Assembly: GCA_004322275.1 (NCBI GenBank)
Contig: SCTA01000036.1
Location: 1-64,000 of the forward strand
DNA length: 64,000 nucleotides
DNA from: a bacterium
GTDB taxonomy: Bacteria > Desulfobacterota > Deferrisomatia > Deferrisomatales > BM512
Direction: 5' to 3'
Numbering within the stretch: the first letter of the stretch is position 1; the number at the start of each line of letters is the position of its first letter. The notes below the pieces were generated by a model. That model saw nothing but the letters and a program-made list of their open reading frames with translations. It made no database searches and had not been told where the DNA came from. Below are positions 1-64,000 of this stretch, in pieces. The translations under genes were made by a program, and so were the position numbers.

Positions 1-172
1 TTTGAGAGCGATTTTGTCGCGAAGACTGAGCAAAACCGCAGGCGTAGTTGTTCTACGGCGAGGTTTTGCGATTGATGAGCGGCAAAAGCGGGCCAAAAGC
101 CGGATGCGAGAACGAAGGTTCTATTTACGGACAAGCCCTAAATCCGGCGCTGCATAGAAGGAAACTCCAGAG
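1..172. other. Intergenic region upstream of panD with a long imperfect hairpin
   Basis: No gene is visible here. Positions 30-69 form an imperfect hairpin: GCAAAACC (30-37) pairs with GGTTTTGC (62-69), and CGTAG (43-47) pairs with CTACG (53-57). No T-tract follows, so it does not look like an intrinsic terminator. The stretch CTATTTACGGACAAGCC at 121-137 recurs with one change at 41469-41485, which suggests a dispersed element rather than a panD-specific leader. Confidence 0.4.
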
Positions 173-535
173 ATGATCAGAAGAATGCTTCAGGGGAAGA
201 TACATCGCGCCACCGTCACCGGGGCGGACCTCCACTACGAGGGGTCGATCTCCATCGACACCGCCCTGATGGAAGGCGCCGGAATCCTCCCCTACGAGCA
301 GGTGCAGATTTACAACGTGACCAGCGGCCACCGCTTCGCCACCTACGCCATCGAGGGCGAGCGCGGCAGCGGCGTCATCTGCGTCAATGGCGCGGCGGCC
401 CACAAGGCCTCGAAGGGCGACATAATCATCATCGCCTCCTACGTCTCGATGGAAGACGCGGAGGCCCGGAAATGGAAGCCCAACCTCGTCTACGTAGACG
501 GCCGGAACAAAAGAAGCGGCCTCGCGGCGGCATGA
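173..535 (+). CDS. panD: Aspartate 1-decarboxylase (proenzyme)
   Basis: Makes beta-alanine from L-aspartate for pantothenate and coenzyme A synthesis in the cytosol. The 120 residues match the usual length of the family. The self-cleavage site that creates the pyruvoyl cofactor is visible as YEGS-ISID, with Gly24-Ser25 as the expected scissile bond. The start at 173 gives the canonical [17 protein letters not shown]-terminus. The stop overlaps the next start (ATGA at 532-535), so the two genes are translationally coupled. A ketopantoate reductase gene (panE) of the same pathway lies at 55.2-56.2 kb, not in this operon. Confidence 0.96.
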
Positions 536-1716
536 GGCTGCTTCGCGCCCCCCTCGTCTTCACCGGTTTTTCTCCGCTGATTGAAAACGGGGGGGTGCTC
601 CTCGGCGACGACGGCAGGATAGCGTCGGTGGGGGCTGCGAAGGACCTTTTAAAAGACGCTCCCGGCGCACCCGTCGAGGATTTCCCCGATTCTATCCTCC
701 TTCCCCCCCTCGTGAACTGCCACGCCCACCTCGAACTGGCGGCGCTGCCCAAAATCCGGGATGACGTTGACTTCACCGGCTGGCTGGGCGAAGTAGTCGC
801 CGAAAAGAAGAGAGCCTCGCCCGCGGACTTCGAGCGGGGAATAAAAGAGGGGATTGAACTTTGCCGGGTGGGAGGGCAGGGGGTGATAGCCGACGTGGCG
901 AGCGCGACGGGTGTAGAAAAGAGTTACGGGAAGTCCGGTGCGAGGGTGGTCTTTACCCCCGAGCTCATCTGCCTCGATCCCTCCGGCGCTGCGAAAGCCG
1001 TTGAAAACGCCCTGGGCCGGAAAGCAGGGGGAAACGCCTCGTGGGGCGGCGTCTTCGCCCACGCGCCCTACACCGTCTGCGAAGAGGCGTATCTCGAATG
1101 CGCCAAAGCGCTGCGCCGGGAAGGACTCCTCTTCACCCACGCGGCGGAGAGCCCCGAGGAGGTGGAATACTGCCTTACCGGCAAGGGGGCGATTCCAGAG
1201 CGGCTTTTCGGCAATTCGCCGGTAAACCCTCCGCCCTCTCCGGGGCTTCACCCCATCGACTGGCTGGACAAAATCGGCGTTCTGGGCAATCGGACGGTGC
1301 TGGTTCACTGCGTCCAGCTCGGAAAAGGCCACGTAAACCTTATAGCGGCCAGGAGGGCGCGGGTCGTCCTCTGCCCCAGGTCCAATAAAAACCTCGGGGT
1401 GGGAAGCGCCCCGGCCCTTGAGCTTCTCCGCGCGCGGGTGAATATAGGCCTTGGCACCGACAGCATCCTCAGCGCGGGAGACCTCGACCTCTGGAAGGAA
1501 GTCACAGCCGCCGTGGACGACTACGGCTTCTCCCCGGAGGACGCGCTCTTCGCCGGGACTTCCTGGGGAGCCAGGGTTCTCGGTCTGGAGGGGGAAAGCG
1601 GCTCTTTATCGCCCGGCCGCCGGGCTGCTATACTCGTGAGGAAGCTTGGGGAGGGGAAAGACCGCTGGGAAAGGATATTCTCCTCCTCCGGCGAAAACTG
1701 TTTTTACGTCAATTGA
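532..1716 (+). CDS. Amidohydrolase-family deaminase, possibly aminofutalosine deaminase
   Basis: A 394-residue TIM-barrel amidohydrolase. Metal-ligand motifs appear in the family order: NCHAHLEL near the N-terminus, THAAES in the middle, LVHCVQL, and GLGTDSILS near the C-terminus. The CPRSN motif before the last Asp is typical of the adenosine/guanine/aminofutalosine deaminase group (SsnA/MqnX/TrzN-like). The start at 532 is chosen because it forms an ATGA overlap with panD; an in-frame ATG at 472 would overlap panD by 64 bases. The menG/ubiE-type gene at 62.9 kb makes a role in the futalosine menaquinone route (MqnX) plausible. That assignment is inference, and other nucleoside or amino-purine deaminase functions fit as well. 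Confidence 0.82.
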
Positions 1717-1718
1717 AA

Positions 1719-2426
1719 ATGGGAGCCCGATTGTTTACCAGACTCAAAAACGCGATTAAAAGACACTTTCTGACGGGCCTTCTGGTCTTCGTGCCGATAG
1801 CGCTGACGGTCTTTCTCGTCAACTGGCTCGACACCGCGCTGATGGCGAAGATTTCGCTTCTGCCCCCCGACTACAACCCGAACACCTACTTCGAGGGGCG
1901 GGTGCCGGGGCTCGGCGTCCTCCTCACCCTTGCGATTATCTACGTCATCGGGTTTATCAGCTCAAACTATCTCGGGAAAATCGTAGTAAAGATCTACGAG
2001 AGGCTTTTAAACCAGATACCGGGGGTGAGCTGGCTCTACGGGGTCTCCAAGCAGTTCATGGGGGCGATCTTCAAGCTGCTGGAGGAGCTGCAGGGCAAGG
2101 GGGCCGACAAGTTCAGGGGGGTGGCGCTCGTCGAATACCCGCGAAAGGGCATTTACACGCTGGCCTTCATAACGGGGGATTCGGTCGCGGAGATTCAGGA
2201 GGTCACCGGCAAGGAGGTGGTCAACATCTTCATACCGACCACCCCCAACCCCACTTCCGGCTTTTTCCTCATGGTCCCGAAGGAGGAGCTTGTCCTTCTG
2301 AAAATGACGGTGGAGCAGGCCTTCAGGCTGATCCTGAGCGCCGGGATGGTGGGCGCGGACGCCCCGAAAAAGCAAAAAGAAAGGCCCGCCACTTCGGGGC
2401 GGGCCGTTGAAAACGTACCGGTGTAA
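1719..2426 (+). CDS. DUF502 family membrane protein
   Basis: About 235 residues with a basic N-terminus, a first membrane helix (around residues 18-37) and a second (around 65-85), then a soluble domain containing VEYPRKGIYTLAFITG and the PTTPNPTSGFFLMVP motif diagnostic of the DUF502 family. The function of this family is unknown. The start is taken at ATG 1719, just past the stop of the upstream deaminase; a TTG at 1713 overlapping that stop is an alternative. The 3' end contains a GC-rich hairpin that works as a terminator on the other strand. The gene converges with the small cysteine-rich gene that ends at 2430. Confidence 0.88.
   Translation: MGARLFTRLKNAIKRHFLTGLLVFVPIALTVFLVNWLDTALMAKISLLPPDYNPNTYFEGRVPGLGVLLTLAIIYVIGFISSNYLGKIVVKIYERLLNQIPGVSWLYGVSKQFMGAIFKLLEELQGKGADKFRGVALVEYPRKGIYTLAFITGDSVAEIQEVTGKEVVNIFIPTTPNPTSGFFLMVPKEELVLLKMTVEQAFRLILSAGMVGADAPKKQKERPATSGRAVENVPV
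2366..2405 (-). terminator. Intrinsic terminator of the PxxKW gene, inside the DUF502 coding end
   Basis: GGCCCGCC (2383-2390) pairs perfectly with GGCGGGCC (2398-2405) over a 7-base loop. Read on the minus strand the hairpin is followed by a T-rich tail (complement of 2366-2382). It therefore ends minus-strand transcription from the gene at 2430-2714. On the plus strand no T-tract follows. The terminator is built from DUF502 codons. Confidence 0.72.
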
Positions 2427-2429
2427 AGC

Positions 2430-2714
2430 TTAGCGGCCTTTGGAAGCTCTTTTGCTCGCCTTGAGGGGGTTGAGCATCTTCTGGGTTTCCTGGGCCTCGA
2501 TCTTGATGTGAGTAGCCATATTGCAGATTCCCATTGCCCACTGGAGCGCGGGAATCGGGTAGACGTGGCAGTACTTGCCGGTGGGCCATTCCTCAACGCG
2601 GGCGCAACCCTCGCATTTTTCGACGATCTGGGCGCATTCCTTGGCTTCCTGAAGGCAGCCTTTCTTGCTCCAGAAAAGGCACTCTTTTTCTTTTTTTACT
2701 GTCTGGCAACGCAT
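2430..2714 (-). CDS. Small cysteine-rich PxxKW-type protein
   Basis: 94 residues with nine cysteines: RCQTV, KECLFW, KKGCLQ, KECAQ, a KCEGCARVEE knuckle, KYCHVYP, then IPALQWAMGICNMATH. The central GCxRV and the YPxPxxxW...G.CNMATH ending match the PxxKW family of cysteine-rich proteins known mainly from Deltaproteobacteria. Here the signature reads PALQW instead of PxxKW. Metal or iron-sulfur binding is plausible but unproven. The start at 2714 is preferred over 2723 because GGAGG lies 11 bases upstream. The gene is divergent from tilS. Confidence 0.78.
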   Translation of the reverse strand: MRCQTVKKEKECLFWSKKGCLQEAKECAQIVEKCEGCARVEEWPTGKYCHVYPIPALQWAMGICNMATHIKIEAQETQKMLNPLKASKRASKGR

Positions 2715-2778
2715 TTTTTGCATGCCCTCCGTTTGGTTGTTACAAGGCCCGGGAGCCGGTGTATTCATGAAAGCGTTG

Positions 2779-2784
2779 TATAAT
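2779..2784 (+). promoter_or_regulatory. TATAAT-like -10 element ahead of tilS
   Basis: A consensus TATAAT sits 25 bases upstream of the tilS start in the gap between divergent genes. No good -35 hexamer is seen at the right distance, so this is a weak call. Confidence 0.3.
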
Positions 2785-2808
2785 AGCCACCAAGGAGCGG
2801 GGTTGTCA

Positions 2809-4134
2809 ATGGATTTGCGGGAGGAAATTTCACGGGCCGTAGAAGGGGCCCGTCTCGGGGGCAGGGGCATTCTGGCCGCCGTCTCGGGAGGGGTGGATTC
2901 GGTCACCCTCCTTCGCCTCCTTTGCGAAACGGGTATAAGGGTCGAGGCGGCCCACGTGGACCACGGCCTTCGCGCCGACAGCGCAAAGGACGCGGAGTTC
3001 GTCAGGGAACTGGCGGCGAAACTCGGCGTCCCCTTTCACCTCCTGACCCTTACGCGCGAGGATTTCCCCAAATCCGTGAACGTTCAGGCTGCCGGGAGGG
3101 AGCTTCGACGCCGGTTTCTCGAAAATACCCGTGCCGAGAGGGGGCTTGACGCAATCGCCCTCGCCCACCACGCCGACGATCAGGCGGAGACCGTCCTCTT
3201 CCGCCTCCTGCGCGGAGCGGGGCCGAGGGGGGTGTGCGGGATGTCGCCCTGGGAGCCTCCTTACCTCCGGCCTCTCCTTTTCGTGAAGCGTTCGGAAATA
3301 GAGGGCTACGCCGCCGAAAATGATATTTCCTTCCGCGAGGACCCGACCAACAGGACTCCGCGCTACTCCCGCAACAGGATACGGCGCGAGCTTCTCCCTC
3401 TGGCGAGGGATATCTGCCCCGGCGCGGACTCCGCGATTCTGCGCTACAGCGCCCTTGCGAGGCGCGACGAAGAGTTTCTGACCACTCTCGCCCTCGGAGA
3501 ATTTGAAAAGCTCGCGAAAAGAGAGCCTGAGGGGTACAGCTTTTCCACTCCGGACCTCGCGGCCCTGCCCCTGCCGGTCCGCTCAAGGCTCTACCTCGCG
3601 GCCTTCCGCTCCCTGGAGGAAGACACCTCCCTGCTCTCCTCAGGCCACCTCGAAGAGCTTGAATCCCTTCTGGAAGAGGGGAAGCCCTACCGCCGCGCCC
3701 CCGTGCCGGGCGGGGCGGTCTTCGCCAGAAGCTACGGCCGGTTCTGGGTGCTGAAAAAGACCGCGCTGAAAACCCCTTCGGGAGAACCGGCTCCAAATGA
3801 GTGGGGGGCGGGGGTCTTTGAAAAGCAGGTAATCCCGGCAGGCTCCCTGAGCGTCGAACTACCCGCCGGAAGGCCGGAGGGGGAGATGGTTTTTCGGCTT
3901 TGGAGGCCGGGAGACAGGCTTTTCGGGAGAAAGGTCAAGGATATCCTTATGGAAGCGCGTGTGGAGAGGTGGCGAAGGCCCCTTGCCGTGGTCGCCGAGG
4001 ACAGGGAAGGCGTGGCCGCCCTTTTCGCTCCGGGGGAGCCCGGCTTCGCGCTGGGGGCGGACAAAAATGAGTCCTCCCCGTCCGGCGTTTTCGCCGCCCT
4101 CCGCGCCGGATGGTGGCGAAGGCCGCTTTTTTAA
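2809..4134 (+). CDS. tilS: tRNA(Ile)-lysidine synthase
   Basis: Modifies C34 of the AUA-decoding tRNA-Ile with lysine, using ATP. The PP-loop SGGVDS lies at residues 26-31, followed by ALAHHADDQAET and the tail region FREDPTNRTPRYSRNRIRRELLP typical of TilS. A C-terminal region (FRLWRPGDRLFGRKVKDILMEARV) corresponds to the TilS C-terminal domain. The start at 2809 is preceded by AAGGAG at a suitable distance and gives 441 residues. Upstream in-frame starts at 2665 and 2767 only add sequence unlike the family. It is followed after 121 bases by ftsH, a common neighbour of tilS in many bacteria. Confidence 0.95.
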   Translation: MDLREEISRAVEGARLGGRGILAAVSGGVDSVTLLRLLCETGIRVEAAHVDHGLRADSAKDAEFVRELAAKLGVPFHLLTLTREDFPKSVNVQAAGRELRRRFLENTRAERGLDAIALAHHADDQAETVLFRLLRGAGPRGVCGMSPWEPPYLRPLLFVKRSEIEGYAAENDISFREDPTNRTPRYSRNRIRRELLPLARDICPGADSAILRYSALARRDEEFLTTLALGEFEKLAKREPEGYSFSTPDLAALPLPVRSRLYLAAFRSLEEDTSLLSSGHLEELESLLEEGKPYRRAPVPGGAVFARSYGRFWVLKKTALKTPSGEPAPNEWGAGVFEKQVIPAGSLSVELPAGRPEGEMVFRLWRPGDRLFGRKVKDILMEARVERWRRPLAVVAEDREGVAALFAPGEPGFALGADKNESSPSGVFAALRAGWWRRPLF

Positions 4135-4221
4135 GGCAGACGACTCTCGGACCTTTGGCGCGAAGCGCAAAAGTGTGATAAAAATAATAAGTTTACAAAA
4201 CGTTGCACCACTTCGTTAATA

Positions 4222-4243
4222 CCCCGAAGTCCGGGGATTTTTT
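4222..4243 (+). terminator. Possible weak terminator between tilS and ftsH
   Basis: CCCCG (4222-4226), loop AAGTC, CGGGG (4232-4236), then A and six T. The stem is only 5 bp. It lies just before the ftsH ribosome-binding site and could act as a terminator for tilS or an attenuator for ftsH. The rest of 4135-4255 shows no gene; TTGGCG (4155) followed by an AT-rich GATAAA (4177) could be a promoter. Confidence 0.4.
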
Positions 4244-4255
4244 CGTGAGGTTTGG

Positions 4256-6157
4256 ATGAGTTCGCCCGCAAGGCAGATGAAGCCCGTTTTCAAGAATCTA
4301 GCCCTCTGGCTGCTGATAGCCGTCATTCTGATGCTGGTTTACCAGTTTTTCGGAGAGATAGAGGGAGGCCCCAAAAACGTCCCCTATTCGGATTTCATAG
4401 AATCCGTCGAGAAGGGGCGCGTGACCGAAGCCCGCCTTCAAGGGCAGGAGGTCTCCGGCAAATACACCGACAAGACAGCTTTCCGCACCATCCTGCCGCC
4501 CGGAGACCCCGACGTGGTCAGAATAATGCGCGAAAAGGGGGTAGCCATCACCGTTGAGCCGAAGGAGGAGACCTCCGTCTTCATGATGCTCCTCGCCAAC
4601 TGGCTACCGATGATCGTGCTCTTCGCCATCTTCTTCATCTTCATGAGGCAGATGCAGGGCGGCGGCAAGGCTATGACCTTCGGAAAGAGCAGGGCGAAGC
4701 TCCTCAGCCAGGACGAGACGAAGGTCACCTTCGCGGATGTCGCCGGCATAGACGAGGCCAAGGAAGAGGTTCAGGAGATCGTCGAGTTTCTGAAAAACCC
4801 GAAAAGGTTCACCAAGCTCGGCGGCAGGATACCCAAGGGGGTTCTCCTCATGGGCTCGCCGGGCACAGGCAAGACCCTGCTCGCGAAGGCGATAGCGGGG
4901 GAGGCTGGAGTTCCCTTCTTTTCAATCTCCGGCTCGGATTTCGTCGAGATGTTCGTCGGCGTCGGTGCTTCGCGCGTCAGGGACCTCTTCATACAGGGGA
5001 AAAAGAACGCGCCCTGCATCATCTTCATCGACGAGATCGACGCGGTAGGAAGACACCGCGGCGCGGGCCTCGGCGGCGGCCACGACGAACGCGAGCAGAC
5101 CCTGAACCAGCTTCTGGTCGAGATGGACGGCTTTGAATCCAACGAGGGAGTTATACTGATGGCGGCGACCAACCGCCCCGATGTTCTCGACCCCGCCCTC
5201 CTTCGTCCCGGCAGGTTCGACAGGCAGGTGGTGGTGCCCCAGCCGGATATCAAGGGCAGGACGGGAATCCTTCGGGTCCATTCCAAGAACGTCCCGATGT
5301 CCAGGGACGTGGACCTCGAAATAATCGCCAGGGGGACGCCGGGTTTTTCCGGCGCGGACCTCGAAAACCTCGTCAACGAGGCGGCTCTCGCCGCCGCCCG
5401 CGCCGACAAGGAAGCGGTGGAGATGGAGGATTTCGAGAAGGCGAAGGACAAGGTGCTGATGGGCTCCGAGCGCCGCTCGATGGCGCTCTCCGAGGAGGAG
5501 AGAAAAGTCACCGCCTATCACGAGGCGGGCCACGCTGTCTGCGCGATAATCCTCCCCTACGCCGACCCGGTCCACAAGGTCTCGATTATACCCCGTGGCC
5601 GCGCCCTCGGCATCACCCTCTCGCTTCCCACGGACGACAAGTACACCTATACAAAGGAGTATCTCTACGACCGCATTGCCGTGGCGATGGGGGGACGCGC
5701 GGCGGAGGAGATATTCCTCGGCCACATCTCCACCGGAGCCTCCAACGACATCGAAAAGGCCACCGAACTCGCCCGCCGCATGGTCTGCAAGTACGGCATG
5801 AGCGACAAACTGGGGCCGATCTCCTACGGGCGCGAGGAGGAGCAGATATTCCTCGGCAAGGAACTGGTCAGCCACAAGGATTTCAGCGAAGCCACCGCGG
5901 TGTCCATAGACGGGGAAATAAGATTAATCATCGAAACGAACCTGGAGACCGCCCGCAGGGTTATCAACGAAAACCGCGAAAACGTCGAGAAACTCGTCAG
6001 CGCCCTCCTCGAAAAGGAGACTCTGGGCGCGGAGGAGGTCGAATCCCTGATAAGGGGCGTTTCGCCCGCCGGTCCGGCCGCCAAAGGCGAAACGAATCCT
6101 CCCGCCGGAGGCGAGACTGCCGAAGGAGAGGCGAAGCAGGAAGAGTTCAATTTCTAG
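4256..6157 (+). CDS. ftsH: ATP-dependent zinc metalloprotease FtsH
   Basis: Membrane-anchored AAA+ protease for quality control of membrane and regulatory proteins. Of 633 residues, membrane helices lie near 12-31 and 109-130, flanking the periplasmic domain. The AAA module has Walker A GSPGTGKT near residue 200, Walker [10 protein letters not shown] near 255, and the [13 protein letters not shown] pore-loop and RPGRFDR second-region-of-homology signatures. The zinc site HEAGH lies near 422-426 with the third ligand in the SNDIEKAT region. The C-terminus is an acidic, low-complexity Pro/Ala/Gly/Glu tail. It heads the run ftsH-folP-cdaA-cdaR-glmM. Confidence 0.98.
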
Positions 6158-6174
6158 TTCCGGGAGAGACGATA

Positions 6175-7386
6175 GTGCGATTCGGGGTAAGACGGCTTGA
6201 CATAAAGACCAGGGAAGACGCCCAAAGAGAGCTTGCGCTGACCCGCGCCGACGAGGCGGGCGTCGCGAGGATGCTCGACAAGGCGCGCTTTCTGGCGATA
6301 AAGGTCGAGGGGCTGAAAGCCCCCGCCGCCAACATACTCAAGCAGGAGATGCTCTCCGTCGGCGGCGACGCCTCGGTAGCCCGGGGGGTGATCAACTGTT
6401 CCGCCGAGCTAAGTTCCTCCGTGATCATGGGAACCCGAAAGCAGATAAAAAACCTCGTTAAGAAGCTCAAGGCCCAGCCCTTCGGGCTAAAGGTTCTTGC
6501 CGACGAACTGACCGAACTTCTCAGGGCGGAGGAGGGTCCCTTTAAAATCGAGTGGCCCGGCGGAACCCTGGACCTCTCCGAGCGGGTGGCGGTCATGGGC
6601 ATCATCAACGTCACGCCCGACTCCTTTTCGGACGGAAACGACAATTTCCGCTACGAAGACGCCCTCGCGAGCGCTCTTGAAATGGTCGGCGAGGGGGCTG
6701 ACATCCTCGACATCGGCGGGGAGTCCACCCGCCCCGGAGCCGAGGCCGTCCCGCTCGAAGAAGAGCTGAAAAGAGTCCTTCCCCTCGTCGAGTATCTCGC
6801 GCCGAGGGTTAAAGTCCCCATCTCGGTAGATACCTACAAGGCCCAGGTGGCCGGAAGGGCCGTTGAAGCGGGTGCCTCCATCGTAAACGACGTAAGCGGC
6901 CTTCGCCTCGACCCGGAAATGGCCTCCACCGTGGCTAAAACCGGCGCGAACGTCGTTGTCATGCACATGAGGGGCGTCCCCCGCGACATGCAGTCCGACA
7001 CCCACTATGAAGACCTGACCGGGGAGGTTTACGCGAGCCTTGCCGGCAGCGTAAAGCTCGCCCTTGAGGCGGGAGTCGCGCACGGGCGGATTATCGTCGA
7101 TCCCGGCATAGGTTTCGGCAAATCGGTTGACGGCAATCTCGCTCTTCTCCGGCGGCTGCCCGAATTCACCTCCCTGGGGCTCCCTGTGCTGGTCGGGGCG
7201 AGCAGAAAGTCCTTCATCGGAAAGGTCCTGGGCATCGAAAACCCGAAGGAGCGGCTGGAGGGAAGCCTCTCGGCCGCCTCGCTTTCGGTCCTTCTGGGGG
7301 CCAACATCATCCGCGCCCACGATGTCAGGGAAACCCGCCGCGCCGTAGACCTGGCCTGGGCCGTGAAAAACGCGGGCCGGGGGTAA
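6175..7386 (+). CDS. folP: Dihydropteroate synthase with N-terminal extension
   Basis: Condenses p-aminobenzoate with the pterin diphosphate in folate synthesis. The core begins near residue 139 with MGIINVTPDSFSDG, then GADILDIGGESTRPGA, NDVSGL, MHMRG, DPGIGFGKS and GASRKSFIG: all DHPS signatures. The first 138 residues precede the core and match no domain I can name. They contain FLAIKVEGLKAPAANILKQEM and a GTRKQIKNL segment, and similar extended DHPS forms occur in clostridia and deltaproteobacteria. GTG start at 6175 with GGGAGA upstream. It is separated by only 3 bases from cdaA. Confidence 0.95.
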   Translation: MRFGVRRLDIKTREDAQRELALTRADEAGVARMLDKARFLAIKVEGLKAPAANILKQEMLSVGGDASVARGVINCSAELSSSVIMGTRKQIKNLVKKLKAQPFGLKVLADELTELLRAEEGPFKIEWPGGTLDLSERVAVMGIINVTPDSFSDGNDNFRYEDALASALEMVGEGADILDIGGESTRPGAEAVPLEEELKRVLPLVEYLAPRVKVPISVDTYKAQVAGRAVEAGASIVNDVSGLRLDPEMASTVAKTGANVVVMHMRGVPRDMQSDTHYEDLTGEVYASLAGSVKLALEAGVAHGRIIVDPGIGFGKSVDGNLALLRRLPEFTSLGLPVLVGASRKSFIGKVLGIENPKERLEGSLSAASLSVLLGANIIRAHDVRETRRAVDLAWAVKNAGRG

Positions 7387-7389
7387 GAA

Positions 7390-8214
7390 GTGTCGGATTT
7401 TCATTTTTCCTTCAGCGTAATCGACCTTCTGGACATCCTTTTGGTGGCTTTCGTCATCTACAGGATTCTTTTGCTCATAAAGGGGACGAGAACCTTTCAG
7501 GTGCTTCTCGGCCTCGTGGTCATCACCGCGACCTACATGGGAAGCAAGGTGCTCGGGCTGGTCACCATGAGCTGGATGCTGAACACCTTCCTCTCCTCCA
7601 TAATTCTGGTCCTGGTGATACTCTTCCAGAACGACATACGGAGAGGGCTGGCTCACATGGGACGCCACCCCCTGCTTCGCGGCAACAACGATTCGGGGGA
7701 AACCGCCGAGTGCCTCGACGAGATTGTGAGGGCCTCGATGGCGCTGGCGGGGAACAAAACCGGGGCGCTTATCGTCATAGAGAGGGAAACCAGCCTCCAG
7801 CACTTCATAGAGGGAGGGATACCGCTCGACGCGAATCTCGGAAAAGACCTCCTTTGCTCCATCTTCCTTACCGATTCCCCCCTCCACGACGGGGCGGTAA
7901 TCATCCGGGGGAGAAAGATAATACTCGCCTCCGCGATACTGCCGCTGACCTCCAGAATCGACCTCGAACAGGAGCTTGGCACGCGCCACCGCGCGGCGAT
8001 GGGGATAACCGAGGAGACTGACGCGGTCGTCATAGTCGTCAGCGAGGAGAGGGGGACCTTCTCCATCGTCCTTAACGGCAAGATAACCAGAGACCTCGAC
8101 GCGGTATCGATGCGCAGGGTCCTGGCGCGCCTCTTCCCCGGCCCGAGGGAAAAAGCGAGGAAGGGAAAGGCGAAACCCAGACCCCGCGTTTTCCCGAAGG
8201 AGGGTGCCGCGTGA
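7390..8214 (+). CDS. cdaA: Diadenylate cyclase CdaA
   Basis: Makes c-di-AMP from two ATP. The N-terminus has three membrane helices within residues 1-85, then the DAC domain with DSPLHDGAVIIRG (DGA motif near residue 165) and GTRHRAA (RHR motif near 197), both required for catalysis. GTG start at 7390. It overlaps cdaR by 4 bases, giving the classic cdaA-cdaR-glmM arrangement in which CdaR and GlmM modulate cyclase activity (known for the family in Firmicutes). No ydaO-type c-di-AMP riboswitch was recognised in the window. Confidence 0.96.
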   Translation: MSDFHFSFSVIDLLDILLVAFVIYRILLLIKGTRTFQVLLGLVVITATYMGSKVLGLVTMSWMLNTFLSSIILVLVILFQNDIRRGLAHMGRHPLLRGNNDSGETAECLDEIVRASMALAGNKTGALIVIERETSLQHFIEGGIPLDANLGKDLLCSIFLTDSPLHDGAVIIRGRKIILASAILPLTSRIDLEQELGTRHRAAMGITEETDAVVIVVSEERGTFSIVLNGKITRDLDAVSMRRVLARLFPGPREKARKGKAKPRPRVFPKEGAA

Positions 8215-9122
8215 ACACCGAACCGCTGCGCCGCGTTTTCACCGAAAACCGGGGGCTGAAGATAGTATCCCTCCTCATCGCCGTCCTTTTGTGGATGTTC
8301 GTGATAGGGGAGAAGCAGAGCGACATCGAACTCGACGTTCCCCTGTCGCTGGTCAACCTCTCCTCGGACCTCGTCATAACCAGCAGGGTGCCCGGCACAA
8401 TAAGCGTGAGGGTGACGGGCCCCCGGACGATAGTGGCGTCCATCTCCCCCAAGCAGTACGGACTGACGATGGACCTGAAGGGGATTCAGCCGGGAACCTC
8501 TTCCTTTGAGATACTGCCGTCGCGTTTCGGCTTCCCCAGGGGAGTAGAGGTCACCTCGATTTCGCCCGCCGTCGTCACCATCGTCGCCGACAGGACCGGC
8601 TACAAGAGCCTCGCCATGAAACCCCGGTTCAAGGGAGTTCCGGCGGAGGGGTATGAGGTCGCCGGGGTCGAGGTTTCCCCGCCCGAGGTCACGGTTGCGG
8701 CCTCCGAGAGGATTTTGAAGATACACAAGGAGCTCTCCACCGAAGTCATCGACCTCACCGGCATCGACGGGGGCATAACGAAGGTGGTACAGCCGGTTTT
8801 CCCCGACCCTTCCTTCCGCAGGGTGGACGACCGCCCGGTAAGCGTCAAGGTGCGCGTGCAGAAAATGAGCGCCGAGAGGGAGTTTCTCGCGGTGCCGGTC
8901 GCGCCGCCGGAGGGCGGCTGGGTCGTGGAGCCCCAGGCCGCGGACGTACGGGTAACCGGAAACGTCGGAGTACTGTCCGGGCTCTCGGCAAGAGATATAC
9001 ATATTACGGTTAGTCCGCCGCAAGCCGGTGAAGGCTATTCGCAGGTTGTGGCCGAACTGCCGGAGGGGGCGCGGGTTTTGTCGGTCAATCCGGAAAAAGT
9101 CAGGGTACGGCGGGTAAAATGA
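8211..9122 (+). CDS. cdaR: YbbR-domain protein, CdaA regulator
   Basis: 303 residues. One membrane helix near the N-terminus (about 20-40: LKIVSLLIAVLLWMFVIGE) is followed by an extracytoplasmic region made of several YbbR-type beta repeats; segments such as VTGPRTIVASI and VEVSPPEVTVAASERIL are typical. It is translationally coupled to cdaA (GTG of the overlap at 8211) and is followed by glmM. The role as a partner that tunes c-di-AMP synthesis comes from family knowledge and gene order. Confidence 0.9.
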   Translation: MNTEPLRRVFTENRGLKIVSLLIAVLLWMFVIGEKQSDIELDVPLSLVNLSSDLVITSRVPGTISVRVTGPRTIVASISPKQYGLTMDLKGIQPGTSSFEILPSRFGFPRGVEVTSISPAVVTIVADRTGYKSLAMKPRFKGVPAEGYEVAGVEVSPPEVTVAASERILKIHKELSTEVIDLTGIDGGITKVVQPVFPDPSFRRVDDRPVSVKVRVQKMSAEREFLAVPVAPPEGGWVVEPQAADVRVTGNVGVLSGLSARDIHITVSPPQAGEGYSQVVAELPEGARVLSVNPEKVRVRRVK

Positions 9123-9155
9123 TTTTTGCGTGTGGTTACAGTCTCAGGAGGCCCT

Positions 9156-10523
9156 ATGGGGGATAGAAGAAAGCTCTTCGGAACCGACGGCATAAGGGGC
9201 AGGGCGAACATCGAGCCCATGACCTCGGAAACCGTCGTGAAGCTCGGCCGCGCCGCCGCCCACATCTTCAAGGGGCGTCCGCAGAAGATGCGCCACCGGG
9301 TCGTCATCGGCAAGGATACCCGGCTTTCCGGCTATATGCTTGAGACCGCCCTCGCTTCGGGTTTCTGCTCGATGGGGGTGGATATCCTGCTGGTGGGGCC
9401 GCTGCCGACGCCGGGGATAGCTTTTATCACTTCCAGCATGAGGGCCGACGCCGGGGTTGTAATCTCCGCTTCCCACAACCCCTTCTTTGACAACGGAATA
9501 AAGTTTTTCGACCACGACGGCTTCAAACTTCCCGACGAGGTGGAGATAGAGATAGAAGGACTCGTCCTCAGCGATTCGCTCCTGAACGTTCGCCCCACCG
9601 ATACCGACATCGGCAAGGCCCGGAGGATTGAGGACGCCTGCGGCAGGTACATAGTCCACCTCAAGAGCAAATTCCCCGACCATCTCACCCTCGAAGGGCT
9701 TCGCATAGCGCTGGACTGCGCCAACGGGGCCGCCTATCACGTCGCCCCCGACGTGCTGGAGGAACTTGGCGCGGAGGTCTTCAAGATTGGCGTCACCCCC
9801 AACGGCGAGAACATCAACCGCGAGTGCGGCAGCCTCTACCCCGAGAAACTCTCCGCCCTCGTCAGGCAGCACCGCGCCGACATCGGCATAGCTCTCGACG
9901 GCGACGCCGACCGGCTTATAGTTGTAGACGAGAAGGGCAAGGAGGTGGACGGCGACCAGGTGATGGCCATCTGCGGCAGAAAGCTCTCGCAGCGCGAATG
10001 CCTCAAGAAAAACACCGTCGTCGCGACCATAATGAGCAACATGGGGCTGGAGTGCTCGCTTTCCGAGGTGGGGATAACCCTGGAGAGAACCGGAGTCGGT
10101 GACCGCTACGTCGTCGAGAGGATGAAACAGAAGGGGTACAACTTCGGCGGCGAGCAGTCGGGCCACCTGATCTTTCTCGACCACGCGACCACCGGCGACG
10201 GCACCCTCGCCGCGCTCCAGCTTCTGGCCGTAATGGTGGAGGAGCAAAAGCCGATAAGCGAGCTAGCCAAAGTGATGACGCCCTTCCCGCAGGTCCTCAA
10301 GGGAGTGAACGTCAGGGAAAAGCGCCCTCTCTCGGAGCTTGCGGAGGCTTCAAAGGCCATTGCCGACGCGGAAGAGAAACTCGGCTCCAGGGGCAGGGTG
10401 GTGGTCCGCTACTCGGGAACGGAAAAGAAGCTGAGAGTGATGCTCGAAGGCGAAAACCAGGACCTGATCGACGAGCTTTGCGACGCGATAGTGGCCGCCA
10501 TCGTCAAAGAGATCGGCGCTTAG
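9156..10523 (+). CDS. glmM: Phosphoglucosamine mutase
   Basis: Interconverts glucosamine-6-P and glucosamine-1-P for UDP-GlcNAc and peptidoglycan synthesis. 455 residues from ATG 9156, which has GGAGG four bases upstream; an upstream TTG at 9126 is less likely. It begins with [10 protein letters not shown], carries the phosphoserine loop ISASHNP (Ser106), the metal loop DGDADR and the substrate loop GGEQSGH, and ends with the phosphate-binding [12 protein letters not shown]. It sits directly after cdaR. Confidence 0.97.
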
Positions 10524-10538
10524 GCCAAAGGAGGTTCT

Positions 10539-11270
10539 TTGATCCGGCTTGGAGTCAACATAGACCACGTAGCCACCCTGCGGCAGGCCCGCATGATAGA
10601 CGAACCCGATCCGGTGTGGGCCGTCGTCCTCGCGGAACTGGGAGGCGCCGACCAGATAACCATCCACCTTCGGGAAGACCGCCGCCACATCCAGGACCAC
10701 GATCTCGAAAGGGTGCTGGCCACGGCGAAGGTTCCGGTGAACCTCGAAATGGCGGTCACGGAGGAGATGGTCGGCATCGCGGCGGAAAAGCGCCCCTTCG
10801 TGGTCTGCATGGTCCCCGAGAAGAGGCGGGAGGTCACCACCGAGGGAGGGCTCGACGTGGTGGGGAATCTCAAGGAGGTGAGCGGGGCCGCCGCGAGGAT
10901 GCGCGACGCCGGGATAAAGGTCAGCCTCTTTATCGACCCCGACGAAAGGCAGGTGGAGGCTTCGGCTATTGCCGGTGCGGACTCGGTCGAGTTCCATACC
11001 GGCTCCTACGCCCACGCCTTCGGCTCTGAAAAAGCCAAAGCCGAACTCGCGCGCCTCGAAAACGCCTGCCGCGCCGCAAATGCCGCGGGTCTCAGGGTCC
11101 ACGCTGGCCACGGGCTCAATCTCAGGAATCTCGCGCCCGTCGTGCGGCTGCCCCACGTCGAGGAACTGAACATCGGCCACGCCATCATCGGCAGGGCCAT
11201 TTTCGTCGGGCTGAGGGAGACTGTGGCGGAGTACAAACGGCTCATCGAAGAGGTCTTGAAAAGGGGATGA
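10539..11270 (+). CDS. pdxJ: Pyridoxine 5'-phosphate synthase
   Basis: Forms pyridoxine 5'-phosphate from deoxyxylulose 5-phosphate and 3-amino-2-oxopropyl phosphate. 243 residues. Opens with IRLGVNIDHVATLRQAR; other hallmarks are ITIHLREDRRHI, NLEMAVTEEM, FIDPD, VEFHTGSYAHAF and HAGHGLN. TTG start at 10539 with a strong GGAGG. The ATGA overlap with acpS reproduces the well-known pdxJ-acpS gene pair. Confidence 0.96.
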   Translation: MIRLGVNIDHVATLRQARMIDEPDPVWAVVLAELGGADQITIHLREDRRHIQDHDLERVLATAKVPVNLEMAVTEEMVGIAAEKRPFVVCMVPEKRREVTTEGGLDVVGNLKEVSGAAARMRDAGIKVSLFIDPDERQVEASAIAGADSVEFHTGSYAHAFGSEKAKAELARLENACRAANAAGLRVHAGHGLNLRNLAPVVRLPHVEELNIGHAIIGRAIFVGLRETVAEYKRLIEEVLKRG

Positions 11271-11647
11271 TAGCCGGTCTCGGTCTCGACATCGTCAAGG
11301 TATCCCGCATCGAGAGGCTCCTAGAAAAACACGGGGAGCGCTTTCTCTGCCGGGTTTACACCGGGGCCGAGAGGACGGAGCTTTTAAAAAAGAACAACTC
11401 GCCGGATTCCCTCGCTGCGAGATTCGCCGCCAAGGAAGCGGCGATGAAGGCCCTCGGGTCCGGGTGGGGAGACGGAGTGGGCTGGCGCGACGTAGAGATA
11501 CTTTCCGGCGTGTCCGGCAGGCCGGAGCTGACTCTTCACGGCGGGGCCGCCCGCATCGCCTCGGAAAAGAGGGTATGCCGCGCGCACCTTTCAATCTCCC
11601 ACGACGGCGGCATGGCCAGCGCAGTCGTAATCCTGGAAGCGAACTGA
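11267..11647 (+). CDS. acpS: Holo-[acyl-carrier-protein] synthase
   Basis: Transfers 4'-phosphopantetheine from CoA to acyl carrier protein. 126 residues, the normal AcpS size. The magnesium/CoA motifs GLGLDIVKVSRIE and RFAAKEAAMKALG are clear, as is the C-terminal HLSISHDGGMASAVVIL. Translationally coupled to pdxJ by a 4-base overlap. Confidence 0.96.
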   Translation: MIAGLGLDIVKVSRIERLLEKHGERFLCRVYTGAERTELLKKNNSPDSLAARFAAKEAAMKALGSGWGDGVGWRDVEILSGVSGRPELTLHGGAARIASEKRVCRAHLSISHDGGMASAVVILEAN

Positions 11648-11665
11648 AAGGAGGGACCAAGACCG

Positions 11666-13201
11666 ATGTTTCCCCTTCTTGACGCAGCACGCATGGGGCG
11701 GCTCGACCGCTACACGATAGGGGAGATCGGCCTCCCCGGTGCGGTGCTGATGGAGACCGCCGGCCGCGCCGTCGCCAGAGAGGCGGTGACCCGCTTCAAG
11801 GCGATGCCCGGCGACGGGCACGTCTCCATACTCTGCGGCGGGGGGAACAACGGCGGAGACGGCTTTGTCGCCGCCAGAGGGCTTTCTAACCGGGGGTATC
11901 CGGTCCGGGTATACCTCGCCGGAGAAAAAGCGAAGGTGAAAGGCGACGCCGCGCTCCATATGAATGCTTTTTTAAAGTCCGGAGGCAACGTCGCCGAAGC
12001 CCTCTCGCCGCCGCCTGACCCCTTCGGAGGGTCATCCTTCATTATAGACGCCCTGCTTGGCACCGGAGTCGAGGGCGAGGTCAGGGAGGAGACCGCCGGG
12101 TGGATACGGCGCGTGAATTCTTCCTCTCTCCCGGTCGTCAGCGTCGACATCCCCTCGGGCGTCTCCTCCGACACCGGCAGGGTCATGGGCGAGGCGGTAA
12201 AGGCCGCCCTCACGGTCACTTTCGGTTATTACAAAAAAGGGCATTTTCTGGGAGAGGGCGCGGCTCTCGCGGGAGAGGTGGTTCTCGCCGACATAGGGAT
12301 ACCTCCCGGGTCGGCAGCCAGAGAAAACCCCGATCTTTTCCTGCTTGCTAAAAGCGATTTTCGCGGGCTGTTCGCAAGAACGCCTTCGAGCCACAAGGGA
12401 GACTACGGACACCTTCTCATTCTCGCGGGTTCCACGGGGAAGATGGGGGCGGCTGCGCTCGCTTCGCTGGCGGCCCTGCGGAGCGGCGCGGGACTTGTGA
12501 CGGCTGCTTATCCCTCCGGGGCTGCCGAAGAAGCCCGTTTCCCGATGGAGGCGATGACCGCTCCCGTGGGAAAGGGCGGGGAATGGAGCGCCGGGGCCGT
12601 CGAAGGGCTGATCGGTCTTGTCGGGAATTCCGACGCCATCGTCCTGGGCCCCGGAATGGGGACCGGCCCCGGCCCGGCGGATTTTCTGGAAAAACTCTTT
12701 TCGCTTGGGAACCTTCCTCCCTGCGTGATAGACGCCGACGCGCTGAACATCCTCGCCTCGAACCCGGCGCTCTGGAAGAAAAGGCCGGAAGAGGCGGTGC
12801 TTACCCCCCACCCCGGCGAAGCGGGAAGGCTCCTCGGCCTTACCACCGCGCGGATTCAGGAGGACCGCTCCGGCGCGCTGCTGGGGCTGGTCGAAAAGTT
12901 CTCCTCGGCGGTAATCCTCAAGGGGGCCTCGACGCTGGTGGGCTCTCCCGGAGAAATTCCCAGGATCGTTTCAAAGGGCAATCCGGGGATGGCGACGGCG
13001 GGAAGCGGCGACGTACTTTCGGGAATCGCCGGGGCTTTCCTTGCGCGCGGCCTCGGTGTCCTCAAAGCCGCCGAAGCCGGGGCGTTCATTCACGGCTCCG
13101 CCGGGGACGCCGCCTCCGGCCTTTGGGGCGTGGAGTCCCTTATCGCCTCCGACATCACCGAGGCGCTGCCGCAAATTTTCATGGAACTTGAAAAGGAGTA
13201 A
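11666..13201 (+). CDS. nnr: Bifunctional NAD(P)HX epimerase / dehydratase
   Basis: Repairs hydrated NAD(P)H. 511 residues in two domains. The N-terminal YjeF_N epimerase (about 1-215) shows CGGGNNGGDGFVAAR and VDIPSGVSSDTG. The C-terminal ADP/ATP-dependent dehydratase (about 225-511) has SHKGDYGHLLILAGS, LGPGMG, LTPHPGEAGRL and ATAGSGDVLSGI. The start at 11666 has AAAGGAGGGACC upstream. Its place next to acpS, CBS and tsaE genes is common in Proteobacteria. Confidence 0.96.
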   Translation: MFPLLDAARMGRLDRYTIGEIGLPGAVLMETAGRAVAREAVTRFKAMPGDGHVSILCGGGNNGGDGFVAARGLSNRGYPVRVYLAGEKAKVKGDAALHMNAFLKSGGNVAEALSPPPDPFGGSSFIIDALLGTGVEGEVREETAGWIRRVNSSSLPVVSVDIPSGVSSDTGRVMGEAVKAALTVTFGYYKKGHFLGEGAALAGEVVLADIGIPPGSAARENPDLFLLAKSDFRGLFARTPSSHKGDYGHLLILAGSTGKMGAAALASLAALRSGAGLVTAAYPSGAAEEARFPMEAMTAPVGKGGEWSAGAVEGLIGLVGNSDAIVLGPGMGTGPGPADFLEKLFSLGNLPPCVIDADALNILASNPALWKKRPEEAVLTPHPGEAGRLLGLTTARIQEDRSGALLGLVEKFSSAVILKGASTLVGSPGEIPRIVSKGNPGMATAGSGDVLSGIAGAFLARGLGVLKAAEAGAFIHGSAGDAASGLWGVESLIASDITEALPQIFMELEKE

Positions 13202-13204
13202 TAG

Positions 13205-13651
13205 ATGAAGACCGCAAGAGATCTCATGACGAGAGAGGTTCACACCGTTACCCCCAACACCGGGCTGAAAGAGCTTGCAAAACTCTTCGCTGAAAAGAGG
13301 GTCGGCGGTTTTCCCGTCGTCGAGGCGGGCCGGGTCGTCGGCGTGGTCACCGAGAGCGATCTCATACACCGCGACGAGCGGATTCACATCCCCACCTTCT
13401 TCACCCTCTTCGACGCCGTCCTCCCCCTCGGGGGCGAAAAGAAGTTCGAGGAGGAGATGAGAAAGATGGCGGCCACGACGGTGGCCGAGATTATGACCCA
13501 GGACCCCATAGTGCTAAGCCCGGATGCGACGCTGACCCAGATGGCCACGGCGATGGGCGAAAAGGGAGTTCACACCCTGCCGGTGGTGGACGCCGAGGGA
13601 AAGCTCGTCGGCGTCGTCGGGAAACTCGACCTCATCAGGGCGATGGTGTGA
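13205..13651 (+). CDS. Tandem CBS-domain protein
   Basis: 148 residues made of two CBS domains: MTREVHTVTPNTGLKELAKLF...VVGVVTESDLI and MTQDPIVLSPDATLTQMATAM...LVGVVGKLDLI, joined by an 'HIPTFFTLFDAVLPLGG' insert. CBS pairs usually bind adenosyl nucleotides. No catalytic domain is attached. Position between nnr and tsaE suggests co-expression, but the partner regulated by this sensor cannot be named from the sequence. A GTGA overlap links it to tsaE. Confidence 0.9.
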   Translation: MKTARDLMTREVHTVTPNTGLKELAKLFAEKRVGGFPVVEAGRVVGVVTESDLIHRDERIHIPTFFTLFDAVLPLGGEKKFEEEMRKMAATTVAEIMTQDPIVLSPDATLTQMATAMGEKGVHTLPVVDAEGKLVGVVGKLDLIRAMV

Positions 13652-14151
13652 CCGGATTCGACTACCTCTCGAAGCGGCCGGGGGACACCCTGCGGCTTGG
13701 AGAGGAGCTGGGAAAGGTTGCCGGACCCGGCCTCACGGTGGCGCTTTTCGGGACTCTCGGAGCGGGCAAGACCCTGCTGACGAAGGGAATCGCGAAGGGG
13801 CTGGGGGTGAAAAACCCCGCTTACGTGACGAGCCCCACCTTTACCATTCACAAGGTCTATCAGGGCAGGCTGGAACTCAACCACTTCGATTTCTACCGCC
13901 TTGGCGGGGAGTTCGATCCCGGCGACCTTGGTATTGAGGAAGTACTAGGCGCAGGCGGAATTTGCGTGATAGAATGGCCGGATAACTTCATTTCTTACCT
14001 CGGCGAAGACATACTGTCTTTAAAATTCACCTCCGCCGGAGGTACGAAACGCATCATAAATGTTTCCTGGCGCGGGGAAATAGCGGCCAAAGCGGGCCGC
14101 TCGCTTGTGCGCGCCATTGGGGTTATCAAGGAGAGTTGCGATGATTTATGA
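13648..14151 (+). CDS. tsaE: tRNA t6A biosynthesis ATPase TsaE
   Basis: P-loop ATPase of the TsaBDE complex that makes threonylcarbamoyl-A37 on ANN-decoding tRNAs. 167 residues with Walker A FGTLGAGKTLLTKGIAKGLG, the switch-like SPTF motif (VTSPTFTIHKVY) and LNHFDFYRL, then VIEWPD. GTG start at 13648 overlapping the CBS stop. The 3' end overlaps lpd by 11 bases. Confidence 0.95.
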   Translation: MTGFDYLSKRPGDTLRLGEELGKVAGPGLTVALFGTLGAGKTLLTKGIAKGLGVKNPAYVTSPTFTIHKVYQGRLELNHFDFYRLGGEFDPGDLGIEEVLGAGGICVIEWPDNFISYLGEDILSLKFTSAGGTKRIINVSWRGEIAAKAGRSLVRAIGVIKESCDDL

Positions 14152-15550
14152 CGTGGCCTTTTTAGGCGCAGGTCCCGGCGGCTATGTCGGGGCCATTCGG
14201 GGAGGACAGCTCGGTTCCAAAATCTGTGTCATCGAGGAAAAGAAGCTCGGCGGAACCTGCCTCAATGTCGGCTGCATACCGTCAAAGGCTTTTTACGCCA
14301 GCGCCTCGAAGATGCTCGCCCTTTCGGGAGCCAAAGAGTTCGGAATCAACGCGAAACTTGAAAGTTTCGACCTCGCGGCTTGCGTCGCGAGGAAGGACAA
14401 GGTCGTCTCCGACCTCGTCGGGGGCGTCAAAAAACTCCTCGCCGGCAACGGCGTGGATATCGTCCACGGCAGGGGCAGGCTGGAAAACCCCGAAACCATA
14501 AGGGTTACCACCGCCGACGGCGGAAGCTTCCAGATACAGGCGCGCAACATCATCCTTTCCACCGGCTCCAAGCCGATTGAAATTCCGGCTATGAAGGTGG
14601 ACGGAGACAAGATAGTCAACTCGGACCAGATCTGGGGCCTGAAGGACCTTCCCGCCCGCCTGGCGATAATCGGTGGCGGAGTCGTCGGCTGCGAACTGGC
14701 GCACATCTTCTCGGCCTTCGGCTCGAGGGTCACCGTTATAGAGATGCTCGACCGCCTCCTCGTCACCGAGGACAAGGAGGCCGCCCGCCTGGTCCAGAAG
14801 ACCCTCAAGGCCCGGGACGTAGAGGTAAAGACCGGCGTCCGCGTCGAGAAAGCCGAGGTCGCGGGCAAAGAGGTCAAGGTCACTCTGGCCACCGGCGAGG
14901 AGCTCGCTTTCGACCGCGTGGTAGTCTCCATCGGGCGCGTTCCCCGCAGCCGGAACATCGGCCTCGAAGACGCGGGGCTGGAGCTCGACGAAAAAGGTTT
15001 CGTGGCGGTCAACGACGAGATGGAGACGGAGATTCCCGGCATCTACGCCGTCGGCGACGTGGTAGGAAAATATATGCTCGCCCACGTAGCCACCAGCGAG
15101 GCGATGGTCGCGGTCCACAACGCCCTCGGGAAGAAGTACTGGATGGATTACTCCACCGTGCCGAGAGCCACCTTCACCAGCCCGGAAGTAGCCTCGGTCG
15201 GAACCACCGAGGAAGAGCTCAAAAAGAGCGGCGCGGAGTACCGCGTCGGCAGGTTCGCCTACGCCGCCAGCGGCAAGGCCGTCTGCATGGGCGAGAAGGA
15301 AGGGTTCATAAAGATAATCTCCGACGACGATACCGGCAGGATAGTGGGAGCTACGATCGCGGGCCACAGCGCCGCCGAGATTATCGGAGAGGTCGCCGTC
15401 GCCATGAGGATGGAAGCCTCGCCCGGCGACATCGTCACCACCATCCACACCCATCCGACCATAAGCGAGGTAATTCTGGAGGCCAGCGAGGACACGATGG
15501 GCCTTTCAATTCACAAAATGGTGCGCAGAAGCCGCCCCGAGGAGGAATAA
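14141..15550 (+). CDS. lpd: Dihydrolipoyl dehydrogenase (E3)
   Basis: FAD flavoenzyme that re-oxidises protein-bound dihydrolipoyl groups with NAD+. 469 residues from ATG 14141, chosen for its GGAG site and because it begins at the FAD motif [12 protein letters not shown]. The redox disulfide is GGTCLNVGC (Cys40/Cys45). The NAD motif [12 protein letters not shown], the second FAD motif YAVGDVV and the active-site HTHPTISE are all present. No 2-oxoacid dehydrogenase E1/E2 or glycine cleavage genes are nearby, so its partner complex is unknown. Confidence 0.95.
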
Positions 15551-15554
15551 CCGT

Positions 15555-16769
15555 ATGGCTCTGGTGGTCCAGAAATACGGAGGCACCTCCGTCGGAGACG
15601 TAGAGAGGATAGCGAACGTAGCGAGGCGGGTCGCCGGATACCATGCCAGGGGCGACAAGGTCGTCGTCGTGGTGTCGGCCATGTCGGGGCAGACGGATTC
15701 TCTTATCCGCCTCGCCGCTTGCATAACCGACCGCCCCAGCGAAAGGGAGATGGACGTTCTGCTCTCCACCGGCGAGCAGGTTACAATCGCCCTTCTGGCG
15801 ATAACCCTTCGCCACATGGGCGTACCCGCGGTTTCCTTTACCGGTGCGCAGATAAAGATGGTCACCGATTCGGCGCACATGAAGGCCCGGATATCCTCCG
15901 TCGAAACCCAGAACCTGATGAAGGCGCTCGACGACGGCAACGTCGCGGTCGTGGCGGGCTTTCAGGGAGTCGACGAGAGCGGCGACATAACCACGCTGGG
16001 CAGGGGAGGCTCCGACACCAGCGCCGTCGCCGTCGCCGCCGCCCTGAATGCCGACGTCTGCGAGATATACACCGACGTGGACGGCGTTTACACCACCGAT
16101 CCGAACCTCTGCGACAAGGCCCGGAAGCTCTCCAAAATCTCTTACGACGAGATGCTGGAACTGGCTTCGGTCGGCGCGAAGGTTCTGCAGATACGCTCAG
16201 TCGAATTCGCTAAAAAATACAAAGTGCCCGTCCATGTCCGCTCCTCCTTCAACGACAACGAGGGGACGTGGGTTGTCGAGGAGGACGACAGTATGGAACA
16301 GGTTATCGTGGCAGGCATCGCTTACGACCGTAACGAGGCCAAGGTAAGCGTCAAGGCGGTGCCCGACAGGCCGGGAATCGCGGCCAGAATCTTCGGCGCG
16401 CTTGCCGAGCACAACATAGTGGTGGACGTTATCGTCCAGGACATAGGCGAAAGCGGAAAAGCCTCCATCACCTTCACCGTTCCCAAGGCCGATCTGACCA
16501 AGGCCCTTGAGGTGATAAAGCCCTGCGCCGACGAGCTTGGCGCGAAAGAGATAGCCACCGACAACAGCATAGCGAAGATCTCCGTCGTCGGCGTCGGGAT
16601 GAAGAGCCACGCCGGGGTCGCCGCCAAGATGTTCAAGGTGCTTGCCGCCGAGGGCGTAAATATCCTCATGATCTCGACCTCGGAGATAAAGGTCTCCTGC
16701 GTCATCGAGGCCAAGTACACCGAACTGGCGGTAAGGGTTTTGCATACAGCTTTCGGGCTTGATAAGTAG
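15555..16769 (+). CDS. lysC: Aspartate kinase
   Basis: First step of the lysine/threonine/methionine pathway. 404 residues. N-terminal kinase motif [11 protein letters not shown] and the catalytic [13 protein letters not shown]; two C-terminal ACT domains start near residues 265 ([17 protein letters not shown]) and 345 ([19 protein letters not shown]), the usual sites of lysine/threonine feedback. Four bases separate it from lpd, so it may be in the same transcript. Confidence 0.96.
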
Positions 16770-16794
16770 TTTTTCCCCAGGCATTCAATCTGAT

Positions 16795-16813
16795 CGGGGT
16801 CCGGTGGACCCCG
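16795..16813 (+). other. Perfect 8-bp hairpin between lysC and cimA
   Basis: CGGGGTCC (16795-16802), loop GGT, GGACCCCG (16806-16813), followed by AGTTTGTTTG. The tail is not a good T-tract, so termination is uncertain. It could be a weak terminator or an RNA-stability or processing site. Confidence 0.45.
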
Positions 16814-16840
16814 AGTTTGTTTGCGACCAAGGGGCATAAA

Positions 16841-18424
16841 ATGACCGTTAAAATTTACGACACCACCCTTCGCGACGGCACGCAGTCCGAGGACATAGCC
16901 TTCAGTGCCGAGGACAAGCTGCGCGTAGCGAAGAAGATCGACGAGCTCGGCGTCCACTACATCGAGGGCGGCTGGCCCGGCTCCAACCCCAAGGATATCA
17001 AGTTCTTCGAGCTTGCGCGCAAGGAGCATTTCCAAAACGCCCGCCTTTGCGCCTTCGGCTCCACCTGCCGCGCGGATACCACTCCCTCCAAAGACGCCAA
17101 CATCCAGAAGCTGCTGAAGGCCGGGACGCCCGTCGTCACCATCTTCGGCAAGAGTTGGGATATGCACGTCAGGGAGGCGCTCCGCATCGACGAGGAGCGC
17201 AACCTCGAAATAATCGAGCGCAGCGTCTGGTACCTGAAATCCAGGGTCGAGGAGGTGCTTTACGACGCCGAGCACTTCTTCGACGGTTACAAGGCTAATC
17301 CCGGTTACGCGATGGAGACTGTGCGTGCGGCCGTGAGGGGCGGGGCTGAGGTGATAGTCCTCTGCGACACCAACGGCGGGACGATGCCCTGGGAGATAGA
17401 GGAAATCGTAGGAGAGGTCCTCCGCGAGACCGGGGCCGTGGTCGGGATACACTGCCACAACGACAGCGAGCTTGCCGTTGCTAATTCTCTCGTCGCGGTC
17501 CGCGCCGGGGCGGCGCACGTGCAGGGCACGATGAACGGCTACGGCGAGCGCTGCGGCAACGCCAACCTCGTCTCGATAATCCCCAACCTCGCTCTGAAGC
17601 AGAAAATCGACACGATACCTGCCGAAAAGCTTGCGCTCCTTAGGGAGACTTCCCGCTTCATCGACGAACTGGCCAACGTAACCCACAACAAACACCAGCC
17701 CTTCGTCGGCGACAGCGCCTTCGCCCACAAGGGAGGCGTCCACGTCTCGGCGGTGCTTAGAAACGCGCTCACCTACGAGCATATCGACCCCTCCCTCGTC
17801 GGCAACCGCCAGCGCATCCTCCTTTCCGACCTCTCCGGCAAGGCCAGCATCCTCTCCAAAGCGAAGCAGATCGGCCTTGAGATTAACGAGAAAGACCCGG
17901 CTGCGGTCCAGATACTGAACGAGCTTAAGCGCCTCGAAGAAGAGGGCTTCATGTACGAGGGGGCCGAGGCCAGCTTCGAGATGCTCTTCAAAAAACAGCT
18001 TGGCCTACACAGGAAGTTCTTCGATCTCCTCGGCTTTCGGGTCATAGACGAAAAGCGCGCCGGAGACAGGACTCCCTTCTCCGAGGCCGCGATAATGGTG
18101 AAGGTGGGCGACGAGATAGAGCACACCGCCGCCATCGGAAACGGCCCCCTGAACGCGCTCGACTGCGCGCTTCGCAAGGCGCTGGAGAAGTTCTACCCCT
18201 CCATAAAGGACATCAGGCTCACCGATTTCAAGGTCCGCGTCCTTTCGGGTTCCGGCGGGACCGGGACGGGGGCGAGGGTGCGCGTCCTCATCGAATCCAG
18301 CGACGGAAAGAACAGCTGGGGTACGGTCGGGGTGGACGAGAACATAATCCAGGCCTCCTACATGGCCCTTGTAGACGCCATAGAGTACAAGCTCCTCAGC
18401 GATGAAAAAGAAAACGGCGGATAA
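16841..18424 (+). CDS. cimA: (R)-citramalate synthase
   Basis: Condenses pyruvate and acetyl-CoA into citramalate, the threonine-independent entry to isoleucine. 527 residues. HMGL-like TIM barrel opens with [34 protein letters not shown] and [15 protein letters not shown] follow, then a LeuA-type C-terminal regulatory domain. The C-terminal length and the [13 protein letters not shown] segment are typical of CimA rather than LeuA. The start at 16841 has AAGGGG upstream. Its 3' end overlaps the next gene by 23 bases. Confidence 0.95.
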
Positions 18425-18848
18425 CCTTTCGGCAAGTTCTGAGGCGGGGCTCCTGCTCGCGGGGGCGCTCTGCCTCGCGGCTGTGCTCCTGCACGGCAGG
18501 TTCGACCGGCCGCGAGGCGCGCCTTTTCCCCGCGTCGGGCAGCTTTCGGGCGGGGAATTTTCGGTAAGCGAAGAAGCGGGGCCGGAAATATCGTCTATCG
18601 GCGGCTGGCGCGGGCTTTTGCTGGGAAATCCTCTAGATCTGAACGGAGCGGCCTCCGAGGACCTGATGGCCCTTCCGGGGGTCGGCGAGAAGACCGCCGC
18701 GAAGATTCTCCTTACGCGCGAAAAACTCGGCGGTTTTTCGGAAGTGGGCGATATAAGGAAAACTCCCTCCATCGGCAAGGTGCGGTACGGGAGACTCAAA
18801 GAGTGGCTGACGGTTTCGGAACGTAAATTTGCGGAGGGCGAAAAGTGA
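18402..18848 (+). CDS. ComEA-like helix-hairpin-helix protein
   Basis: 148 residues. A membrane-anchor or signal helix lies at about 13-30 ([18 protein letters not shown]); after a linker the C-terminal helix-hairpin-helix domain shows [23 protein letters not shown]...FSEVGDI, the ComEA signature for DNA binding. A role in DNA uptake is the family expectation; no other competence gene is in the window. It overlaps cimA at its start and cysM at its end (GTGA), so the trio is co-transcribed. Confidence 0.85.
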
Positions 18849-19768
18849 CCCGTTTTGCTGAAGAACTTACGCTGGCGATAGGCAATACACCGTTGGTGCG
18901 CATAAAGAACCTGTGCCCGAACCCCAACGTGCGGGTGCTTGCCAAGCTGGAAGGCTCCAACCCCGGCGGCTCGGTCAAGGATCGCACGGCCTGGTACATG
19001 ATACGCGAGGCCGAGAAAAAGGGGCTCCTCACCAAAGATAAGGTGATACTGGAGGCCACCAGCGGCAACACCGGAATCGCGCTTGCGATGATAGGGGCGG
19101 TCAGGGGCTACAAGGTCAAGCTCGTAATGCCCGCCTGCGTAAGCGTCGAGCGCAGGGCGATTCTGGAGGCTTACGGGGCCGATCTCGTCCTCTCCCCCGC
19201 GTGCGACGCCACCGACGGCGCCATCCGCAAGGCCCACAAGATACTTGAAGAGAGCCCGGAAGAGTATTACATGCCAAACCAGTTCGAGAACGAGGCGAAC
19301 GTGCTGGCCCACTACGAGACCACCGGCCCCGAGATATGGGAGCAGACCGGAGGCGACCTCGATTTCGTCGTAGCGGGTCTCGGGACCTCCGGCACGGCGA
19401 TGGGCATTTCGCGCTTCATGCACGAGAAGTCCGGCAGGGTGAAGGTTATAGCCGCCGAGCCCCTTCCCGGCCACCGGATACAGGGGCTGAAGAACATGCA
19501 GGAGTCGATAGTGCCCTCCATCTACAACCCGGACAAGCTCGACCTCGTTATGAAGGTAAAGGACGAGGACGCCTTCGAGACGGCGCGGCTGATGGCCGAA
19601 AAGGAAGGGCTCTTCGTCGGGATGTCTTCCGGCGCGGCGATGGCCGTCGCGCTAAAGGTCGCCGAGGGCATGAAGGAAGGCACGATAGCCGCCATCCTTC
19701 CCGACAGGGGCGACCGCTACCTCAGCACAAACCTCTTTCGCTCGGTTTGCGGCGAGTGCCCTCCGTAA
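18845..19768 (+). CDS. cysM: Cysteine synthase (CysK/CysM family)
   Basis: PLP enzyme forming cysteine from an activated serine and sulfide. 307 residues. The PLP lysine is Lys45 in NPGGSVKDR; the substrate loop EATSGNTGIALA and the phosphate-binding GLGTSGTAMG are present. The short length and FENEANVLAHYETTGPEIW resemble the B-type (CysM), but O-acetylserine versus O-phosphoserine preference cannot be read from the sequence. GTG start overlapping the upstream stop. Confidence 0.9.
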   Translation: MTRFAEELTLAIGNTPLVRIKNLCPNPNVRVLAKLEGSNPGGSVKDRTAWYMIREAEKKGLLTKDKVILEATSGNTGIALAMIGAVRGYKVKLVMPACVSVERRAILEAYGADLVLSPACDATDGAIRKAHKILEESPEEYYMPNQFENEANVLAHYETTGPEIWEQTGGDLDFVVAGLGTSGTAMGISRFMHEKSGRVKVIAAEPLPGHRIQGLKNMQESIVPSIYNPDKLDLVMKVKDEDAFETARLMAEKEGLFVGMSSGAAMAVALKVAEGMKEGTIAAILPDRGDRYLSTNLFRSVCGECPP

Positions 19769-19812
19769 ACCGCAAAACTTCGTCTTTTCTTCGATTTACT
19801 TTGTCAGGCTTC

Positions 19813-19859
19813 AAAAAATGATCCTCGAAATACTACACGGTATTCCTCCGGTCATTTTT
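19813..19859. terminator. Long inverted repeat, terminator-like, after cysM
   Basis: AAAAATGA (19814-19821) pairs with TCATTTTT (19852-19859), and AATAC (19829-19833) pairs with GTATT (19840-19844) over a 6-base loop. The outer arms end in A- and T-runs, so it could stop transcription from either side. The stem is interrupted. The rest of 19769-19989 shows no gene. Confidence 0.5.
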
Positions 19860-19989
19860 CTCGCCTTCCTAGTTCTCGAAGAAAATACTCGTTTGCGCTA
19901 TTGGCGAGCTGTAACCATTGTTTTCGCGGGGAATCAAATGTAAATCGCCAGCCGTTGGCCCAACGCCGCTTTCCCGAAAGACTTTAATT

Positions 19990-21159
19990 TTGCCTGACAG
20001 GGTACGACTCAGAGAAATCGCATTAGCCTATCTTGGCGTTGGGGCGACAGCCTTCGGCGGCCCGGTCGTCATTCAGAAGCTGAGAAAAATGCCCGCTTCC
20101 CGCAAGTGGCTCACGGAAAAGGAGATGGACGAGGGGCTTTCTCTCGTGCAGCTTTATCCCGGAACGATCGGCATGGATCTCGTGGCTTACACCGGCTACA
20201 GGCTGCGCGGAGCGACCGGAGCGGTAGTCGCCACCACTTCCTTCGCCCTGCCCTCCTTTCTCCTGATTCTGCTTCTCTCCTGGCTTTACTTCACCTTCGG
20301 GACTCTCCCCTGGATGCCCAGCCTCTTCCTGGGGCTCGAAGCCCTCGTCATCGGAATTTTGTGCAATCTTCTGATCGATCTGGGGAGAAGCAATCTGCGC
20401 ACTACCGGGCGGGCGATTGTCGGCGCGGCGGCGTTTGGAGCCCTCCTCTTCAAAATGAACGCGATTGCAATAGTCTTTCTGGCGCTGGCCCTCGGAGCCT
20501 TGTTCCTTCGCCCGAAAGCGAGGGAAGAGCACTTCGGCGAAGACGTTGAAGAGAGCGCGGGGCCGAAGCGCTGGCTGGGTATCGGCGCGGTGACCGGCGC
20601 GGTTTTTGCGGCGGTTCTGGCGGCGCTGGCGATTCCCTCTCTTATGAGCTCGATGGGGCTGGTTTTTTTCAAGATCGGCTCGGTCGCGTTCGGAAACGGG
20701 GCGACAATCCTGCCGCTCATTCAGGCCGACGTGGTGAACAAACACCAATGGCTCACGCCCGGCCAGTTCGCCGATGGCATAGCGATGGGGCAGATAACTC
20801 CGGGGCCGTTTCTCATCACCGCCGCCTTCGTCGGCTACAAGATGGCCGGAGCGGCCGGGGCGGCGCTCGCTACCTTCGCGATCTTCTCCCCCTCGATAGC
20901 CATGACGCTCGTGTTCACCGAGCTTTTCAGACATGTAAGGCACCTGGAAGGCGCGCGGGGGGCGCTGGCGGGGGTGATGGCGTCCTTTGTAGGGCTTCTG
21001 GCCCTGATGGTGATACAGCTCGGCTCGCACGCCCTGAAGGGGCCGAAGGAGTTTATTTTCGCGGCGCTGGCGCTCGCCGGAGTGCGGTACCTGAAACTGG
21101 ATGCGGCGTTGGTCTTCGCGGCGGGGCTTTCGCTCTGGGCGATTGTCTCGATGATTTGA
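19990..21159 (+). CDS. chrA: Chromate transporter (ChrA/CHR family)
   Basis: Membrane protein with two homologous CHR halves: GVGATAFGGPVVIQKLR...GLSLVQLYPGTIGMDLVAYTGYRLRG in the first and IGSVAFGNGATILPLIQADVV...GQITPGPFLITAAFVGYKMAG in the second. Long-form CHR proteins export chromate, though many homologues have unknown substrates. About ten membrane helices can be counted. The start is uncertain: TTG 19990 keeps the conserved N-terminus, while TTG 19918 would add 24 residues; neither has a clear ribosome-binding site. Confidence 0.85.
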   Translation: MPDRVRLREIALAYLGVGATAFGGPVVIQKLRKMPASRKWLTEKEMDEGLSLVQLYPGTIGMDLVAYTGYRLRGATGAVVATTSFALPSFLLILLLSWLYFTFGTLPWMPSLFLGLEALVIGILCNLLIDLGRSNLRTTGRAIVGAAAFGALLFKMNAIAIVFLALALGALFLRPKAREEHFGEDVEESAGPKRWLGIGAVTGAVFAAVLAALAIPSLMSSMGLVFFKIGSVAFGNGATILPLIQADVVNKHQWLTPGQFADGIAMGQITPGPFLITAAFVGYKMAGAAGAALATFAIFSPSIAMTLVFTELFRHVRHLEGARGALAGVMASFVGLLALMVIQLGSHALKGPKEFIFAALALAGVRYLKLDAALVFAAGLSLWAIVSMI

Positions 21160-21238
21160 GGCGAATTTGCCCTCCGGTTGATTTACTGTTATAAAATCCC
21201 TAAAGAATTTGGCAACCTCGATCGAACGGAGATTAACC

Positions 21239-21619
21239 ATGAAGATATGCTTCCCGGTAGAGCGAAACGAAGGGCTCGAAAGCAAGGTGTTCGACCACTT
21301 CGGCTCCGCGCCCCTCTTTGTGATGGTAGACCTTGAAAGCAACGAGGTGACTGAAGTCCGAAACAGGGATACGAGCCACGCGCACGGCTCCTGTCAGCCC
21401 CTCAAGGCTATCAGCGATCACCCCGTCAGCGCCGTCGTGGTCGGCGGAATAGGCGGCGGGGCGCTTAGCGGCCTTACCAGCGCCAATATCGCAGTCTACA
21501 GGTCGAAGGGCTCTACGATCGCGGAGAACCTAAGCCTCCTGGCGAGCGGCTCCCTCGATAAATGGAGCCCCGGTTTCGTCTGCGGCGGACATGGAGAAGG
21601 GCACGCCTGCAGCCATTGA
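21239..21619 (+). CDS. NifX/NifB-like dinitrogenase cofactor domain protein
   Basis: 126 residues with the FeMo-cofactor-binding fold: MKICFPVERNEGLESKVFDHFGSAPLFVMVD, then DHPVSAVVVGGIGGGALSGL and a His/Cys-rich tail (CGGHGEGHACSH). Stand-alone members occur in many anaerobes that do not fix nitrogen, and their role is unclear; metal-cluster binding is likely. The start at 21239 has GGAG 7 bases upstream. No nif genes are nearby. A strong terminator follows. Confidence 0.88.
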   Translation: MKICFPVERNEGLESKVFDHFGSAPLFVMVDLESNEVTEVRNRDTSHAHGSCQPLKAISDHPVSAVVVGGIGGGALSGLTSANIAVYRSKGSTIAENLSLLASGSLDKWSPGFVCGGHGEGHACSH

Positions 21620-21639
21620 GGGCTTGGTAGAGTGAATGG

Positions 21640-21673
21640 AAAAGGGCCTCCGCGCAAAAAGAGGCCCTTTTTT
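21640..21673 (+). terminator. Intrinsic terminator
   Basis: AAAAGGGCCTC (21640-21650), 10-base loop, GAGGCCCTTTTTT (21661-21673). A strong stem with a T-tract directly after the NifX-like gene. Confidence 0.92.
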
Positions 21674-21816
21674 AATGAGCCTGAACCGGTCTAAATCTCC
21701 GTCGCCTTGAGCCGCATCAGACCGGGCTGGTCATTATCTGTTTTCCGGGCGGGGGAATTGTGTTAAGAAATAATACCTTGGCAGGAAAAAACTTCTAAAC
21801 TTGCTCAAGGTGCCTA

Positions 21817-23091
21817 ATGAGACCAGCCATTTTTGTCTTTTCCGTGATTTTTGCATGCGCCTTGCCGTTCATTTCGGCAATGGCGCTGGAGCGAAACGGC
21901 CTCGTCGAGATTTCGCCTTTTGCGGGCGTAAACCGCTTCGACCCTTCCCTGAGCGACACGACCGGCGCGGCGCTGGGAGTTCGCGGCGGGTATCACTTCA
22001 ACAACTCCTGGGGGGCGGAACTTGAGCTTCTCCACGCTTTTTCGGACAGGAAAGACGACGAAATATCCCTGACCGCCGCAAGCATGGGAGCGCTTTACCA
22101 CCCGCCGTTTTTGTCCTCTGAAAAGCTCTCGCCCTATCTCGGTTTCGGCGTCGGCTCGGCTTTCTACGACTACGACAATCTCAATAAATCCGGTATCGAG
22201 CGGGAGTGGACCTTTCACTACGGAGCGGGAGCCGGATACGGCGTCAGCGACCGGCTGTCCGTACGGGGCGACCTGCGCCAGATAGTCACACATGGCCCCG
22301 CGCGTTACAATCTGCTTGCCACCGTCGGGGTCTCGTGGTTCTTTGACGGCCCCAAAGGCTCCCCCCCGGTAGCCGAAAAGCCCGTGGAACCGGCCCCGGC
22401 GCCGCCAGCCGAAGTCAAGGCGGAGCCCCCGGCCCTTCCGGCAGCCGTCGCGCTTGCTCCGAAGGTAGAGGACGGAGACGACGACGGTGATGGAGTTCCC
22501 AACAGCCTCGACAAGTGCCCCGGCACTCCCCGCGGCATGAAGGTGGATTCCGACGGATGTCTTTTCAGGGAAGAGCCCCCGAAAACCGAAGTAGCGATCA
22601 GACCCGTGGAAGCGGCAAAAGCACCGGAAGCTCCGAAAGCCCCGGTAGCAGCCGAAGCTCCGAAAGCGCCCAAAGCTCCCGAAGTGGCAAAGGCGATCGT
22701 GCCCGAGGTAAAACCTGCGGCGTCCGCTCCCGCGTCTGAAAAGAAGGTCGAACGCCTGGAGCTGTCCATGCAGTTTGACCTCAATTCCCACGCGGTGAAA
22801 AAGAAATATCTGGAGGAAGTGGAGAAGCTCGCGCAGTTCATGGCGGCCAATCCGAAGGCGCGAATAACCATAGAAGGTTACGCAGACAGCACGGGCGAGG
22901 CTGGGTACAACCAGACTCTCTCGGAGAAGAGAGCGAAAAGTCTGGCGCGGATTTTAATAAAAACCTGGAAGATCTCTCCTGACCGCATCAAAGCCGCGGG
23001 TTACGGCGAGACCCGCCCGATAGCCCCCAACGACACCAGAGCGGGACGGGCCAAGAACCGCAGGGTAACGGCTGTCGTCACAACGGAGTAA
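21817..23091 (+). CDS. OmpA-family outer-membrane protein
   Basis: 424 residues. A signal peptide (about 1-22, ending ISAMA) is followed by an eight-stranded-barrel-like region (about 25-185: GVRGGYHFNNSWGAELELLHAF...LLATVGVSWFF), then a Pro/Ala-rich segment. A thrombospondin-type-3 calcium motif DGDDDGDGVPNSLDKCP follows near 218-235, a second Ala/Pro/Lys-rich linker comes next, and the C-terminal OmpA peptidoglycan-binding domain fills about 310-424 (ITIEGYADSTGEAGYNQTLS, RRVTAVV). It should sit in the outer membrane with its C-terminal domain on the cell wall. AAGG lies 6 bases before the start. Confidence 0.93.
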   Translation: MRPAIFVFSVIFACALPFISAMALERNGLVEISPFAGVNRFDPSLSDTTGAALGVRGGYHFNNSWGAELELLHAFSDRKDDEISLTAASMGALYHPPFLSSEKLSPYLGFGVGSAFYDYDNLNKSGIEREWTFHYGAGAGYGVSDRLSVRGDLRQIVTHGPARYNLLATVGVSWFFDGPKGSPPVAEKPVEPAPAPPAEVKAEPPALPAAVALAPKVEDGDDDGDGVPNSLDKCPGTPRGMKVDSDGCLFREEPPKTEVAIRPVEAAKAPEAPKAPVAAEAPKAPKAPEVAKAIVPEVKPAASAPASEKKVERLELSMQFDLNSHAVKKKYLEEVEKLAQFMAANPKARITIEGYADSTGEAGYNQTLSEKRAKSLARILIKTWKISPDRIKAAGYGETRPIAPNDTRAGRAKNRRVTAVVTTE

Positions 23092-23107
23092 CCGGAATCC
23101 CGAAATC

Positions 23108-25354
23108 CTACCTGCGCCGCTTGAGCGGAGCATTCCTGACGGGCGAAACGCCGCTTCCCGAAATCGCGTCAACCCCGTCGCAGTCCTGATCGATTCCGTC
23201 GCCCGGGATGTCGAAGGCGTTGTCATTTATCCCCGGGTTCGTGTCGTCGCAGTCGTGCTCGAACCACATACCCATCGTCCCGGAGCCGTCCATGTCGATG
23301 TCAAAGCCCTGCGGTATCGCGCATATCACGTACGAGAGAGGCTGGTCTGGCTCAATCGTCCGGAGGAATGCCTTTTGGGGGGTTTCGGTGTCGTTTGCGA
23401 TCAAAACGTATCCATCCCATTTAGGATTCGTTCGGAGGCTAGTATCGGCCACCTCAAGCAATATTATGCCGTAAGTGGTTTCCTGCAGCGGCCAACTGTA
23501 ATAGCCTATTACCTCGACCCCCACCATTTCATGGGGCGGTATATCCACCGTGAACCAGTCCACGTCGTTTAGGTCGTGAAGAGTGTGCATCGCCTCCGGG
23601 AAAAATTCCGACCTTCTCGTGAATTCGTACTGCATACCCTGCGCCGTGACCAGTTCGGTGGCGGTCTCCATCGTATCGTCATCCTCGAAGGGATCCGGAA
23701 CCTCGGCGACGAGGGCGTCGGTCCCCGTGCAGTTCTGGTCGATCCCGTCGCCGGCTATATCCGTAGCCTTTGGATTTATTCCGGGGTCCGTCTCGTTGCA
23801 GTCGTGAAAAGCGGACCAGTTGTCGCCGTCGTTGTCCACGAAGGGATGGACCTCAAGGCTGTAGCTCATCAGCCCCCGGATAATATAGCCGTTGACCTTC
23901 AGGTAATAATCGCCGTCCGCTGCGGGGGTGTACTGAAAGCAGCTGTCGTACCCCACGCAGTCATCGTTTTGCGTAAGACAGGTCGTACCGTCGGTGTCGA
24001 AGAGCCAAAGCCAGGTGTCGCCGTTGATCGAAAGATGGGAGGTTGTGAACTCGTAGGTGACGCCGCCGGTAAGGCTGATGCGCATCCAGTCTGCGTCGCC
24101 GACCGGAAAGATCGAACGAAACTGGATTTCTCCTATTTCAAGCAAGCCCGCATTCTCCGGGCCGCTGTCGTTTTCATAGCCGTCCGGGTCCGTCGGGTAG
24201 GTATAGGGAGTGGTGATGGTGATCGATTCCGAGTCTTCGAGGGTTCCGTCGCTGACGGTAAAGGTGGCGTAGTAGATCCCCGCATCGGAATAAACCGGAG
24301 CCCAGCTTATTTCGCCGGTTGAAGGGTTGAAGGACGCTCTCGGGGGAAGGCCGGAGGCGCTGAAGGCGACCTCGTCGCCGTCGGGGTCCGTCGCCTCGAG
24401 TGTTAATTCAAGGATGGCGTTCTCGAACACGATAATGGGGCCGATGAAGCCGAGAACCGGCGCGCGGTTGACGTTGGCAACCGTTATCGTGACCGTCTCC
24501 GAGTCTTCGAGGGTTCCGTCGCTGATGGTGAAGGTAATGTCGTAGCTTCCGGCGTCGGAATAGCCCGGCGTCCAGCCGAAGTCGCCGGTTGAAGCATTCA
24601 GCGTCGCTCCGGCGGGAAGCCCTTCGGCGCCGTAGGCGAGGGTGTCTCCGTCGGGATCGGTCGCCGCAAGGGTAAAGGAAAGCGCCGAGTTTTCGTCCAC
24701 TCCCCTGGAGCCGGTGGGTTCGAGAACCGGCGCGCGGTTGACGTTATTCACCGTCACAGTGACCGTCTCGGAGACCTCCATGAATCCGTCGCTGACGGTG
24801 AATGTTATGTCGTAGCTTCCGGCGTCGGAATAGCCCGTCGCCCAGCTTAATTCGCCGGTTGAGCCGTTCAGCGTCGCTCCGGCGGGAAGCCCTTCGGCGC
24901 CGCAGGCGAGGGTGTCGCCGTCCGGGTCGGCCGCCGCGAGGGTATATGAAAGGGTTGAGTTCTCGTCCACGGCGAGGGTGACGATGGGTTCGAGAACCGG
25001 CGCGCGGTCCACGTTGTTTACCGTTATGGTGACCGTCTTCGTGGTTTCCAGTTCCCCGTCGCTGACGGTGAAGACGACCTCGTAGCTTCCCGCGTCGGAA
25101 TAGCCCGGCGTCCAGTCGAACTCGCCGGTGGCGGGGACAAAGGACGCCCCCTGGGGGAGGCTCGCTGCGCCGTATCTGAGTACGCCGCCATCGATATCCG
25201 TTGCAGTCAGTATGAAGGCGACGGTGGAGTTCTCGTCAACCGTGACGGAACCCGGCAAATCAAAAACCGGGGGGTTATGCACTTCAACCGAATCGCTGCA
25301 GGCCTGGGTGAAAAGGATCAAGGCTCCAGCCGCTATGAACAATGGGAAACGCAT
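23108..25354 (-). CDS. Secreted lipoprotein with four Ig-like repeats and MopE-like metal sites
   Basis: 748 residues. A signal peptide ends in FTQAC, so Cys19 is a possible (atypical) lipidation site. Residues 30-400 are four tandem 90-residue putative Ig/cadherin-like domains, each with VDENS, DPDGD, GLPAGA, TPGYSDAGSYDITFTVSDG and VNNVNRAPVLEP variants. A PPC-like domain (ENDSGPENAGLLEIGEIQ) follows. The C-terminus holds two MopE-type motifs, DNDGDNWSAFHDC...GDGIDQNC and DMDGSG...DCDDTNPGIN...GDGIDQDCDGVD, known from calcium/copper-binding surface proteins. The start at 25354 has GGGAG 5 bases upstream. It converges with the OmpA-like gene. Function is unknown; adhesion or metal binding is possible. 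Confidence 0.85.
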   Translation of the reverse strand: MRFPLFIAAGALILFTQACSDSVEVHNPPVFDLPGSVTVDENSTVAFILTATDIDGGVLRYGAASLPQGASFVPATGEFDWTPGYSDAGSYEVVFTVSDGELETTKTVTITVNNVDRAPVLEPIVTLAVDENSTLSYTLAAADPDGDTLACGAEGLPAGATLNGSTGELSWATGYSDAGSYDITFTVSDGFMEVSETVTVTVNNVNRAPVLEPTGSRGVDENSALSFTLAATDPDGDTLAYGAEGLPAGATLNASTGDFGWTPGYSDAGSYDITFTISDGTLEDSETVTITVANVNRAPVLGFIGPIIVFENAILELTLEATDPDGDEVAFSASGLPPRASFNPSTGEISWAPVYSDAGIYYATFTVSDGTLEDSESITITTPYTYPTDPDGYENDSGPENAGLLEIGEIQFRSIFPVGDADWMRISLTGGVTYEFTTSHLSINGDTWLWLFDTDGTTCLTQNDDCVGYDSCFQYTPAADGDYYLKVNGYIIRGLMSYSLEVHPFVDNDGDNWSAFHDCNETDPGINPKATDIAGDGIDQNCTGTDALVAEVPDPFEDDDTMETATELVTAQGMQYEFTRRSEFFPEAMHTLHDLNDVDWFTVDIPPHEMVGVEVIGYYSWPLQETTYGIILLEVADTSLRTNPKWDGYVLIANDTETPQKAFLRTIEPDQPLSYVICAIPQGFDIDMDGSGTMGMWFEHDCDDTNPGINDNAFDIPGDGIDQDCDGVDAISGSGVSPVRNAPLKRRR
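24200..25270 (-). repeat. Four 270-bp coding tandem repeats
   Basis: Blocks such as CGAGAACCGGCGCGCGG recur exactly 270 bases apart (24451, 24721, 24991), and a second block (CCGTCGCTGA...) recurs at 24247, 24517, 24787 and 25057. The unit is 90 codons, one Ig-like domain. Units 2 and 3 are most alike at the DNA level, implying recent duplication or gene conversion. Boundaries are approximate. Confidence 0.85.
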
Positions 25355-25660
25355 CTTAACTCCCAATCCCGCCTCAGGCTCTTTTCCCGGGCGGAGGCAA
25401 TGTGGGTGGGTAAGTTGAAAATGCCGGCGTCATGCGGTGGAAAGACGCCAAGCGCCTTAAAACTGAAAATTGGGCGCACCTGAGAATATGCCGGATTGAA
25501 GTTCAGGGTCAATTTTTAAAGCTTCGCGATGACTTTGCCGTTTCGGAGTTTCTCTCTTTTGGTTTACGCATCGGAGGGGGCTTGCGTTACTTTTCGGCGA
25601 AGAAAAAAAAGACTTCCCCAGGAATCCCCATTTTGATTGCCGGTACCGGTTTTTTGGAAT
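25355..25660. other. Intergenic region, no gene seen
   Basis: About 300 bases between two minus-strand genes. It should hold the promoter of the lipoprotein gene (transcribed leftwards) and the end of the kinase operon. Several short A/T runs are present, but no convincing terminator, riboswitch or ORF was recognised. The c-di-GMP riboswitch core was looked for and not found. Confidence 0.5.
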
Positions 25661-27085
25661 TCAAATCCTGAATCGCAACTGGAACGTGCTGCCTTTGCCG
25701 GGTTCGCTTTCCAGAGTTATTTTTGCTTCGTGCATCGCCGCTATTTCCCTGACGATGGCGAGGCCGAGACCCGCGCCGCCGCCTGCGCGCGCCGAGACCT
25801 TGTCCACGCAGTAGAAGCGGTCGAATATTTTATCGTGATGTTCTTTGGCGATCCCGATTCCGGTATCAGTTACCGCCACCGTGGGGTCGGGATTGTTTGA
25901 AAGCTCCAGAACCACCCGTCCCCCCTCGGGGGTGTACCTGACGGCGTTCTCAAGAAGGTTGGACACCGCTTCGACGATAAGCGTTTCATTGCCGCGAACG
26001 GTTATCCCGGGGGAAATATTTTTTTCCATAGAGATATTTTTAAAGCTCGCAAAAGCCCTGTTAAGTTCGATCGCTTCCGAGCATGCGTCCGCCATGTCAA
26101 CCAGGTTGCCGGGGTTGGAGTCATGCTCCACATTCTGCACGCGGGCCAGAGCAAGAAGACTTTCTACGATATTCGACAAGCGGTGCGAAGCGCGACCTAC
26201 CGCTTCAAGGGTTTTTTTCAATTCTTCCGCGTCGCGTTCCTTGCGTAGTGCCACCTCGCATTGCACGCGGATGGCGCTTATCGGAGTGCGAAGCTCATGA
26301 GCGGCGTCGCAGGTGAATTGCTTCTGTCTCTTGTAGGCGTCGGTTAGCCGGGCAAGAGCGTGGTTCAGCGCCACGACAAGAGAGTGAACCTCTTTGTCCA
26401 CCCCGTCTTCATTTAGTTTCTCACTGCCGGATTCCGGGCCGACCAGGTCCGCTTGCGCGGACAAACGCTTGATGGGAGTGAGCGCACGGGAAACAACCCC
26501 CGCCGGTATCAGCAGGAGCAATACGAAAAACCCGCCTAGCCCCAAAGCCAGCCTTGTGCCGAACAAGGCGAGGGTTTCGTCAACATCCTCCATGAGATGC
26601 CCCACGGACACTACGTATTGCCTGTTCTCCACCGTGGGAAGGGTTTTCCCCGGATTTTGCGTTTTCCAGTATACGCGGTCCATTTCATCGTCTTCAGTCG
26701 CCTTCGTGATCGGGATGGTTATTACCCGGTAAGAGCGTCCGTTCAAAGAAAGCGTCTCAAACCGGTCCTTAACCTGTGTCTCCGGAGGATTGGGGACCGA
26801 GGAGCTTGCGATTTTCCCCGAAGACTCTCTTATGACGAAAAACGAATCCGCTTCAGGGCCCGTGAACCGGGATATCTGCGGCTCCCGCAGCTCCAGTTCA
26901 AAAACACCGCCGACCTCCAATTCCATTGCGGATGCGACGCCGTTGGCCATTACTCCAAGCGTTTCATCGAGTCCGCTTAGCAAATCCCGGCGGACCAGCC
27001 CGTAGATTGTCCAATAGGTAAGAAAAAGAGACAGAGCCGTGAGCGCCGCCAAAGGCACGAGAATGCGCATACGGATTGATTTCAT
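25661..27085 (-). CDS. Sensor histidine kinase (PhoQ/QseC-like)
   Basis: 474 residues. Membrane helices at about 8-28 and 180-198 flank a 150-residue periplasmic sensor, followed by HAMP (about 199-252). The phosphoacceptor is His263 in CDAAHELRTPISAIR. The ATPase domain has N-box NLLENAVRYTPEGG, DTGIGI, and GGGAGLGLAIVREIA. Its ATG overlaps the stop of the response regulator upstream by 4 bases. As last gene of the glycosyltransferase operon it probably senses an envelope signal for that pathway; this is inference from gene order. Confidence 0.93.
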   Translation of the reverse strand: MKSIRMRILVPLAALTALSLFLTYWTIYGLVRRDLLSGLDETLGVMANGVASAMELEVGGVFELELREPQISRFTGPEADSFFVIRESSGKIASSSVPNPPETQVKDRFETLSLNGRSYRVITIPITKATEDDEMDRVYWKTQNPGKTLPTVENRQYVVSVGHLMEDVDETLALFGTRLALGLGGFFVLLLLIPAGVVSRALTPIKRLSAQADLVGPESGSEKLNEDGVDKEVHSLVVALNHALARLTDAYKRQKQFTCDAAHELRTPISAIRVQCEVALRKERDAEELKKTLEAVGRASHRLSNIVESLLALARVQNVEHDSNPGNLVDMADACSEAIELNRAFASFKNISMEKNISPGITVRGNETLIVEAVSNLLENAVRYTPEGGRVVLELSNNPDPTVAVTDTGIGIAKEHHDKIFDRFYCVDKVSARAGGGAGLGLAIVREIAAMHEAKITLESEPGKGSTFQLRFRI

Positions 27086-27759
27086 GAGGGGGACTCGGGC
27101 AGCCGGAAGCCCACTCCGCGCACGGTTTCAATCAAGGCGGCTCCGGTGGCTTTCAATAATTTCTTTCGCAGATTGGCCACATGGGCGTCGATGACGTTGG
27201 AATCGCATTCAAAGGCGCTATCGTAAACGTTCAGGGCAAGGCGCGTGCGGGTGAGCGCCTTCCCCCTGTTCAGCAAAAAGGTCTCCAGTAACTGGAATTC
27301 TTTGTGGGTAAGGTCTACCGGCTGGTTGTCCCAAAGCGCAAGGTGAGCTTCCGGTTTCATCTCAAGCCTCCCCCAGAGAAGCCGCCCCTGGGGAAATCCG
27401 GACGAACGCCTCAGCACCGCCCGAATCCTGGCGAGCAGTTCCTCAAAGCTGAAGGGCTTGGAAAGATAGTCGTCTCCGCCCAGCCGAAGGCCCCTCACCC
27501 TGTCCTCGACATCTTTGCGCGCCGTCAGAAAAACCACCGGTACATCGTTGTGTTCGGAACGAAGCGTTTCCAGAATCTGAAAACCGCTTACCTCCGGGAG
27601 CGAAATATCCAGCAGAATCAGATCATAATCCTGGATTTGCGCCAGATGCAGGCCATCAGCGCCTCCGGCGGCGTGATCGACGATAAAGCCTTCTTCTCGA
27701 AGCCCCCTGCAAAGGGCGCTGGCAAGGTCCTCGTTGTCTTCGACGATAAGCAGTCTCAT
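27082..27759 (-). CDS. OmpR-family response regulator
   Basis: 225 residues. Receiver domain with Asp51 as phosphoacceptor (LILLDISLPEVSG) and Lys101 in DDYLSKPF, then a winged-helix OmpR/PhoB-type DNA-binding domain (LTHKEFQLLETFLLNRG...VDAHVANLRKKL-like, ETVRGVGFRL). The start at 27759 has GGGAG 9 bases upstream; a start at 27813 would add a tail and overlap the upstream gene. It is the cognate partner of the kinase at 25661 and lies 34 bases after the ArnT-like gene. An 11-bp direct repeat at 30483-30504, ahead of the operon, is a candidate binding site. Confidence 0.94.
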   Translation of the reverse strand: MRLLIVEDNEDLASALCRGLREEGFIVDHAAGGADGLHLAQIQDYDLILLDISLPEVSGFQILETLRSEHNDVPVVFLTARKDVEDRVRGLRLGGDDYLSKPFSFEELLARIRAVLRRSSGFPQGRLLWGRLEMKPEAHLALWDNQPVDLTHKEFQLLETFLLNRGKALTRTRLALNVYDSAFECDSNVIDAHVANLRKKLLKATGAALIETVRGVGFRLPESPS

Positions 27760-27793
27760 CTGGGTGAACTCCCGGTATGATGGAAGCGGAATG

Positions 27794-29413
27794 TTATTTT
27801 TCAGAGGCCTCATTGTCCGCAGCCGGATTCCACCTGTAAAGGGCCCACACTCTTTTTCTGGAGGGATTGAACGGGTCCGCCGCCTCTCTTCTCAGAACCT
27901 CCTGAATACCGCGCGGAGGATGCCGGAAATCATAGGGCTCTCCTACAAGCCATCCTCCGCCCGGAAGCGCGGCGGCGAGTTCCTCCTCGCTGTTTACGTT
28001 GGCGACAAAGCGCCTCAGGTAAAAGTTTGAGGAAACCAGATCGTTGTTCCAATTGACGACCGGGCCGTCGCTCCCTGTGGCGGTTGCAACCTCGGCAAAA
28101 AATGACGCCGGGCTCCTGTAGGCGTCAATGACGGGAACAAAACCCATCGTCCCGAGAACAGAGACAGCCAAAAAAGAAACCCCAAAAAATTTTATCGCAT
28201 CGAAATCTCGATAACGCCAGAGGAACAGGTAAACTACCGCAACTCCCGCCACCGCCATAAGAAGGCCGAAGGAGATTTTTCCGGAGCCCAGCGTGAGCAG
28301 CCACCCACAGGCAAGGATAAGTAGCGCCGGGGAAAGCCATCCGGCGAAACGGAAAAACGGCCTCGACAGGCGGCCGGTGAGACTCTTTTCCATGGAGTGA
28401 ACCTGGGCGGCAGCCGCCAGCGCGAGCCCGGGAGCGAGGGAAAGTAGGTAATGGGCGCGCTTGCTCGTTGCCATACTGAGAAAAATCACTCCGGCGGCGA
28501 ACCACAGAAAAGGCCAAAGAGCCTTAAGCCCTTCTCTTGACGTGGCGCGCCTCAAAAGAGAGGGCAAAAAAACCACAACCGGCCCAAAAGCCGCCAGCAT
28601 CGGAATATAGTACCAGAAAGGTTCCTTGTGGGTTGTAAAAGTGGGGTCCGCGATACGGTTAACGCTCTCGCCGAGCCATACGTCGAGGGCTCCGGGCACG
28701 TTCCGATAGACGTAGATGAACCAGGGCGCGGCCAGCAGTACGTGGGCCAGAAGGAAAAGCGGCAGGTCCAAATAGCCTGTCCGCCGCTTCCCCTTCGGCG
28801 AGGCCAGCTCGCAGGCAACGACTCCCGGCAGTGGAAACACCCAGCCGAGGGGGCCCTTGACCATAAAGCCGAGCGCCAGAGAGCACGCGAAGAGAAACCG
28901 CCAGCCGGTATCCTCGCCGGATTTAGCGCCCGGACGCACCCGGAACCAGGAATAGACAGAGAGGGTGGAGAAAAAGGCCAGCAGAGGCTCCGTCTCGGCG
29001 TTTTGCCCCATGAGGAGGACCAGAGGCATGGAGGCGAAGAGGACGCCCGCAGTGGCGGGATCGCAGTAAAGGCGGCCGTCCTCGGGAGATTTCCAGCGCC
29101 CGGCAATGCCGGCGACCAGCAAAAGGGTAGCCAGTGTCGCCAAAACCGCCGGAATGCGCGCCGTCCCTTCCGTGGCGCGGCCCGTGACGGTGAAAACCGC
29201 AGCCATTAACCAGTAGCTAAGCGGCGGCTTGGTGACGAAAGGCTCTCCTTCGAGGGTAGGGACGAGCCAGTTGCCTGAAGCGGCGACCTCCCGGGCTACC
29301 TCGGCGCGCCTTCCCTCTCCGTGATTACCCCAAAAGCCTCGGCTGGCTGAGCCCAGAGTCAGCGTCGCGGCCAGCAGCAGGGCTATAAGGATGGTCTGAC
29401 TCGCGGTTTTCAT
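27794..29413 (-). CDS. ArnT-like (GT39/PMT) polyprenyl-phosphate sugar transferase
   Basis: 539 residues, polytopic, with many membrane helices. The N-terminus carries the GT-C motif GEGRRAEVAREVAASGNWLVP and VTKPPLSYWLMA, as in ArnT, where an acidic pair near the first periplasmic loop is catalytic. Family members move a sugar from undecaprenyl phosphate to lipid A or another acceptor on the periplasmic face. The neighbours (LAB_N protein and Dpm-type transferase) support lipid glycosylation. Acceptor and sugar are not determined by the sequence. Overlaps the LAB_N gene by 4 bases. Confidence 0.88.
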   Translation of the reverse strand: MKTASQTILIALLLAATLTLGSASRGFWGNHGEGRRAEVAREVAASGNWLVPTLEGEPFVTKPPLSYWLMAAVFTVTGRATEGTARIPAVLATLATLLLVAGIAGRWKSPEDGRLYCDPATAGVLFASMPLVLLMGQNAETEPLLAFFSTLSVYSWFRVRPGAKSGEDTGWRFLFACSLALGFMVKGPLGWVFPLPGVVACELASPKGKRRTGYLDLPLFLLAHVLLAAPWFIYVYRNVPGALDVWLGESVNRIADPTFTTHKEPFWYYIPMLAAFGPVVVFLPSLLRRATSREGLKALWPFLWFAAGVIFLSMATSKRAHYLLSLAPGLALAAAAQVHSMEKSLTGRLSRPFFRFAGWLSPALLILACGWLLTLGSGKISFGLLMAVAGVAVVYLFLWRYRDFDAIKFFGVSFLAVSVLGTMGFVPVIDAYRSPASFFAEVATATGSDGPVVNWNNDLVSSNFYLRRFVANVNSEEELAAALPGGGWLVGEPYDFRHPPRGIQEVLRREAADPFNPSRKRVWALYRWNPAADNEASEK

Positions 29414-29685
29414 GCGGATTCGGCGACCGCTTCCTCATCTTTCCACAGCATCAGGTTTCGCACGTAAACCACCAGGCCGAATCCCTGACCGAGGATGAAT
29501 ACCGGATCCATTTTATGGATTGCGTAGACGAGAAGAAGCGTACTTCCGAAAAGCGAAAGGTACCAGAACAGCTTCGGCACCGTGCTCTTTCGTTTCTTCT
29601 CGCTCACGACCCACTGAACCAGCAGCCTCCCGGAAAAAAGAGCCTGCGCGCTAAAGCCCAGCACGAGCCAGAGATCAATCTCCAT
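29410..29685 (-). CDS. Lipid-A-disaccharide-synthase N-terminal-like (LAB_N) membrane protein
   Basis: 91 residues with three short membrane helices. The motif FSAQALFSGRLLVQWVVSEK...VPKLFWYLSLFGSTLLLVYAI matches the LAB_N domain, which also occurs as a stand-alone small protein beside glycosyltransferases. It overlaps the glycosyltransferase gene before it by 11 bases and the ArnT-like gene after it by 4, so the three are tightly coupled. Its biochemical role is not established; a scaffold or flippase partner is possible. Confidence 0.88.
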   Translation of the reverse strand: MEIDLWLVLGFSAQALFSGRLLVQWVVSEKKRKSTVPKLFWYLSLFGSTLLLVYAIHKMDPVFILGQGFGLVVYVRNLMLWKDEEAVAESA

Positions 29686-30406
29686 GTATTTCCTCCCACT
29701 GGTTGGCGAAATGTCTCTTTTGCATCCAGCGCACCGCCAGCAGATCCATCAAAGGGCCCGTCAGCCTGTTCCAGAAATTGTATTTCGCCTTGCCGCGTAT
29801 TCGGGGGCGGTGGCTCACCGGAACCTGTATCACCCTGGCCCCTTCGAGCTTCAGCAGGGTCGGAAGAAACCTGTGGAGGCCGGTAAACAGCTTTATCCTG
29901 TCGAGGTGCTGTTTGCGATAAACCTTAAGCGAGCAGCCCGTGTCGATAATGTCTTCGCCGGTCACCCGGTTGCGAATCCAGTTGGCGATTTTCGAGCTCA
30001 TGCGCTTTATAAAGGTGTCGCGCCTGTTGGCCCTTATGCCGATAATCACATCCCCGCGGTCCAGATGGGAGAGAAGTTTCGGCAGGTCGCGAGGATCGTT
30101 TTGCAAATCCGTATCCAGCGTAGCCACGACCGAACCCCTGGCGGCGGCGAAACCCGCCGCCATCGCGGCTGAAAGCCCCGAGTTGCGCTTTAGCGCCACC
30201 AGGCGTATCCCGAGAGCAGGGTATAGCGCGCGCGCCTCCGAAATCTCTCTTTGGGTGCCGTCGGTGGAAGCGTCGTCGACAAAAACGCACTCGATCTCGT
30301 CGAAGTGCGAGAGCAGCCCTGTCAGAGCCTCCATAATTTCGCCCGTCAGGGGGATTATATTCCCCTCCTCATTGTACGCGGGCAATACTATTGACAGCCT
30401 GCTCAC
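29675..30406 (-). CDS. GT2 family glycosyltransferase, Dpm1/ArnC-like
   Basis: About 243 residues. SIVLPAYNEEGNI at the N-terminus and VFVDDASTDGTQ, LKRNSGLSAAMAAGFAAARG and TLDTDLQNDP (DxD) mark a GT-A polyprenyl-phosphate hexosyltransferase. Unlike ArnC it lacks C-terminal membrane helices. It would charge undecaprenyl phosphate with a sugar for the ArnT-like enzyme downstream. GTG 30406 is chosen because the upstream ATG (30484) has no SD and overlaps the direct repeat at 30483-30504; with the ATG the protein would be 269 residues. Confidence 0.88.
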   Translation of the reverse strand: MSRLSIVLPAYNEEGNIIPLTGEIMEALTGLLSHFDEIECVFVDDASTDGTQREISEARALYPALGIRLVALKRNSGLSAAMAAGFAAARGSVVATLDTDLQNDPRDLPKLLSHLDRGDVIIGIRANRRDTFIKRMSSKIANWIRNRVTGEDIIDTGCSLKVYRKQHLDRIKLFTGLHRFLPTLLKLEGARVIQVPVSHRPRIRGKAKYNFWNRLTGPLMDLLAVRWMQKRHFANQWEEIHGD

Positions 30407-30482
30407 GGCGAAAGCGCCTTCGGTGAGGCAAAAAGTCTTGCAACCATACGTGCTCCTCCTGTCTGAAGGCCGTATGATATGC

Positions 30483-30504
30483 AATCAATTATGAATAAAT
30501 CATG
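30483..30504 (-). promoter_or_regulatory. Candidate response-regulator operator (11-bp direct repeat)
   Basis: On the plus strand AATCAATTATG (30483-30493) is followed immediately by AATAAATCATG (30494-30504); 9 of 11 bases match. An 11-bp period is what OmpR/PhoB-type regulators bind. It lies 77 bases ahead of the GT2 start, in the gap shared with the divergent hybrid-kinase gene. Autoregulation by the operon's own regulator is inference. Confidence 0.45.
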
Positions 30505-30596
30505 AAGACCGCCGAATAATCCATTTGTGGCGAAAAGAGAAGTTTTCCGCACAAAAAACAGAACAACAAGGGAGCTCCAGGTCAACAGCCTGAGGT

Positions 30597-30621
30597 CCTC
30601 TCTTTTTGAGAGGCTTTTTTT
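30597..30621 (+). terminator. Terminator or attenuator in the leader of the hybrid kinase gene
   Basis: CCTCTC (30597-30602), loop TTTTT, GAGAGG (30608-30613), C, seven T. It is oriented with the plus-strand gene that starts at 30748, and no plus-strand gene lies upstream. A second potential stem, CAGG-CCTG, lies just before it (about 30579-30592). It may attenuate transcription of the kinase gene or end a short RNA. Confidence 0.6.
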
Positions 30622-30747
30622 GCTGCGCCGCCTGTTTAACGGAATAAAAACCTCCTCATAACAAATCCGAAACACTCTCCCGTTACTATTCTGACCATGG
30701 ATTTAAAAAGACGTTCCGCCGGGCGCGGGGCGAGAAAAGGAGCAGCC

Positions 30748-31929
30748 ATGCGGTCAGAAGCGATTTCAATCGAAAACAAAACCCTCGGCAAGCCTGTTGT
30801 ATTAATAGTCGAGGACGAGCCGGAGATAGCGGAGATTATCAGGATAAATCTGGAGGCGAGGGGGATGGAGGTCCATTGGGCCGATACGGGGCTGAAGGCC
30901 TGCTCTCTGGTAGCGATCAAGCATCCGGACGCCATAATTCTGGATCTGATGCTTCCCGACATCGACGGCAGGGAGATATGCAGGCTGATTCGCCGCCATG
31001 ACGACGCCTCTGTCGCCCAGACTCCGGTTCTGATGCTTACGGCGCTTGGGGACGTCAACCACCGGGAGATAGGCCTTGAGGCGGGCGCAGACGACTACAT
31101 GGGCAAACCCTTTTCGGTTAAGGAGCTTTGCCTCCGGGTGGATACTCTGGTTCAAAAGAACATTTTCAGGAAGGATTCGGAGGCGAAAATAGGCCGCCTG
31201 AAAATGGATTCGGAAGAAGCGAGAATGCGCGAGGGGGTTTTGCTGCATGAGATAGCCAACAAGCTCGTTGCCATAGGAGGGTTTTCAAAGCGGCTGGAGA
31301 TGCGCGCCAACAGCCTTTGCGAGGACGAGATCAGGGCGCTGGCGCGGGATATAAGCCGGTCGGCGGCGTACCTCGAATCAGCCGCGAGCGGCGTGCGCGC
31401 CCTCAAGGAGATCGAGGATACCTGCACTAGCTACAAGTGCCTTTGCGACCTGCGGGAGGGCGCTTCGGACGCCATAGCGCTGCACCGCGGGCATGCCGAT
31501 AAAAAGGGAATCCTGATTTTCGAGGAGATAAACGAGGAGTGCGTCAGCGCCTCGCTTCCCGCGGAGATAGCCCGCCTCATAGTCTCGAACCTCATCGAGA
31601 ACGCCGTCAATTACTGCCCCGTGATGAGCACTATCGTGGTCAGGACGCTTTACAGCGGGGGCAGCGCGGTCATAGAGGTTGAGGACGACGGGCCGGGCAT
31701 CGGGGAAGAGGATCAGCGGCACATCTTCGACTACCGCTACCGGGGCAAAAATTCCGGCGGGATTCCCGGCTCCGGGATGGGGCTTTACATAGTGCGCGCC
31801 TCGGCGGGGCGCTTCGGAGGAAAAGTGGAAATAATAAGCGGAGACGGAAGGGCCGGAGTCCTCGTAAGGGTCTCTTTCCCGAAAACGGCGGAATCCGGGG
31901 GCGGCGCGGATTCGGTGGTGATTGTATGA
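30748..31929 (+). CDS. Response regulator / histidine kinase hybrid
   Basis: 393 residues, soluble. An N-terminal receiver (about 16-135) has Asp66 in ILDLMLPD and Lys120 in DDYMGKPF. A short linker leads to an H-box-like LLHEIANKLVAIGG with His167, and the C-terminal HATPase domain has NLIENAVNYCPV, EVEDDGPGIGEE and GSGMGLYIVRASAG. The order REC-DHp-HATPase marks a kinase controlled by a partner's phosphate. No DNA-binding domain is present. The start at 30748 has GGAG 5 bases upstream. It overlaps the psiE-like gene by 4 bases. Confidence 0.88.
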   Translation: MRSEAISIENKTLGKPVVLIVEDEPEIAEIIRINLEARGMEVHWADTGLKACSLVAIKHPDAIILDLMLPDIDGREICRLIRRHDDASVAQTPVLMLTALGDVNHREIGLEAGADDYMGKPFSVKELCLRVDTLVQKNIFRKDSEAKIGRLKMDSEEARMREGVLLHEIANKLVAIGGFSKRLEMRANSLCEDEIRALARDISRSAAYLESAASGVRALKEIEDTCTSYKCLCDLREGASDAIALHRGHADKKGILIFEEINEECVSASLPAEIARLIVSNLIENAVNYCPVMSTIVVRTLYSGGSAVIEVEDDGPGIGEEDQRHIFDYRYRGKNSGGIPGSGMGLYIVRASAGRFGGKVEIISGDGRAGVLVRVSFPKTAESGGGADSVVIV

Positions 31930-32369
31930 AAAACCATGAAGAAATTTCAACCCGGCTGGAGAGCCTCGTAGAGACCGGCGTTCGCGGGGCTCTCGTCGCC
32001 TTCATGGTAGTGATTCTGGGGGCGATAGCCTTCACCACCCTGAATACGGCCAAAATCCTGCTCTCCTTTTCAGCCATTTCGGTAGAGGAGCTGTCACGCG
32101 GTATAATGCTCAACTCATTGTCCATACTGGCGATGGTCGAGATATACCGGACGGCCAAGATTTATTTTTCGGAGGGCAGGGTCAAGGTCACTTACATAAT
32201 CGACTCGGTGCTGGTGACCGTGCTGACCGAAATCCTCGGTTTCTGGTACAAGGAGATGTCGCGGGAGAAACTTGTCGCGGCTGTTATACTGGTACTTGTA
32301 CTGGGGGGCATCCGGGTGCTGGCGGTGCGGTTTTCTCCCAACCGCAGGGAATTCACGGAGGTTTTTTAA
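31926..32369 (+). CDS. PsiE-like phosphate-starvation-inducible membrane protein
   Basis: 147 residues with about four membrane helices: ALVAFMVVILGAIAFTTL, a second around 75-95, VTYIIDSVLVTVLTEILGF, and LVAAVILVLVLGGIRVLAV. This layout fits the PsiE family, induced by phosphate starvation in Escherichia coli, function unknown. It lies between a hybrid kinase and an arsenate reductase and only 2.2 kb from pstS, which fits a phosphate/arsenate theme, but no Pho box is seen directly ahead of this operon. Confidence 0.78.
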   Translation: MKNHEEISTRLESLVETGVRGALVAFMVVILGAIAFTTLNTAKILLSFSAISVEELSRGIMLNSLSILAMVEIYRTAKIYFSEGRVKVTYIIDSVLVTVLTEILGFWYKEMSREKLVAAVILVLVLGGIRVLAVRFSPNRREFTEVF

Positions 32370-32370
32370 T

Positions 32371-32808
<438 letters not shown>

Positions 32809-32907
32809 ACATGATGGCGGGCCTATCCGCCTTCAAAAGGACCAACCCTCTCCGAGCCACATAAAATTTTAGGTCAAAGTCTATCGCGGCTTAGTTATTG
32901 AAACGTA

Positions 32908-33600
32908 TCAAGAGGACGGTTGGCCATCGGCTATTCTTCTTAACCAATCACCGTACTTCACAAATTGCTCATTTACATTCTTTAAGTCCTGTATAAGGTC
33001 AGAATATCCAATAATCTGGCGTTGCAACTCTTGAGGTGGCGTGTTTGGTTGATTTTTCCTAAGGAGGTCATATTCATGCCGAAACCTGGCTTGCCATCGC
33101 GTTAAATGTGGTCGCAGACCTTCATTTAAAACTGTGTGCATTATGTGAACAAGTTTTCTTGTATCTTCGCAATCTCTTAACTTATGGGCTGGAATCTGTT
33201 TTGTTAAATCTCGCAATATGCCAAAAAGCTGATACCAGCTATTATATACTTCTACAATGACATCGTTCTCTTCGTCAAACCTCAAGCCAACTTTTCTAGT
33301 GTTTATTTCCACCCACGCTTGGTAGGCAATTCTAACCGTATCAGTATTTGGTTTAATTTTTACTTTCCCCAAATTAGCTATTTCAAGCTCTGCCTCGACA
33401 GGGCTCCATGTGGCTAGTACCCATTTCCAACGCCTAAAAAAATGAATGCTAAAAAAAATGACAAGTAAAAATATGATAATTAGAAGAATAGGGCCGAGAC
33501 GTAAGGTAAGGCCACCTGATTCAAGTGAAAGTTTTAGCAACTCTGCCAAGTCAAAGCTTAACGGCATAGCAATAGGGGTATCTGAGGCACACTGACTCAC
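32908..33600 (-). CDS. Single-pass membrane protein of the TIR-like island, putative effector
   Basis: 230 residues from GTG 33600. One strong membrane helix at about 36-55 (GPILLIIIFLLVIFFSIHFF) is followed by basic and aromatic residues (FRRWKWVLATW). A 170-residue cytoplasmic part has a beta-rich start (VEAELEIANLGKVKIKP, VRIAYQAWVEINTRKVGL) and then helices. I recognise no named family. The GTG overlaps the stop of the TIR-like gene, so the two proteins are made together. Base composition is much more AT-rich than the flanks. A membrane-damaging effector triggered by the TIR-like partner is a hypothesis only. Confidence 0.8.
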   Translation of the reverse strand: MSQCASDTPIAMPLSFDLAELLKLSLESGGLTLRLGPILLIIIFLLVIFFSIHFFRRWKWVLATWSPVEAELEIANLGKVKIKPNTDTVRIAYQAWVEINTRKVGLRFDEENDVIVEVYNSWYQLFGILRDLTKQIPAHKLRDCEDTRKLVHIMHTVLNEGLRPHLTRWQARFRHEYDLLRKNQPNTPPQELQRQIIGYSDLIQDLKNVNEQFVKYGDWLRRIADGQPSS

Positions 33601-34148
33601 GGCAGACTCCGGTTCATTTTCGGCAAACTATTATCGATCAATCTTGTTAGTTTAGCACGATCCTTTGCTACACTTATAGCCGTTGTGAGTTCAGACGGAT
33701 TTTCAGTCCAATTAATCCAATATGCGTATCCAGTAGCGATGTTGGCATGAAGTCTATCGGGTACAACAATTTTGCCTTCATTGTTTTTTGTGTGGGCAGG
33801 AAGTATAATACCTAACAAAGCATGCTCTTTATTGAGAGTCATGGATATTTCCCAATCAACCCATCTGCGTTTCCAAGTCTCAACCCCACATAAAACTATA
33901 GTTACGGATGATCCCTTAATATTATTATCTCTAATTTCTTGTCTAATGTAATTAGTATCTTCGCTGTCAATACTTCTCTCTAGCGACTTATCTATTATTA
34001 TATCATACCCACTGCCAAATACTGTATTAAACTTGTCATACCATGGTTGATCTTTGCCATGATGGTAACTCACAAAAACCTTTGGTTTCACTTGAGGTTG
34101 AAACAATGAACCTAAAAGTGAAAGGGGGATTTTGGGCTGCTGATCCAT
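33597..34148 (-). CDS. TIR-like (MTH538/ThsB-type) protein
   Basis: 183 residues. KPKVFVSYHHGKDQPWYDKF at 21-40, the region around DSEDTNYIRQEIRDNNIKGSS, and TIVLCGVETWKRRWVDWEI (84-101) match the MTH538 TIR-like family that includes Thoeris ThsB. Glu100 in RRWVDWE sits where the catalytic Glu of ThsB-like NAD+-processing TIRs lies. No other domain is attached. The start at 34148 has AAGGA upstream. It is the first gene of a two-gene AT-rich unit with the membrane protein downstream. A role in phage defence is inferred from family and architecture; no ThsA-like SIR2/SLOG protein is present. Confidence 0.85.
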   Translation of the reverse strand: MDQQPKIPLSLLGSLFQPQVKPKVFVSYHHGKDQPWYDKFNTVFGSGYDIIIDKSLERSIDSEDTNYIRQEIRDNNIKGSSVTIVLCGVETWKRRWVDWEISMTLNKEHALLGIILPAHTKNNEGKIVVPDRLHANIATGYAYWINWTENPSELTTAISVAKDRAKLTRLIDNSLPKMNRSLP

Positions 34149-34261
34149 GATGTCTTCCTTGCTGGCTCGTATGGCATGTTGGCGACAGCATAGCGCAACA
34201 AAAATTTGCGCCAACTATAATGATTTAATTTCGCCGCTATTATACGCCTGTAGGCTGTGGA

Positions 34262-34540
34262 TAAAAAGGTCGTTCCGGCCGCCTCCTTCGGCAAGCCAAG
34301 TCGCGTAGGGCGGGCTCGGCCCGCCATCTTCTAAATACACTAATGTAATTCTATACTTGCCGGGCTTCGCCCCGCACCCGAGGCACTTTTTTTAGAAAAA
34401 AGTGCCAAGAAGCGCGAGGCGAAGTCTCGCTAGCTGTAAATTGATGGGCTAAAGCCCATCCTACCCCTGAATTCCGCCTTCGCGGGAATGACGAGAGTAA
34501 AACATTATGGTTTTGGCGGGCCAAGCCCGCCCTGTGCTCT
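34262..34540. repeat. Patch of dispersed palindromic repeats
   Basis: Contains several inverted repeats in series: GGCGGGCTCGGCCCGCC (about 34310-34326), GGGCTTCGCCCC (34372), CACTTTTTTTAGAAAAAAGTG (34384), GATGGGCTAAAGCCCATC (34443), a TTCGCGGGAATGACG unit (34480) and GGCGGGCCAAGCCCGCC (34515). The same series, in similar order, recurs at 59230-59430, and parts recur at 63690-63850. No gene is seen between 34149 and 34609. Confidence 0.75.
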
Positions 34541-34560
34541 GTGCAACGATCGCCAAGCGC

Positions 34561-34592
34561 AAAAAAGGCCGCGAATTTCGCGGCCTTTTTTA
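34561..34592 (-). terminator. Intrinsic terminator after pstS
   Basis: AAAAAAGGCCGCGAA (34561-34575) faces TTCGCGGCCTTTTTT; a near-perfect palindrome with T-tracts on both strands. It lies 18 bases past the pstS stop on the minus strand. Confidence 0.92.
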
Positions 34593-34609
34593 GCTTCCAG
34601 GATGAAAAT

Positions 34610-35494
34610 TTACTTGATGGCTTTCTGGTTCTTCTCGACGAGTTCCTTGCCGATGGTGTCGAAGCCGGCCTTTTCGGCCATCTTCTGGCCTTCGTCGGAA
34701 AGCTCGAACTCGATGAGGGCCTTAACGTCGCCCTTGGGCTTGCCGTTTACGTACTGGTAAAGGGTGCGGGCGAGGGGGTACTTGCCGGACTTCACCGCGG
34801 CGGTGTCGAGCGGGCTTACTTCCTTGCCGTCCTTGCCGATTACGTTGAGGGGCTTGATGCCGGGGACCAGCTTTTTGTTCTCGTCGACGATGTAGCCGAC
34901 GCCGACGTAGCCTATCGCGGAGGCGTCCCTGGCGACCGCCTCGATGATCTGGGAATTGCCGTTCATCTGGTTCATCTTGGTGGAGTAGTCTTTCTTCCCG
35001 AGGACGTGCTCCTGAAAGAAGACGTAGGTGCCGGAGTTGGGCTGTCTGCCGTAGAGGGTGACGGGGGCGTCGTTGCCGCCGAGCTGCTTCCAGTTGGTTA
35101 TCTCGCCGCGGAAGAGCTTGCCGACGTCGTCGGGAGTGAGCGCCTTTACGGGGTTGCCGGAGCCGACGATTACGGAAAGGCCGTCGATGGCGACGGCTAT
35201 TTCCACGACCTCGACGCCCTTGGCCTTGCCCTGCTCGACTTCGCTGCTTTTAACGTCGCGGGAGGAGTTGGCGATGTCGCACTTGCCGTCGATGAGCGCC
35301 GCAATGCCGGTGCCCGAGCCGCCGCCCGTGACCGCGACGAGCTTGCCGGTCTTTTCGGTGAAGACCTCGGCCCAGCTCTGGGAGAGGTTGACGAGGGTGT
35401 CGGACCCTTTTACCTGCACCATGCTGGGTGCGGCGAAGGCCGTTCCCGCGATGAGAAGGGAGGCGACTGCTGCTGCGATGAAGTTTCTTTTCAT
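34610..35494 (-). CDS. pstS: Phosphate-binding periplasmic protein PstS
   Basis: Captures phosphate for the PstSCAB importer. 294 residues with a Sec signal peptide ending TAFA (cleavage about 21/22). The mature protein starts VQVKGSDTLVNLSQSWAEVF and has TGGGSGTGIAALIDG and SSRDVKSSE, the phosphate-site loops of the compact PstS type. AAGGAG precedes the ATG. It is transcribed away from pstCAB-phoU-phoBR and shares a 241-base control region with it, an uncommon split layout. Confidence 0.95.
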   Translation of the reverse strand: MKRNFIAAAVASLLIAGTAFAAPSMVQVKGSDTLVNLSQSWAEVFTEKTGKLVAVTGGGSGTGIAALIDGKCDIANSSRDVKSSEVEQGKAKGVEVVEIAVAIDGLSVIVGSGNPVKALTPDDVGKLFRGEITNWKQLGGNDAPVTLYGRQPNSGTYVFFQEHVLGKKDYSTKMNQMNGNSQIIEAVARDASAIGYVGVGYIVDENKKLVPGIKPLNVIGKDGKEVSPLDTAAVKSGKYPLARTLYQYVNGKPKGDVKALIEFELSDEGQKMAEKAGFDTIGKELVEKNQKAIK

Positions 35495-35667
35495 GATTTC
35501 TCCTTACTTTGGGTTGATTTTTTTCTTCCTCGTGCTACGAGAGAAATCATAGCGGCCTTTTGTTACGGGAATATGAACGCAAGCTGAAGATTCGCTTAAC
35601 CGCCGTTCAAGCCGGAAAAATTGCAGAAAGCATGAGGGATTTCGGTATTAACGGCATGACAACTCCG

Positions 35668-35689
35668 CCGTAACATTGCCGTAACATGA
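35668..35689 (+). promoter_or_regulatory. Pho-box-like 11-bp direct repeat upstream of pstC
   Basis: CCGTAACATTG (35668-35678) is followed directly by CCGTAACATGA (35679-35689): 9 of 11 bases match, with the 11-bp period of PhoB sites. A TATTAT -10-like hexamer lies at 35712-35717, so the repeat takes the place of the -35 region, as in PhoB-activated promoters. A much weaker similar stretch (TGTTACGGGA at 35561) may serve pstS. Confidence 0.75.
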
Positions 35690-35735
35690 TTTTTGTAGAC
35701 TTCTTTCAAACTATTATAAGGAGTCTTTTCAAAAA

Positions 35736-36680
35736 GTGAACGGCGCGGAAATAACGGTAAAAAGAGAGATCGCCGCACCTCTGCTCCCCAGGAAGGCCCG
35801 GGCGGTGAGGAGGAGCGAAAGACTCATAGAATGGGCGCTGGCCGCCTCGGCCTATGCCTCCATTTTCGTGCTGGCGGGCATTTTCATCCTCCTACTCTGG
35901 CAGGGGGCGCAGGCCTTCAAAGAGATTTCCATATTTGAATTCGTCACCTCCGCGCGCTGGGACCCCACGAGCCCGGAAAAGGCCGGTTACGGCATCATCT
36001 CGATGGTCTTTTCGACCTTTCTCGTTTCCCTCGGGGCGATGATCATAACGATACCTCTGGGAGTCGGCGTCGCCGCCTACCTTTCGGAATTCGCCGATTA
36101 CCGGGTGCGCGAGCTCCTCAAGCCCGCAATCGAGGTGCTCGCAAGCGTGCCCAGCGTAGTCGTCGGCTTTCTGGGCGTCGCGGTCATAGGTCCGTGGATA
36201 GCCAGAACCTTCAACATCCCCAACGGACTGAACGCCCTCAACGGGTCGATTCTCCTCTCCGTTATGTGCCTCCCCACGGTGGTGAGCCTCTCGGAGGACG
36301 CCTTTCGCGCCGTGCCGCAGGAGTACCGGCAGGGAAGCCTCGCCCTGGGGGCAAATTCATGGGAGACGCTCATAGGCGTGACCCTGCCGGGGGCCGCGCC
36401 GGGGATTCTGGCCGCCGTGATGCTCTCTTTGGGGCGCGCGATAGGCGAGACGATGACGGTGCTTATGGCCTGCGGCAACGCCCCCGCTTTCCCGACCGAT
36501 TTTCTCGCCGCCGTCCGCACCATGACGGCGACGATAGCCATCGAACTCGGCGAGGTGCCGCAGGGAACCACCCACTTCTACGCCCTCTTCGCGGTGGGGT
36601 TCGCCCTCTTCATCCTCTCCTTCGCGGTCAACCTCGTCGCGGATTACGTCCTCCATCGCTATCAGGGCAGACGCCGATGA
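35736..36680 (+). CDS. pstC: Phosphate ABC transporter permease PstC
   Basis: 314 residues, six membrane helices plus an N-terminal cytoplasmic tail. ASVPSVVVGFLGV and the EAA-type loop AFRAVPQEYRQGSLALGANSW are PstC signatures. GTG start at 35736 after AAGGAG. Overlaps pstA by ATGA at 36677-36680. Confidence 0.95.
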   Translation: MNGAEITVKREIAAPLLPRKARAVRRSERLIEWALAASAYASIFVLAGIFILLLWQGAQAFKEISIFEFVTSARWDPTSPEKAGYGIISMVFSTFLVSLGAMIITIPLGVGVAAYLSEFADYRVRELLKPAIEVLASVPSVVVGFLGVAVIGPWIARTFNIPNGLNALNGSILLSVMCLPTVVSLSEDAFRAVPQEYRQGSLALGANSWETLIGVTLPGAAPGILAAVMLSLGRAIGETMTVLMACGNAPAFPTDFLAAVRTMTATIAIELGEVPQGTTHFYALFAVGFALFILSFAVNLVADYVLHRYQGRRR

Positions 36681-37531
36681 AGCGCTTCTGGTCCCTTATC
36701 GGACGTTCCTACCTCGTTTTGTGCACCCTCGCGGCTTTTGTTGCGCTCGTCTTCATTCTCGGAATCATAACCAGCAGGGGGTGGGGAGTGATGAGCTGGG
36801 AATTTCTCACCGCCATGCCGCGAAAGGGTATGACCGAAGGGGGAATCTACCCCGCCATCGCCGGAACGGCGTTCGTGAGCATGCTCACCCTCATATTTTC
36901 CCTTCCTCTCGGGGTCGGAGCCGCGATCTACCTTAACGAGTACGCCGAGGACAGCAAGGGAACCCGCCTCATAAGGCTTGCCATACGGAATCTTTCGGGG
37001 GTCCCGAGCGTAGTTTACGGCCTCTTCGGCGTGGTTCTCTTCGTGACCCTGATGAAGTTGGGGACCAATCTCCTCTCGGCGGGGCTCACGATGGGACTTT
37101 TGACCCTGCCGTGGATAATCACGGCCAGCGAAGAGGCGCTTCGCTCCGTCCCGAGAGCTTACCGCGACGGCGCTCTGGCTCTCGGGGCGACGCGCTGGCA
37201 GGCGATACGCACGGCGGTCCTTCCCCCGGCCATGCCGGGAATTCTTACCGGGGCGATACTCGGGCTTTCGCGGGCGGCTGGGGAGACCGCGCCGATACTC
37301 TTCACGGGCGCGGCCTTCTACCTGCCCTACGTGCCGAAATCGCCCACCGACCAGTTCATGGCGCTGCCCTACCACCTCTACATACTGGCCACGCAGCACC
37401 AGTCGATCGAAAAGGTCAGGCCGCTCGCCTACGGCACGGCGCTCACCCTCGTGGGTCTTGTGTTCATACTGAATCTGGGAGCATTCCTCATACGTTACAG
37501 GATGAGAAGAAAGCTGGAGAAAGCGCGATAG
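36677..37531 (+). CDS. pstA: Phosphate ABC transporter permease PstA
   Basis: 284 residues, six membrane helices. [15 protein letters not shown] and the EAA loop [21 protein letters not shown] match PstA, and [14 protein letters not shown] is typical. The start at 36677 overlaps the pstC stop. Two bases separate its stop from the pstB ATG. Confidence 0.95.
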
Positions 37532-37533
37532 AC

Positions 37534-38292
37534 ATGACGGAAGCAAGAATCAGCTGCCGCAATCTGAGCCTCTGGTACGACCAGAAACAGGGGCTGGATT
37601 CCATAAGCCTCGATATCCCGAACAATCAGGTGACGGCGCTCATCGGCCCCTCGGGCTGCGGAAAGTCCACCTTCCTTCGGTGCCTCAACCGGATGAACGA
37701 CCTGATACCCGGCGTCCGCACCGAGGGCGAGATTTTCCTCGACGGGGAGGACATCCTCTCTCCCGCTACGGACGTGGTCGAGCTTAGAAGGCGCGTCGGG
37801 ATGGTCTTCCAGAAATCCAACCCCTTCCCGAAGTCGATCTTCGACAACGTGGCCTACGGGCCGAAGCTCCACGGGAAAAAAGACAAGACAGTGCTGGCTG
37901 AAATAGTGGAGAATTCCCTAAAGAAGGCTTCGCTCTGGGACGAAGTGAAGGACCGCCTGCGGGAATCGGCCCTGCAGCTCTCGGGCGGGCAGCAGCAGCG
38001 CCTCTGCATCGCCAGAGCCCTTGCCGTTGAGCCGGAAGTTATCCTGATGGACGAGCCCGCAAGCGCCCTCGACCCGATCTCCACCGCCCGGCTCGAAGAC
38101 CTTATAGAGGAATTAAAAACGCGCTACGCCATAATCATAGTCACCCACAATATGCAGCAGGCAGCCAGAATCTCGCAGAATACGGCCTTCTTTTACATGG
38201 GCAGACTTATAGAATACGATAGGACCGAAAAGATCTTCACGAATCCCAAAGAAGAGCGCACCGAAGCTTACGTCACCGGGCGTTTCGGCTAG
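37534..38292 (+). CDS. pstB: Phosphate ABC transporter ATP-binding protein PstB
   Basis: 252 residues. Walker [11 protein letters not shown]-loop [19 protein letters not shown] (the PstB-specific NPFP), signature LSGGQQQR, Walker [14 protein letters not shown] and the switch His in VTHNMQQA. Energises phosphate uptake. Follows pstA and precedes phoU by 14 bases. Confidence 0.97.
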
Positions 38293-38306
38293 GAATGGAA
38301 TAGACG

Positions 38307-39005
38307 ATGGAAAAGCACACCAGCAAATCCTACGAGCAGGACCTCGAAAAACTGAGGGAGAAGATTCTCAGGATGGGCGGTCTTTGCGAAGAGGCGATAG
38401 CCAATTCAATGAAGGCGCTTATCGAAAGGGACGTGGCTCTTGCAAAGGAGACCATCGCGCGCGACCACATTATAAACAAGCTGGAGGTCGAGATCGACGA
38501 GCAGTGCATAGAGCTTCTGGCTCTTCGCCAGCCCGCCGGAAGCGACCTTCGCCTGATTATCACGGGGCTGAAGATATCGACCGACCTCGAAAGAATCGGA
38601 GATCTTTCGGTAAACCTCTGCGAGCGCACCCTCGAACTCATAGAAGCGCCGCCCCTAAAGCCCCTCATCGACCTGCCGCGCATGGCGCAAAAGGCGATGA
38701 GCATGGTTCACGACAGCCTGGACGCCTATGTGCTTCGCGACGCTGAGCTGGCTCAGAGCGTATGCGCCCGTGACGACGAGGTTGACCGGATCAACGAGCA
38801 GGTTTTCAGGGAACTGGTGACCTACATGATCGAGAACCCCTCCAACATATCGCGGGCGCTCGGACTCGGCATGGTAGGCAGGTACCTCGAGCGCATCGCA
38901 GACCACGCCACGAACATCTCCCAGATGGTCATATACCTGGTAAAGGGCAAGGACATCCGACATACTTATTTTGCGGAGAAATGCGCCGCCGTGGACGGAG
39001 ATTAG
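38307..39005 (+). CDS. phoU: Phosphate transport regulator PhoU
   Basis: 232 residues forming two three-helix PhoU repeats. Motifs ILRMGGLCEEAIANSMKAL, RQPAGSDLRLIITGLKISTDLERIGD and RYLERIADHATNISQMVIYLV contain the conserved E/DxxxD metal ligands. It mediates the inhibitory link between PstSCAB and PhoR when phosphate is plentiful. Confidence 0.96.
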   Translation: MEKHTSKSYEQDLEKLREKILRMGGLCEEAIANSMKALIERDVALAKETIARDHIINKLEVEIDEQCIELLALRQPAGSDLRLIITGLKISTDLERIGDLSVNLCERTLELIEAPPLKPLIDLPRMAQKAMSMVHDSLDAYVLRDAELAQSVCARDDEVDRINEQVFRELVTYMIENPSNISRALGLGMVGRYLERIADHATNISQMVIYLVKGKDIRHTYFAEKCAAVDGD

Positions 39006-39008
39006 CCT

Positions 39009-39713
39009 ATGACGCGAATCCTCATAGTCGATGACGAGGAAGATATTCTCGACCTGGTTGAATACAACCTCTCGATTTCCGGGTTCAAGGTGGAAAAGGC
39101 GCTCACCGGCAGAACGGCTCTGACGCTGGCCGAGGAGAACCCGCCGGAACTGGTCATCCTCGACGAAATGCTCCCGGACCTTCGCGGCTTCGAGGTGCTT
39201 CGCGCGATCCGCTCCCGTCCAAAGACACAATCCATCCCGGTAATCATGCTGACCGCCAGAAGCGCCGAGGCCGACAAGCTGGTCGGCTTCGAGCTGGGCG
39301 CGGACGATTTCGTCACCAAGCCCTTCAGCCCCGGGGAACTTCTCGCGCGGGTGAGGGCGGTGCTGAAGCGCTCGCGCGGCGAAGGTTCGAGGCGTCCCTC
39401 GCTGCGTTTCGGGGAGCTTTCGATAGACATGGACGCCCACCGGGCCTTCAAGGGCAAGGAAGAACTCTTCCTTACCCCGCAGGAGTTCCGGCTGCTGGCT
39501 TTTTTCGCGACGCACCCCGACAGGGTCTACAACCGCGACCAGCTCGTTTCGCAGGCGTGGGATTCCGAGGTTTTCGTGGACCCGCGCACCGTTGACGTGC
39601 ACGTGCGACGCCTCCGCTCCCGCATCGAGGACGACCCGGCGAACCCGAAATGGATTGAAACGGTCCGGGGAACCGGCTACCGCTTCAATCCTTCCTCCAA
39701 AGAGGGGGATTGA
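39009..39713 (+). CDS. phoB: Phosphate regulon response regulator PhoB
   Basis: 234 residues. Receiver with Asp52 (VILDEMLPDLRG; Glu follows the Asp, where most relatives have a hydrophobic residue) and VTKPFSPGELLARV; winged helix with LTPQEFRLLAFFATHPDRVYNRDQL and VDVHVRRLRSRIE...ETVRGTGYRF. Location after phoU and before phoR identifies it. Likely acts at the direct repeat at 35668-35689. Confidence 0.95.
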   Translation: MTRILIVDDEEDILDLVEYNLSISGFKVEKALTGRTALTLAEENPPELVILDEMLPDLRGFEVLRAIRSRPKTQSIPVIMLTARSAEADKLVGFELGADDFVTKPFSPGELLARVRAVLKRSRGEGSRRPSLRFGELSIDMDAHRAFKGKEELFLTPQEFRLLAFFATHPDRVYNRDQLVSQAWDSEVFVDPRTVDVHVRRLRSRIEDDPANPKWIETVRGTGYRFNPSSKEGD

Positions 39714-39716
39714 CCC

Positions 39717-41450
39717 TTGTCCCGCAGCTTTTTCTCCAGGGTATTCCTTCAGAGCGTTTTCGTTCTTCTGGCGCTGATAATAGCCGGGGGCGTCGCCCTC
39801 GACCGCTTTTTGACCGAGAGCGAGATAAACCGGCTCGGCGACCAGGTTGAGCGCTTCGCCCTCATGCTCAGGGAAGATACGGTCCGCCATGCGGACTTCT
39901 CCGGTCTCCAGCCCCTCGTCAGGCGGCTGGGCGACGCGACGCGCGTGCGCTTTACCGTAGTGGACAAGACCGGAAAGGTTCTGGCCGACTCCCACCTCGA
40001 CCCCTCCGTGATGGAAAACCACTCCACCCACCCGGAGGTAGCCGAGGCGCTTGCCGGGCGGGAGGGGAGAAACCTTCGCCACAGCGCCTCCCTCGGCATA
40101 GAGATGCTCTACGTGGCCATTCCGGGCGATCCGGTATTTCGCGCCGCCGTCCCGGTATCCGAGGTGAAGGCGGTGCTGGGTCAGGTGCGGATGAGAATGG
40201 CCCTAGCGGCGGTTCCCGCCGTCCTGATTGCGCTCCTTCTGGCCTGGTTTCTGGCGAGATCTCTGAACTCCCGGATCGAGAGGATGATACGGTTCGCTTC
40301 CGCCATCGAGAAGGGGGACTACTCCCAGATTCTCCGCTCCGAGGGGGACGACGAACTGGCCGACATGGAGCGAAGCCTGACCGCGCTTAGGGACGAGATA
40401 GAAAAACAGGTAGAAAAACTGAGGCGCGACAAGGAAACCCTCTCGGCCCTGATAGAGGGTTTTCCCCACGCCGTCTTCGTCTTCGACAAAGACAAAAACC
40501 TCTCCCTCGCCAACTCGCACGCGCGAAAACTCCTTCGCATAGCTTCCCTCGGAGTCTTCACCTTCAACGTGGGCGAGGCGATAAGAAATCCGAAGGTGCT
40601 CGAAGCGGTGGAGAGCGTGTCTGCAGGCGAGGCCGCCTCCGAGCCGTTCCGCATCTCCTGGAGCGAACCTCACCGGAAGTTCGAGGTGACCGTACACCCC
40701 CTTCCGGGGGAAGACGGAAACCCCGAGGTCTTGCTGGTTCTTCGCGACATAACGAGGGAGACCCATCTGGAAAAGGTCAGGAGCGACTTCATCGTAAACC
40801 TCGCCCACGAGCTTAGGACTCCGCTGACGGCGATAAGGGGCTCTGCCGAAACCGTTCTCGATTCCGCCCTTTCCGACCCGGTCGCGGTCAAAAAATTCCT
40901 TGAAACGATCAAGAGAAACTCCCTGCGGCTGGAGAACCTCCTGACCGACGTCTCGGACCTCGCCAGAGCCGAAACGGCGGCCGAGAAAGTCAAGATCGCC
41001 TCCTTCGACGCCCGCGAGCCCGCCCGCCACGTCTCCGAGCTTTTCGCCGGCGAGGCGCAAAAGAACGGCATTGCGATGAAAGTCTCCCTGCCGGAAGAGC
41101 CCCTGTTCATGGACTCGGATCCGGAAAAAATCGAGCAGATACTCATAAATCTGGTCCAGAACGCGGTCCGCTACACCCTTGAGGGCGGAGAAGTCTCCAT
41201 ATCGCTCGGCAGGGAGGAAGGCGGCGTTGTCTACACGGTAGCCGACACCGGCATAGGCATTCCACCCGAAGACCTGCCCCGCGTCACCGAACGCTTCTAC
41301 CGCGTCGACCCCGGCCGCTCCCGCGCCATGGGGGGGACCGGCCTCGGCCTCTCCATCGTCAAGCATCTCGCGGAAAGCCTCGGCGCGAGACTTGAGATCG
41401 CCAGCGAATACGGCAAAGGGACGACGGTAAGAGTAACCGTGCCCGCCTAG
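39717..41450 (+). CDS. phoR: Phosphate regulon sensor histidine kinase PhoR
   Basis: 577 residues. Membrane helices at about 7-27 and 158-180 enclose an extracytoplasmic domain; HAMP, then a PAS domain (LIEGFPHAVFVFDKDKNLSL), HisKA with His near 363 (VNLAHELRTPLTAIRG) and HATPase (NLVQNAVRYTLEGG, DTGIGIPPEDLPRVTERFYRVD, GGTGLGLSIVKH). TTG start at 39717, three bases after phoB. The large extracytoplasmic domain is unlike E. coli PhoR but usual in Gram-positive and deltaproteobacterial ones. Confidence 0.95.
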   Translation: MSRSFFSRVFLQSVFVLLALIIAGGVALDRFLTESEINRLGDQVERFALMLREDTVRHADFSGLQPLVRRLGDATRVRFTVVDKTGKVLADSHLDPSVMENHSTHPEVAEALAGREGRNLRHSASLGIEMLYVAIPGDPVFRAAVPVSEVKAVLGQVRMRMALAAVPAVLIALLLAWFLARSLNSRIERMIRFASAIEKGDYSQILRSEGDDELADMERSLTALRDEIEKQVEKLRRDKETLSALIEGFPHAVFVFDKDKNLSLANSHARKLLRIASLGVFTFNVGEAIRNPKVLEAVESVSAGEAASEPFRISWSEPHRKFEVTVHPLPGEDGNPEVLLVLRDITRETHLEKVRSDFIVNLAHELRTPLTAIRGSAETVLDSALSDPVAVKKFLETIKRNSLRLENLLTDVSDLARAETAAEKVKIASFDAREPARHVSELFAGEAQKNGIAMKVSLPEEPLFMDSDPEKIEQILINLVQNAVRYTLEGGEVSISLGREEGGVVYTVADTGIGIPPEDLPRVTERFYRVDPGRSRAMGGTGLGLSIVKHLAESLGARLEIASEYGKGTTVRVTVPA

Positions 41451-41511
41451 ACAACCCGTCCGAAAGGCCTATTTACGGGCAAGCCTTGGGTCACGCTTCG
41501 GCATATATGAC

Positions 41512-41541
41512 AAAAAGGGGTCTCGCGAGGAGACCCCTTTT
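41512..41541 (+). terminator. Intrinsic terminator of the pst-pho operon
   Basis: GGGGTCTC (41517-41524), 5-base loop, GAGACCCC (41530-41537) with an A-run before and TTTT after. It lies about 65 bases past the phoR stop. Confidence 0.9.
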
Positions 41542-41578
41542 CATTTCATAACCAGCTGTAATGGCTGGAGTTTTTAGC

Positions 41579-41652
<74 letters not shown>

Positions 41653-41729
41653 CGGAGACTGTGAAGATTAAACGCGAAGGACTTTCTTGTCAAGAGGGGA
41701 GAGGAGCACCGGGCTGCTCGCCCTTCCAG

Positions 41730-41764
41730 AAAAAGAGGCGTCCGGAGTAAGCTCCGGACGCCTC
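41730..41764 (-). terminator. Intrinsic terminator of the pyruvate:ferredoxin oxidoreductase gene
   Basis: GAGGCGTCCGGAG (41735-41747), loop TAAG, CTCCGGACGCCTC (41752-41764): a 13-bp perfect stem. On the minus strand it is followed by TTTTT. It lies 21 bases past the gene's stop. Confidence 0.93.
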
Positions 41765-41784
41765 GCTTTGCGTTTTTTGCGGTG

Positions 41785-44700
41785 CTATTTCGGCATCTTC
41801 ATTGATGCCAGAGCCTGATAGAGGTGGTAGCGGCTGGTGGTCTCCTTTTGCGCTTCCTCCATGAGGTATGCGGCGCGTTCCGGGTCTACCAGCTTGAGCA
41901 TCTTGTAGCGGGTTTCGTTGTAGGCGTAATCGGCCAGGGGAATCTTTATGTCGCCGGAATCCAGCTGGAGCGGGTTCTCTCCGGCGAGCGTTCTGCGCGG
42001 GTCGAAGCGGTAAAGCGGCCAGTGGCCGGATTCCACCGCCATCTTCTGCTGCTCGTTGCCGTGGCTAAGGTCGAAACCCTGCGCGATGCAGTGGGAGTAA
42101 GCGATGATCAGCGAGGGGCCGTTGTAGCTCTCGGCCTCCTGCATGGCGCGGATGGTGTGGGCGTCGCGCGCGCCCAGCGAGACCTGTGCGACGTAGATTG
42201 TGCCGTAGGTCATGGCTATCATGCCGAGGTCTTTTTTGGGCAGGGGCTTGCCCGCCGCCGCGAACTTCGCCGCCGCGCCGAGAGGAGTGGCCTTGGACTG
42301 CTGGCCGCCGGTGTTGGAATAGACCTCGGTGTCGAGGACGAGGACGTTTACGTTGTGGCCGGAAGCCAGGACGTGGTCGAGGCCGCCGTAGCCGATGTCG
42401 TAGGCCCAGCCGTCGCCGCCGAGAATCCAGACGGACTTCTTGACGAAGTAATCCGCCACGTCCAGAAGGCGGTGCGCCTCCTTGCCCTTTATCTCCTCGA
42501 TTTTGGCCTTGAGGGCGGCTACTCGCTTTCGCTGCTCCTCGATTCCGGCTTCGGTCGTCTGGTCCGCGCCGAGAATGGACGCTACGAGGTCGTCGCCGAC
42601 CTTCGGGGCCGCCTTCCTGAGAAGCTCGGAGGCGTACTCTCTGTGCTGGTCGATTGAGACTCTGAAACCCAGGCCGAATTCGGCGTTGTCCTCGAAGAGG
42701 GAGTTCGCCCAAGCCGGGCCTCTGCCCTCTTTGTTCTTGGTGTAGGGCGTCGTCGGAAGATTTCCGCCGTAGATGGAGGTGCAGCCGGTGGCGTTGGCTA
42801 TCATGAGCCTGTCGCCGAAGAGCTGGGTAAGGAGTTTTACGTAGGGGGTCTCGCCGCAGCCCGCGCAGGAGCCGGAGAACTCGAAGAGAGGCTCGCGGAG
42901 CTGACTTCCCCTTACGTCGGATTTCAGCGTGGAGGGGTCGGGGCGGGGAATGGTGAGGAAATAGTTGAAGCTCTCCTTTTCTTCCTCGACGTGTTCCGCC
43001 CTTGGCCTGAGGTTTATCGCCTTTATCGCGGGGTCGGCCTTGTCGGCCGCCGGGCAGGTCCTCACGCAGAGGCCGCAGCCGGTACAGTCCTCGGGCGCGA
43101 CCTGTACGGTGAACTTCATACCCTCGAAATCCTTTGTCTTTGAATCCGTGCTTCTGAAAGCGGCCGGAGCCTTCGCGAGGTATTTCGGGTCGTAATAGTT
43201 TATGCGTATGGTGGCGTGGGGGCAGGTCATCGAGCACTTGCCGCACTGGATGCACAGGTCTTTGTCCCAGATCGGTATCGAATGGGCGATGTTTCTCTTT
43301 TCCCACTTCGTCGTGCCGGTGGGCCAGGTGCCGTCCGGAGCGAAGGCGCTGACGGGAAGCTGGTCGCCCTTGCCCGCGATCATAATCGCAGTCACGTTCT
43401 TAACAAAATCCGGCGCCTCGGGAGAGACGGTCGGGGGAAGGGGGCGCAGGGAACTCACCTTCTTCGGGATTTTGACCTCGAAGAGGTTCGCGAGGGTCTG
43501 GTCGACGGCCTCGAAGTTCTTTCTGACGACTTCCTTGCCCTTCTTTCCGTAAGTCTTCTCGATGGCGGCCTTGATCTTGGCTATCGCCTCCTCCCTCGGA
43601 AGGACGCCGGAGATGGCGAAGAAGCAGGTCTGCATGACGGTGTTGATCCTGCCGCCCATGCCGGTGCTGCGGGCGACCTCGCCGGCGTCGATAACGTAGA
43701 ACTTCAGCTTCTTTTCGATTATCGAGCTCTGGACGGGGGAGGGGAGCACGTCCCAGACCTTGTCCGGCCCGAAGGGCGTGTTGAGAAGAAAGGTCGCCCC
43801 CTTCTGCGCGGTCTGGAGCATGTCGAACTTCTCCAGAAAAGCGTGGAGGTGGCACGCCACGAAGCTGGCCTTGTGTATCTGGAAGGTAGAGCGTATCGGG
43901 CGGGGGCCGAAGCGAAGGTGCGAGATGGTCGTGCCGCCGGATTTCTTCGAGTCGTAGACGAAGTACCCCTGGGCGTAGAAATCAGTCTCCTCGCCGATAA
44001 TCTTGATCGAGTTCTTGTTCGCCCCGACCGTACCGTCGGCTCCGAGGCCGAAGAAGACCGCCCTTACGACGTCGTCCGGCTCGATGTCGAAGCTCTCGTC
44101 GTAGACGAGGCTGAGCCCGGTAACGTCGTCGTTGATGCCCACGGTGAAGTGGAGCCTCGGGTCGGGCTTTTTCAGCTTGTCGAAGACCGCCTTTATCATC
44201 GCGGGGTTGAATTCCTTCGACGAGAGGCCGTAGCGCCCTCCGATGACCAGGGGGTCGCGCCTGAGGGTGCAAAAACCGCTCGCTTTGGCCTCGCGCAGGG
44301 CGCAGACCACGTCCATGTACAGCGGCTCGCCGAGCGCGCCCGATTCCTTGCACCTGTCCATGACGGCTATCGCCTTCACTGCGTCGGGAAGGGCCTTCAT
44401 CAGGTGGGCGGCGGAGAAGGGGCGGAAGAGGCGGACCTTGACGCAGCCGACCTTCTCGCCCCTGGCGGCCAGGTATTCGACGGTCTCGTGGACTGCCTCC
44501 GCGCCGGAGCCCATTATCACGATGACGCGCTCCGCCTCGGGGTGTCCGACGTAGTCGAAGAGGCGGTATTCGCGCCCGGTGATGTGCTTGAACTTCTCCA
44601 TCGCGGCCTCGACCTTTTCCGGTACCGCCGCGTAGAAGGAGTTGCTTGTCTCCCTGGTCTGGAAATAGGTGTCGGGGTTGGCCGCGCTGCCGCGAAGGAC

Positions 44701-45342
44701 CGGCCTGTCGGGAGTAAGCGCCCGCGCCCTGTGCTCATGTATCGACTTCTCGCAGACCAGGTGGCGGAGATCCTCGTCGGAGAGTATCTCTATCTTCGCT
44801 ACCTCGTGGGAGGTGCGGAAGCCGTCGAAAAAGTGGAGGAAGGGTATGCGCGAGGTAAGCGTCGAGGTGTGGGCTATCGCCGCGAGGTCGTGGGCTTCCT
44901 GCGGGGAGTTCGAGGCGAGCATGGCAAAGCCGGTCTGACGCACGGCCATAACGTCGCACTGATCCCCGAAGATGGAGAGAGACTGGACGGCAAGGGCGCG
45001 GGCGCTGACGTGCATCGCAAAGGGGGTAAGCTCGCCCGCGATCTTGTACATGTTGGGAATCATCAGCAAAAGCCCCTGGGAGGCCGTGAAAGTGGTTACC
45101 AGAGAGCCGGACTGTACGGCGCCGTGCATCGCGCCGGCGGCCCCGCCCTCGGACTGCATTTCAACCACTTTGGGAACCGTTCCCCAGATGTTCTTCTGCC
45201 CGTTGGCGCTCCACTCGTCTGCGTGTTCGCCCATCGTCGAGGAAGGGGTAATCGGGTAGATTACCGCGATCTCTGAAAGGCGGTGCGCAACCGAGGCGAC
45301 GGCTTCGTTGCCGTCGACGGTGAGCATGCGGCGTTGGGACAT
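41785..45342 (-). CDS. nifJ: Pyruvate:ferredoxin (flavodoxin) oxidoreductase, one-chain
   Basis: Oxidises pyruvate to acetyl-CoA and CO2 with ferredoxin, or runs in reverse for CO2 fixation. 1185 residues with all domains in one chain: pyrimidine-binding domain at the start (VIYPITPSSTMGEHADEWS), the PGALGEPLYMDV-like region, the gamma domain, two 4Fe-4S clusters (CIQCGKCSMTCP near 695 and CTGCGLCVRTCP near 750), and the C-terminal TPP domain with CAGCGE and GDGWAYDIGYGGLDHV. Oxygen-sensitive enzyme that points to anaerobic life. ATG 45342 has GGAGG 6 bases upstream; the in-frame TTG at 45348 does not. Confidence 0.97.
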   Translation of the reverse strand: MSQRRMLTVDGNEAVASVAHRLSEIAVIYPITPSSTMGEHADEWSANGQKNIWGTVPKVVEMQSEGGAAGAMHGAVQSGSLVTTFTASQGLLLMIPNMYKIAGELTPFAMHVSARALAVQSLSIFGDQCDVMAVRQTGFAMLASNSPQEAHDLAAIAHTSTLTSRIPFLHFFDGFRTSHEVAKIEILSDEDLRHLVCEKSIHEHRARALTPDRPVLRGSAANPDTYFQTRETSNSFYAAVPEKVEAAMEKFKHITGREYRLFDYVGHPEAERVIVIMGSGAEAVHETVEYLAARGEKVGCVKVRLFRPFSAAHLMKALPDAVKAIAVMDRCKESGALGEPLYMDVVCALREAKASGFCTLRRDPLVIGGRYGLSSKEFNPAMIKAVFDKLKKPDPRLHFTVGINDDVTGLSLVYDESFDIEPDDVVRAVFFGLGADGTVGANKNSIKIIGEETDFYAQGYFVYDSKKSGGTTISHLRFGPRPIRSTFQIHKASFVACHLHAFLEKFDMLQTAQKGATFLLNTPFGPDKVWDVLPSPVQSSIIEKKLKFYVIDAGEVARSTGMGGRINTVMQTCFFAISGVLPREEAIAKIKAAIEKTYGKKGKEVVRKNFEAVDQTLANLFEVKIPKKVSSLRPLPPTVSPEAPDFVKNVTAIMIAGKGDQLPVSAFAPDGTWPTGTTKWEKRNIAHSIPIWDKDLCIQCGKCSMTCPHATIRINYYDPKYLAKAPAAFRSTDSKTKDFEGMKFTVQVAPEDCTGCGLCVRTCPAADKADPAIKAINLRPRAEHVEEEKESFNYFLTIPRPDPSTLKSDVRGSQLREPLFEFSGSCAGCGETPYVKLLTQLFGDRLMIANATGCTSIYGGNLPTTPYTKNKEGRGPAWANSLFEDNAEFGLGFRVSIDQHREYASELLRKAAPKVGDDLVASILGADQTTEAGIEEQRKRVAALKAKIEEIKGKEAHRLLDVADYFVKKSVWILGGDGWAYDIGYGGLDHVLASGHNVNVLVLDTEVYSNTGGQQSKATPLGAAAKFAAAGKPLPKKDLGMIAMTYGTIYVAQVSLGARDAHTIRAMQEAESYNGPSLIIAYSHCIAQGFDLSHGNEQQKMAVESGHWPLYRFDPRRTLAGENPLQLDSGDIKIPLADYAYNETRYKMLKLVDPERAAYLMEEAQKETTSRYHLYQALASMKMPK

Positions 45343-45407
45343 TAACAACCTCCTCGAATTATGGTGATTTCTGGAATATTCGCTTCAAATCGGTTCAAAG
45401 GCTCTTG

Positions 45408-46127
45408 TTAGTCGCGAGAGCGGCCGGTGAGCCGGAGCATGAACAAAAACAGGTTGACGAAATCGAGGTACAAGGCCAGCGCCCCGTAGATTGAGGCGCG
45501 GGAGAGAGAGTCGTCGCCGTAGGCGGAGGCCTCCAGGCCGATGCGCTGTATCTTCTGGGAATCGTAGGCCGCGAGCCCCGTGAAGATGAAGACGCCCAGA
45601 TAGGTCAGCGCCCAGTCCAGCCACGCCAGGGCGGTGAAGATGTTAACCACGGTGGCGATTACCAGCCCCAGAAGCCCCATGAGAAGAAAGGAGCCCCAGG
45701 AGGTAAGGTCTTTTTTGGTGAAGGTGCCGTAAAGCGCCGCTCCCCCGAAGACCGCCGACGACACCGCAAGGGTCTGAAGCACCGAGGCTGAGGTATAGCG
45801 CAGAAGGACGACCGACATCGTCATGCCGGAAAGGGCGCTGTAAAGCACGAAAAGCCAGCTCGCCGTAGCGGTGGAGATTCTGCCTATCGCCCAGGAAAGT
45901 CCCATCACGAGGCCGAGCTGGGCGATGATGAGGCCGGTGAACCACGCTCCGTTCATGATGAAGGTGGTCATCAGGTAGTCGCTCTTCAGGACCAGAAGCG
46001 CGGCGGCCGCGCTAACCCCGAGACCTCCCGCCATCCAGCCGTAGACGTTTGTGATGAATCTAGTGCGAACCTGCACCCAGACTTTTTCGTCGATGGCGGG
46101 AACGCTTCCGTTTATGGTACCGTACAT
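45408..46127 (-). CDS. BI-1/YccA-like integral membrane protein
   Basis: 239 residues, seven membrane helices. FITNVYGWMAGGLGVSAAAAL, GLIIAQLGLVMGLSWAIGRIS, GTFTKKDLTSWGSFLLMGLLGL and FTGLAAYDSQKIQRIG are typical of Bax-inhibitor-1 relatives (YbhL/YccA). In E. coli YccA modulates FtsH; other members are calcium leak channels. The role here is unknown. Start at 46127 after AGAGG; an ORF reaching 46247 lacks support. It may be followed in the same transcript by nifJ. Confidence 0.9.
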   Translation of the reverse strand: MYGTINGSVPAIDEKVWVQVRTRFITNVYGWMAGGLGVSAAAALLVLKSDYLMTTFIMNGAWFTGLIIAQLGLVMGLSWAIGRISTATASWLFVLYSALSGMTMSVVLLRYTSASVLQTLAVSSAVFGGAALYGTFTKKDLTSWGSFLLMGLLGLVIATVVNIFTALAWLDWALTYLGVFIFTGLAAYDSQKIQRIGLEASAYGDDSLSRASIYGALALYLDFVNLFLFMLRLTGRSRD

Positions 46128-46575
46128 AATTGAAAACCTCTGAATTTCCTTGTTTCTTCCGTAAAATTTCCTGCGGGCCGATATTTTAAAAACCCCAGGG
46201 AAAACAGGTCGAACGATAAATATAACTTCCAAAACCCGCCCCATCAAGGGTTCGGGAAAACTTTTAACCTCACTTAAAAAAATATGATTTGAGTCAATTT
46301 AAGGAAGCGCCGAAAGACGCTCGCCGGGGCGTAAATTATTCTTTATTATCAATGCCTTGCGGCTACCGGAATGAGGCGGGGGTTTCGGACGGCTGCAAAA
46401 CCCCCCTGCGACCCCCCCCTCCCGGACCCTGTTTCCCTGCGTTTTCCGAAAGAAAAATATACCGGGTTTTGGCCGCCGGGGAGCTTTTTAGCCGCGCCCG
46501 GAGGATGCTCCGGGGAAAAGGTCAGGGGAAGTCCGCGAATAGAAAATTTTTACCCCGGTCTCTTCGCCGGAGTCC
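46128..46575. other. Intergenic region with a C-rich tract (G-rich on the minus strand)
   Basis: No gene is convincing in these 450 bases; the short ORFs on either strand lack ribosome-binding sites and recognisable sequence. Positions 46401-46429 hold runs of 6, 8, 3 and 3 C. On the minus strand this gives four G-runs that could fold into a G-quadruplex about 270 bases upstream of the BI-1-like gene. Confidence 0.45.
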
Positions 46576-46604
46576 TTGACTAACGGGTTTTTCGTCGTTA
46601 ACTT
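46576..46604 (+). promoter_or_regulatory. Sigma-70-like promoter for a small transcript
   Basis: TTGACT (46576-46581), 17-base spacer, TAACTT (46599-46604). Transcription would start near 46611 and run through the 18-codon ORF to the terminator ending near 46787. Confidence 0.55.
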
Positions 46605-46646
46605 TTTTTCTGTAAGGAATTCAAAACGGAAGGAGGTGTTTTGGTG

Positions 46647-46703
46647 ATGAAACGTTTCATGCTTCCGAGAGTCGCGCACTGCAGCGAAGGCTGCACTAGC
46701 TAG
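46647..46703 (+). CDS. Possible 18-residue peptide with two cysteines
   Basis: ATG at 46647 follows AAGGAGG with a 10-base spacer, a near-ideal ribosome-binding site. The product would be MKRFMLPRVAHCSEGCTS, ending in a CSEGC motif, then TAG. It has its own promoter and terminator. A small peptide, a leader peptide or a modified-peptide precursor are possible; no modifying enzyme gene is nearby. The next gene downstream is on the other strand, so it is not a leader of that gene. Confidence 0.45.
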   Translation: MKRFMLPRVAHCSEGCTS

Positions 46704-46738
46704 TCCCGGACAAGACTCAAAACTGTCCGACAGCCTTT

Positions 46739-46787
46739 AAACCCCGTGTATCAGGCCGTAAGGTCCGGTACACGGGGTTTCGTTTTT
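46739..46787 (+). terminator. Intrinsic terminator of the small transcript
   Basis: AACCCCGTGTA (46740-46750) pairs with TACACGGGGTT (46769-46779), then TCGTTTTTT. The 18-base loop contains a further small stem GGCC-GGTC. The flanking AAA/TTT also let it act for the minus-strand engB-cmk gene that ends at 46805. Confidence 0.9.
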
Positions 46788-46804
46788 TGGCCGGGTGAAG
46801 ATTA

Positions 46805-48103
46805 TTATGACTTTTTGATCTCCATCGCCTTAAGGGCGAGACGCTCAATCTCCCGTGCGACCTCTTCGGCGCTAAGCTCTCCGGAATCGATGAGGACCGC
46901 GTCGTCGGCTGGTTTGAGGGGCGAGTGGGCGCGGGTGGAGTCGTTTTTGTCCCTCTCCTTGATGTCGGCGAGGATCTTTTCGTAAACCGCCTCCTGCCCC
47001 CTCTCGTGCAGTTCGAGAACCCGCCTTTTCGCCCGGCGCTCGGGAGAGGCGGTGAGATATATCTTCAAAAAGGCGTCGGGGAACACCACCGTGCCCATGT
47101 CGCGCCCCTCCGCGACGGTCGGGGCTCCCAGGCCGATGGTGCGCTGGAAGGAGGCCATCGCCTCCCTCACGGTCCGCACCGCCGAGACGCGGGAGGCCAG
47201 CGAACTTACCCTGTGTTCCCGTATCTTCTCCGAGAGGTCCTCGCCGTCGAGGTAAATCTTCGCGGTCCCCCCCTCCCTGCGGAACTCCAGGGTGGTTTCG
47301 GCGCAGAGTTTTGCGAGCGCCTCCTCGTCCTCGAAGGACACGCCTTCCCTGTCGGCCTTCCAGCCTATGGCGCGGTACATCGCCCCGGTGTCGAGGTAGT
47401 TGAACCCCAGCTTTCCGGCGACAAGTTTCGCCACGGTGGATTTTCCGGCTCCCGAGGGGCCGTCGATGGTGACTACCGTGACTCTTTTCCCCGCGCCCCC
47501 TTCTTCCTCCCGGCGGAGGTTGTCGAAGATCGCTTTCCAGACCTCCTCGTAACCTTCTCCGTCTTTCGCCGTGGTGAGAATTATTCTGCCGCCGTAGCCG
47601 ATGGAGGCGGCAATCTCTCTGGCCCTCTTCTCCCGCTGGGACCTCGGGGCCTTGTCCGCCTTGGTCACGACAGGCAAAAGGGTTTTACCGGAATCGCGGA
47701 CAAGACCGGCGAACCACCTGTCGTCGCCGGAGGGCTCCCGCCGTATGTCGAGGAGTTGCACGACTATGGCAATCTTGCCGCACTCTTTTATGAATTCAGC
47801 TACCCGCTCGATCCAGCGCCGCACCTCTTCCTTCGGGGCTTCGGCGTATCCGTAGCCGGGAACGTCCACCAGAATCAGCTTTTCGTCCACCTCGAAGAAG
47901 TTGAGAAGCCTCGTTCTGCCGGGCGTGCAGGAGGTGCGGGCGATATTTTTTCTTTTCAGTATGAAATTAATAAAGGAGGATTTCCCGACGTTGGAGCGCC
48001 CGGCGACCACCACCATGGGCAGTTCCGTAGCGGGCTCGCCGCGCCAGCGGGGCTCGGAAATAATAAATTTAGCCAGTGATGGGTTGAACTTTTTAGTTTT
48101 CAC
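46805..48103 (-). CDS. Fused EngB GTPase - cytidylate kinase
   Basis: 432 residues in one reading frame. Residues 1-200 are EngB/YihA, the GTPase of large-ribosome-subunit assembly: G1 GRSNVGKS (35-42), G3 DVPGYGYA (80-87), G4 TKAD (147-150). Residues 207-432 are cytidylate kinase, which phosphorylates CMP/dCMP: Walker A DGPSGAGKST (214-223), YLDTGAMYRA, EGRDMGTVVFP, and RDKNDSTRAHSPLKPADDA. The junction REEEGGAGKRVTV has no ATG/GTG/TTG near the second domain, so separate translation is unlikely. GTG start at 48103 with a poor SD. Both activities are normally essential and on separate proteins. Confidence 0.9.
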   Translation of the reverse strand: MKTKKFNPSLAKFIISEPRWRGEPATELPMVVVAGRSNVGKSSFINFILKRKNIARTSCTPGRTRLLNFFEVDEKLILVDVPGYGYAEAPKEEVRRWIERVAEFIKECGKIAIVVQLLDIRREPSGDDRWFAGLVRDSGKTLLPVVTKADKAPRSQREKRAREIAASIGYGGRIILTTAKDGEGYEEVWKAIFDNLRREEEGGAGKRVTVVTIDGPSGAGKSTVAKLVAGKLGFNYLDTGAMYRAIGWKADREGVSFEDEEALAKLCAETTLEFRREGGTAKIYLDGEDLSEKIREHRVSSLASRVSAVRTVREAMASFQRTIGLGAPTVAEGRDMGTVVFPDAFLKIYLTASPERRAKRRVLELHERGQEAVYEKILADIKERDKNDSTRAHSPLKPADDAVLIDSGELSAEEVAREIERLALKAMEIKKS

Positions 48104-48332
48104 GAAAGCGCCGGAGGTTGGGCCGCAGGGCCGCAGGAATTTTTAAATAACGTCAAAGATGTTTACGTACGATATTGCCAATTAAAGAAAATATCAACTT
48201 CTGCCTTGACACGAAGGGGGTTGGGAAAAAAGAATGTGAAGGTTACAAGCGCGACGTGTCCATGCCGAAATTCATAACGCATCCGGACAGGGAGGGGTAT
48301 GCTTTGACTACTGGCCCCGGCGCATTCGCAAA

Positions 48333-48362
48333 TTGCAGCCAGACGCCGGTGAACCTTATACT
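48333..48362 (+). promoter_or_regulatory. Sigma-70-like promoter upstream of the DUF4388 gene
   Basis: TTGCAG (48333-48338), 18-base spacer, TATACT (48357-48362), about 115 bases before the TTG start of the next gene. The rest of 48104-48476 holds no supported gene; a 98-codon ORF there lacks an SD and recognisable sequence. Confidence 0.45.
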
Positions 48363-48476
48363 TTTTTCAAAGGCGGCAAGTTGCGGAAAATCGGGCGGCG
48401 AAAAATTACCCGTCCCGATACGGACGGCGCTGCGTGAAAGTAACTTTAACGGCGCCACCACGGGAGTTTAGCGGCA

Positions 48477-49256
48477 TTGGAGCTTTGGGGTAATCTTAAG
48501 GATTTCAGTCTTCCCGACGTGATTCAGCTCGTCGGGTTCGGCAGGAAGAGCGGTGTGCTCGGCGTAGAGCACAACGGCGCTTCCGCCAGGCTTTTTTTTC
48601 AGGAAGGAAACGTCGTTCACGCCGAAATGGGAGACCTTTCCGGTGAAGACGCCGTCTTCATGCTCTTTCGCCTCGTCGAGGGGGAGTTCCGCTTCAGGGC
48701 CGATTTAAAGCCTCCCGCGCAGACGATTTTCATGGACCCGACAAATCTGGTCATGGAAGCCGCCCGCCTCATGGACGAATCCGCGAGGGATTCCCGGGAA
48801 GCAAGGGAGAAAGCGGCGGAAGCCCAGCCTGTGGTCGAGGCCGCTCAGGAGGTTGAGGCGGTTTCGCCGCCGCCCCCCCCTGCTGAAGACGATTTCTCCA
48901 CCGAACTTCCGGAAATTTTTGTAGAAGAAGAAACTGTAAGCGTTCTGGGGTACGATTCTGGCGATGGCTATGGTATAATAGCGCCGGTTGAGGAGCCAGT
49001 AGCTTCACAGCCTCCAGCCAGGAAGGTCTCGACTCCCGCGGAAATCCGTGAGGAATTGAAGGTTATTCTTGAACAGAAATTCGGCCGCGAATCAAAGCGG
49101 CTATTGCAAGCGGTGGAGAAATGCGGGGATACACTAGACGAATTCCAGCAGCTGGTGACGAGGGTGGAGCGTTTCGTTTCAGCCTTCGTCGATCCGAAGT
49201 CCGCCTCCCAGATAGGGGACGAACTTCGCCAGATTGTATCAAAACTCTCTTCCTGA
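48477..49256 (+). CDS. DUF4388 domain protein
   Basis: 259 residues. The N-terminal DUF4388/PATAN-type domain is clear: GNLKDFSLPDVIQLVGFGRKSGVL, then LFFQEGNVVHAEMGDLSGEDAVFMLFRLVEGEFRF. A Pro/Glu-rich linker (about 105-190) leads to a C-terminal helical region resembling 'EIREELKVILEQKFGRESKRLL'. Such domains occur in deltaproteobacterial signalling proteins linked to chemotaxis and gliding. TTG start at 48477. Coding ends inside the next reading frame, so the downstream gene overlaps. Confidence 0.82.
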   Translation: MELWGNLKDFSLPDVIQLVGFGRKSGVLGVEHNGASARLFFQEGNVVHAEMGDLSGEDAVFMLFRLVEGEFRFRADLKPPAQTIFMDPTNLVMEAARLMDESARDSREAREKAAEAQPVVEAAQEVEAVSPPPPPAEDDFSTELPEIFVEEETVSVLGYDSGDGYGIIAPVEEPVASQPPARKVSTPAEIREELKVILEQKFGRESKRLLQAVEKCGDTLDEFQQLVTRVERFVSAFVDPKSASQIGDELRQIVSKLSS

Positions 49257-51055
49257 CGGCGGTTCTCCTCCTCGCTCTTTCCCCCCTGAAGGCGCTCGCC
49301 CTCCCCCTCGACATCGTCTTTCCCGGCGACGTTCTCTATGACATTACCTCCGACAGCGAAGATAAAAAGATCGCGCAGATAACCGACGCGGTGAAAACCG
49401 CCAACTCCCGCGCCGAATCTTTCAGCTACACCCGCGAGGAGGGCAACCTCCGCCTTAAATTTTCCTTTTTCACCGATGAGGGGAAGGCCGAGTTCTTCCT
49501 TTACGGCTCCAAGAACGACTACTACCGCATGGCTATGGGCAAGGGCGGGGAAACCCTCTGCGACGCCGACGAGAGGGTGGAGTACGCCGCCACCTCGAAG
49601 ACGAAGGAGGGGGTTGTCTATAAGGTCAATTTCGTGGGTTTCGACCTCCTCAAAAAAGCCGAGGAGGACAAAATAACGAAAGTACTCCAGGAGGCCATCG
49701 ACTCCAACGACCCCAGAGCCCTCGAAGAGTTCGCCAAAACCTATAAAAGCACCCCCCAGGCCGTTGTCGCCACGAAAAAAGCCCAGGCGCTGAAGGAAGA
49801 AATGGCCTGGGAGAGGGCTAAAAAGGACGATACCAGAGACAGCCTCCAGGCTTTCCTGAATTACTACCCCCACTCGATCTACCGCCTTGCCGCGCAAAAA
49901 CGGCTCGACGAAATGAAAAACGCCGAAAAAGTCGCCGAGGCAAAGAGGAAGGCAGAGGAAGAAAACAGGAAAAAAGCCGAAGAGGAAGCAAAAAAACGCG
50001 CCGGCGAGGAAAAGGCGAGAAAGGCGATATCAAGCGCCTACGCTTCCGCGCGGTCGGCCGACACTGTTGAGGCCTACGAAAAATTCCTCCAGATCTATCC
50101 CGAATCCCCCGACGCGCAGGCCGCGAGGGAAAGAATCGAGACAGTCAGGGAGGATTCCCTCTACGAGAAGAGCCGGGGCACGGACAAGGGGCTCGCCGAA
50201 TATCTTCGCGCCTACCCCGAGGGACGCCACGCGGAAGACGCCAGGAGAACGCTGGAGGAGCTCAAGTCCCAGACCGGAGACGTCCTCAAGGTGAAAAAGG
50301 GCTCCCGCTCGCCCGCCGTTGACGGCAACGACAGCGATCAGGTGTGGGGCGAGTCGAAAGTACTCAAGGTTCCCCTCCAGGGCGGAGCCGGGGGGACGAT
50401 GGAGATTCGCGCCGTGCAAAACGGCAACGAAATCTTTTTCCTCGTCAAGTGGCCGGACAGGACCAAGAACGTCGCTTACCGGCCCTGGGTTCGCCAGAAC
50501 AAACGGTTCCGTCCCTCGGAAGAGGTTGACGACGCCTTCTCGATGGCCCTTTACATGGGCAGGCAGCCCGGCGATTCCTGCATGGTAAGCGGTGAAGAGC
50601 AGGAGATGGACGTCTGGCTGTGGCGCGCTTTCTGGTCGGAGCTTTCGGGGTACGCGGCGGACAAGATTCTCAAGATCAGCCGCTCTCCCCTTCCCGAATC
50701 CAATATCTACCAGGCCAGAAACGGCGCCAGCATACACGTACAGAACAAATCCGACGGCGGAAAGCCCGCCTGGGAGTTGTACGTCCCCATCGCGTCCGCA
50801 ACCACCCTCGACACCGTCCCCAGTTACGTAAAAGCCCAGCCCTCCGGCAGCTCGGGCGACGTGCGGGCCGTGGGGAGCTGGAGAAACAACATGTGGACCG
50901 TGGAGTTTTCGCGCAAGCTGGCCACCGGGAACCTCGACGACGTGACCCTGAAGCTGGGAGGCCACTACTACGCCTCCTTCGCCGCCTACGACCACTCGGA
51001 AAAAAGCGACCATTCCTCGACGAAACTTATCACCCTCGATATCGAAGGGAAGTAA
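49121..51055 (+). CDS. Exported protein with coiled-coil/TPR-like middle and C-terminal heme-binding-like domain
   Basis: Reading frame of 644 residues. A signal-type helix appears at about 41-60 (TLFLTAVLLLALSPLKALA). ATG 49121 has GGAG close by but overlaps the previous gene by 136 bases; the true start may be a rare codon near 49238 (ATC). The mature part has an N-terminal domain, a Lys/Glu/Ala coiled coil (about 265-305) and TPR-like repeats (AYEKFLQIYPESPDAQAARERIE, LAEYLRAYPEGRHAEDARRTLEEL). Residues 395-644 (VDGNDSDQVWGESKVLKVPL, IFFLVKWPDRTKN, DDAFSMALYMG) resemble the ethylbenzene-dehydrogenase-type heme-binding domain found in periplasmic redox proteins. No CxxCH motif is present. 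The heme call is from pattern only. Confidence 0.75.
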   Translation: MRGYTRRIPAAGDEGGAFRFSLRRSEVRLPDRGRTSPDCIKTLFLTAVLLLALSPLKALALPLDIVFPGDVLYDITSDSEDKKIAQITDAVKTANSRAESFSYTREEGNLRLKFSFFTDEGKAEFFLYGSKNDYYRMAMGKGGETLCDADERVEYAATSKTKEGVVYKVNFVGFDLLKKAEEDKITKVLQEAIDSNDPRALEEFAKTYKSTPQAVVATKKAQALKEEMAWERAKKDDTRDSLQAFLNYYPHSIYRLAAQKRLDEMKNAEKVAEAKRKAEEENRKKAEEEAKKRAGEEKARKAISSAYASARSADTVEAYEKFLQIYPESPDAQAARERIETVREDSLYEKSRGTDKGLAEYLRAYPEGRHAEDARRTLEELKSQTGDVLKVKKGSRSPAVDGNDSDQVWGESKVLKVPLQGGAGGTMEIRAVQNGNEIFFLVKWPDRTKNVAYRPWVRQNKRFRPSEEVDDAFSMALYMGRQPGDSCMVSGEEQEMDVWLWRAFWSELSGYAADKILKISRSPLPESNIYQARNGASIHVQNKSDGGKPAWELYVPIASATTLDTVPSYVKAQPSGSSGDVRAVGSWRNNMWTVEFSRKLATGNLDDVTLKLGGHYYASFAAYDHSEKSDHSSTKLITLDIEGK

Positions 51056-51057
51056 AA

Positions 51058-51726
51058 ATGAGTGAAAGACCTGCTGGTGTAGAACTAAGACGCTGGTTCA
51101 CCTACCTCGTGGCGCTCCTCATCTTCGTCAACATCACGACAGTTACGATAAGCGTTCTCATAAACCGGGCCGTGCACGGCGTCGTGGCCGAGTACCAGCC
51201 CTTCGCGCAGGCCGCCAGCGAAATCGAACAGCACGTCACCGCCGTTCAGCGCGACATGTACACCTACCTCTACACCGGGGCCGGGGCCAAGAACCCCGCG
51301 CTCGCCGAGCAGCAGCTTACCGCAATCGGGGTGGAGACGGACGCGCTGCTGGCGCGCATCGCCAAGGCCAGGGAGATAACCACGGAGAGCGCCAACCTTA
51401 AATCTCTCGACGAAATAGCCTCGAAGACCCAGCAGTACAGAAACACCATCGACGCACTGGCCTATGCCATAGGAGACACGGTCAACTTCAACCTGCTGAC
51501 CGACCTCCTCACCCAGGCCAACAAGAGCGGCGAGGAAGTGGCGGAAAGCGCGGCGGCTCTCCAGAAGGCGGCGAGGCAGGAGATTATGGCCCGCAACTCG
51601 CGCGCCTCCATGCTTACCAGCTTCGCCATGTGGCTCTTTATAGTAGTCATGGGAGCCTCCATAGGCGTCCTTCTGGCGCTGAAGCACTGGTGGGCGAAGT
51701 TCCAGGAGATAATGCTGGGAATCTAG
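51058..51726 (+). CDS. Chemoreceptor-like membrane sensor without output domain
   Basis: 222 residues. A membrane helix near 14-37 (FTYLVALLIFVNITTVTISVL), a mainly helical extracytoplasmic region resembling a four-helix-bundle MCP sensor (EIEQHVTAVQRDMYTYLYTG...), a second helix near 193-212 (MWLFIVVMGASIGVLLAL), and only about ten residues after it. The HAMP and methyl-accepting domains of a chemoreceptor are absent and no frameshifted remnant follows before the terminator. It starts 2 bases after the upstream stop, so it is co-translated with the exported heme-domain-like protein and may anchor or sense through it. Confidence 0.75.
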   Translation: MSERPAGVELRRWFTYLVALLIFVNITTVTISVLINRAVHGVVAEYQPFAQAASEIEQHVTAVQRDMYTYLYTGAGAKNPALAEQQLTAIGVETDALLARIAKAREITTESANLKSLDEIASKTQQYRNTIDALAYAIGDTVNFNLLTDLLTQANKSGEEVAESAAALQKAARQEIMARNSRASMLTSFAMWLFIVVMGASIGVLLALKHWWAKFQEIMLGI

Positions 51727-51757
51727 GGTTTTCCAAAAAGCGAAAATTGCAGTCTTG

Positions 51758-51791
51758 AAAATCCCGTCTTTTTTTTGGCGGGATTTTTTTG
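51758..51791 (+). terminator. Intrinsic terminator
   Basis: AAAATCCCG (51758-51766), 12-base T-rich loop, CGGGATTTTTTT (51779-51790). It ends the DUF4388 trio. No other feature is seen in 51792-51865. Confidence 0.85.
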
Positions 51792-51865
51792 TTTTTACAA
51801 CTTTTGTCGCCAAAACCGGATAAATTTAATGCGTTGGCAAAAACGCGCCGGACGAAGCGGGTGGA

Positions 51866-52462
51866 ATGCTTTTGGCCCGCCGGACGAAATCGCTCCCGGA
51901 GACTCCCATCGACACTATAAATCTTAAAGGTCAATTCCTCGTCGCGATGCCGCACATGACGGACCCGAACTTTCACCGTGCGGTCGTTCTCGTCTGCGAA
52001 CACGCGGCGGAAGGCGCAATGGGGCTCGTGGTCAACAGGCCTTTGCCCTGCTGCCTGAAAGAGGTGCTTGAGGGGCTCGAAATTCCGGGGACCGGGGGAA
52101 CGGATGCGCTTGCCCACTGCGGCGGGCCGGTCGAGCCCCAGATGGGCTTTTTGCTTTATTCAGGCGGACCGAAGTACGAGCACTCCCTTGAGGTCACCGA
52201 TTTCGTGAGCCTGGGCACGACGCTAAACATCCTCGCCGAGATCGCCAGGAACGAAGGGCCGAAAAAGTTCTTCTTCGCCCTCGGTTATTCAGGCTGGGGC
52301 CCCGGACAGTTGGACGACGAGATACGGAGAAACGACTGGCTGGTCATTCCCGCCTCCGAACAGATCGTTTACGATCTTCCCTATGAGGAGCGCTGGGACG
52401 CCGCGATACGGATACTCGGGATAAAGCCGGATATGCTCGGTAAAACCTTCGGCACCGCCTGA
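51866..52462 (+). CDS. YqgE/AlgH family protein
   Basis: 198 residues. LKGQFLVAMPHMTDPNFHRAVV, HAAEGAMGLVVNRPL, CGGPVEPQMGFLLY and FFFALGYSGWGPGQLDDEI are the conserved blocks of YqgE (DUF179). The function of the family is not settled; it is often adjacent to yqgF, which is absent here. Residues 1-17 before the conserved core could be longer than the true protein. Confidence 0.92.
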   Translation: MLLARRTKSLPETPIDTINLKGQFLVAMPHMTDPNFHRAVVLVCEHAAEGAMGLVVNRPLPCCLKEVLEGLEIPGTGGTDALAHCGGPVEPQMGFLLYSGGPKYEHSLEVTDFVSLGTTLNILAEIARNEGPKKFFFALGYSGWGPGQLDDEIRRNDWLVIPASEQIVYDLPYEERWDAAIRILGIKPDMLGKTFGTA

Positions 52463-52547
52463 CCTCGCTCCCCCCGCTCCCGCAAACGCGCGGAAGTTTC
52501 GGTAAAACCCTCTTTGCTTTGATTTTCCTCAAAAACGAGTTGATTTC

Positions 52548-52563
52548 GGCCTGCCGGCAGGCC
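52548..52563. other. 16-bp perfect palindrome after yqgE
   Basis: GGCCTGCCGGCAGGCC. It has no T-tract on either side. It could be a protein-binding site or part of a weak transcription stop between yqgE and the lipoprotein gene. Confidence 0.4.
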
Positions 52564-52660
52564 GCGCGGCGCATTGCGATTGCGGTTTTTTGCCGTTGGG
52601 TTATTCTTGCCCTCGCCCAATCGCTTAAAATCATGCGCACAATCAATCCTTGAGGACGCC

Positions 52661-53791
52661 ATGATGCCGAAGTTACCGATGCGTCTTTTCATGTCAGCCG
52701 CAGCCGCTTTTCTGCTTTATTCAGCCTGTTCGCGGGAGCCCGCCCGCATACCTGTAATCCGCGTCGCTTGCGCCCCCCACGACCACCACGCCGCTCTCTA
52801 CGTAGCGGCGCTCTCGCCGGAGTATTTTCAGGAAAACGGCAATCTCTACCTTCAGGAAAAAACCTTTAAGAAGGATTACGACCTCATAGAGGGGGGGACC
52901 GTCATAGCCCACGTCACCCTCGATTCGAGCGGCGGGGATTCGCAAAACGTCCGGAAACTCTGCGAGGACCAGTTCGACTTCGCTTTCGGCTCTTTTCCGG
53001 AAATGGTTCGGGCCGTCGATGAGGGGAGGCCGGTAAAGGTAGTCGCGCCGATAACGACGGGCGGAACGGGCCTGGTGGTGAGCGCCGATATGTGCGCCCG
53101 AAGCTGGAAGGAGTTCGTGGCGCTTGCCCGCTGGCGGGAAAAACCCCTGCGCATCGGGTACAAGACCGAGGGGTCAAATCAGCAGGGGGCTCTGGGGGCC
53201 GCTCTTTGGCGCGAGGGGATTCCCTCTGGAAAGTGGCTGGAGAATTCCTCGGCAAGGGTTCTGATGATCAACCTCTACGGACAAAACAACCTGATCCCGG
53301 CGGTGAAAGCGGGCCTCGTAGACGGGTTCGTGGGAATGCAGCCGCTTCTGGCGGAGGCCCAGTTCGCCGGAGCGGGAAAGATAATCGCATATATCGGGGA
53401 CTTTGAAACGGCCGGAGGCGAGGGGTATTTCCCCTGCTGCGCCCTCGGGGCCAGAGAGGAGTTCATCAGCCGAAACCCCGGGCAAGCCGAAAAATTCCTC
53501 ACCCTGGTCCTGCGCGCCAACCGCTACGTATCCCAAAATCCCGGCAAGATAGCCCAAAAGGTCGCGAAGTGGCTCGAAAAGCCGGTCGAGATCGAGGAAA
53601 TGAGCCTCCCCACGATCAAATATTCCACGGACTTCAAAGACGGCTGGAAAGAGAGCGCCGACGCCTGGCTAAGGGACGCGATCGAGAAAAGGGAACTTGT
53701 GGGAGCGGTCAGGAAGGCTTACGAAGAAGGTGAAACGTGGCAGAAGGTCTTCGACCTGCCTTTGCTTGATAAAGCGTCGAAAAAACTTTAG
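52661..53791 (+). CDS. ABC-transporter-type substrate-binding lipoprotein (SsuA/NMT1-like)
   Basis: 376 residues. Signal peptide with a probable lipidation site at Cys23 (LLYSACS). The mature part begins VIRVACAPHDHHAALYVAAL and includes FDFAFGSFPEMVRAVDEGRPVKVVAPITTGG and DGFVGMQPLLAEAQF, the two-lobe pattern of nitrate/sulfonate/thiamine-precursor binding proteins. The ligand is unknown. No permease or ATPase gene is adjacent, so it may work with a transporter encoded elsewhere. GAGG precedes the start. Confidence 0.82.
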   Translation: MMPKLPMRLFMSAAAAFLLYSACSREPARIPVIRVACAPHDHHAALYVAALSPEYFQENGNLYLQEKTFKKDYDLIEGGTVIAHVTLDSSGGDSQNVRKLCEDQFDFAFGSFPEMVRAVDEGRPVKVVAPITTGGTGLVVSADMCARSWKEFVALARWREKPLRIGYKTEGSNQQGALGAALWREGIPSGKWLENSSARVLMINLYGQNNLIPAVKAGLVDGFVGMQPLLAEAQFAGAGKIIAYIGDFETAGGEGYFPCCALGAREEFISRNPGQAEKFLTLVLRANRYVSQNPGKIAQKVAKWLEKPVEIEEMSLPTIKYSTDFKDGWKESADAWLRDAIEKRELVGAVRKAYEEGETWQKVFDLPLLDKASKKL

Positions 53792-53861
53792 GCATGCGAA
53801 TCGGCGTCCGACGGAGTACAATCTTTCGCAAAGAAGTTCTGTAACAGCACCGGAGCGTTTT

Positions 53862-55004
53862 ATGAATTCCCTCGCCAGATTTTTTACGCCTTTAATTCTT
53901 GCCGCGCTCCTGAGCTGCGGCGCGCCCGCCAAAGCCGAAGGATGGCCCGTAGACCCCGTCGGCCGTCTCGTAGCGGTCGGCCTTCCCGAGAAGATCCTTT
54001 TTTGCGGCAAGGAGATTCCTCTCGGCTACGAGGACGTGCGGGAGAGGCTGGAATTCGAGCTTCTCGTGATTCTCGGAAACCCCGTCCAGACCTCCCTCTG
54101 GCTCAAGAGAATGCCCCGCTATTTTCCCGATATAGAGCGGGCGCTGAAACAGGAGGGGCTTCCCGACGACCTCAAATACGTCGCCGTCGCGGAATCCAAC
54201 CTTCGCGCCGACGCCCTCAGCAAGGCCGGGGCCTCGGGGCCGTGGCAGTTCATGAAGGCGACGGGAAGCGAAAAAGGGCTCAAACAGACAAGGTGCATGG
54301 ACGAGCGCAGGGACTGGGACAAGGCTACCTGCGCGGCGACGGATTTTCTGGAGGATCTTTACGGAACCTTCGGCGACTGGCCGCTCGCCCTGGCCGCCTA
54401 CAACGCGGGGCCGGGGAGGGTTATGGACGCCAGAAGGGAACAGGGGGAATCGAGTTACTTCGCCCTCAAGCTCCCCGCCGAGACCGAGCGCTACGTATTT
54501 CGCATAATCGCCGCGAAGCTGGTCGGCGAAAATCCCGAGAGGTTCGGGATAGACATGTCCCAGGCGAAGCTCTACGCGGAACTTGATACCGACGAGGTGG
54601 AGCTTTCGGTGAGAAAATCCATCTCTCCGAAGACCGTCGCCTCCTACGCGGGCATAAGCTACCGCTACCTCCTGATTCTGAACCCGTGGATGACCGGCGG
54701 GGACCTCCCTGAGGGCAGGTACTTCATAACGATACCCGCCGCCAACAAGGAACTCTTCGCGAAAGCCTCCGCCCCTTCAAAACAGCCCCCGCCGCCCCCG
54801 GCCGTAAAGCCCGCCGCCCCCGATCAGGCCGTCGCCTCTGCCCAGACCGGAGCGGGAACCTACGACGTTCAGCCCGGCGACAGTCTCTCGCTGATCGCCC
54901 GGAAGCACTCGGTAAAGCTGGGCGACCTGATGAGCGCGAACGGGTTGGGGAAGACAAGCCCCCTAAAGCCCGGCCAGAAGCTCATAATCCCCGTTCAGAA
55001 CTAG
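53862..55004 (+). CDS. Lytic transglycosylase with LysM domain (MltD-like)
   Basis: 380 residues. A signal peptide or lipoprotein-type N-terminus contains LAALLSCGAP (Cys19 as a possible lipidation site). The catalytic SLT domain has Glu111 in AVAESNLRADALSKAGASGPWQFM and AAYNAGPGRV. A Pro-rich linker (about 300-330) leads to a LysM motif, YDVQPGDSLSLIARKHSVK...LKPGQKLIIP, which binds peptidoglycan. Cleaves the glycan strand during wall turnover. GGAG precedes ATG 53862. Confidence 0.94.
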   Translation: MNSLARFFTPLILAALLSCGAPAKAEGWPVDPVGRLVAVGLPEKILFCGKEIPLGYEDVRERLEFELLVILGNPVQTSLWLKRMPRYFPDIERALKQEGLPDDLKYVAVAESNLRADALSKAGASGPWQFMKATGSEKGLKQTRCMDERRDWDKATCAATDFLEDLYGTFGDWPLALAAYNAGPGRVMDARREQGESSYFALKLPAETERYVFRIIAAKLVGENPERFGIDMSQAKLYAELDTDEVELSVRKSISPKTVASYAGISYRYLLILNPWMTGGDLPEGRYFITIPAANKELFAKASAPSKQPPPPPAVKPAAPDQAVASAQTGAGTYDVQPGDSLSLIARKHSVKLGDLMSANGLGKTSPLKPGQKLIIPVQN

Positions 55005-55006
55005 TA

Positions 55007-55145
55007 GGGGTTGTTTAAAACTACTGTGAGCCCCGTCTTCTTCGTCGCGTGCTCGCTCGAAGCTCGCCTAACACCCGGTTATGTCTCGCTTCTCGCTGCG
55101 CGTCTCCTTGAATCCGGGGCTTCTCGTGACGTTTTAAATAACCCC
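55007..55145. mobile_element. MITE-like 139-bp element with terminal inverted repeats
   Basis: Left end GGGGTTGTTTAAAAC (55007-55021) and right end GTTTTAAATAACCCC (55131-55145) are inverted copies with 14 of 15 matches; inner AGCCCCG/CGGGGCT arms extend the symmetry. The element is bordered by TA on both sides (55005-55006 and 55146-55147), as expected for IS630/mariner-type insertion. It is too short to code for a transposase. It begins two bases after the lytic transglycosylase stop. Confidence 0.55.
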
Positions 55146-55229
55146 TAAAGGAATGATGAAACCCGGATTGCCGGAAGCTGAAGTAAAATCAGGAGCTTTC
55201 CCTTTAAGCTTCTAAACGACCTCGGGGTT

Positions 55230-56177
55230 CTATCGGCGGGAGATCTCCGAGTTTATCTTTCTTTCTTCCGCCAGCACCCGGTCGAGGCACTTTAAAAGCC
55301 CGTAAAGCACCTCGTTCGAGGGGGTGGCGACGCGGGCGTGCTTTCCCCGGCGGACCACAGTTCCGTTTATCGCCTCGAACTCCAGCCTCCCGCCCCTCTC
55401 CACGTCCTGCAGCATCGAGGTGCGAAGGTCCCGGTACTGATCGTTGGACTCCAGCACCCTAAAGACAAGGTCGGAGGGAAGCTGCACCCCCTCGGCTTTG
55501 GCCACCGCCAGCGCCTCCTCCATCGCGTCCTTCGCTATCTTCGCGCACTCCTGAACGGCGAGGAGTTGGCCGACGGTGGCCCGGGTGAGCGCCGAAATGG
55601 CGTTGAAGGAGAGGTTCCAGAGGAGCTTTTTCCACTGTTCGGCTATTATCTCGGAACTTACCTTCACGGCGATCCCCGCGTCGGCGAAGGCCGACTCCAC
55701 CCGAACCGCCCTTATGGTCTTCCTCCCGTCGGTCTCGCCCAGAATCACCCTTCCGGCGGCGCTGTGGATCACCTCGCCGGGCACGTCGATCCTCGCCCCT
55801 ATGTAACAGAGGCCGTGCAGGACCCTTCCCGGCCCTATCATCTCCTCTATAGCCTCCTCGTTTCCCAAGCCGTTCTGGAGGGAGAGGACCGGAGTCCGGG
55901 GGTCGAGGAGGGGGGCGATCTTGCGCGCCGCCTCGGCGGTATCGTAGGATTTGACGGTGAAGAGGACAAGGTCGCAGACCCCGACTTCTTCGGGGTCGGT
56001 GGCGGTCTTCATTATTATGTCGAAATCGCCGTCGATCGAGCGGACCCTGAGGGAGTCGCGCTTCATCCTCGTAAGGTGGGGCCCCCTACCTATCAGGATC
56101 ACCTCAAGCCCGGCCCTGGCGAGTCTCGCGCCGAAGTAGGAGCCGACCGCCCCCGCGCCCATCACGGCTATTCTCAT
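55230..56177 (-). CDS. panE: 2-dehydropantoate 2-reductase
   Basis: NADPH-dependent reduction of ketopantoate to pantoate. 315 residues. N-terminal GAGAVGSYFGARLARAG dinucleotide motif, LFTVKSYDT, SLQNGLGNEE and the C-terminal catalytic Lys/Glu region (EQWKKLLWNLSFNAISALT). Overlaps the nucleotidyltransferase gene by 4 bases. Pairs functionally with panD at the window start. Confidence 0.93.
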   Translation of the reverse strand: MRIAVMGAGAVGSYFGARLARAGLEVILIGRGPHLTRMKRDSLRVRSIDGDFDIIMKTATDPEEVGVCDLVLFTVKSYDTAEAARKIAPLLDPRTPVLSLQNGLGNEEAIEEMIGPGRVLHGLCYIGARIDVPGEVIHSAAGRVILGETDGRKTIRAVRVESAFADAGIAVKVSSEIIAEQWKKLLWNLSFNAISALTRATVGQLLAVQECAKIAKDAMEEALAVAKAEGVQLPSDLVFRVLESNDQYRDLRTSMLQDVERGGRLEFEAINGTVVRRGKHARVATPSNEVLYGLLKCLDRVLAEERKINSEISRR

Positions 56178-57190
56178 CTTGCGCCTCCGGGTCCGGTGAT
56201 TATCCTGCCAAACCCCGCCTCGATGGCTAAATCGAGGTCTTCTTTAACCTGCACGCCGTCCCAGACCACCGAGCCCGAGACGCGGGCCCCCCTGCGCACC
56301 CTCGCGTCCCTTCCGAGGACGGCGAAGGGCCCCGCCTGCGCCCCTCCTTCGACCACCGCGCCCTCTCCGAGCCAGGAGGGACCGGCTATCTTTCCTCCCT
56401 CTTTCGTCTCCGAGTCAGACGCGAAGAAGGTTCCGGGAGCTTCCTTTGGAATCCCTCCGCGTTCGAGAAGAGTGAAATGGGCGGAAAGGTAGCTCTCCGG
56501 CGTCCCGAGGTCGCTCCAGAAGTAGCCTTCATGGGGGCAGTAGCCGAAGAGGTCGAGTCCCGCCCCTACCATCGCCGCGTTCACCTCGCGGTTGACGCAG
56601 AAGGAATTCTCGCCTACGGCGCGGAAAAAGGGGACCGCCTCGGGTGAGAAGATGTGCATCCCGGTGAAGAGCATCTGTTTGCCGCAAGGGGAACCGGGGC
56701 GGCGCGCCGACAAAAAGCGCACCACGCGCCCCTCATCGTCGATCTCTATCGGCCCCTCGCACCCGGCGGGAGCCGGGGAAAGGGATAGGGTGGCGGAGCT
56801 TTTGCGTTCGAGGTGGAAGGCCAGCATCGGGGAGGGGTCCAGCCCCCGGTAGGTGTCTCCGTTGACCAGAAAGAAGTGGTCGAACCCCAGAAGGTCCAGC
56901 CAGGGCAGGACGGCCCCCCCGGTGCCGAGGATATCCCCCCGCTCCTCGCTCCAGAAGACCTCCACCCCGGCAGGGATGCGGGGGGAAAGCGCTTCCACCA
57001 CCGTTTCGCCGAGGTAGTGGAGGTTTACCACTACGTCCCTCACCCCCGCCCCCGCCAAGGAATCGAGGGCCAGAGAGGCGATGGGAACGGAGAAAAAAGG
57101 GAAGGCCGGCTTGGCCCTGTGAAGCGTCAGGGGCCGCAGCCTCGTGCCGAAACCCGCCGCCAGTACGAAACCCTTGGGAAGGGCGATCAT
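56174..57190 (-). CDS. Sugar-phosphate nucleotidyltransferase
   Basis: 338 residues. The N-terminal NTP-transferase domain begins GFVLAAGFGTRLRPLTLHRAKPAFPF, then FFLVNGDTYRGLDPSPML. A left-handed-helix-like tail (IAGPSWLGEGAVVEGGAQ, RVRRGARVSGSVVWDGV) resembles mannose-1-P guanylyltransferase or MurNAc-1-P uridylyltransferase. The sugar and nucleotide are not known. The start at 57190 follows GGGAGG. Overlaps rnhA by 4 bases. Confidence 0.85.
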   Translation of the reverse strand: MIALPKGFVLAAGFGTRLRPLTLHRAKPAFPFFSVPIASLALDSLAGAGVRDVVVNLHYLGETVVEALSPRIPAGVEVFWSEERGDILGTGGAVLPWLDLLGFDHFFLVNGDTYRGLDPSPMLAFHLERKSSATLSLSPAPAGCEGPIEIDDEGRVVRFLSARRPGSPCGKQMLFTGMHIFSPEAVPFFRAVGENSFCVNREVNAAMVGAGLDLFGYCPHEGYFWSDLGTPESYLSAHFTLLERGGIPKEAPGTFFASDSETKEGGKIAGPSWLGEGAVVEGGAQAGPFAVLGRDARVRRGARVSGSVVWDGVQVKEDLDLAIEAGFGRIITGPGGAR

Positions 57191-57867
57191 TTGTCCTCCC
57201 AGTCGGCTATCGCCGCTATGTGCTCGGAGCGGGTCTTCACCTTCCTGCACTTCGAGCCGCGCACCCCCTTAATCCGCGCCTCGCATTCGACCCAGCTCTT
57301 GTGCTCCTCGATCGCCCCGTCAACGCAGCTCAGGTAGAGCGGAGAAGGGTAGGGCGCGTCCTCTTTGCCGCCCGCGAAAATCCACGACCCGTCGCCCGTT
57401 TTCAGTTCCGGTTTGTCGCCCCGCGCGAAGGAGTTGGCTATCTTATCGCACCTCTCGTTTTCGGGATGGCCCGCGTGGCCCCGGACGTGCTCCCAGAGGA
57501 CCTTCCGCGTCGAGATAAGACCGTCAAGCTCCCGCCAGAGGTCGAGGTTCAAGACCTCCTCGCCGTCGCTCTTGCGCCACCCCTTCTTTTTCCACCCGCG
57601 GAGCCACTTGGAAGCTCCATCGACGAGGTATTTGGAATCGGTGACGACGAGGCAATGACCTCCTTCTTCGACGTGTTTCAGGGCCTCGATGGCGGCCTTC
57701 ATCTCCATGCGGTTGTTGGTGGTGGCGGGCTCGAAGCCGCCGAACTCCCCGTACCTACCCTCCCGCTCGATGACGGCGGACCAGCCGCCGGGGCCGGGGT
57801 TTCCGATGCACCCGCCGTCCGTGAAAATCTTGACGCCTGAAAATGTTTTCTTAACTTCGCCGCTCAT
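57187..57867 (-). CDS. rnhA: Ribonuclease HI with C-terminal viroplasmin-like domain
   Basis: 226 residues. The RNase H fold (about 13-150) has the four carboxylates: Asp17 (FTDGGCIGNPGPGGW), Glu55 (NNRMEM), Asp77 (VVTDSKY) and Asp141 (ERCDKIAN). After a linker, residues 175-215 (LYLSCVDGAIEEHKSWVECEARIKGVRG plus KCRKVKT) match the hybrid-binding/viroplasmin domain that precedes the catalytic domain in eukaryotic RNase H1. Here it is at the C-terminus. Degrades RNA in RNA-DNA hybrids. ATG 57867 has AGGTGG upstream. Confidence 0.9.
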   Translation of the reverse strand: MSGEVKKTFSGVKIFTDGGCIGNPGPGGWSAVIEREGRYGEFGGFEPATTNNRMEMKAAIEALKHVEEGGHCLVVTDSKYLVDGASKWLRGWKKKGWRKSDGEEVLNLDLWRELDGLISTRKVLWEHVRGHAGHPENERCDKIANSFARGDKPELKTGDGSWIFAGGKEDAPYPSPLYLSCVDGAIEEHKSWVECEARIKGVRGSKCRKVKTRSEHIAAIADWEDK

Positions 57868-57933
57868 TGACAATAGCCACCTTCACCTTTACCCTGTTAG
57901 CCCCGGCACGTTAAAAGCACAAGTGAGGAAGAC

Positions 57934-59229
57934 ATGGTATTCGGATTGTTCTCAAAGAAGAGTACGCAAGAAAAAGCCCTCGAAAAAGGAAAAAAACTTG
58001 CCGACCGGCAAAACTACAGCGAGGCGCTTTCCTGGTACGAGGAAGTCCTCGACAAAGACCCCGCTGTAACCGAGGCCCGCAAGGGCGCGAGGCTCTGCCG
58101 GGAGAAGCTGGTCGAGAAAAATCTTCACGAGGCGGAGTGCTTCGGCCAGTTCGACGTGGACAAGGCCAGGGAGCACGCGCTGCTCGCCCTTACCCTCGCC
58201 GGGAAAGAGGACGATCTAAAGAAGAGGGCGACCACCCTCCTCAACTCCATCGGCCCCGCGAAGGCTTCTAAAAAACCCGTCCGCGAGGAGGAGGAAAAGC
58301 CCAAGCGCCTTTTCGAGCCCTCCTGCGGGGGCTGCGCCTCCCCCTCCTGCGGCGATACCCACGGCGAGGAGATCGAGGAGCATTTCGAGGATGTCTTTTA
58401 CCTCTACCTCGAATCCATGCCCGAGCATGAAAAGCCCCTCTTTGAAAACCTCTCGAACGTCTTTCGTGAAGGATACGTCGCCCTCCAGCAGGGCGAGCTT
58501 GAGCTGGCGGCGAAACGCCTGAAGGAAGCCGAGAAGATCGACGCGGGCTCACCCGCCGTAGCCTACACGCGCGGTCTTCTGGAAGGGCTGCAGGGACAGA
58601 TGGAGGCCGCCAGAAAATATTACGAGAAGGCTCTCGCCGGAGCGCCGGAGTTCACCAGCGCCCTCTACGCCGTCGCCGCCACCCTGCGCGAGCTGCATAG
58701 GGGGGCCGAAGCCGTACCCCTTTTAAGGAAACGTCTCGAAACCCATCCCAACGATAGGGAGGCCATCCTTATCCTCGGAGCCAGCTATCTCGATCTGGGC
58801 CAGCTTGAGGAGGCCGAGGAGACCCTCACCGAACTCTACCTCAGCGACGCCAAGACCAACTCCACGGTCGGTTTTTTGTGGGCGAGGCTCAAAGAGGCGC
58901 AGAACGACCCCGAGGGGGCCATACGCGCCTACCAGATTATCACCAACACTAACCAGAACATGCTCGAAGCCCTCATCCCGCTGGGTCTCCTCTACATCAG
59001 CCAGGGGGAGCCTTACGCCGAGGCCGCCGTAAAGGTCTTCAAACACTGCTACAGGATAGATCAGGAGCATGGCTGGTTCCACCTTCTGCGCGTCGCCGAG
59101 GCCTACGCCGTTCGCGGCTGGCAGAAGGAGGCGCGGAAGATTCTGGACGAGGTCAGCCACGATCTTCCCGACGATCCGAACGCGCGCGCCCTGTTTGACC
59201 AGGTTAATAAAAAAACCCAAGGGCTGTAG
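57934..59229 (+). CDS. TPR protein with a cysteine cluster
   Basis: 431 residues, no signal peptide. TPR-like helices run from about 10 to 100 and again from 180 to 430 (AVAYTRGLLEGLQGQMEAARKYYEKALAG, EAILILGASYLDLGQLEEAEETLTELY). Between them a short insert, SCGGCASPSCGDTHGEE (about 129-145), has three cysteines and a histidine and could bind a metal. The function is unknown; TPR arrays mediate protein interactions. It diverges from rnhA with a 66-base gap and has GAGGA upstream of the start. Confidence 0.82.
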   Translation: MVFGLFSKKSTQEKALEKGKKLADRQNYSEALSWYEEVLDKDPAVTEARKGARLCREKLVEKNLHEAECFGQFDVDKAREHALLALTLAGKEDDLKKRATTLLNSIGPAKASKKPVREEEEKPKRLFEPSCGGCASPSCGDTHGEEIEEHFEDVFYLYLESMPEHEKPLFENLSNVFREGYVALQQGELELAAKRLKEAEKIDAGSPAVAYTRGLLEGLQGQMEAARKYYEKALAGAPEFTSALYAVAATLRELHRGAEAVPLLRKRLETHPNDREAILILGASYLDLGQLEEAEETLTELYLSDAKTNSTVGFLWARLKEAQNDPEGAIRAYQIITNTNQNMLEALIPLGLLYISQGEPYAEAAVKVFKHCYRIDQEHGWFHLLRVAEAYAVRGWQKEARKILDEVSHDLPDDPNARALFDQVNKKTQGL

Positions 59230-59620
59230 TCGTGTAGGGTGGGCTCGGCCCACCATTATTTAAAAACATTAATGTAGAAAAGTAGGTCGGCTTTCGTTCC
59301 TCAAGCCGACAAAACATCTGCTTATGTATACTTATGTAGGATGGGCTTTAGCCCATCGGTCTACAGCTAGCGGGGCTTGGCGCGCCCCGCACCCGCGCCC
59401 CACTTTTTGTCGAAAAAGTGGGACAAAACTCGGCCCGGAAGGTTCCGCTCGCTCTTCGAGCGACCGGTCGCTGCGGCGGGGGCGTGAGGGGGCACCCGTT
59501 CGCTACGCTCACTAAGACCCCCCCGCCGCCCTTTCCGCCTCCGCTCCCTGCGTCACCTACGGGCCCCGAAGGGGAACGAAAAGAAAGGCTCGTCCAAAAA
59601 CAAGGTAACGGAATGTTTTT
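59230..59620. repeat. Dispersed repeat patch, second copy
   Basis: Begins with GTAGGGTGGGCTCGGCCCACC, like 34305-34326 but with compensating changes that keep the stem. It continues with a GTCGGCTT-AAGCCGAC hairpin (59286-59310), GATGGGCTTTAGCCCATC (59340), GGGGCTTGGCGCGCCCC (59373), CCACTTTTTGTCGAAAAAGTGG (59401) and a 200-base stretch related to 63780-64000. No supported gene lies here; the ORFs in it carry no recognisable domain. Confidence 0.75.
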
Positions 59621-59667
59621 GGACTCGAAGGTAGATTGTCTACACGTATGCCAGTTACGAATGGAAT

Positions 59668-59696
59668 AAAAAAGCCCCCGGTGATCGGGGGCTTTT
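59668..59696 (-). terminator. Intrinsic terminator after the PNPOx-like gene
   Basis: GCCCCCG (59674-59680), 5-base loop, CGGGGGC (59686-59692), with an A-run on the left that is the T-tract on the minus strand. It lies 20 bases past the stop. Confidence 0.9.
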
Positions 59697-59715
59697 GAAT
59701 TTCAATAGCGCAGGT

Positions 59716-60150
59716 TTAAAGCGGGTTCCACTCCTGGGGCTCGAAGTTGGTGGCGAAGGTCCAGACGGTCGCCGTACCGCCGTGCAGCCGGTAGACGGAG
59801 AATTTTTTAAGGAACTCCTTCGCGTCGCCCTCCTCCATCCATTTTTTCAGAAACGCTCTGGACGGGTGTTTGATCATCTCAAGCTTCATCGCGTCGCCTT
59901 CGACGATCTCTAGGTTGCCGTTGACGCGCACCTGCGTGCCCGACTTTGGGTCGAAAAAGCAGAGCTCGGCCCGCGAATTGGCTACAATCTGTTTGTGGAG
60001 CGCCTTGAAGGTGCCGCTGTGAAAGTAGATACCGTCAGCCCCCGCCTTGAAGAGCATCATCCCGCGCACCCTCGGAGTGTCGCGGTCGAGCGTGGCCAGA
60101 TAGAAGAAGGGGTTGCCGTTCATTAATTCGTAAATTTCAGCCGAAGTCAT
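59716..60150 (-). CDS. Pyridoxamine-5'-phosphate-oxidase-like FMN-binding protein
   Basis: 144 residues in the split-barrel flavin fold: YELMNGNPFFYLATLDRDTPRVRGM, then GADGIYFHSGTFKALHKQI and ELCFFDPKSGTQVRVNG. This small subgroup binds flavin and may act on unknown substrates; it is not the vitamin B6 enzyme itself. Preceded by AGGAGG near 60158-60165 on the minus strand. Confidence 0.87.
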   Translation of the reverse strand: MTSAEIYELMNGNPFFYLATLDRDTPRVRGMMLFKAGADGIYFHSGTFKALHKQIVANSRAELCFFDPKSGTQVRVNGNLEIVEGDAMKLEMIKHPSRAFLKKWMEEGDAKEFLKKFSVYRLHGGTATVWTFATNFEPQEWNPL

Positions 60151-60239
60151 CTTGTCCTCCTTTTTGCCGTCTGTTTTTCAGCAGTATACCACTCCGGAAC
60201 ACCTGCGCCAGACTATCGGACAAAAGAGAGGCCACCTTT

Positions 60240-60635
60240 TCAGGGAAGATTTTTTTCGACGGGGAGACCCTTCCTCTGCCAGTCCACCATGCCGCCGGTG
60301 TAGTTCTTCACCCATTTGTACCCGGATTCGTCGAGGTAGGAGGCGACCGCGCCGCTTCTGGCCCCGGTGGCGCAGACTACGACTATTTTTTTGTCCTTCG
60401 GGATTTTCCCGAGGCTTCCGGGCACGTCGCGCATCGGGATGAGGAGCGCCCCCTTGATGAAGCCCCCGCGCCATTCCCCGGGAGTCCTCACGTCGAGGAC
60501 GATTACGTTTTTCGGCTCCTTGCCAAGGAGCGCCTGTATTTCCCCGCTGTCCGAGACGCCCGCCGCCGCAAGGGCCACTGAAGAAGTGAAGATTCCGAGG
60601 AATCCGAGAAGCAGAGCCTTAAAAATTTTCGTCAT
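60240..60635 (-). CDS. Exported rhodanese-like sulfurtransferase
   Basis: 131 residues. A signal peptide (about 1-24, ending VALAAA) and one rhodanese domain: VIVLDVRTPGEWRGGFIKGALLIP and the active-site VVVCATGARS with Cys88. Likely periplasmic. The six-residue active loop CATGAR suggests sulfur transfer. The stop is near 60240 and GGAGG precedes the start. Confidence 0.9.
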   Translation of the reverse strand: MTKIFKALLLGFLGIFTSSVALAAAGVSDSGEIQALLGKEPKNVIVLDVRTPGEWRGGFIKGALLIPMRDVPGSLGKIPKDKKIVVVCATGARSGAVASYLDESGYKWVKNYTGGMVDWQRKGLPVEKNLP

Positions 60636-60720
60636 ACGCTTTTCCTCCGGTTAACAAAAACTTTATATTTGATGACTTTTGATGTCCTTAAAGCCGGAAT
60701 GGTAACGGTTTTTCTTGTTC

Positions 60721-60751
60721 TTGGACCTTCGCGGCGCAAATAAGTTATACT
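60721..60751 (+). promoter_or_regulatory. Sigma-70-like promoter for the thi operon
   Basis: TTGGAC (60721-60726), 19-base spacer, TATACT (60746-60751), about 30 bases before the thiG start. No TPP riboswitch (THI box) is visible between 60636 and 60782. Confidence 0.5.
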
Positions 60752-60782
60752 ATTGGTTCAACTGCAAGAGAGGTTCAAAAAA

Positions 60783-61571
60783 ATGACAAACGAAGCCCCC
60801 GCGGGCGATTTTCTCGTTATAGCCGGGCGTAAATTTTCTTCGAGGCTCCTCGTGGGCACCGGAAAATTCGGAAGCCCCGCGAAGATGGCCGAGGCGCTGT
60901 TCGCCTCCGGAGCCCAGATAGTGACCGTGGCCCTCCGGCGGGTAGACCTTACGCGCCCCGAGGAGGATATCCTCCATTTCATAGACCCCGAGCGTTACCT
61001 CCTGCTGCCCAACACCTCCGGGGCGCGCTCCGCCGAGGAGGCGGTTCGCCTCGCCAGACTCGCCCGCGCCTCCGGGATGGAGCCGTGGATAAAGCTCGAA
61101 GTTACCCCGGAGCCCCGCTATCTCCTGCCCGACCCGGTGGAGACCCTGAAGGCGACGGAAATCCTCGTGAAGGAGGGTTTCATCGTGCTCCCTTACATAG
61201 GGGCCGACCCGGTGCTGGCGAAGCGCCTTGAGGAGGCGGGGGCCGCCACGGTGATGCCGCTCGGCTCGCCGATAGGCTCCAACAGGGGGATAATTACCCG
61301 CGCCTCCATAGAGATAATAATCGAGCAGGCCCGCATTCCCGTCGTGGTGGACGCGGGGCTCGGCGCTCCCTCCCACGCAGCCGAGGCGCTGGAGATGGGG
61401 GCGGACGCAGTGCTCGTCAACACCGCCATAGCGGTAGCCGACGACCCGGTTGCAATGGCCCGCGCCTTCAAAAAGGGCGCGGAGGCGGGGCGCGAGGGGT
61501 TTCTGGCCGGGCTGGCCTCCTCCTCGCGCGTCGCCAGCCCCTCAAGCCCCCTGACGGGATTCATCGAATGA
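60783..61571 (+). CDS. thiG: Thiazole synthase
   Basis: Builds the thiamine thiazole ring from deoxyxylulose phosphate, dehydroglycine and ThiS-thiocarboxylate. 262 residues. [21 protein letters not shown] and [30 protein letters not shown], and [29 protein letters not shown] are ThiG hallmarks. ATG 60783 follows GAGAGG; an upstream TTG at 60753 is less likely. Four-base overlap with thiH. Confidence 0.96.
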
Positions 61572-62722
61572 GTTTTTTCGACAATTTTGACTTCGCCCGC
61601 GCGAGGGAGCTTTCGTTGCGTTCGGAATCGGCGGGCAGGGCGGAGGTTGAAAGCGCTCTGGCCTCAAGGAACTTGAGCTTTTCGGGCTTTCTCGCGCTCA
61701 TCTCCCCGGCGGGCGGCGCTTACCTCGAAGAGCTTGCCCAGAGGGCCAGAAGGGTGACCAGAGAGCGTTTCGGGAGGGTCGTGCGCCTCTACGCCCCCAT
61801 CTACCTCTCCAATGAATGCACCAATTCCTGCCTCTATTGCGGTTTCGCGAGGCAGAACGAGGTGCGCCGCGTCACCCTCACCGGCGAGGAGGCGCAAAAG
61901 GAAGGGGAGTTCCTCTGGGACGAGGGTTTCCGCGACATCCTTCTGGTCTCCGGCGAATCGCCGAAGGCAGTGCCTCCAGAGGCTCTGGCGCGCACTTCAA
62001 GACTCCTCGCCCCGCGCTTCCCCTCCATCTCGGTGGAGGTCTACCCGATGGAGACGGAGGAGTACGGGCTGCTGGGTTCCTCCGGCGTCGAGGGTGTTAC
62101 CGTCTATCAGGAGACCTACGACCCGGAGATATACGCCCGCGTCCATCCCAGGGGGCGCAAGGCCGATTACAAAAGGCGCATCAGCACCCCCGACAGGGTA
62201 GGGGAGGCGAGGCTGCGCAAGGTCGGCATCGGCGCGCTCCTCGGCCTCGGACCGTGGCGCGTAGAGGCGATATCTCTCGCTCTCCACGCCCTCTGGCTCG
62301 AAAAAGCCCACTGGCGGACGCAGGTGTCTATCTCCTTTCCGAGGATTCGCAGCGCGGCGGGCCACTTCAACCCGCCGAGCCCGATTAGCGACAGGGAACT
62401 GGCCCAGATGGCTCTGGCCCTTCGCCTCCTCCTGCCCGACGTTGGGCTCACCCTCTCCACGCGGGAAACCGCGAAGTTCCGCGACGGCCTCGCTCCGCTG
62501 TGCTTCACCGCCATAAGCGCGGGTTCGCGCACCGAGCCGGGGGGTTATTCCAAGCCCGGCGAGGCCGAAGAGCAGTTCGCGGTGGAGGACAAGAGGACTC
62601 CGGCCGAGGTTTCCCGGATGCTGCTCGAAGCCGGTCTGGAGCCGGTCTTCAAGGATTTCGACCAGACCTTGATAACGGGCGGAGAAGATGCTTCAAATCT
62701 TACCGTCGGCGCTTTTCAATAA
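61568..62722 (+). CDS. thiH: Tyrosine lyase ThiH (radical SAM)
   Basis: Cleaves tyrosine to dehydroglycine for the anaerobic thiamine route. 384 residues. The radical-SAM triad is Cys84, Cys88, Cys91 ([12 protein letters not shown]), followed by [22 protein letters not shown] and [14 protein letters not shown]...DYKRRI, typical of ThiH. It uses SAM and a 4Fe-4S cluster, in line with an anaerobic host. Overlaps thiG. Confidence 0.95.
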
Positions 62723-62732
62723 TGAGGTTGTT

Positions 62733-62933
62733 GTGGAAATCATAGTCAACGGCAAGAAGGCCGAGTGCGGGGAGGGGAAGACGGTCTGCGAACTGCTTTC
62801 TGGCCTTTGCGTCGCTCCCGAGCGGACGGTCGTCGAACTTCGCGGCGAGATACTGTCCAGAGAACTGTTCGCCGAAACGGTCCTTTGCGAAGGCGACAAA
62901 ATCGAAATAATACGCTTCGTGGGAGGCGGCTGA
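62733..62933 (+). CDS. thiS: Sulfur-carrier protein ThiS
   Basis: 66 residues, ubiquitin-like. It starts at GTG 62733 (GAGG upstream) with EIIVNGKKAECGEGKTVCELL and ends RFVGGG; the C-terminal Gly-Gly is adenylated and thiocarboxylated. Placed after thiH instead of before thiG. The stop overlaps the methyltransferase start (TGATG). Confidence 0.93.
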   Translation: MEIIVNGKKAECGEGKTVCELLSGLCVAPERTVVELRGEILSRELFAETVLCEGDKIEIIRFVGGG

Positions 62934-63661
62934 TGGCGGCGGAAAAGAGCGCGGACGAGGCCCTTGAAAAAACCCGCGCGATAAGGGCGATGTTCGGGGC
63001 CATAGCCCCCACCTACGACACCCTCAACCGCCTCCTCAGCTTCGGGGTGGACGCGGGCTGGCGAAGGAAGATGGTCGCGCGCCTGCCGGAGGGAAGGGGT
63101 CTTTCCGTCCTCGATCTCGCCTGCGGCACCGGCGACGTGGCGATAGAGATAGTGCGCTCGCGCCCCCAAGCGACGGTCTTCGGCGGCGACATCACCCTTC
63201 CGATGATTATCGCGGGGCTTCCCAAGGTCAAGAAGCACCGTATGGAGGACGCGATCACCTTTCAGGCGCTCTCCGCCGAGGAGCTGCCCTACCGCGACGG
63301 CTATTTCGACGCGGTGACGATAGCCTTCGGCATAAGGAACGTGGTTAGGCGGGAGGTCGCGCTACGCGAGATGGCGAGGGTCTTAAAACCCGGCGGCACC
63401 GCACTGATACTCGATTTTTCAATGCCCCCGAACCCTCTCGTCCGCGCCTTCTACGGCTTTTACTTCCACCGAGTCCTCCCCCTCATGGGAGGGCTCGTCT
63501 CCGGCAACTTCGAGGCCTACCGCTACCTCCCCAGAAGCGTCGAGGGCTTCCCCCCGAGGGAGGTTTTCGCGAAGATGATGTCCGGCGCCGGGTTCACCGG
63601 GGTCACTTATACGGACTTTACCTTCGGCGTCGCGACGCTGTATCAGGGGGAGAAGGGGTAA
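62933..63661 (+). CDS. ubiE: Demethylmenaquinone methyltransferase (UbiE/MenG)
   Basis: 242 residues. MFGAIAPTYDTLNRLLSFGVDAGWRRKMV, the SAM motif VLDLACGTGDVAIEI, then VTIAFGIRNV and LKPGGTALILDFSMP are the UbiE/MenG signatures. Methylates demethylmenaquinone. ATG 62933 overlaps the thiS stop, with GGGAGG upstream. It is consistent with the menaquinone-related deaminase at the start of the window. Confidence 0.95.
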   Translation: MAAEKSADEALEKTRAIRAMFGAIAPTYDTLNRLLSFGVDAGWRRKMVARLPEGRGLSVLDLACGTGDVAIEIVRSRPQATVFGGDITLPMIIAGLPKVKKHRMEDAITFQALSAEELPYRDGYFDAVTIAFGIRNVVRREVALREMARVLKPGGTALILDFSMPPNPLVRAFYGFYFHRVLPLMGGLVSGNFEAYRYLPRSVEGFPPREVFAKMMSGAGFTGVTYTDFTFGVATLYQGEKG

Positions 63662-64000
63662 TTAGTCGTGCAGGTCGCGCTTGAGGAACGAAAGCCGACA
63701 CACCTCTGTCGTCATTCCCGCGCAGGCGGGAATCCAGAGACTTTATTACCGTGAAAAGCGTTCCATGTTTGCGAGGCTTTGCCTCGCGCTCCTAGCCACC
63801 TTTTGAGTGAGCAAAAGGTGGCCCAAAACTCAGCCCGGACCCGTCGCTCGCGCTTCAAGAAGCGCGACCACTTCGTTCCGGCTGGGCCGCACGGGGCACC
63901 CACTACGCTTCGCTCCGTTAAGACCCCGCGCCGGCCCGACGCCTCCACTCGTTGCGCCGCGTACGGGCTCCGAGGAGGACGAAAAGAAGGCTCGAACAAA
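63662..64000. repeat. Dispersed repeat patch, third copy, running off the window
   Basis: Includes the inverse complement of a 20-base block found at 59286-59305 (at 63680-63699), a TCGTCATTCCCGC-GCGGGAAT unit (about 63710-63732; a related unit lies near 34475), GCGAGGC-GCCTCGC (63769), CACCTTTTG-CAAAAGGTG (about 63797-63820), and 200 bases similar to 59420-59600 with many substitutions. No gene is supported in it. Confidence 0.7.

Follow-up and report, generated by a model that had tools for sequence, protein, structure and literature searches.

A small, unannotated gene with a Cys-containing micro-ORF and a pseudoknot at its 3' end, present across many bacterial phyla

Small H-type pseudoknots are known from the preQ1-I riboswitch and from frameshift and readthrough signals, and they are among the closest described counterparts of the unit analysed here, which lies at 46576-46788 of a 64,000-nt stretch of bacterial DNA (the window). 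They share with its RNA element two interleaved helices, a short loop 1, an A-rich loop 3 and a length of about 26 nt, whereas the element has no Rfam match, borders on or overlaps with the last part of a coding frame, has no slippery site or fixed stop codon, and often has no gene behind it. A second parallel is the dual-function RNA VcdRP (PMC8672173), together with SgrS/SgrT: each is a short stand-alone transcript with its own promoter and terminator and a tiny ORF. These RNAs pair through a seed with target mRNAs, whereas no conserved unpaired seed was seen in the alignment of our element, in which, again unlike these systems, ORF and structure overlap and which is spread over many phyla. 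The third is CruR (DUF2946), a copper-responsive upstream ORF of Bordetella that sets the precedent for a nascent CXXC peptide sensing copper; it has about 145 residues with CXXC and a C-terminal RAPP, heads an operon and is Rho-dependent (PMC9426467). The likeness lies in a Cys-pair peptide tied to metal genes and in a coupling of ribosome and RNA, but the unit in the window does not belong to this family, having 18 residues, a 16-residue core with CxxxC, no RAPP, a pseudoknot and a convergent neighbour, and its relatives often lack a downstream gene.

As the first-pass annotation of this DNA had suggested, the element and its peptide were compared with Rfam and with protein families. Rfam 15 (4227 families) gave no match over the window's element even to an E-value of 5, nor did the element match in any related locus searched, and the peptide matched no family of Pfam or NCBIfam at E up to 10 and no chain in the PDB. 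A literature search by peptide motif and by concept, with subscription papers and UniProt outside its scope, returned no description of the element.

The unit and its micro-ORF

This stretch of about 180 bases is a genuine, unannotated small gene that is present across many bacterial phyla. The first-pass annotation had taken it for a complete stand-alone unit with a Cys-containing ORF, which is now backed by conservation in 12 of 12 genomes of the class and in many other phyla, and the promoter pair, AAGGAGG, ORF and strong terminator that it listed are all present on direct reading of the sequence. All are on the + strand. The putative sigma-70 promoter (46576-46604) combines TTGACT (46576-46581) with TAACTT (46599-46604) across a 17-nt spacer, and transcription would start at about 46611; a generic promoter scan did not report it. 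All 12 class members carry a TTGAC box with a -10-like hexamer 16-17 nt later, 67-80 nt 5' of the ATG. The Shine-Dalgarno sequence AAGGAGG (46630-46636) precedes a micro-ORF of 18 codons, MKRFMLPRVAHCSEGCTS, which runs from 46647 to 46703 (ATG at 46647, stop TAG at 46701-46703), with GTG at 46644 as an alternative start. At the far end stands an intrinsic terminator (46739-46788), composed of a hairpin at 46739-46780, with 14 outer and 4 inner pairs and a one-base mismatch on each side, and a U run at 46783-46788. It folds at -30.5 kcal/mol (z = -6.5 versus chance) and accounts for the bulk of the above-chance folding energy, the transcript before it folding no better than shuffles (z = -0.9). 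A terminator-like site within 180 nt was found in 45 of 183 relatives and in none of the shuffles. The hairpin is a near-perfect inverted repeat, and it may also stop the convergent engB-cmk transcript.

By the comparative evidence, the micro-ORF is translated and its peptide is under purifying selection. The share of synonymous changes among one-base codon differences, a check proposed in the first-pass annotation, is 0.759 against an expected 0.204, and codon changes within the class alone are synonymous in 278 cases and nonsynonymous in 10. A start codon with a Shine-Dalgarno sequence opens 180 of the 184 ORFs compared, and an in-frame stop follows the core within 9 codons in 181; the corresponding counts in the remaining frames are 40 and 77. 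With its synonymous excess, Shine-Dalgarno sequence and in-frame stop, the unit thus contains a conserved protein-coding small ORF, too short for ordinary gene calling.

The product would be a microprotein, about 18 residues long in the window and roughly 16-30 in relatives, with the consensus (R/K/H)(F/Y/W)M(L/I/V)(R/P)(R/P/A/E)(V/T/I)A-H-C-(K/S)-(E/D)-G-C. The codons of its H-C-x-E-G-C core (46677-46694), a possible metal or thiol site, are nearly invariant among relatives, although for H, C and G this is partly by construction, since these residues stood in the search patterns. In 13 of 182 relatives His stands in for the last Cys, and some peptides of Actinomycetota read HCCEGK. One copy (L242:2067-2136) reads RPVAN-TGA-KEGC, with the codons for His and the first Cys changed and the latter turned into UGA, which could be either decay or selenocysteine.

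The pseudoknot at the 3' end of the ORF

The conserved structure of the unit, as judged from the alignments, is at the 3' end of the ORF. Here a 26-nt element (46703-46728), sharing the last base of the stop codon, is assigned to the H-type pseudoknots because both of its interleaved helices show compensatory changes. Helix S1 pairs GUC (46703-46705) with GAC (46714-46716), helix S2 pairs GGACA (46708-46712) with UGUCC (46724-46728), and an A-rich loop occupies 46717-46723; the consensus is GUC-YN-GGGCA-N-GAC-N3AAAC-UGCCC. With both helices counted, alignment A1 contains 39 cells with both bases of the pair changed, where shuffles give 15.9 and slid controls 3-5. Covariation is strong in the GGGCA/UGCCC helix, which is replaced by GAGC/GCUC among others. 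GUC/GAC was invariant in this alignment because the search patterns demanded it, and we therefore resampled by the peptide alone. In the resample three copies have GCUC/GAGC in place of GUC/GAC, two have GCC/GGC and one has GACC/GGUC; counted separately, S1 has 6 cells changed on both sides with standard pairs kept, against 0.3 in shuffles, S2 has 25 both-side changes at four of its five pairs, and slid controls are far lower for the whole structure. Since S1 pairing was required for entry into this alignment, the 100% pairing of S1 is not itself evidence, the filter inflating the pairing percentage and leaving the exchange of letters unaffected. The first-pass annotation had offered an ORF or a structured RNA as alternatives and had pointed to stem covariation as a check: the covariation is there, in helices 3' of the core, so that both parts of the proposal stand and the either/or does not.

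The fit between frame and structure is close, the pseudoknot starting 8 bases past the core in 164 of the 184 relatives (9 or 12 in some copies with an intervening stop) and the ORF stopping before or inside it in 181 of 184. The AAA of loop 3 is invariant and GUC/GAC nearly so. Using a model of the 26-mer, the window's element is the only match in its genome, and the element is found in 12 of 12 class genomes. The two parts nevertheless occur separately. Geobacter-type copies and several from actinobacteria have a plain hairpin where the pseudoknot would be, and the peptide is also found without a clear pseudoknot. Conversely, pseudoknot-only copies lie between genes in some Firmicutes, one of them in a copper operon (L324), and one genus of the class (g4; L315-L317 in G005, G006 and G007) has a second pseudoknot copy behind a Shine-Dalgarno sequence and a degenerate tiny ORF. 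Since such copies exist, the RNA is of value without the peptide. The degenerate ORFs, which read MAHLCSSPPH... and MAHPR*, look like peptides decaying behind a retained RNA.

Two observations on copies elsewhere may be added. In actinobacterial HCCEGK copies (L273, L276, L277, L280 and L281) a second, tandem pseudoknot-like repeat (GTCCTGAGCANGAC...) follows directly behind the first. In a prophage-like region (L319:2898-3025, - strand) a pseudoknot-only match is followed about 16 nt downstream by a sub-threshold match to the GP20-a RNA (40.3 bits); the former could be due to chance or could represent an unrecognised portion of the GP20-a motif.

The initial annotation had seen three internal stem-loops. 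One of these, GGACA/UGUCC at 46708-46728, is conserved and covaries, and is in fact one helix of the pseudoknot, which had been missed; the other two arise as by-products of the coding sequence. Pairing in the Cys-codon hairpin does not exceed that of shuffled columns, and the hairpin was rejected as a structure. As to the start-codon hairpin, suggested as a gate on translation, its 14-nt palindrome (ATGAA/TTCAT) is perfect in only 7 of 42 MKRF-type members, and gating was dropped because the pairing follows from the Met-Lys-Arg-Phe-Met codons and most relatives have it disrupted or not at all.

Distribution and genomic neighbourhood

In a peptide search each of the 12 class genomes had exactly one counterpart of the micro-ORF, all at E < 2e-6. 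Of 395 genomes drawn from the window's phylum, 37 match at E <= 0.001 and 51 at 0.1, certain of them carrying two or three copies. A peptide-only profile, which contained no RNA, matched 41 of 249 genomes of Moorella's phylum, 30 of 198 of Actinomycetota and 45 of 145 of Omnitrophota, and the sampled genomes with a counterpart span at least four phyla, plus other lineages by name. A pattern scan of named genomes gave at least 117 matching stretches; among the matches listed are Omnitrophota, Peptococcaceae, Moorella, Thermincola, Zixibacteria, Acidobacteria, Actinomycetota, Auribacterota and several deltaproteobacterial groups. A lack of conservation in relatives had been named at the outset as evidence against the unit; conservation was found, for the ORF and for one of the stems. 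It is rare for so short a peptide to be conserved at nearly every residue all the way from Omnitrophota to Actinomycetota and clostridia-like Firmicutes, and rarer still for a pseudoknot to share its last codons; the search profile enables annotation of the element in many genomes. The peptide was absent from the viral collection searched, and the phage and plasmid collections gave no match to the element or insignificant ones only; a plasmid, phage or viral origin was dropped for want of a convincing match in these collections.

In the window, the unit lies between a divergent gene for a BI-1 / Bax1-I family membrane protein (45411-46247, - strand; Pfam PF01027, E = 3.9e-51) and a convergent gene (46805-48103, - strand; Pfam PF01926 and PF02224) whose 432-residue frame carries an EngB-like GTPase domain (residues 31-148) and a cytidylate kinase (211-421), apparently as a fusion. 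No + strand gene is present at the locus for the element to regulate in cis. In 5 of 5 genomes of the window's family the element stands beside BI-1 and a pyruvate:ferredoxin oxidoreductase gene. In a set of 184 non-redundant elements, 84 are flanked on both sides by genes on their own strand; a gene on that strand lies upstream of 134, about 70 lack a close one downstream, and only about 28 seem to be the first gene ahead of another on the strand. The arrangement is that of a gene and not of a leader, and it opposes a role as cis leader of the downstream gene as a general rule.

Among the neighbours, Rrf2 (18/98), hemerythrin (5/98), HMA (4/98) and Metal_resist (9/115) recur, counts that are inflated because the families partly follow clade synteny and are thus not independent; none of the four occurs among 98 genes more than 3 kb away, in a list reaching down to single members. 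Further neighbours are Hcp (hybrid-cluster protein), MsrA/MsrB, ArsM, CopA and NifU, and what we take, from sequence only, to be glutaredoxin and thiol peroxidase. The recurrent neighbours centre on redox and metal stress. The window's own neighbours, BI-1, pyruvate:ferredoxin oxidoreductase and EngB-Cmk, have no direct metal link.

Readings of the unit

The most likely reading, to which we give a probability of roughly 45%, is a small gene that encodes a metal- or thiol-binding microprotein and that has a promoter and terminator of its own in the window and sits inside operons elsewhere. The peptide would bind a soft metal or react through its thiols, as suggested by the Cys-to-His exchange and by the neighbours recurring around redox and metal stress, and it would act in trans, since it is followed by no same-strand gene in the window, nor in about a third of the loci. 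The pseudoknot could then serve as the structural 3' end of the cistron, stabilising a short mRNA or isolating it from neighbouring genes; terminating ribosomes would transiently melt it, and in some lineages a plain hairpin would substitute for it. What speaks against the microprotein reading is the existence of pseudoknot-only copies, the partly syntenic origin of the neighbour families and the window's own neighbours. The unit offers a defined, testable pair of microprotein and RNA with a link to the redox and metal stress of anaerobes.

Its chief rival is the reading as a nascent-chain sensor, in which a metal, NO or an oxidant that binds to the emerging HCxEGC stalls or releases the ribosome at the pseudoknot and so alters mRNA stability or expression in the same operon. 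Ribosome-pausing pseudoknots have a geometry that resembles the core-to-pseudoknot spacing of the element, and the usual 8 bases in a fixed frame, the strong residue conservation of the peptide, the frequent Rrf2, CopA and Hcp genes downstream and the CruR precedent (PMC9426467) all fit. Nonetheless, few copies look like the opening gene ahead of another on their strand, a downstream target is missing in about a third of loci, the window among them, and the spacing shifts where a stop intervenes, so that we consider such a sensor possible but rather unlikely. The same tentative standing applies to its broadest form, in which nascent HCxEGC and stop-codon pseudoknot would make up one undescribed, very widespread translation-coupled device responding to metal, NO or thiol stress, at work as a gene in its own right as well as in a leader.

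One could also speculate that the pseudoknot is the functional part, as a small regulatory RNA or ligand-binding element, with the ORF a platform coupling it to translation. The constancy of AAA and GUC/GAC, the peptide-less copies between genes and the tandem duplicates in actinobacteria point this way, but a peptide that is strongly selected and also found with plain hairpins or no clear pseudoknot, the lack of a conserved seed and the many loci with no downstream gene make it doubtful. A type I small toxin or the precursor of a modified or secreted peptide, which a short and strongly signalled unit (promoter, Shine-Dalgarno sequence, terminator) might call to mind, is very improbable: the peptide is charged and Cys-containing and is not a hydrophobic helix, it is single-copy in the class, the plasmids, phages and viral contigs searched gave no convincing match, and no modification enzyme recurs among the listed neighbour families. 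A chance ORF between two genes, suggested by a length below the reach of gene callers, is refuted by the synonymous conservation, alongside the class-wide and multi-phylum matches, the Shine-Dalgarno and stop statistics and the pseudoknot covariation.

Two further features of the window are recorded here. A tRNA-Cys gene (41579-41652, - strand) lies about 5 kb from the element, just past the pyruvate:ferredoxin oxidoreductase gene on its 3' side, which is probably a coincidence, and a frame at 49121-51052 (+ strand), downstream of a DUF4388 gene, encodes a protein with a C-terminal ethylbenzene-dehydrogenase-type (EB_dh) domain.
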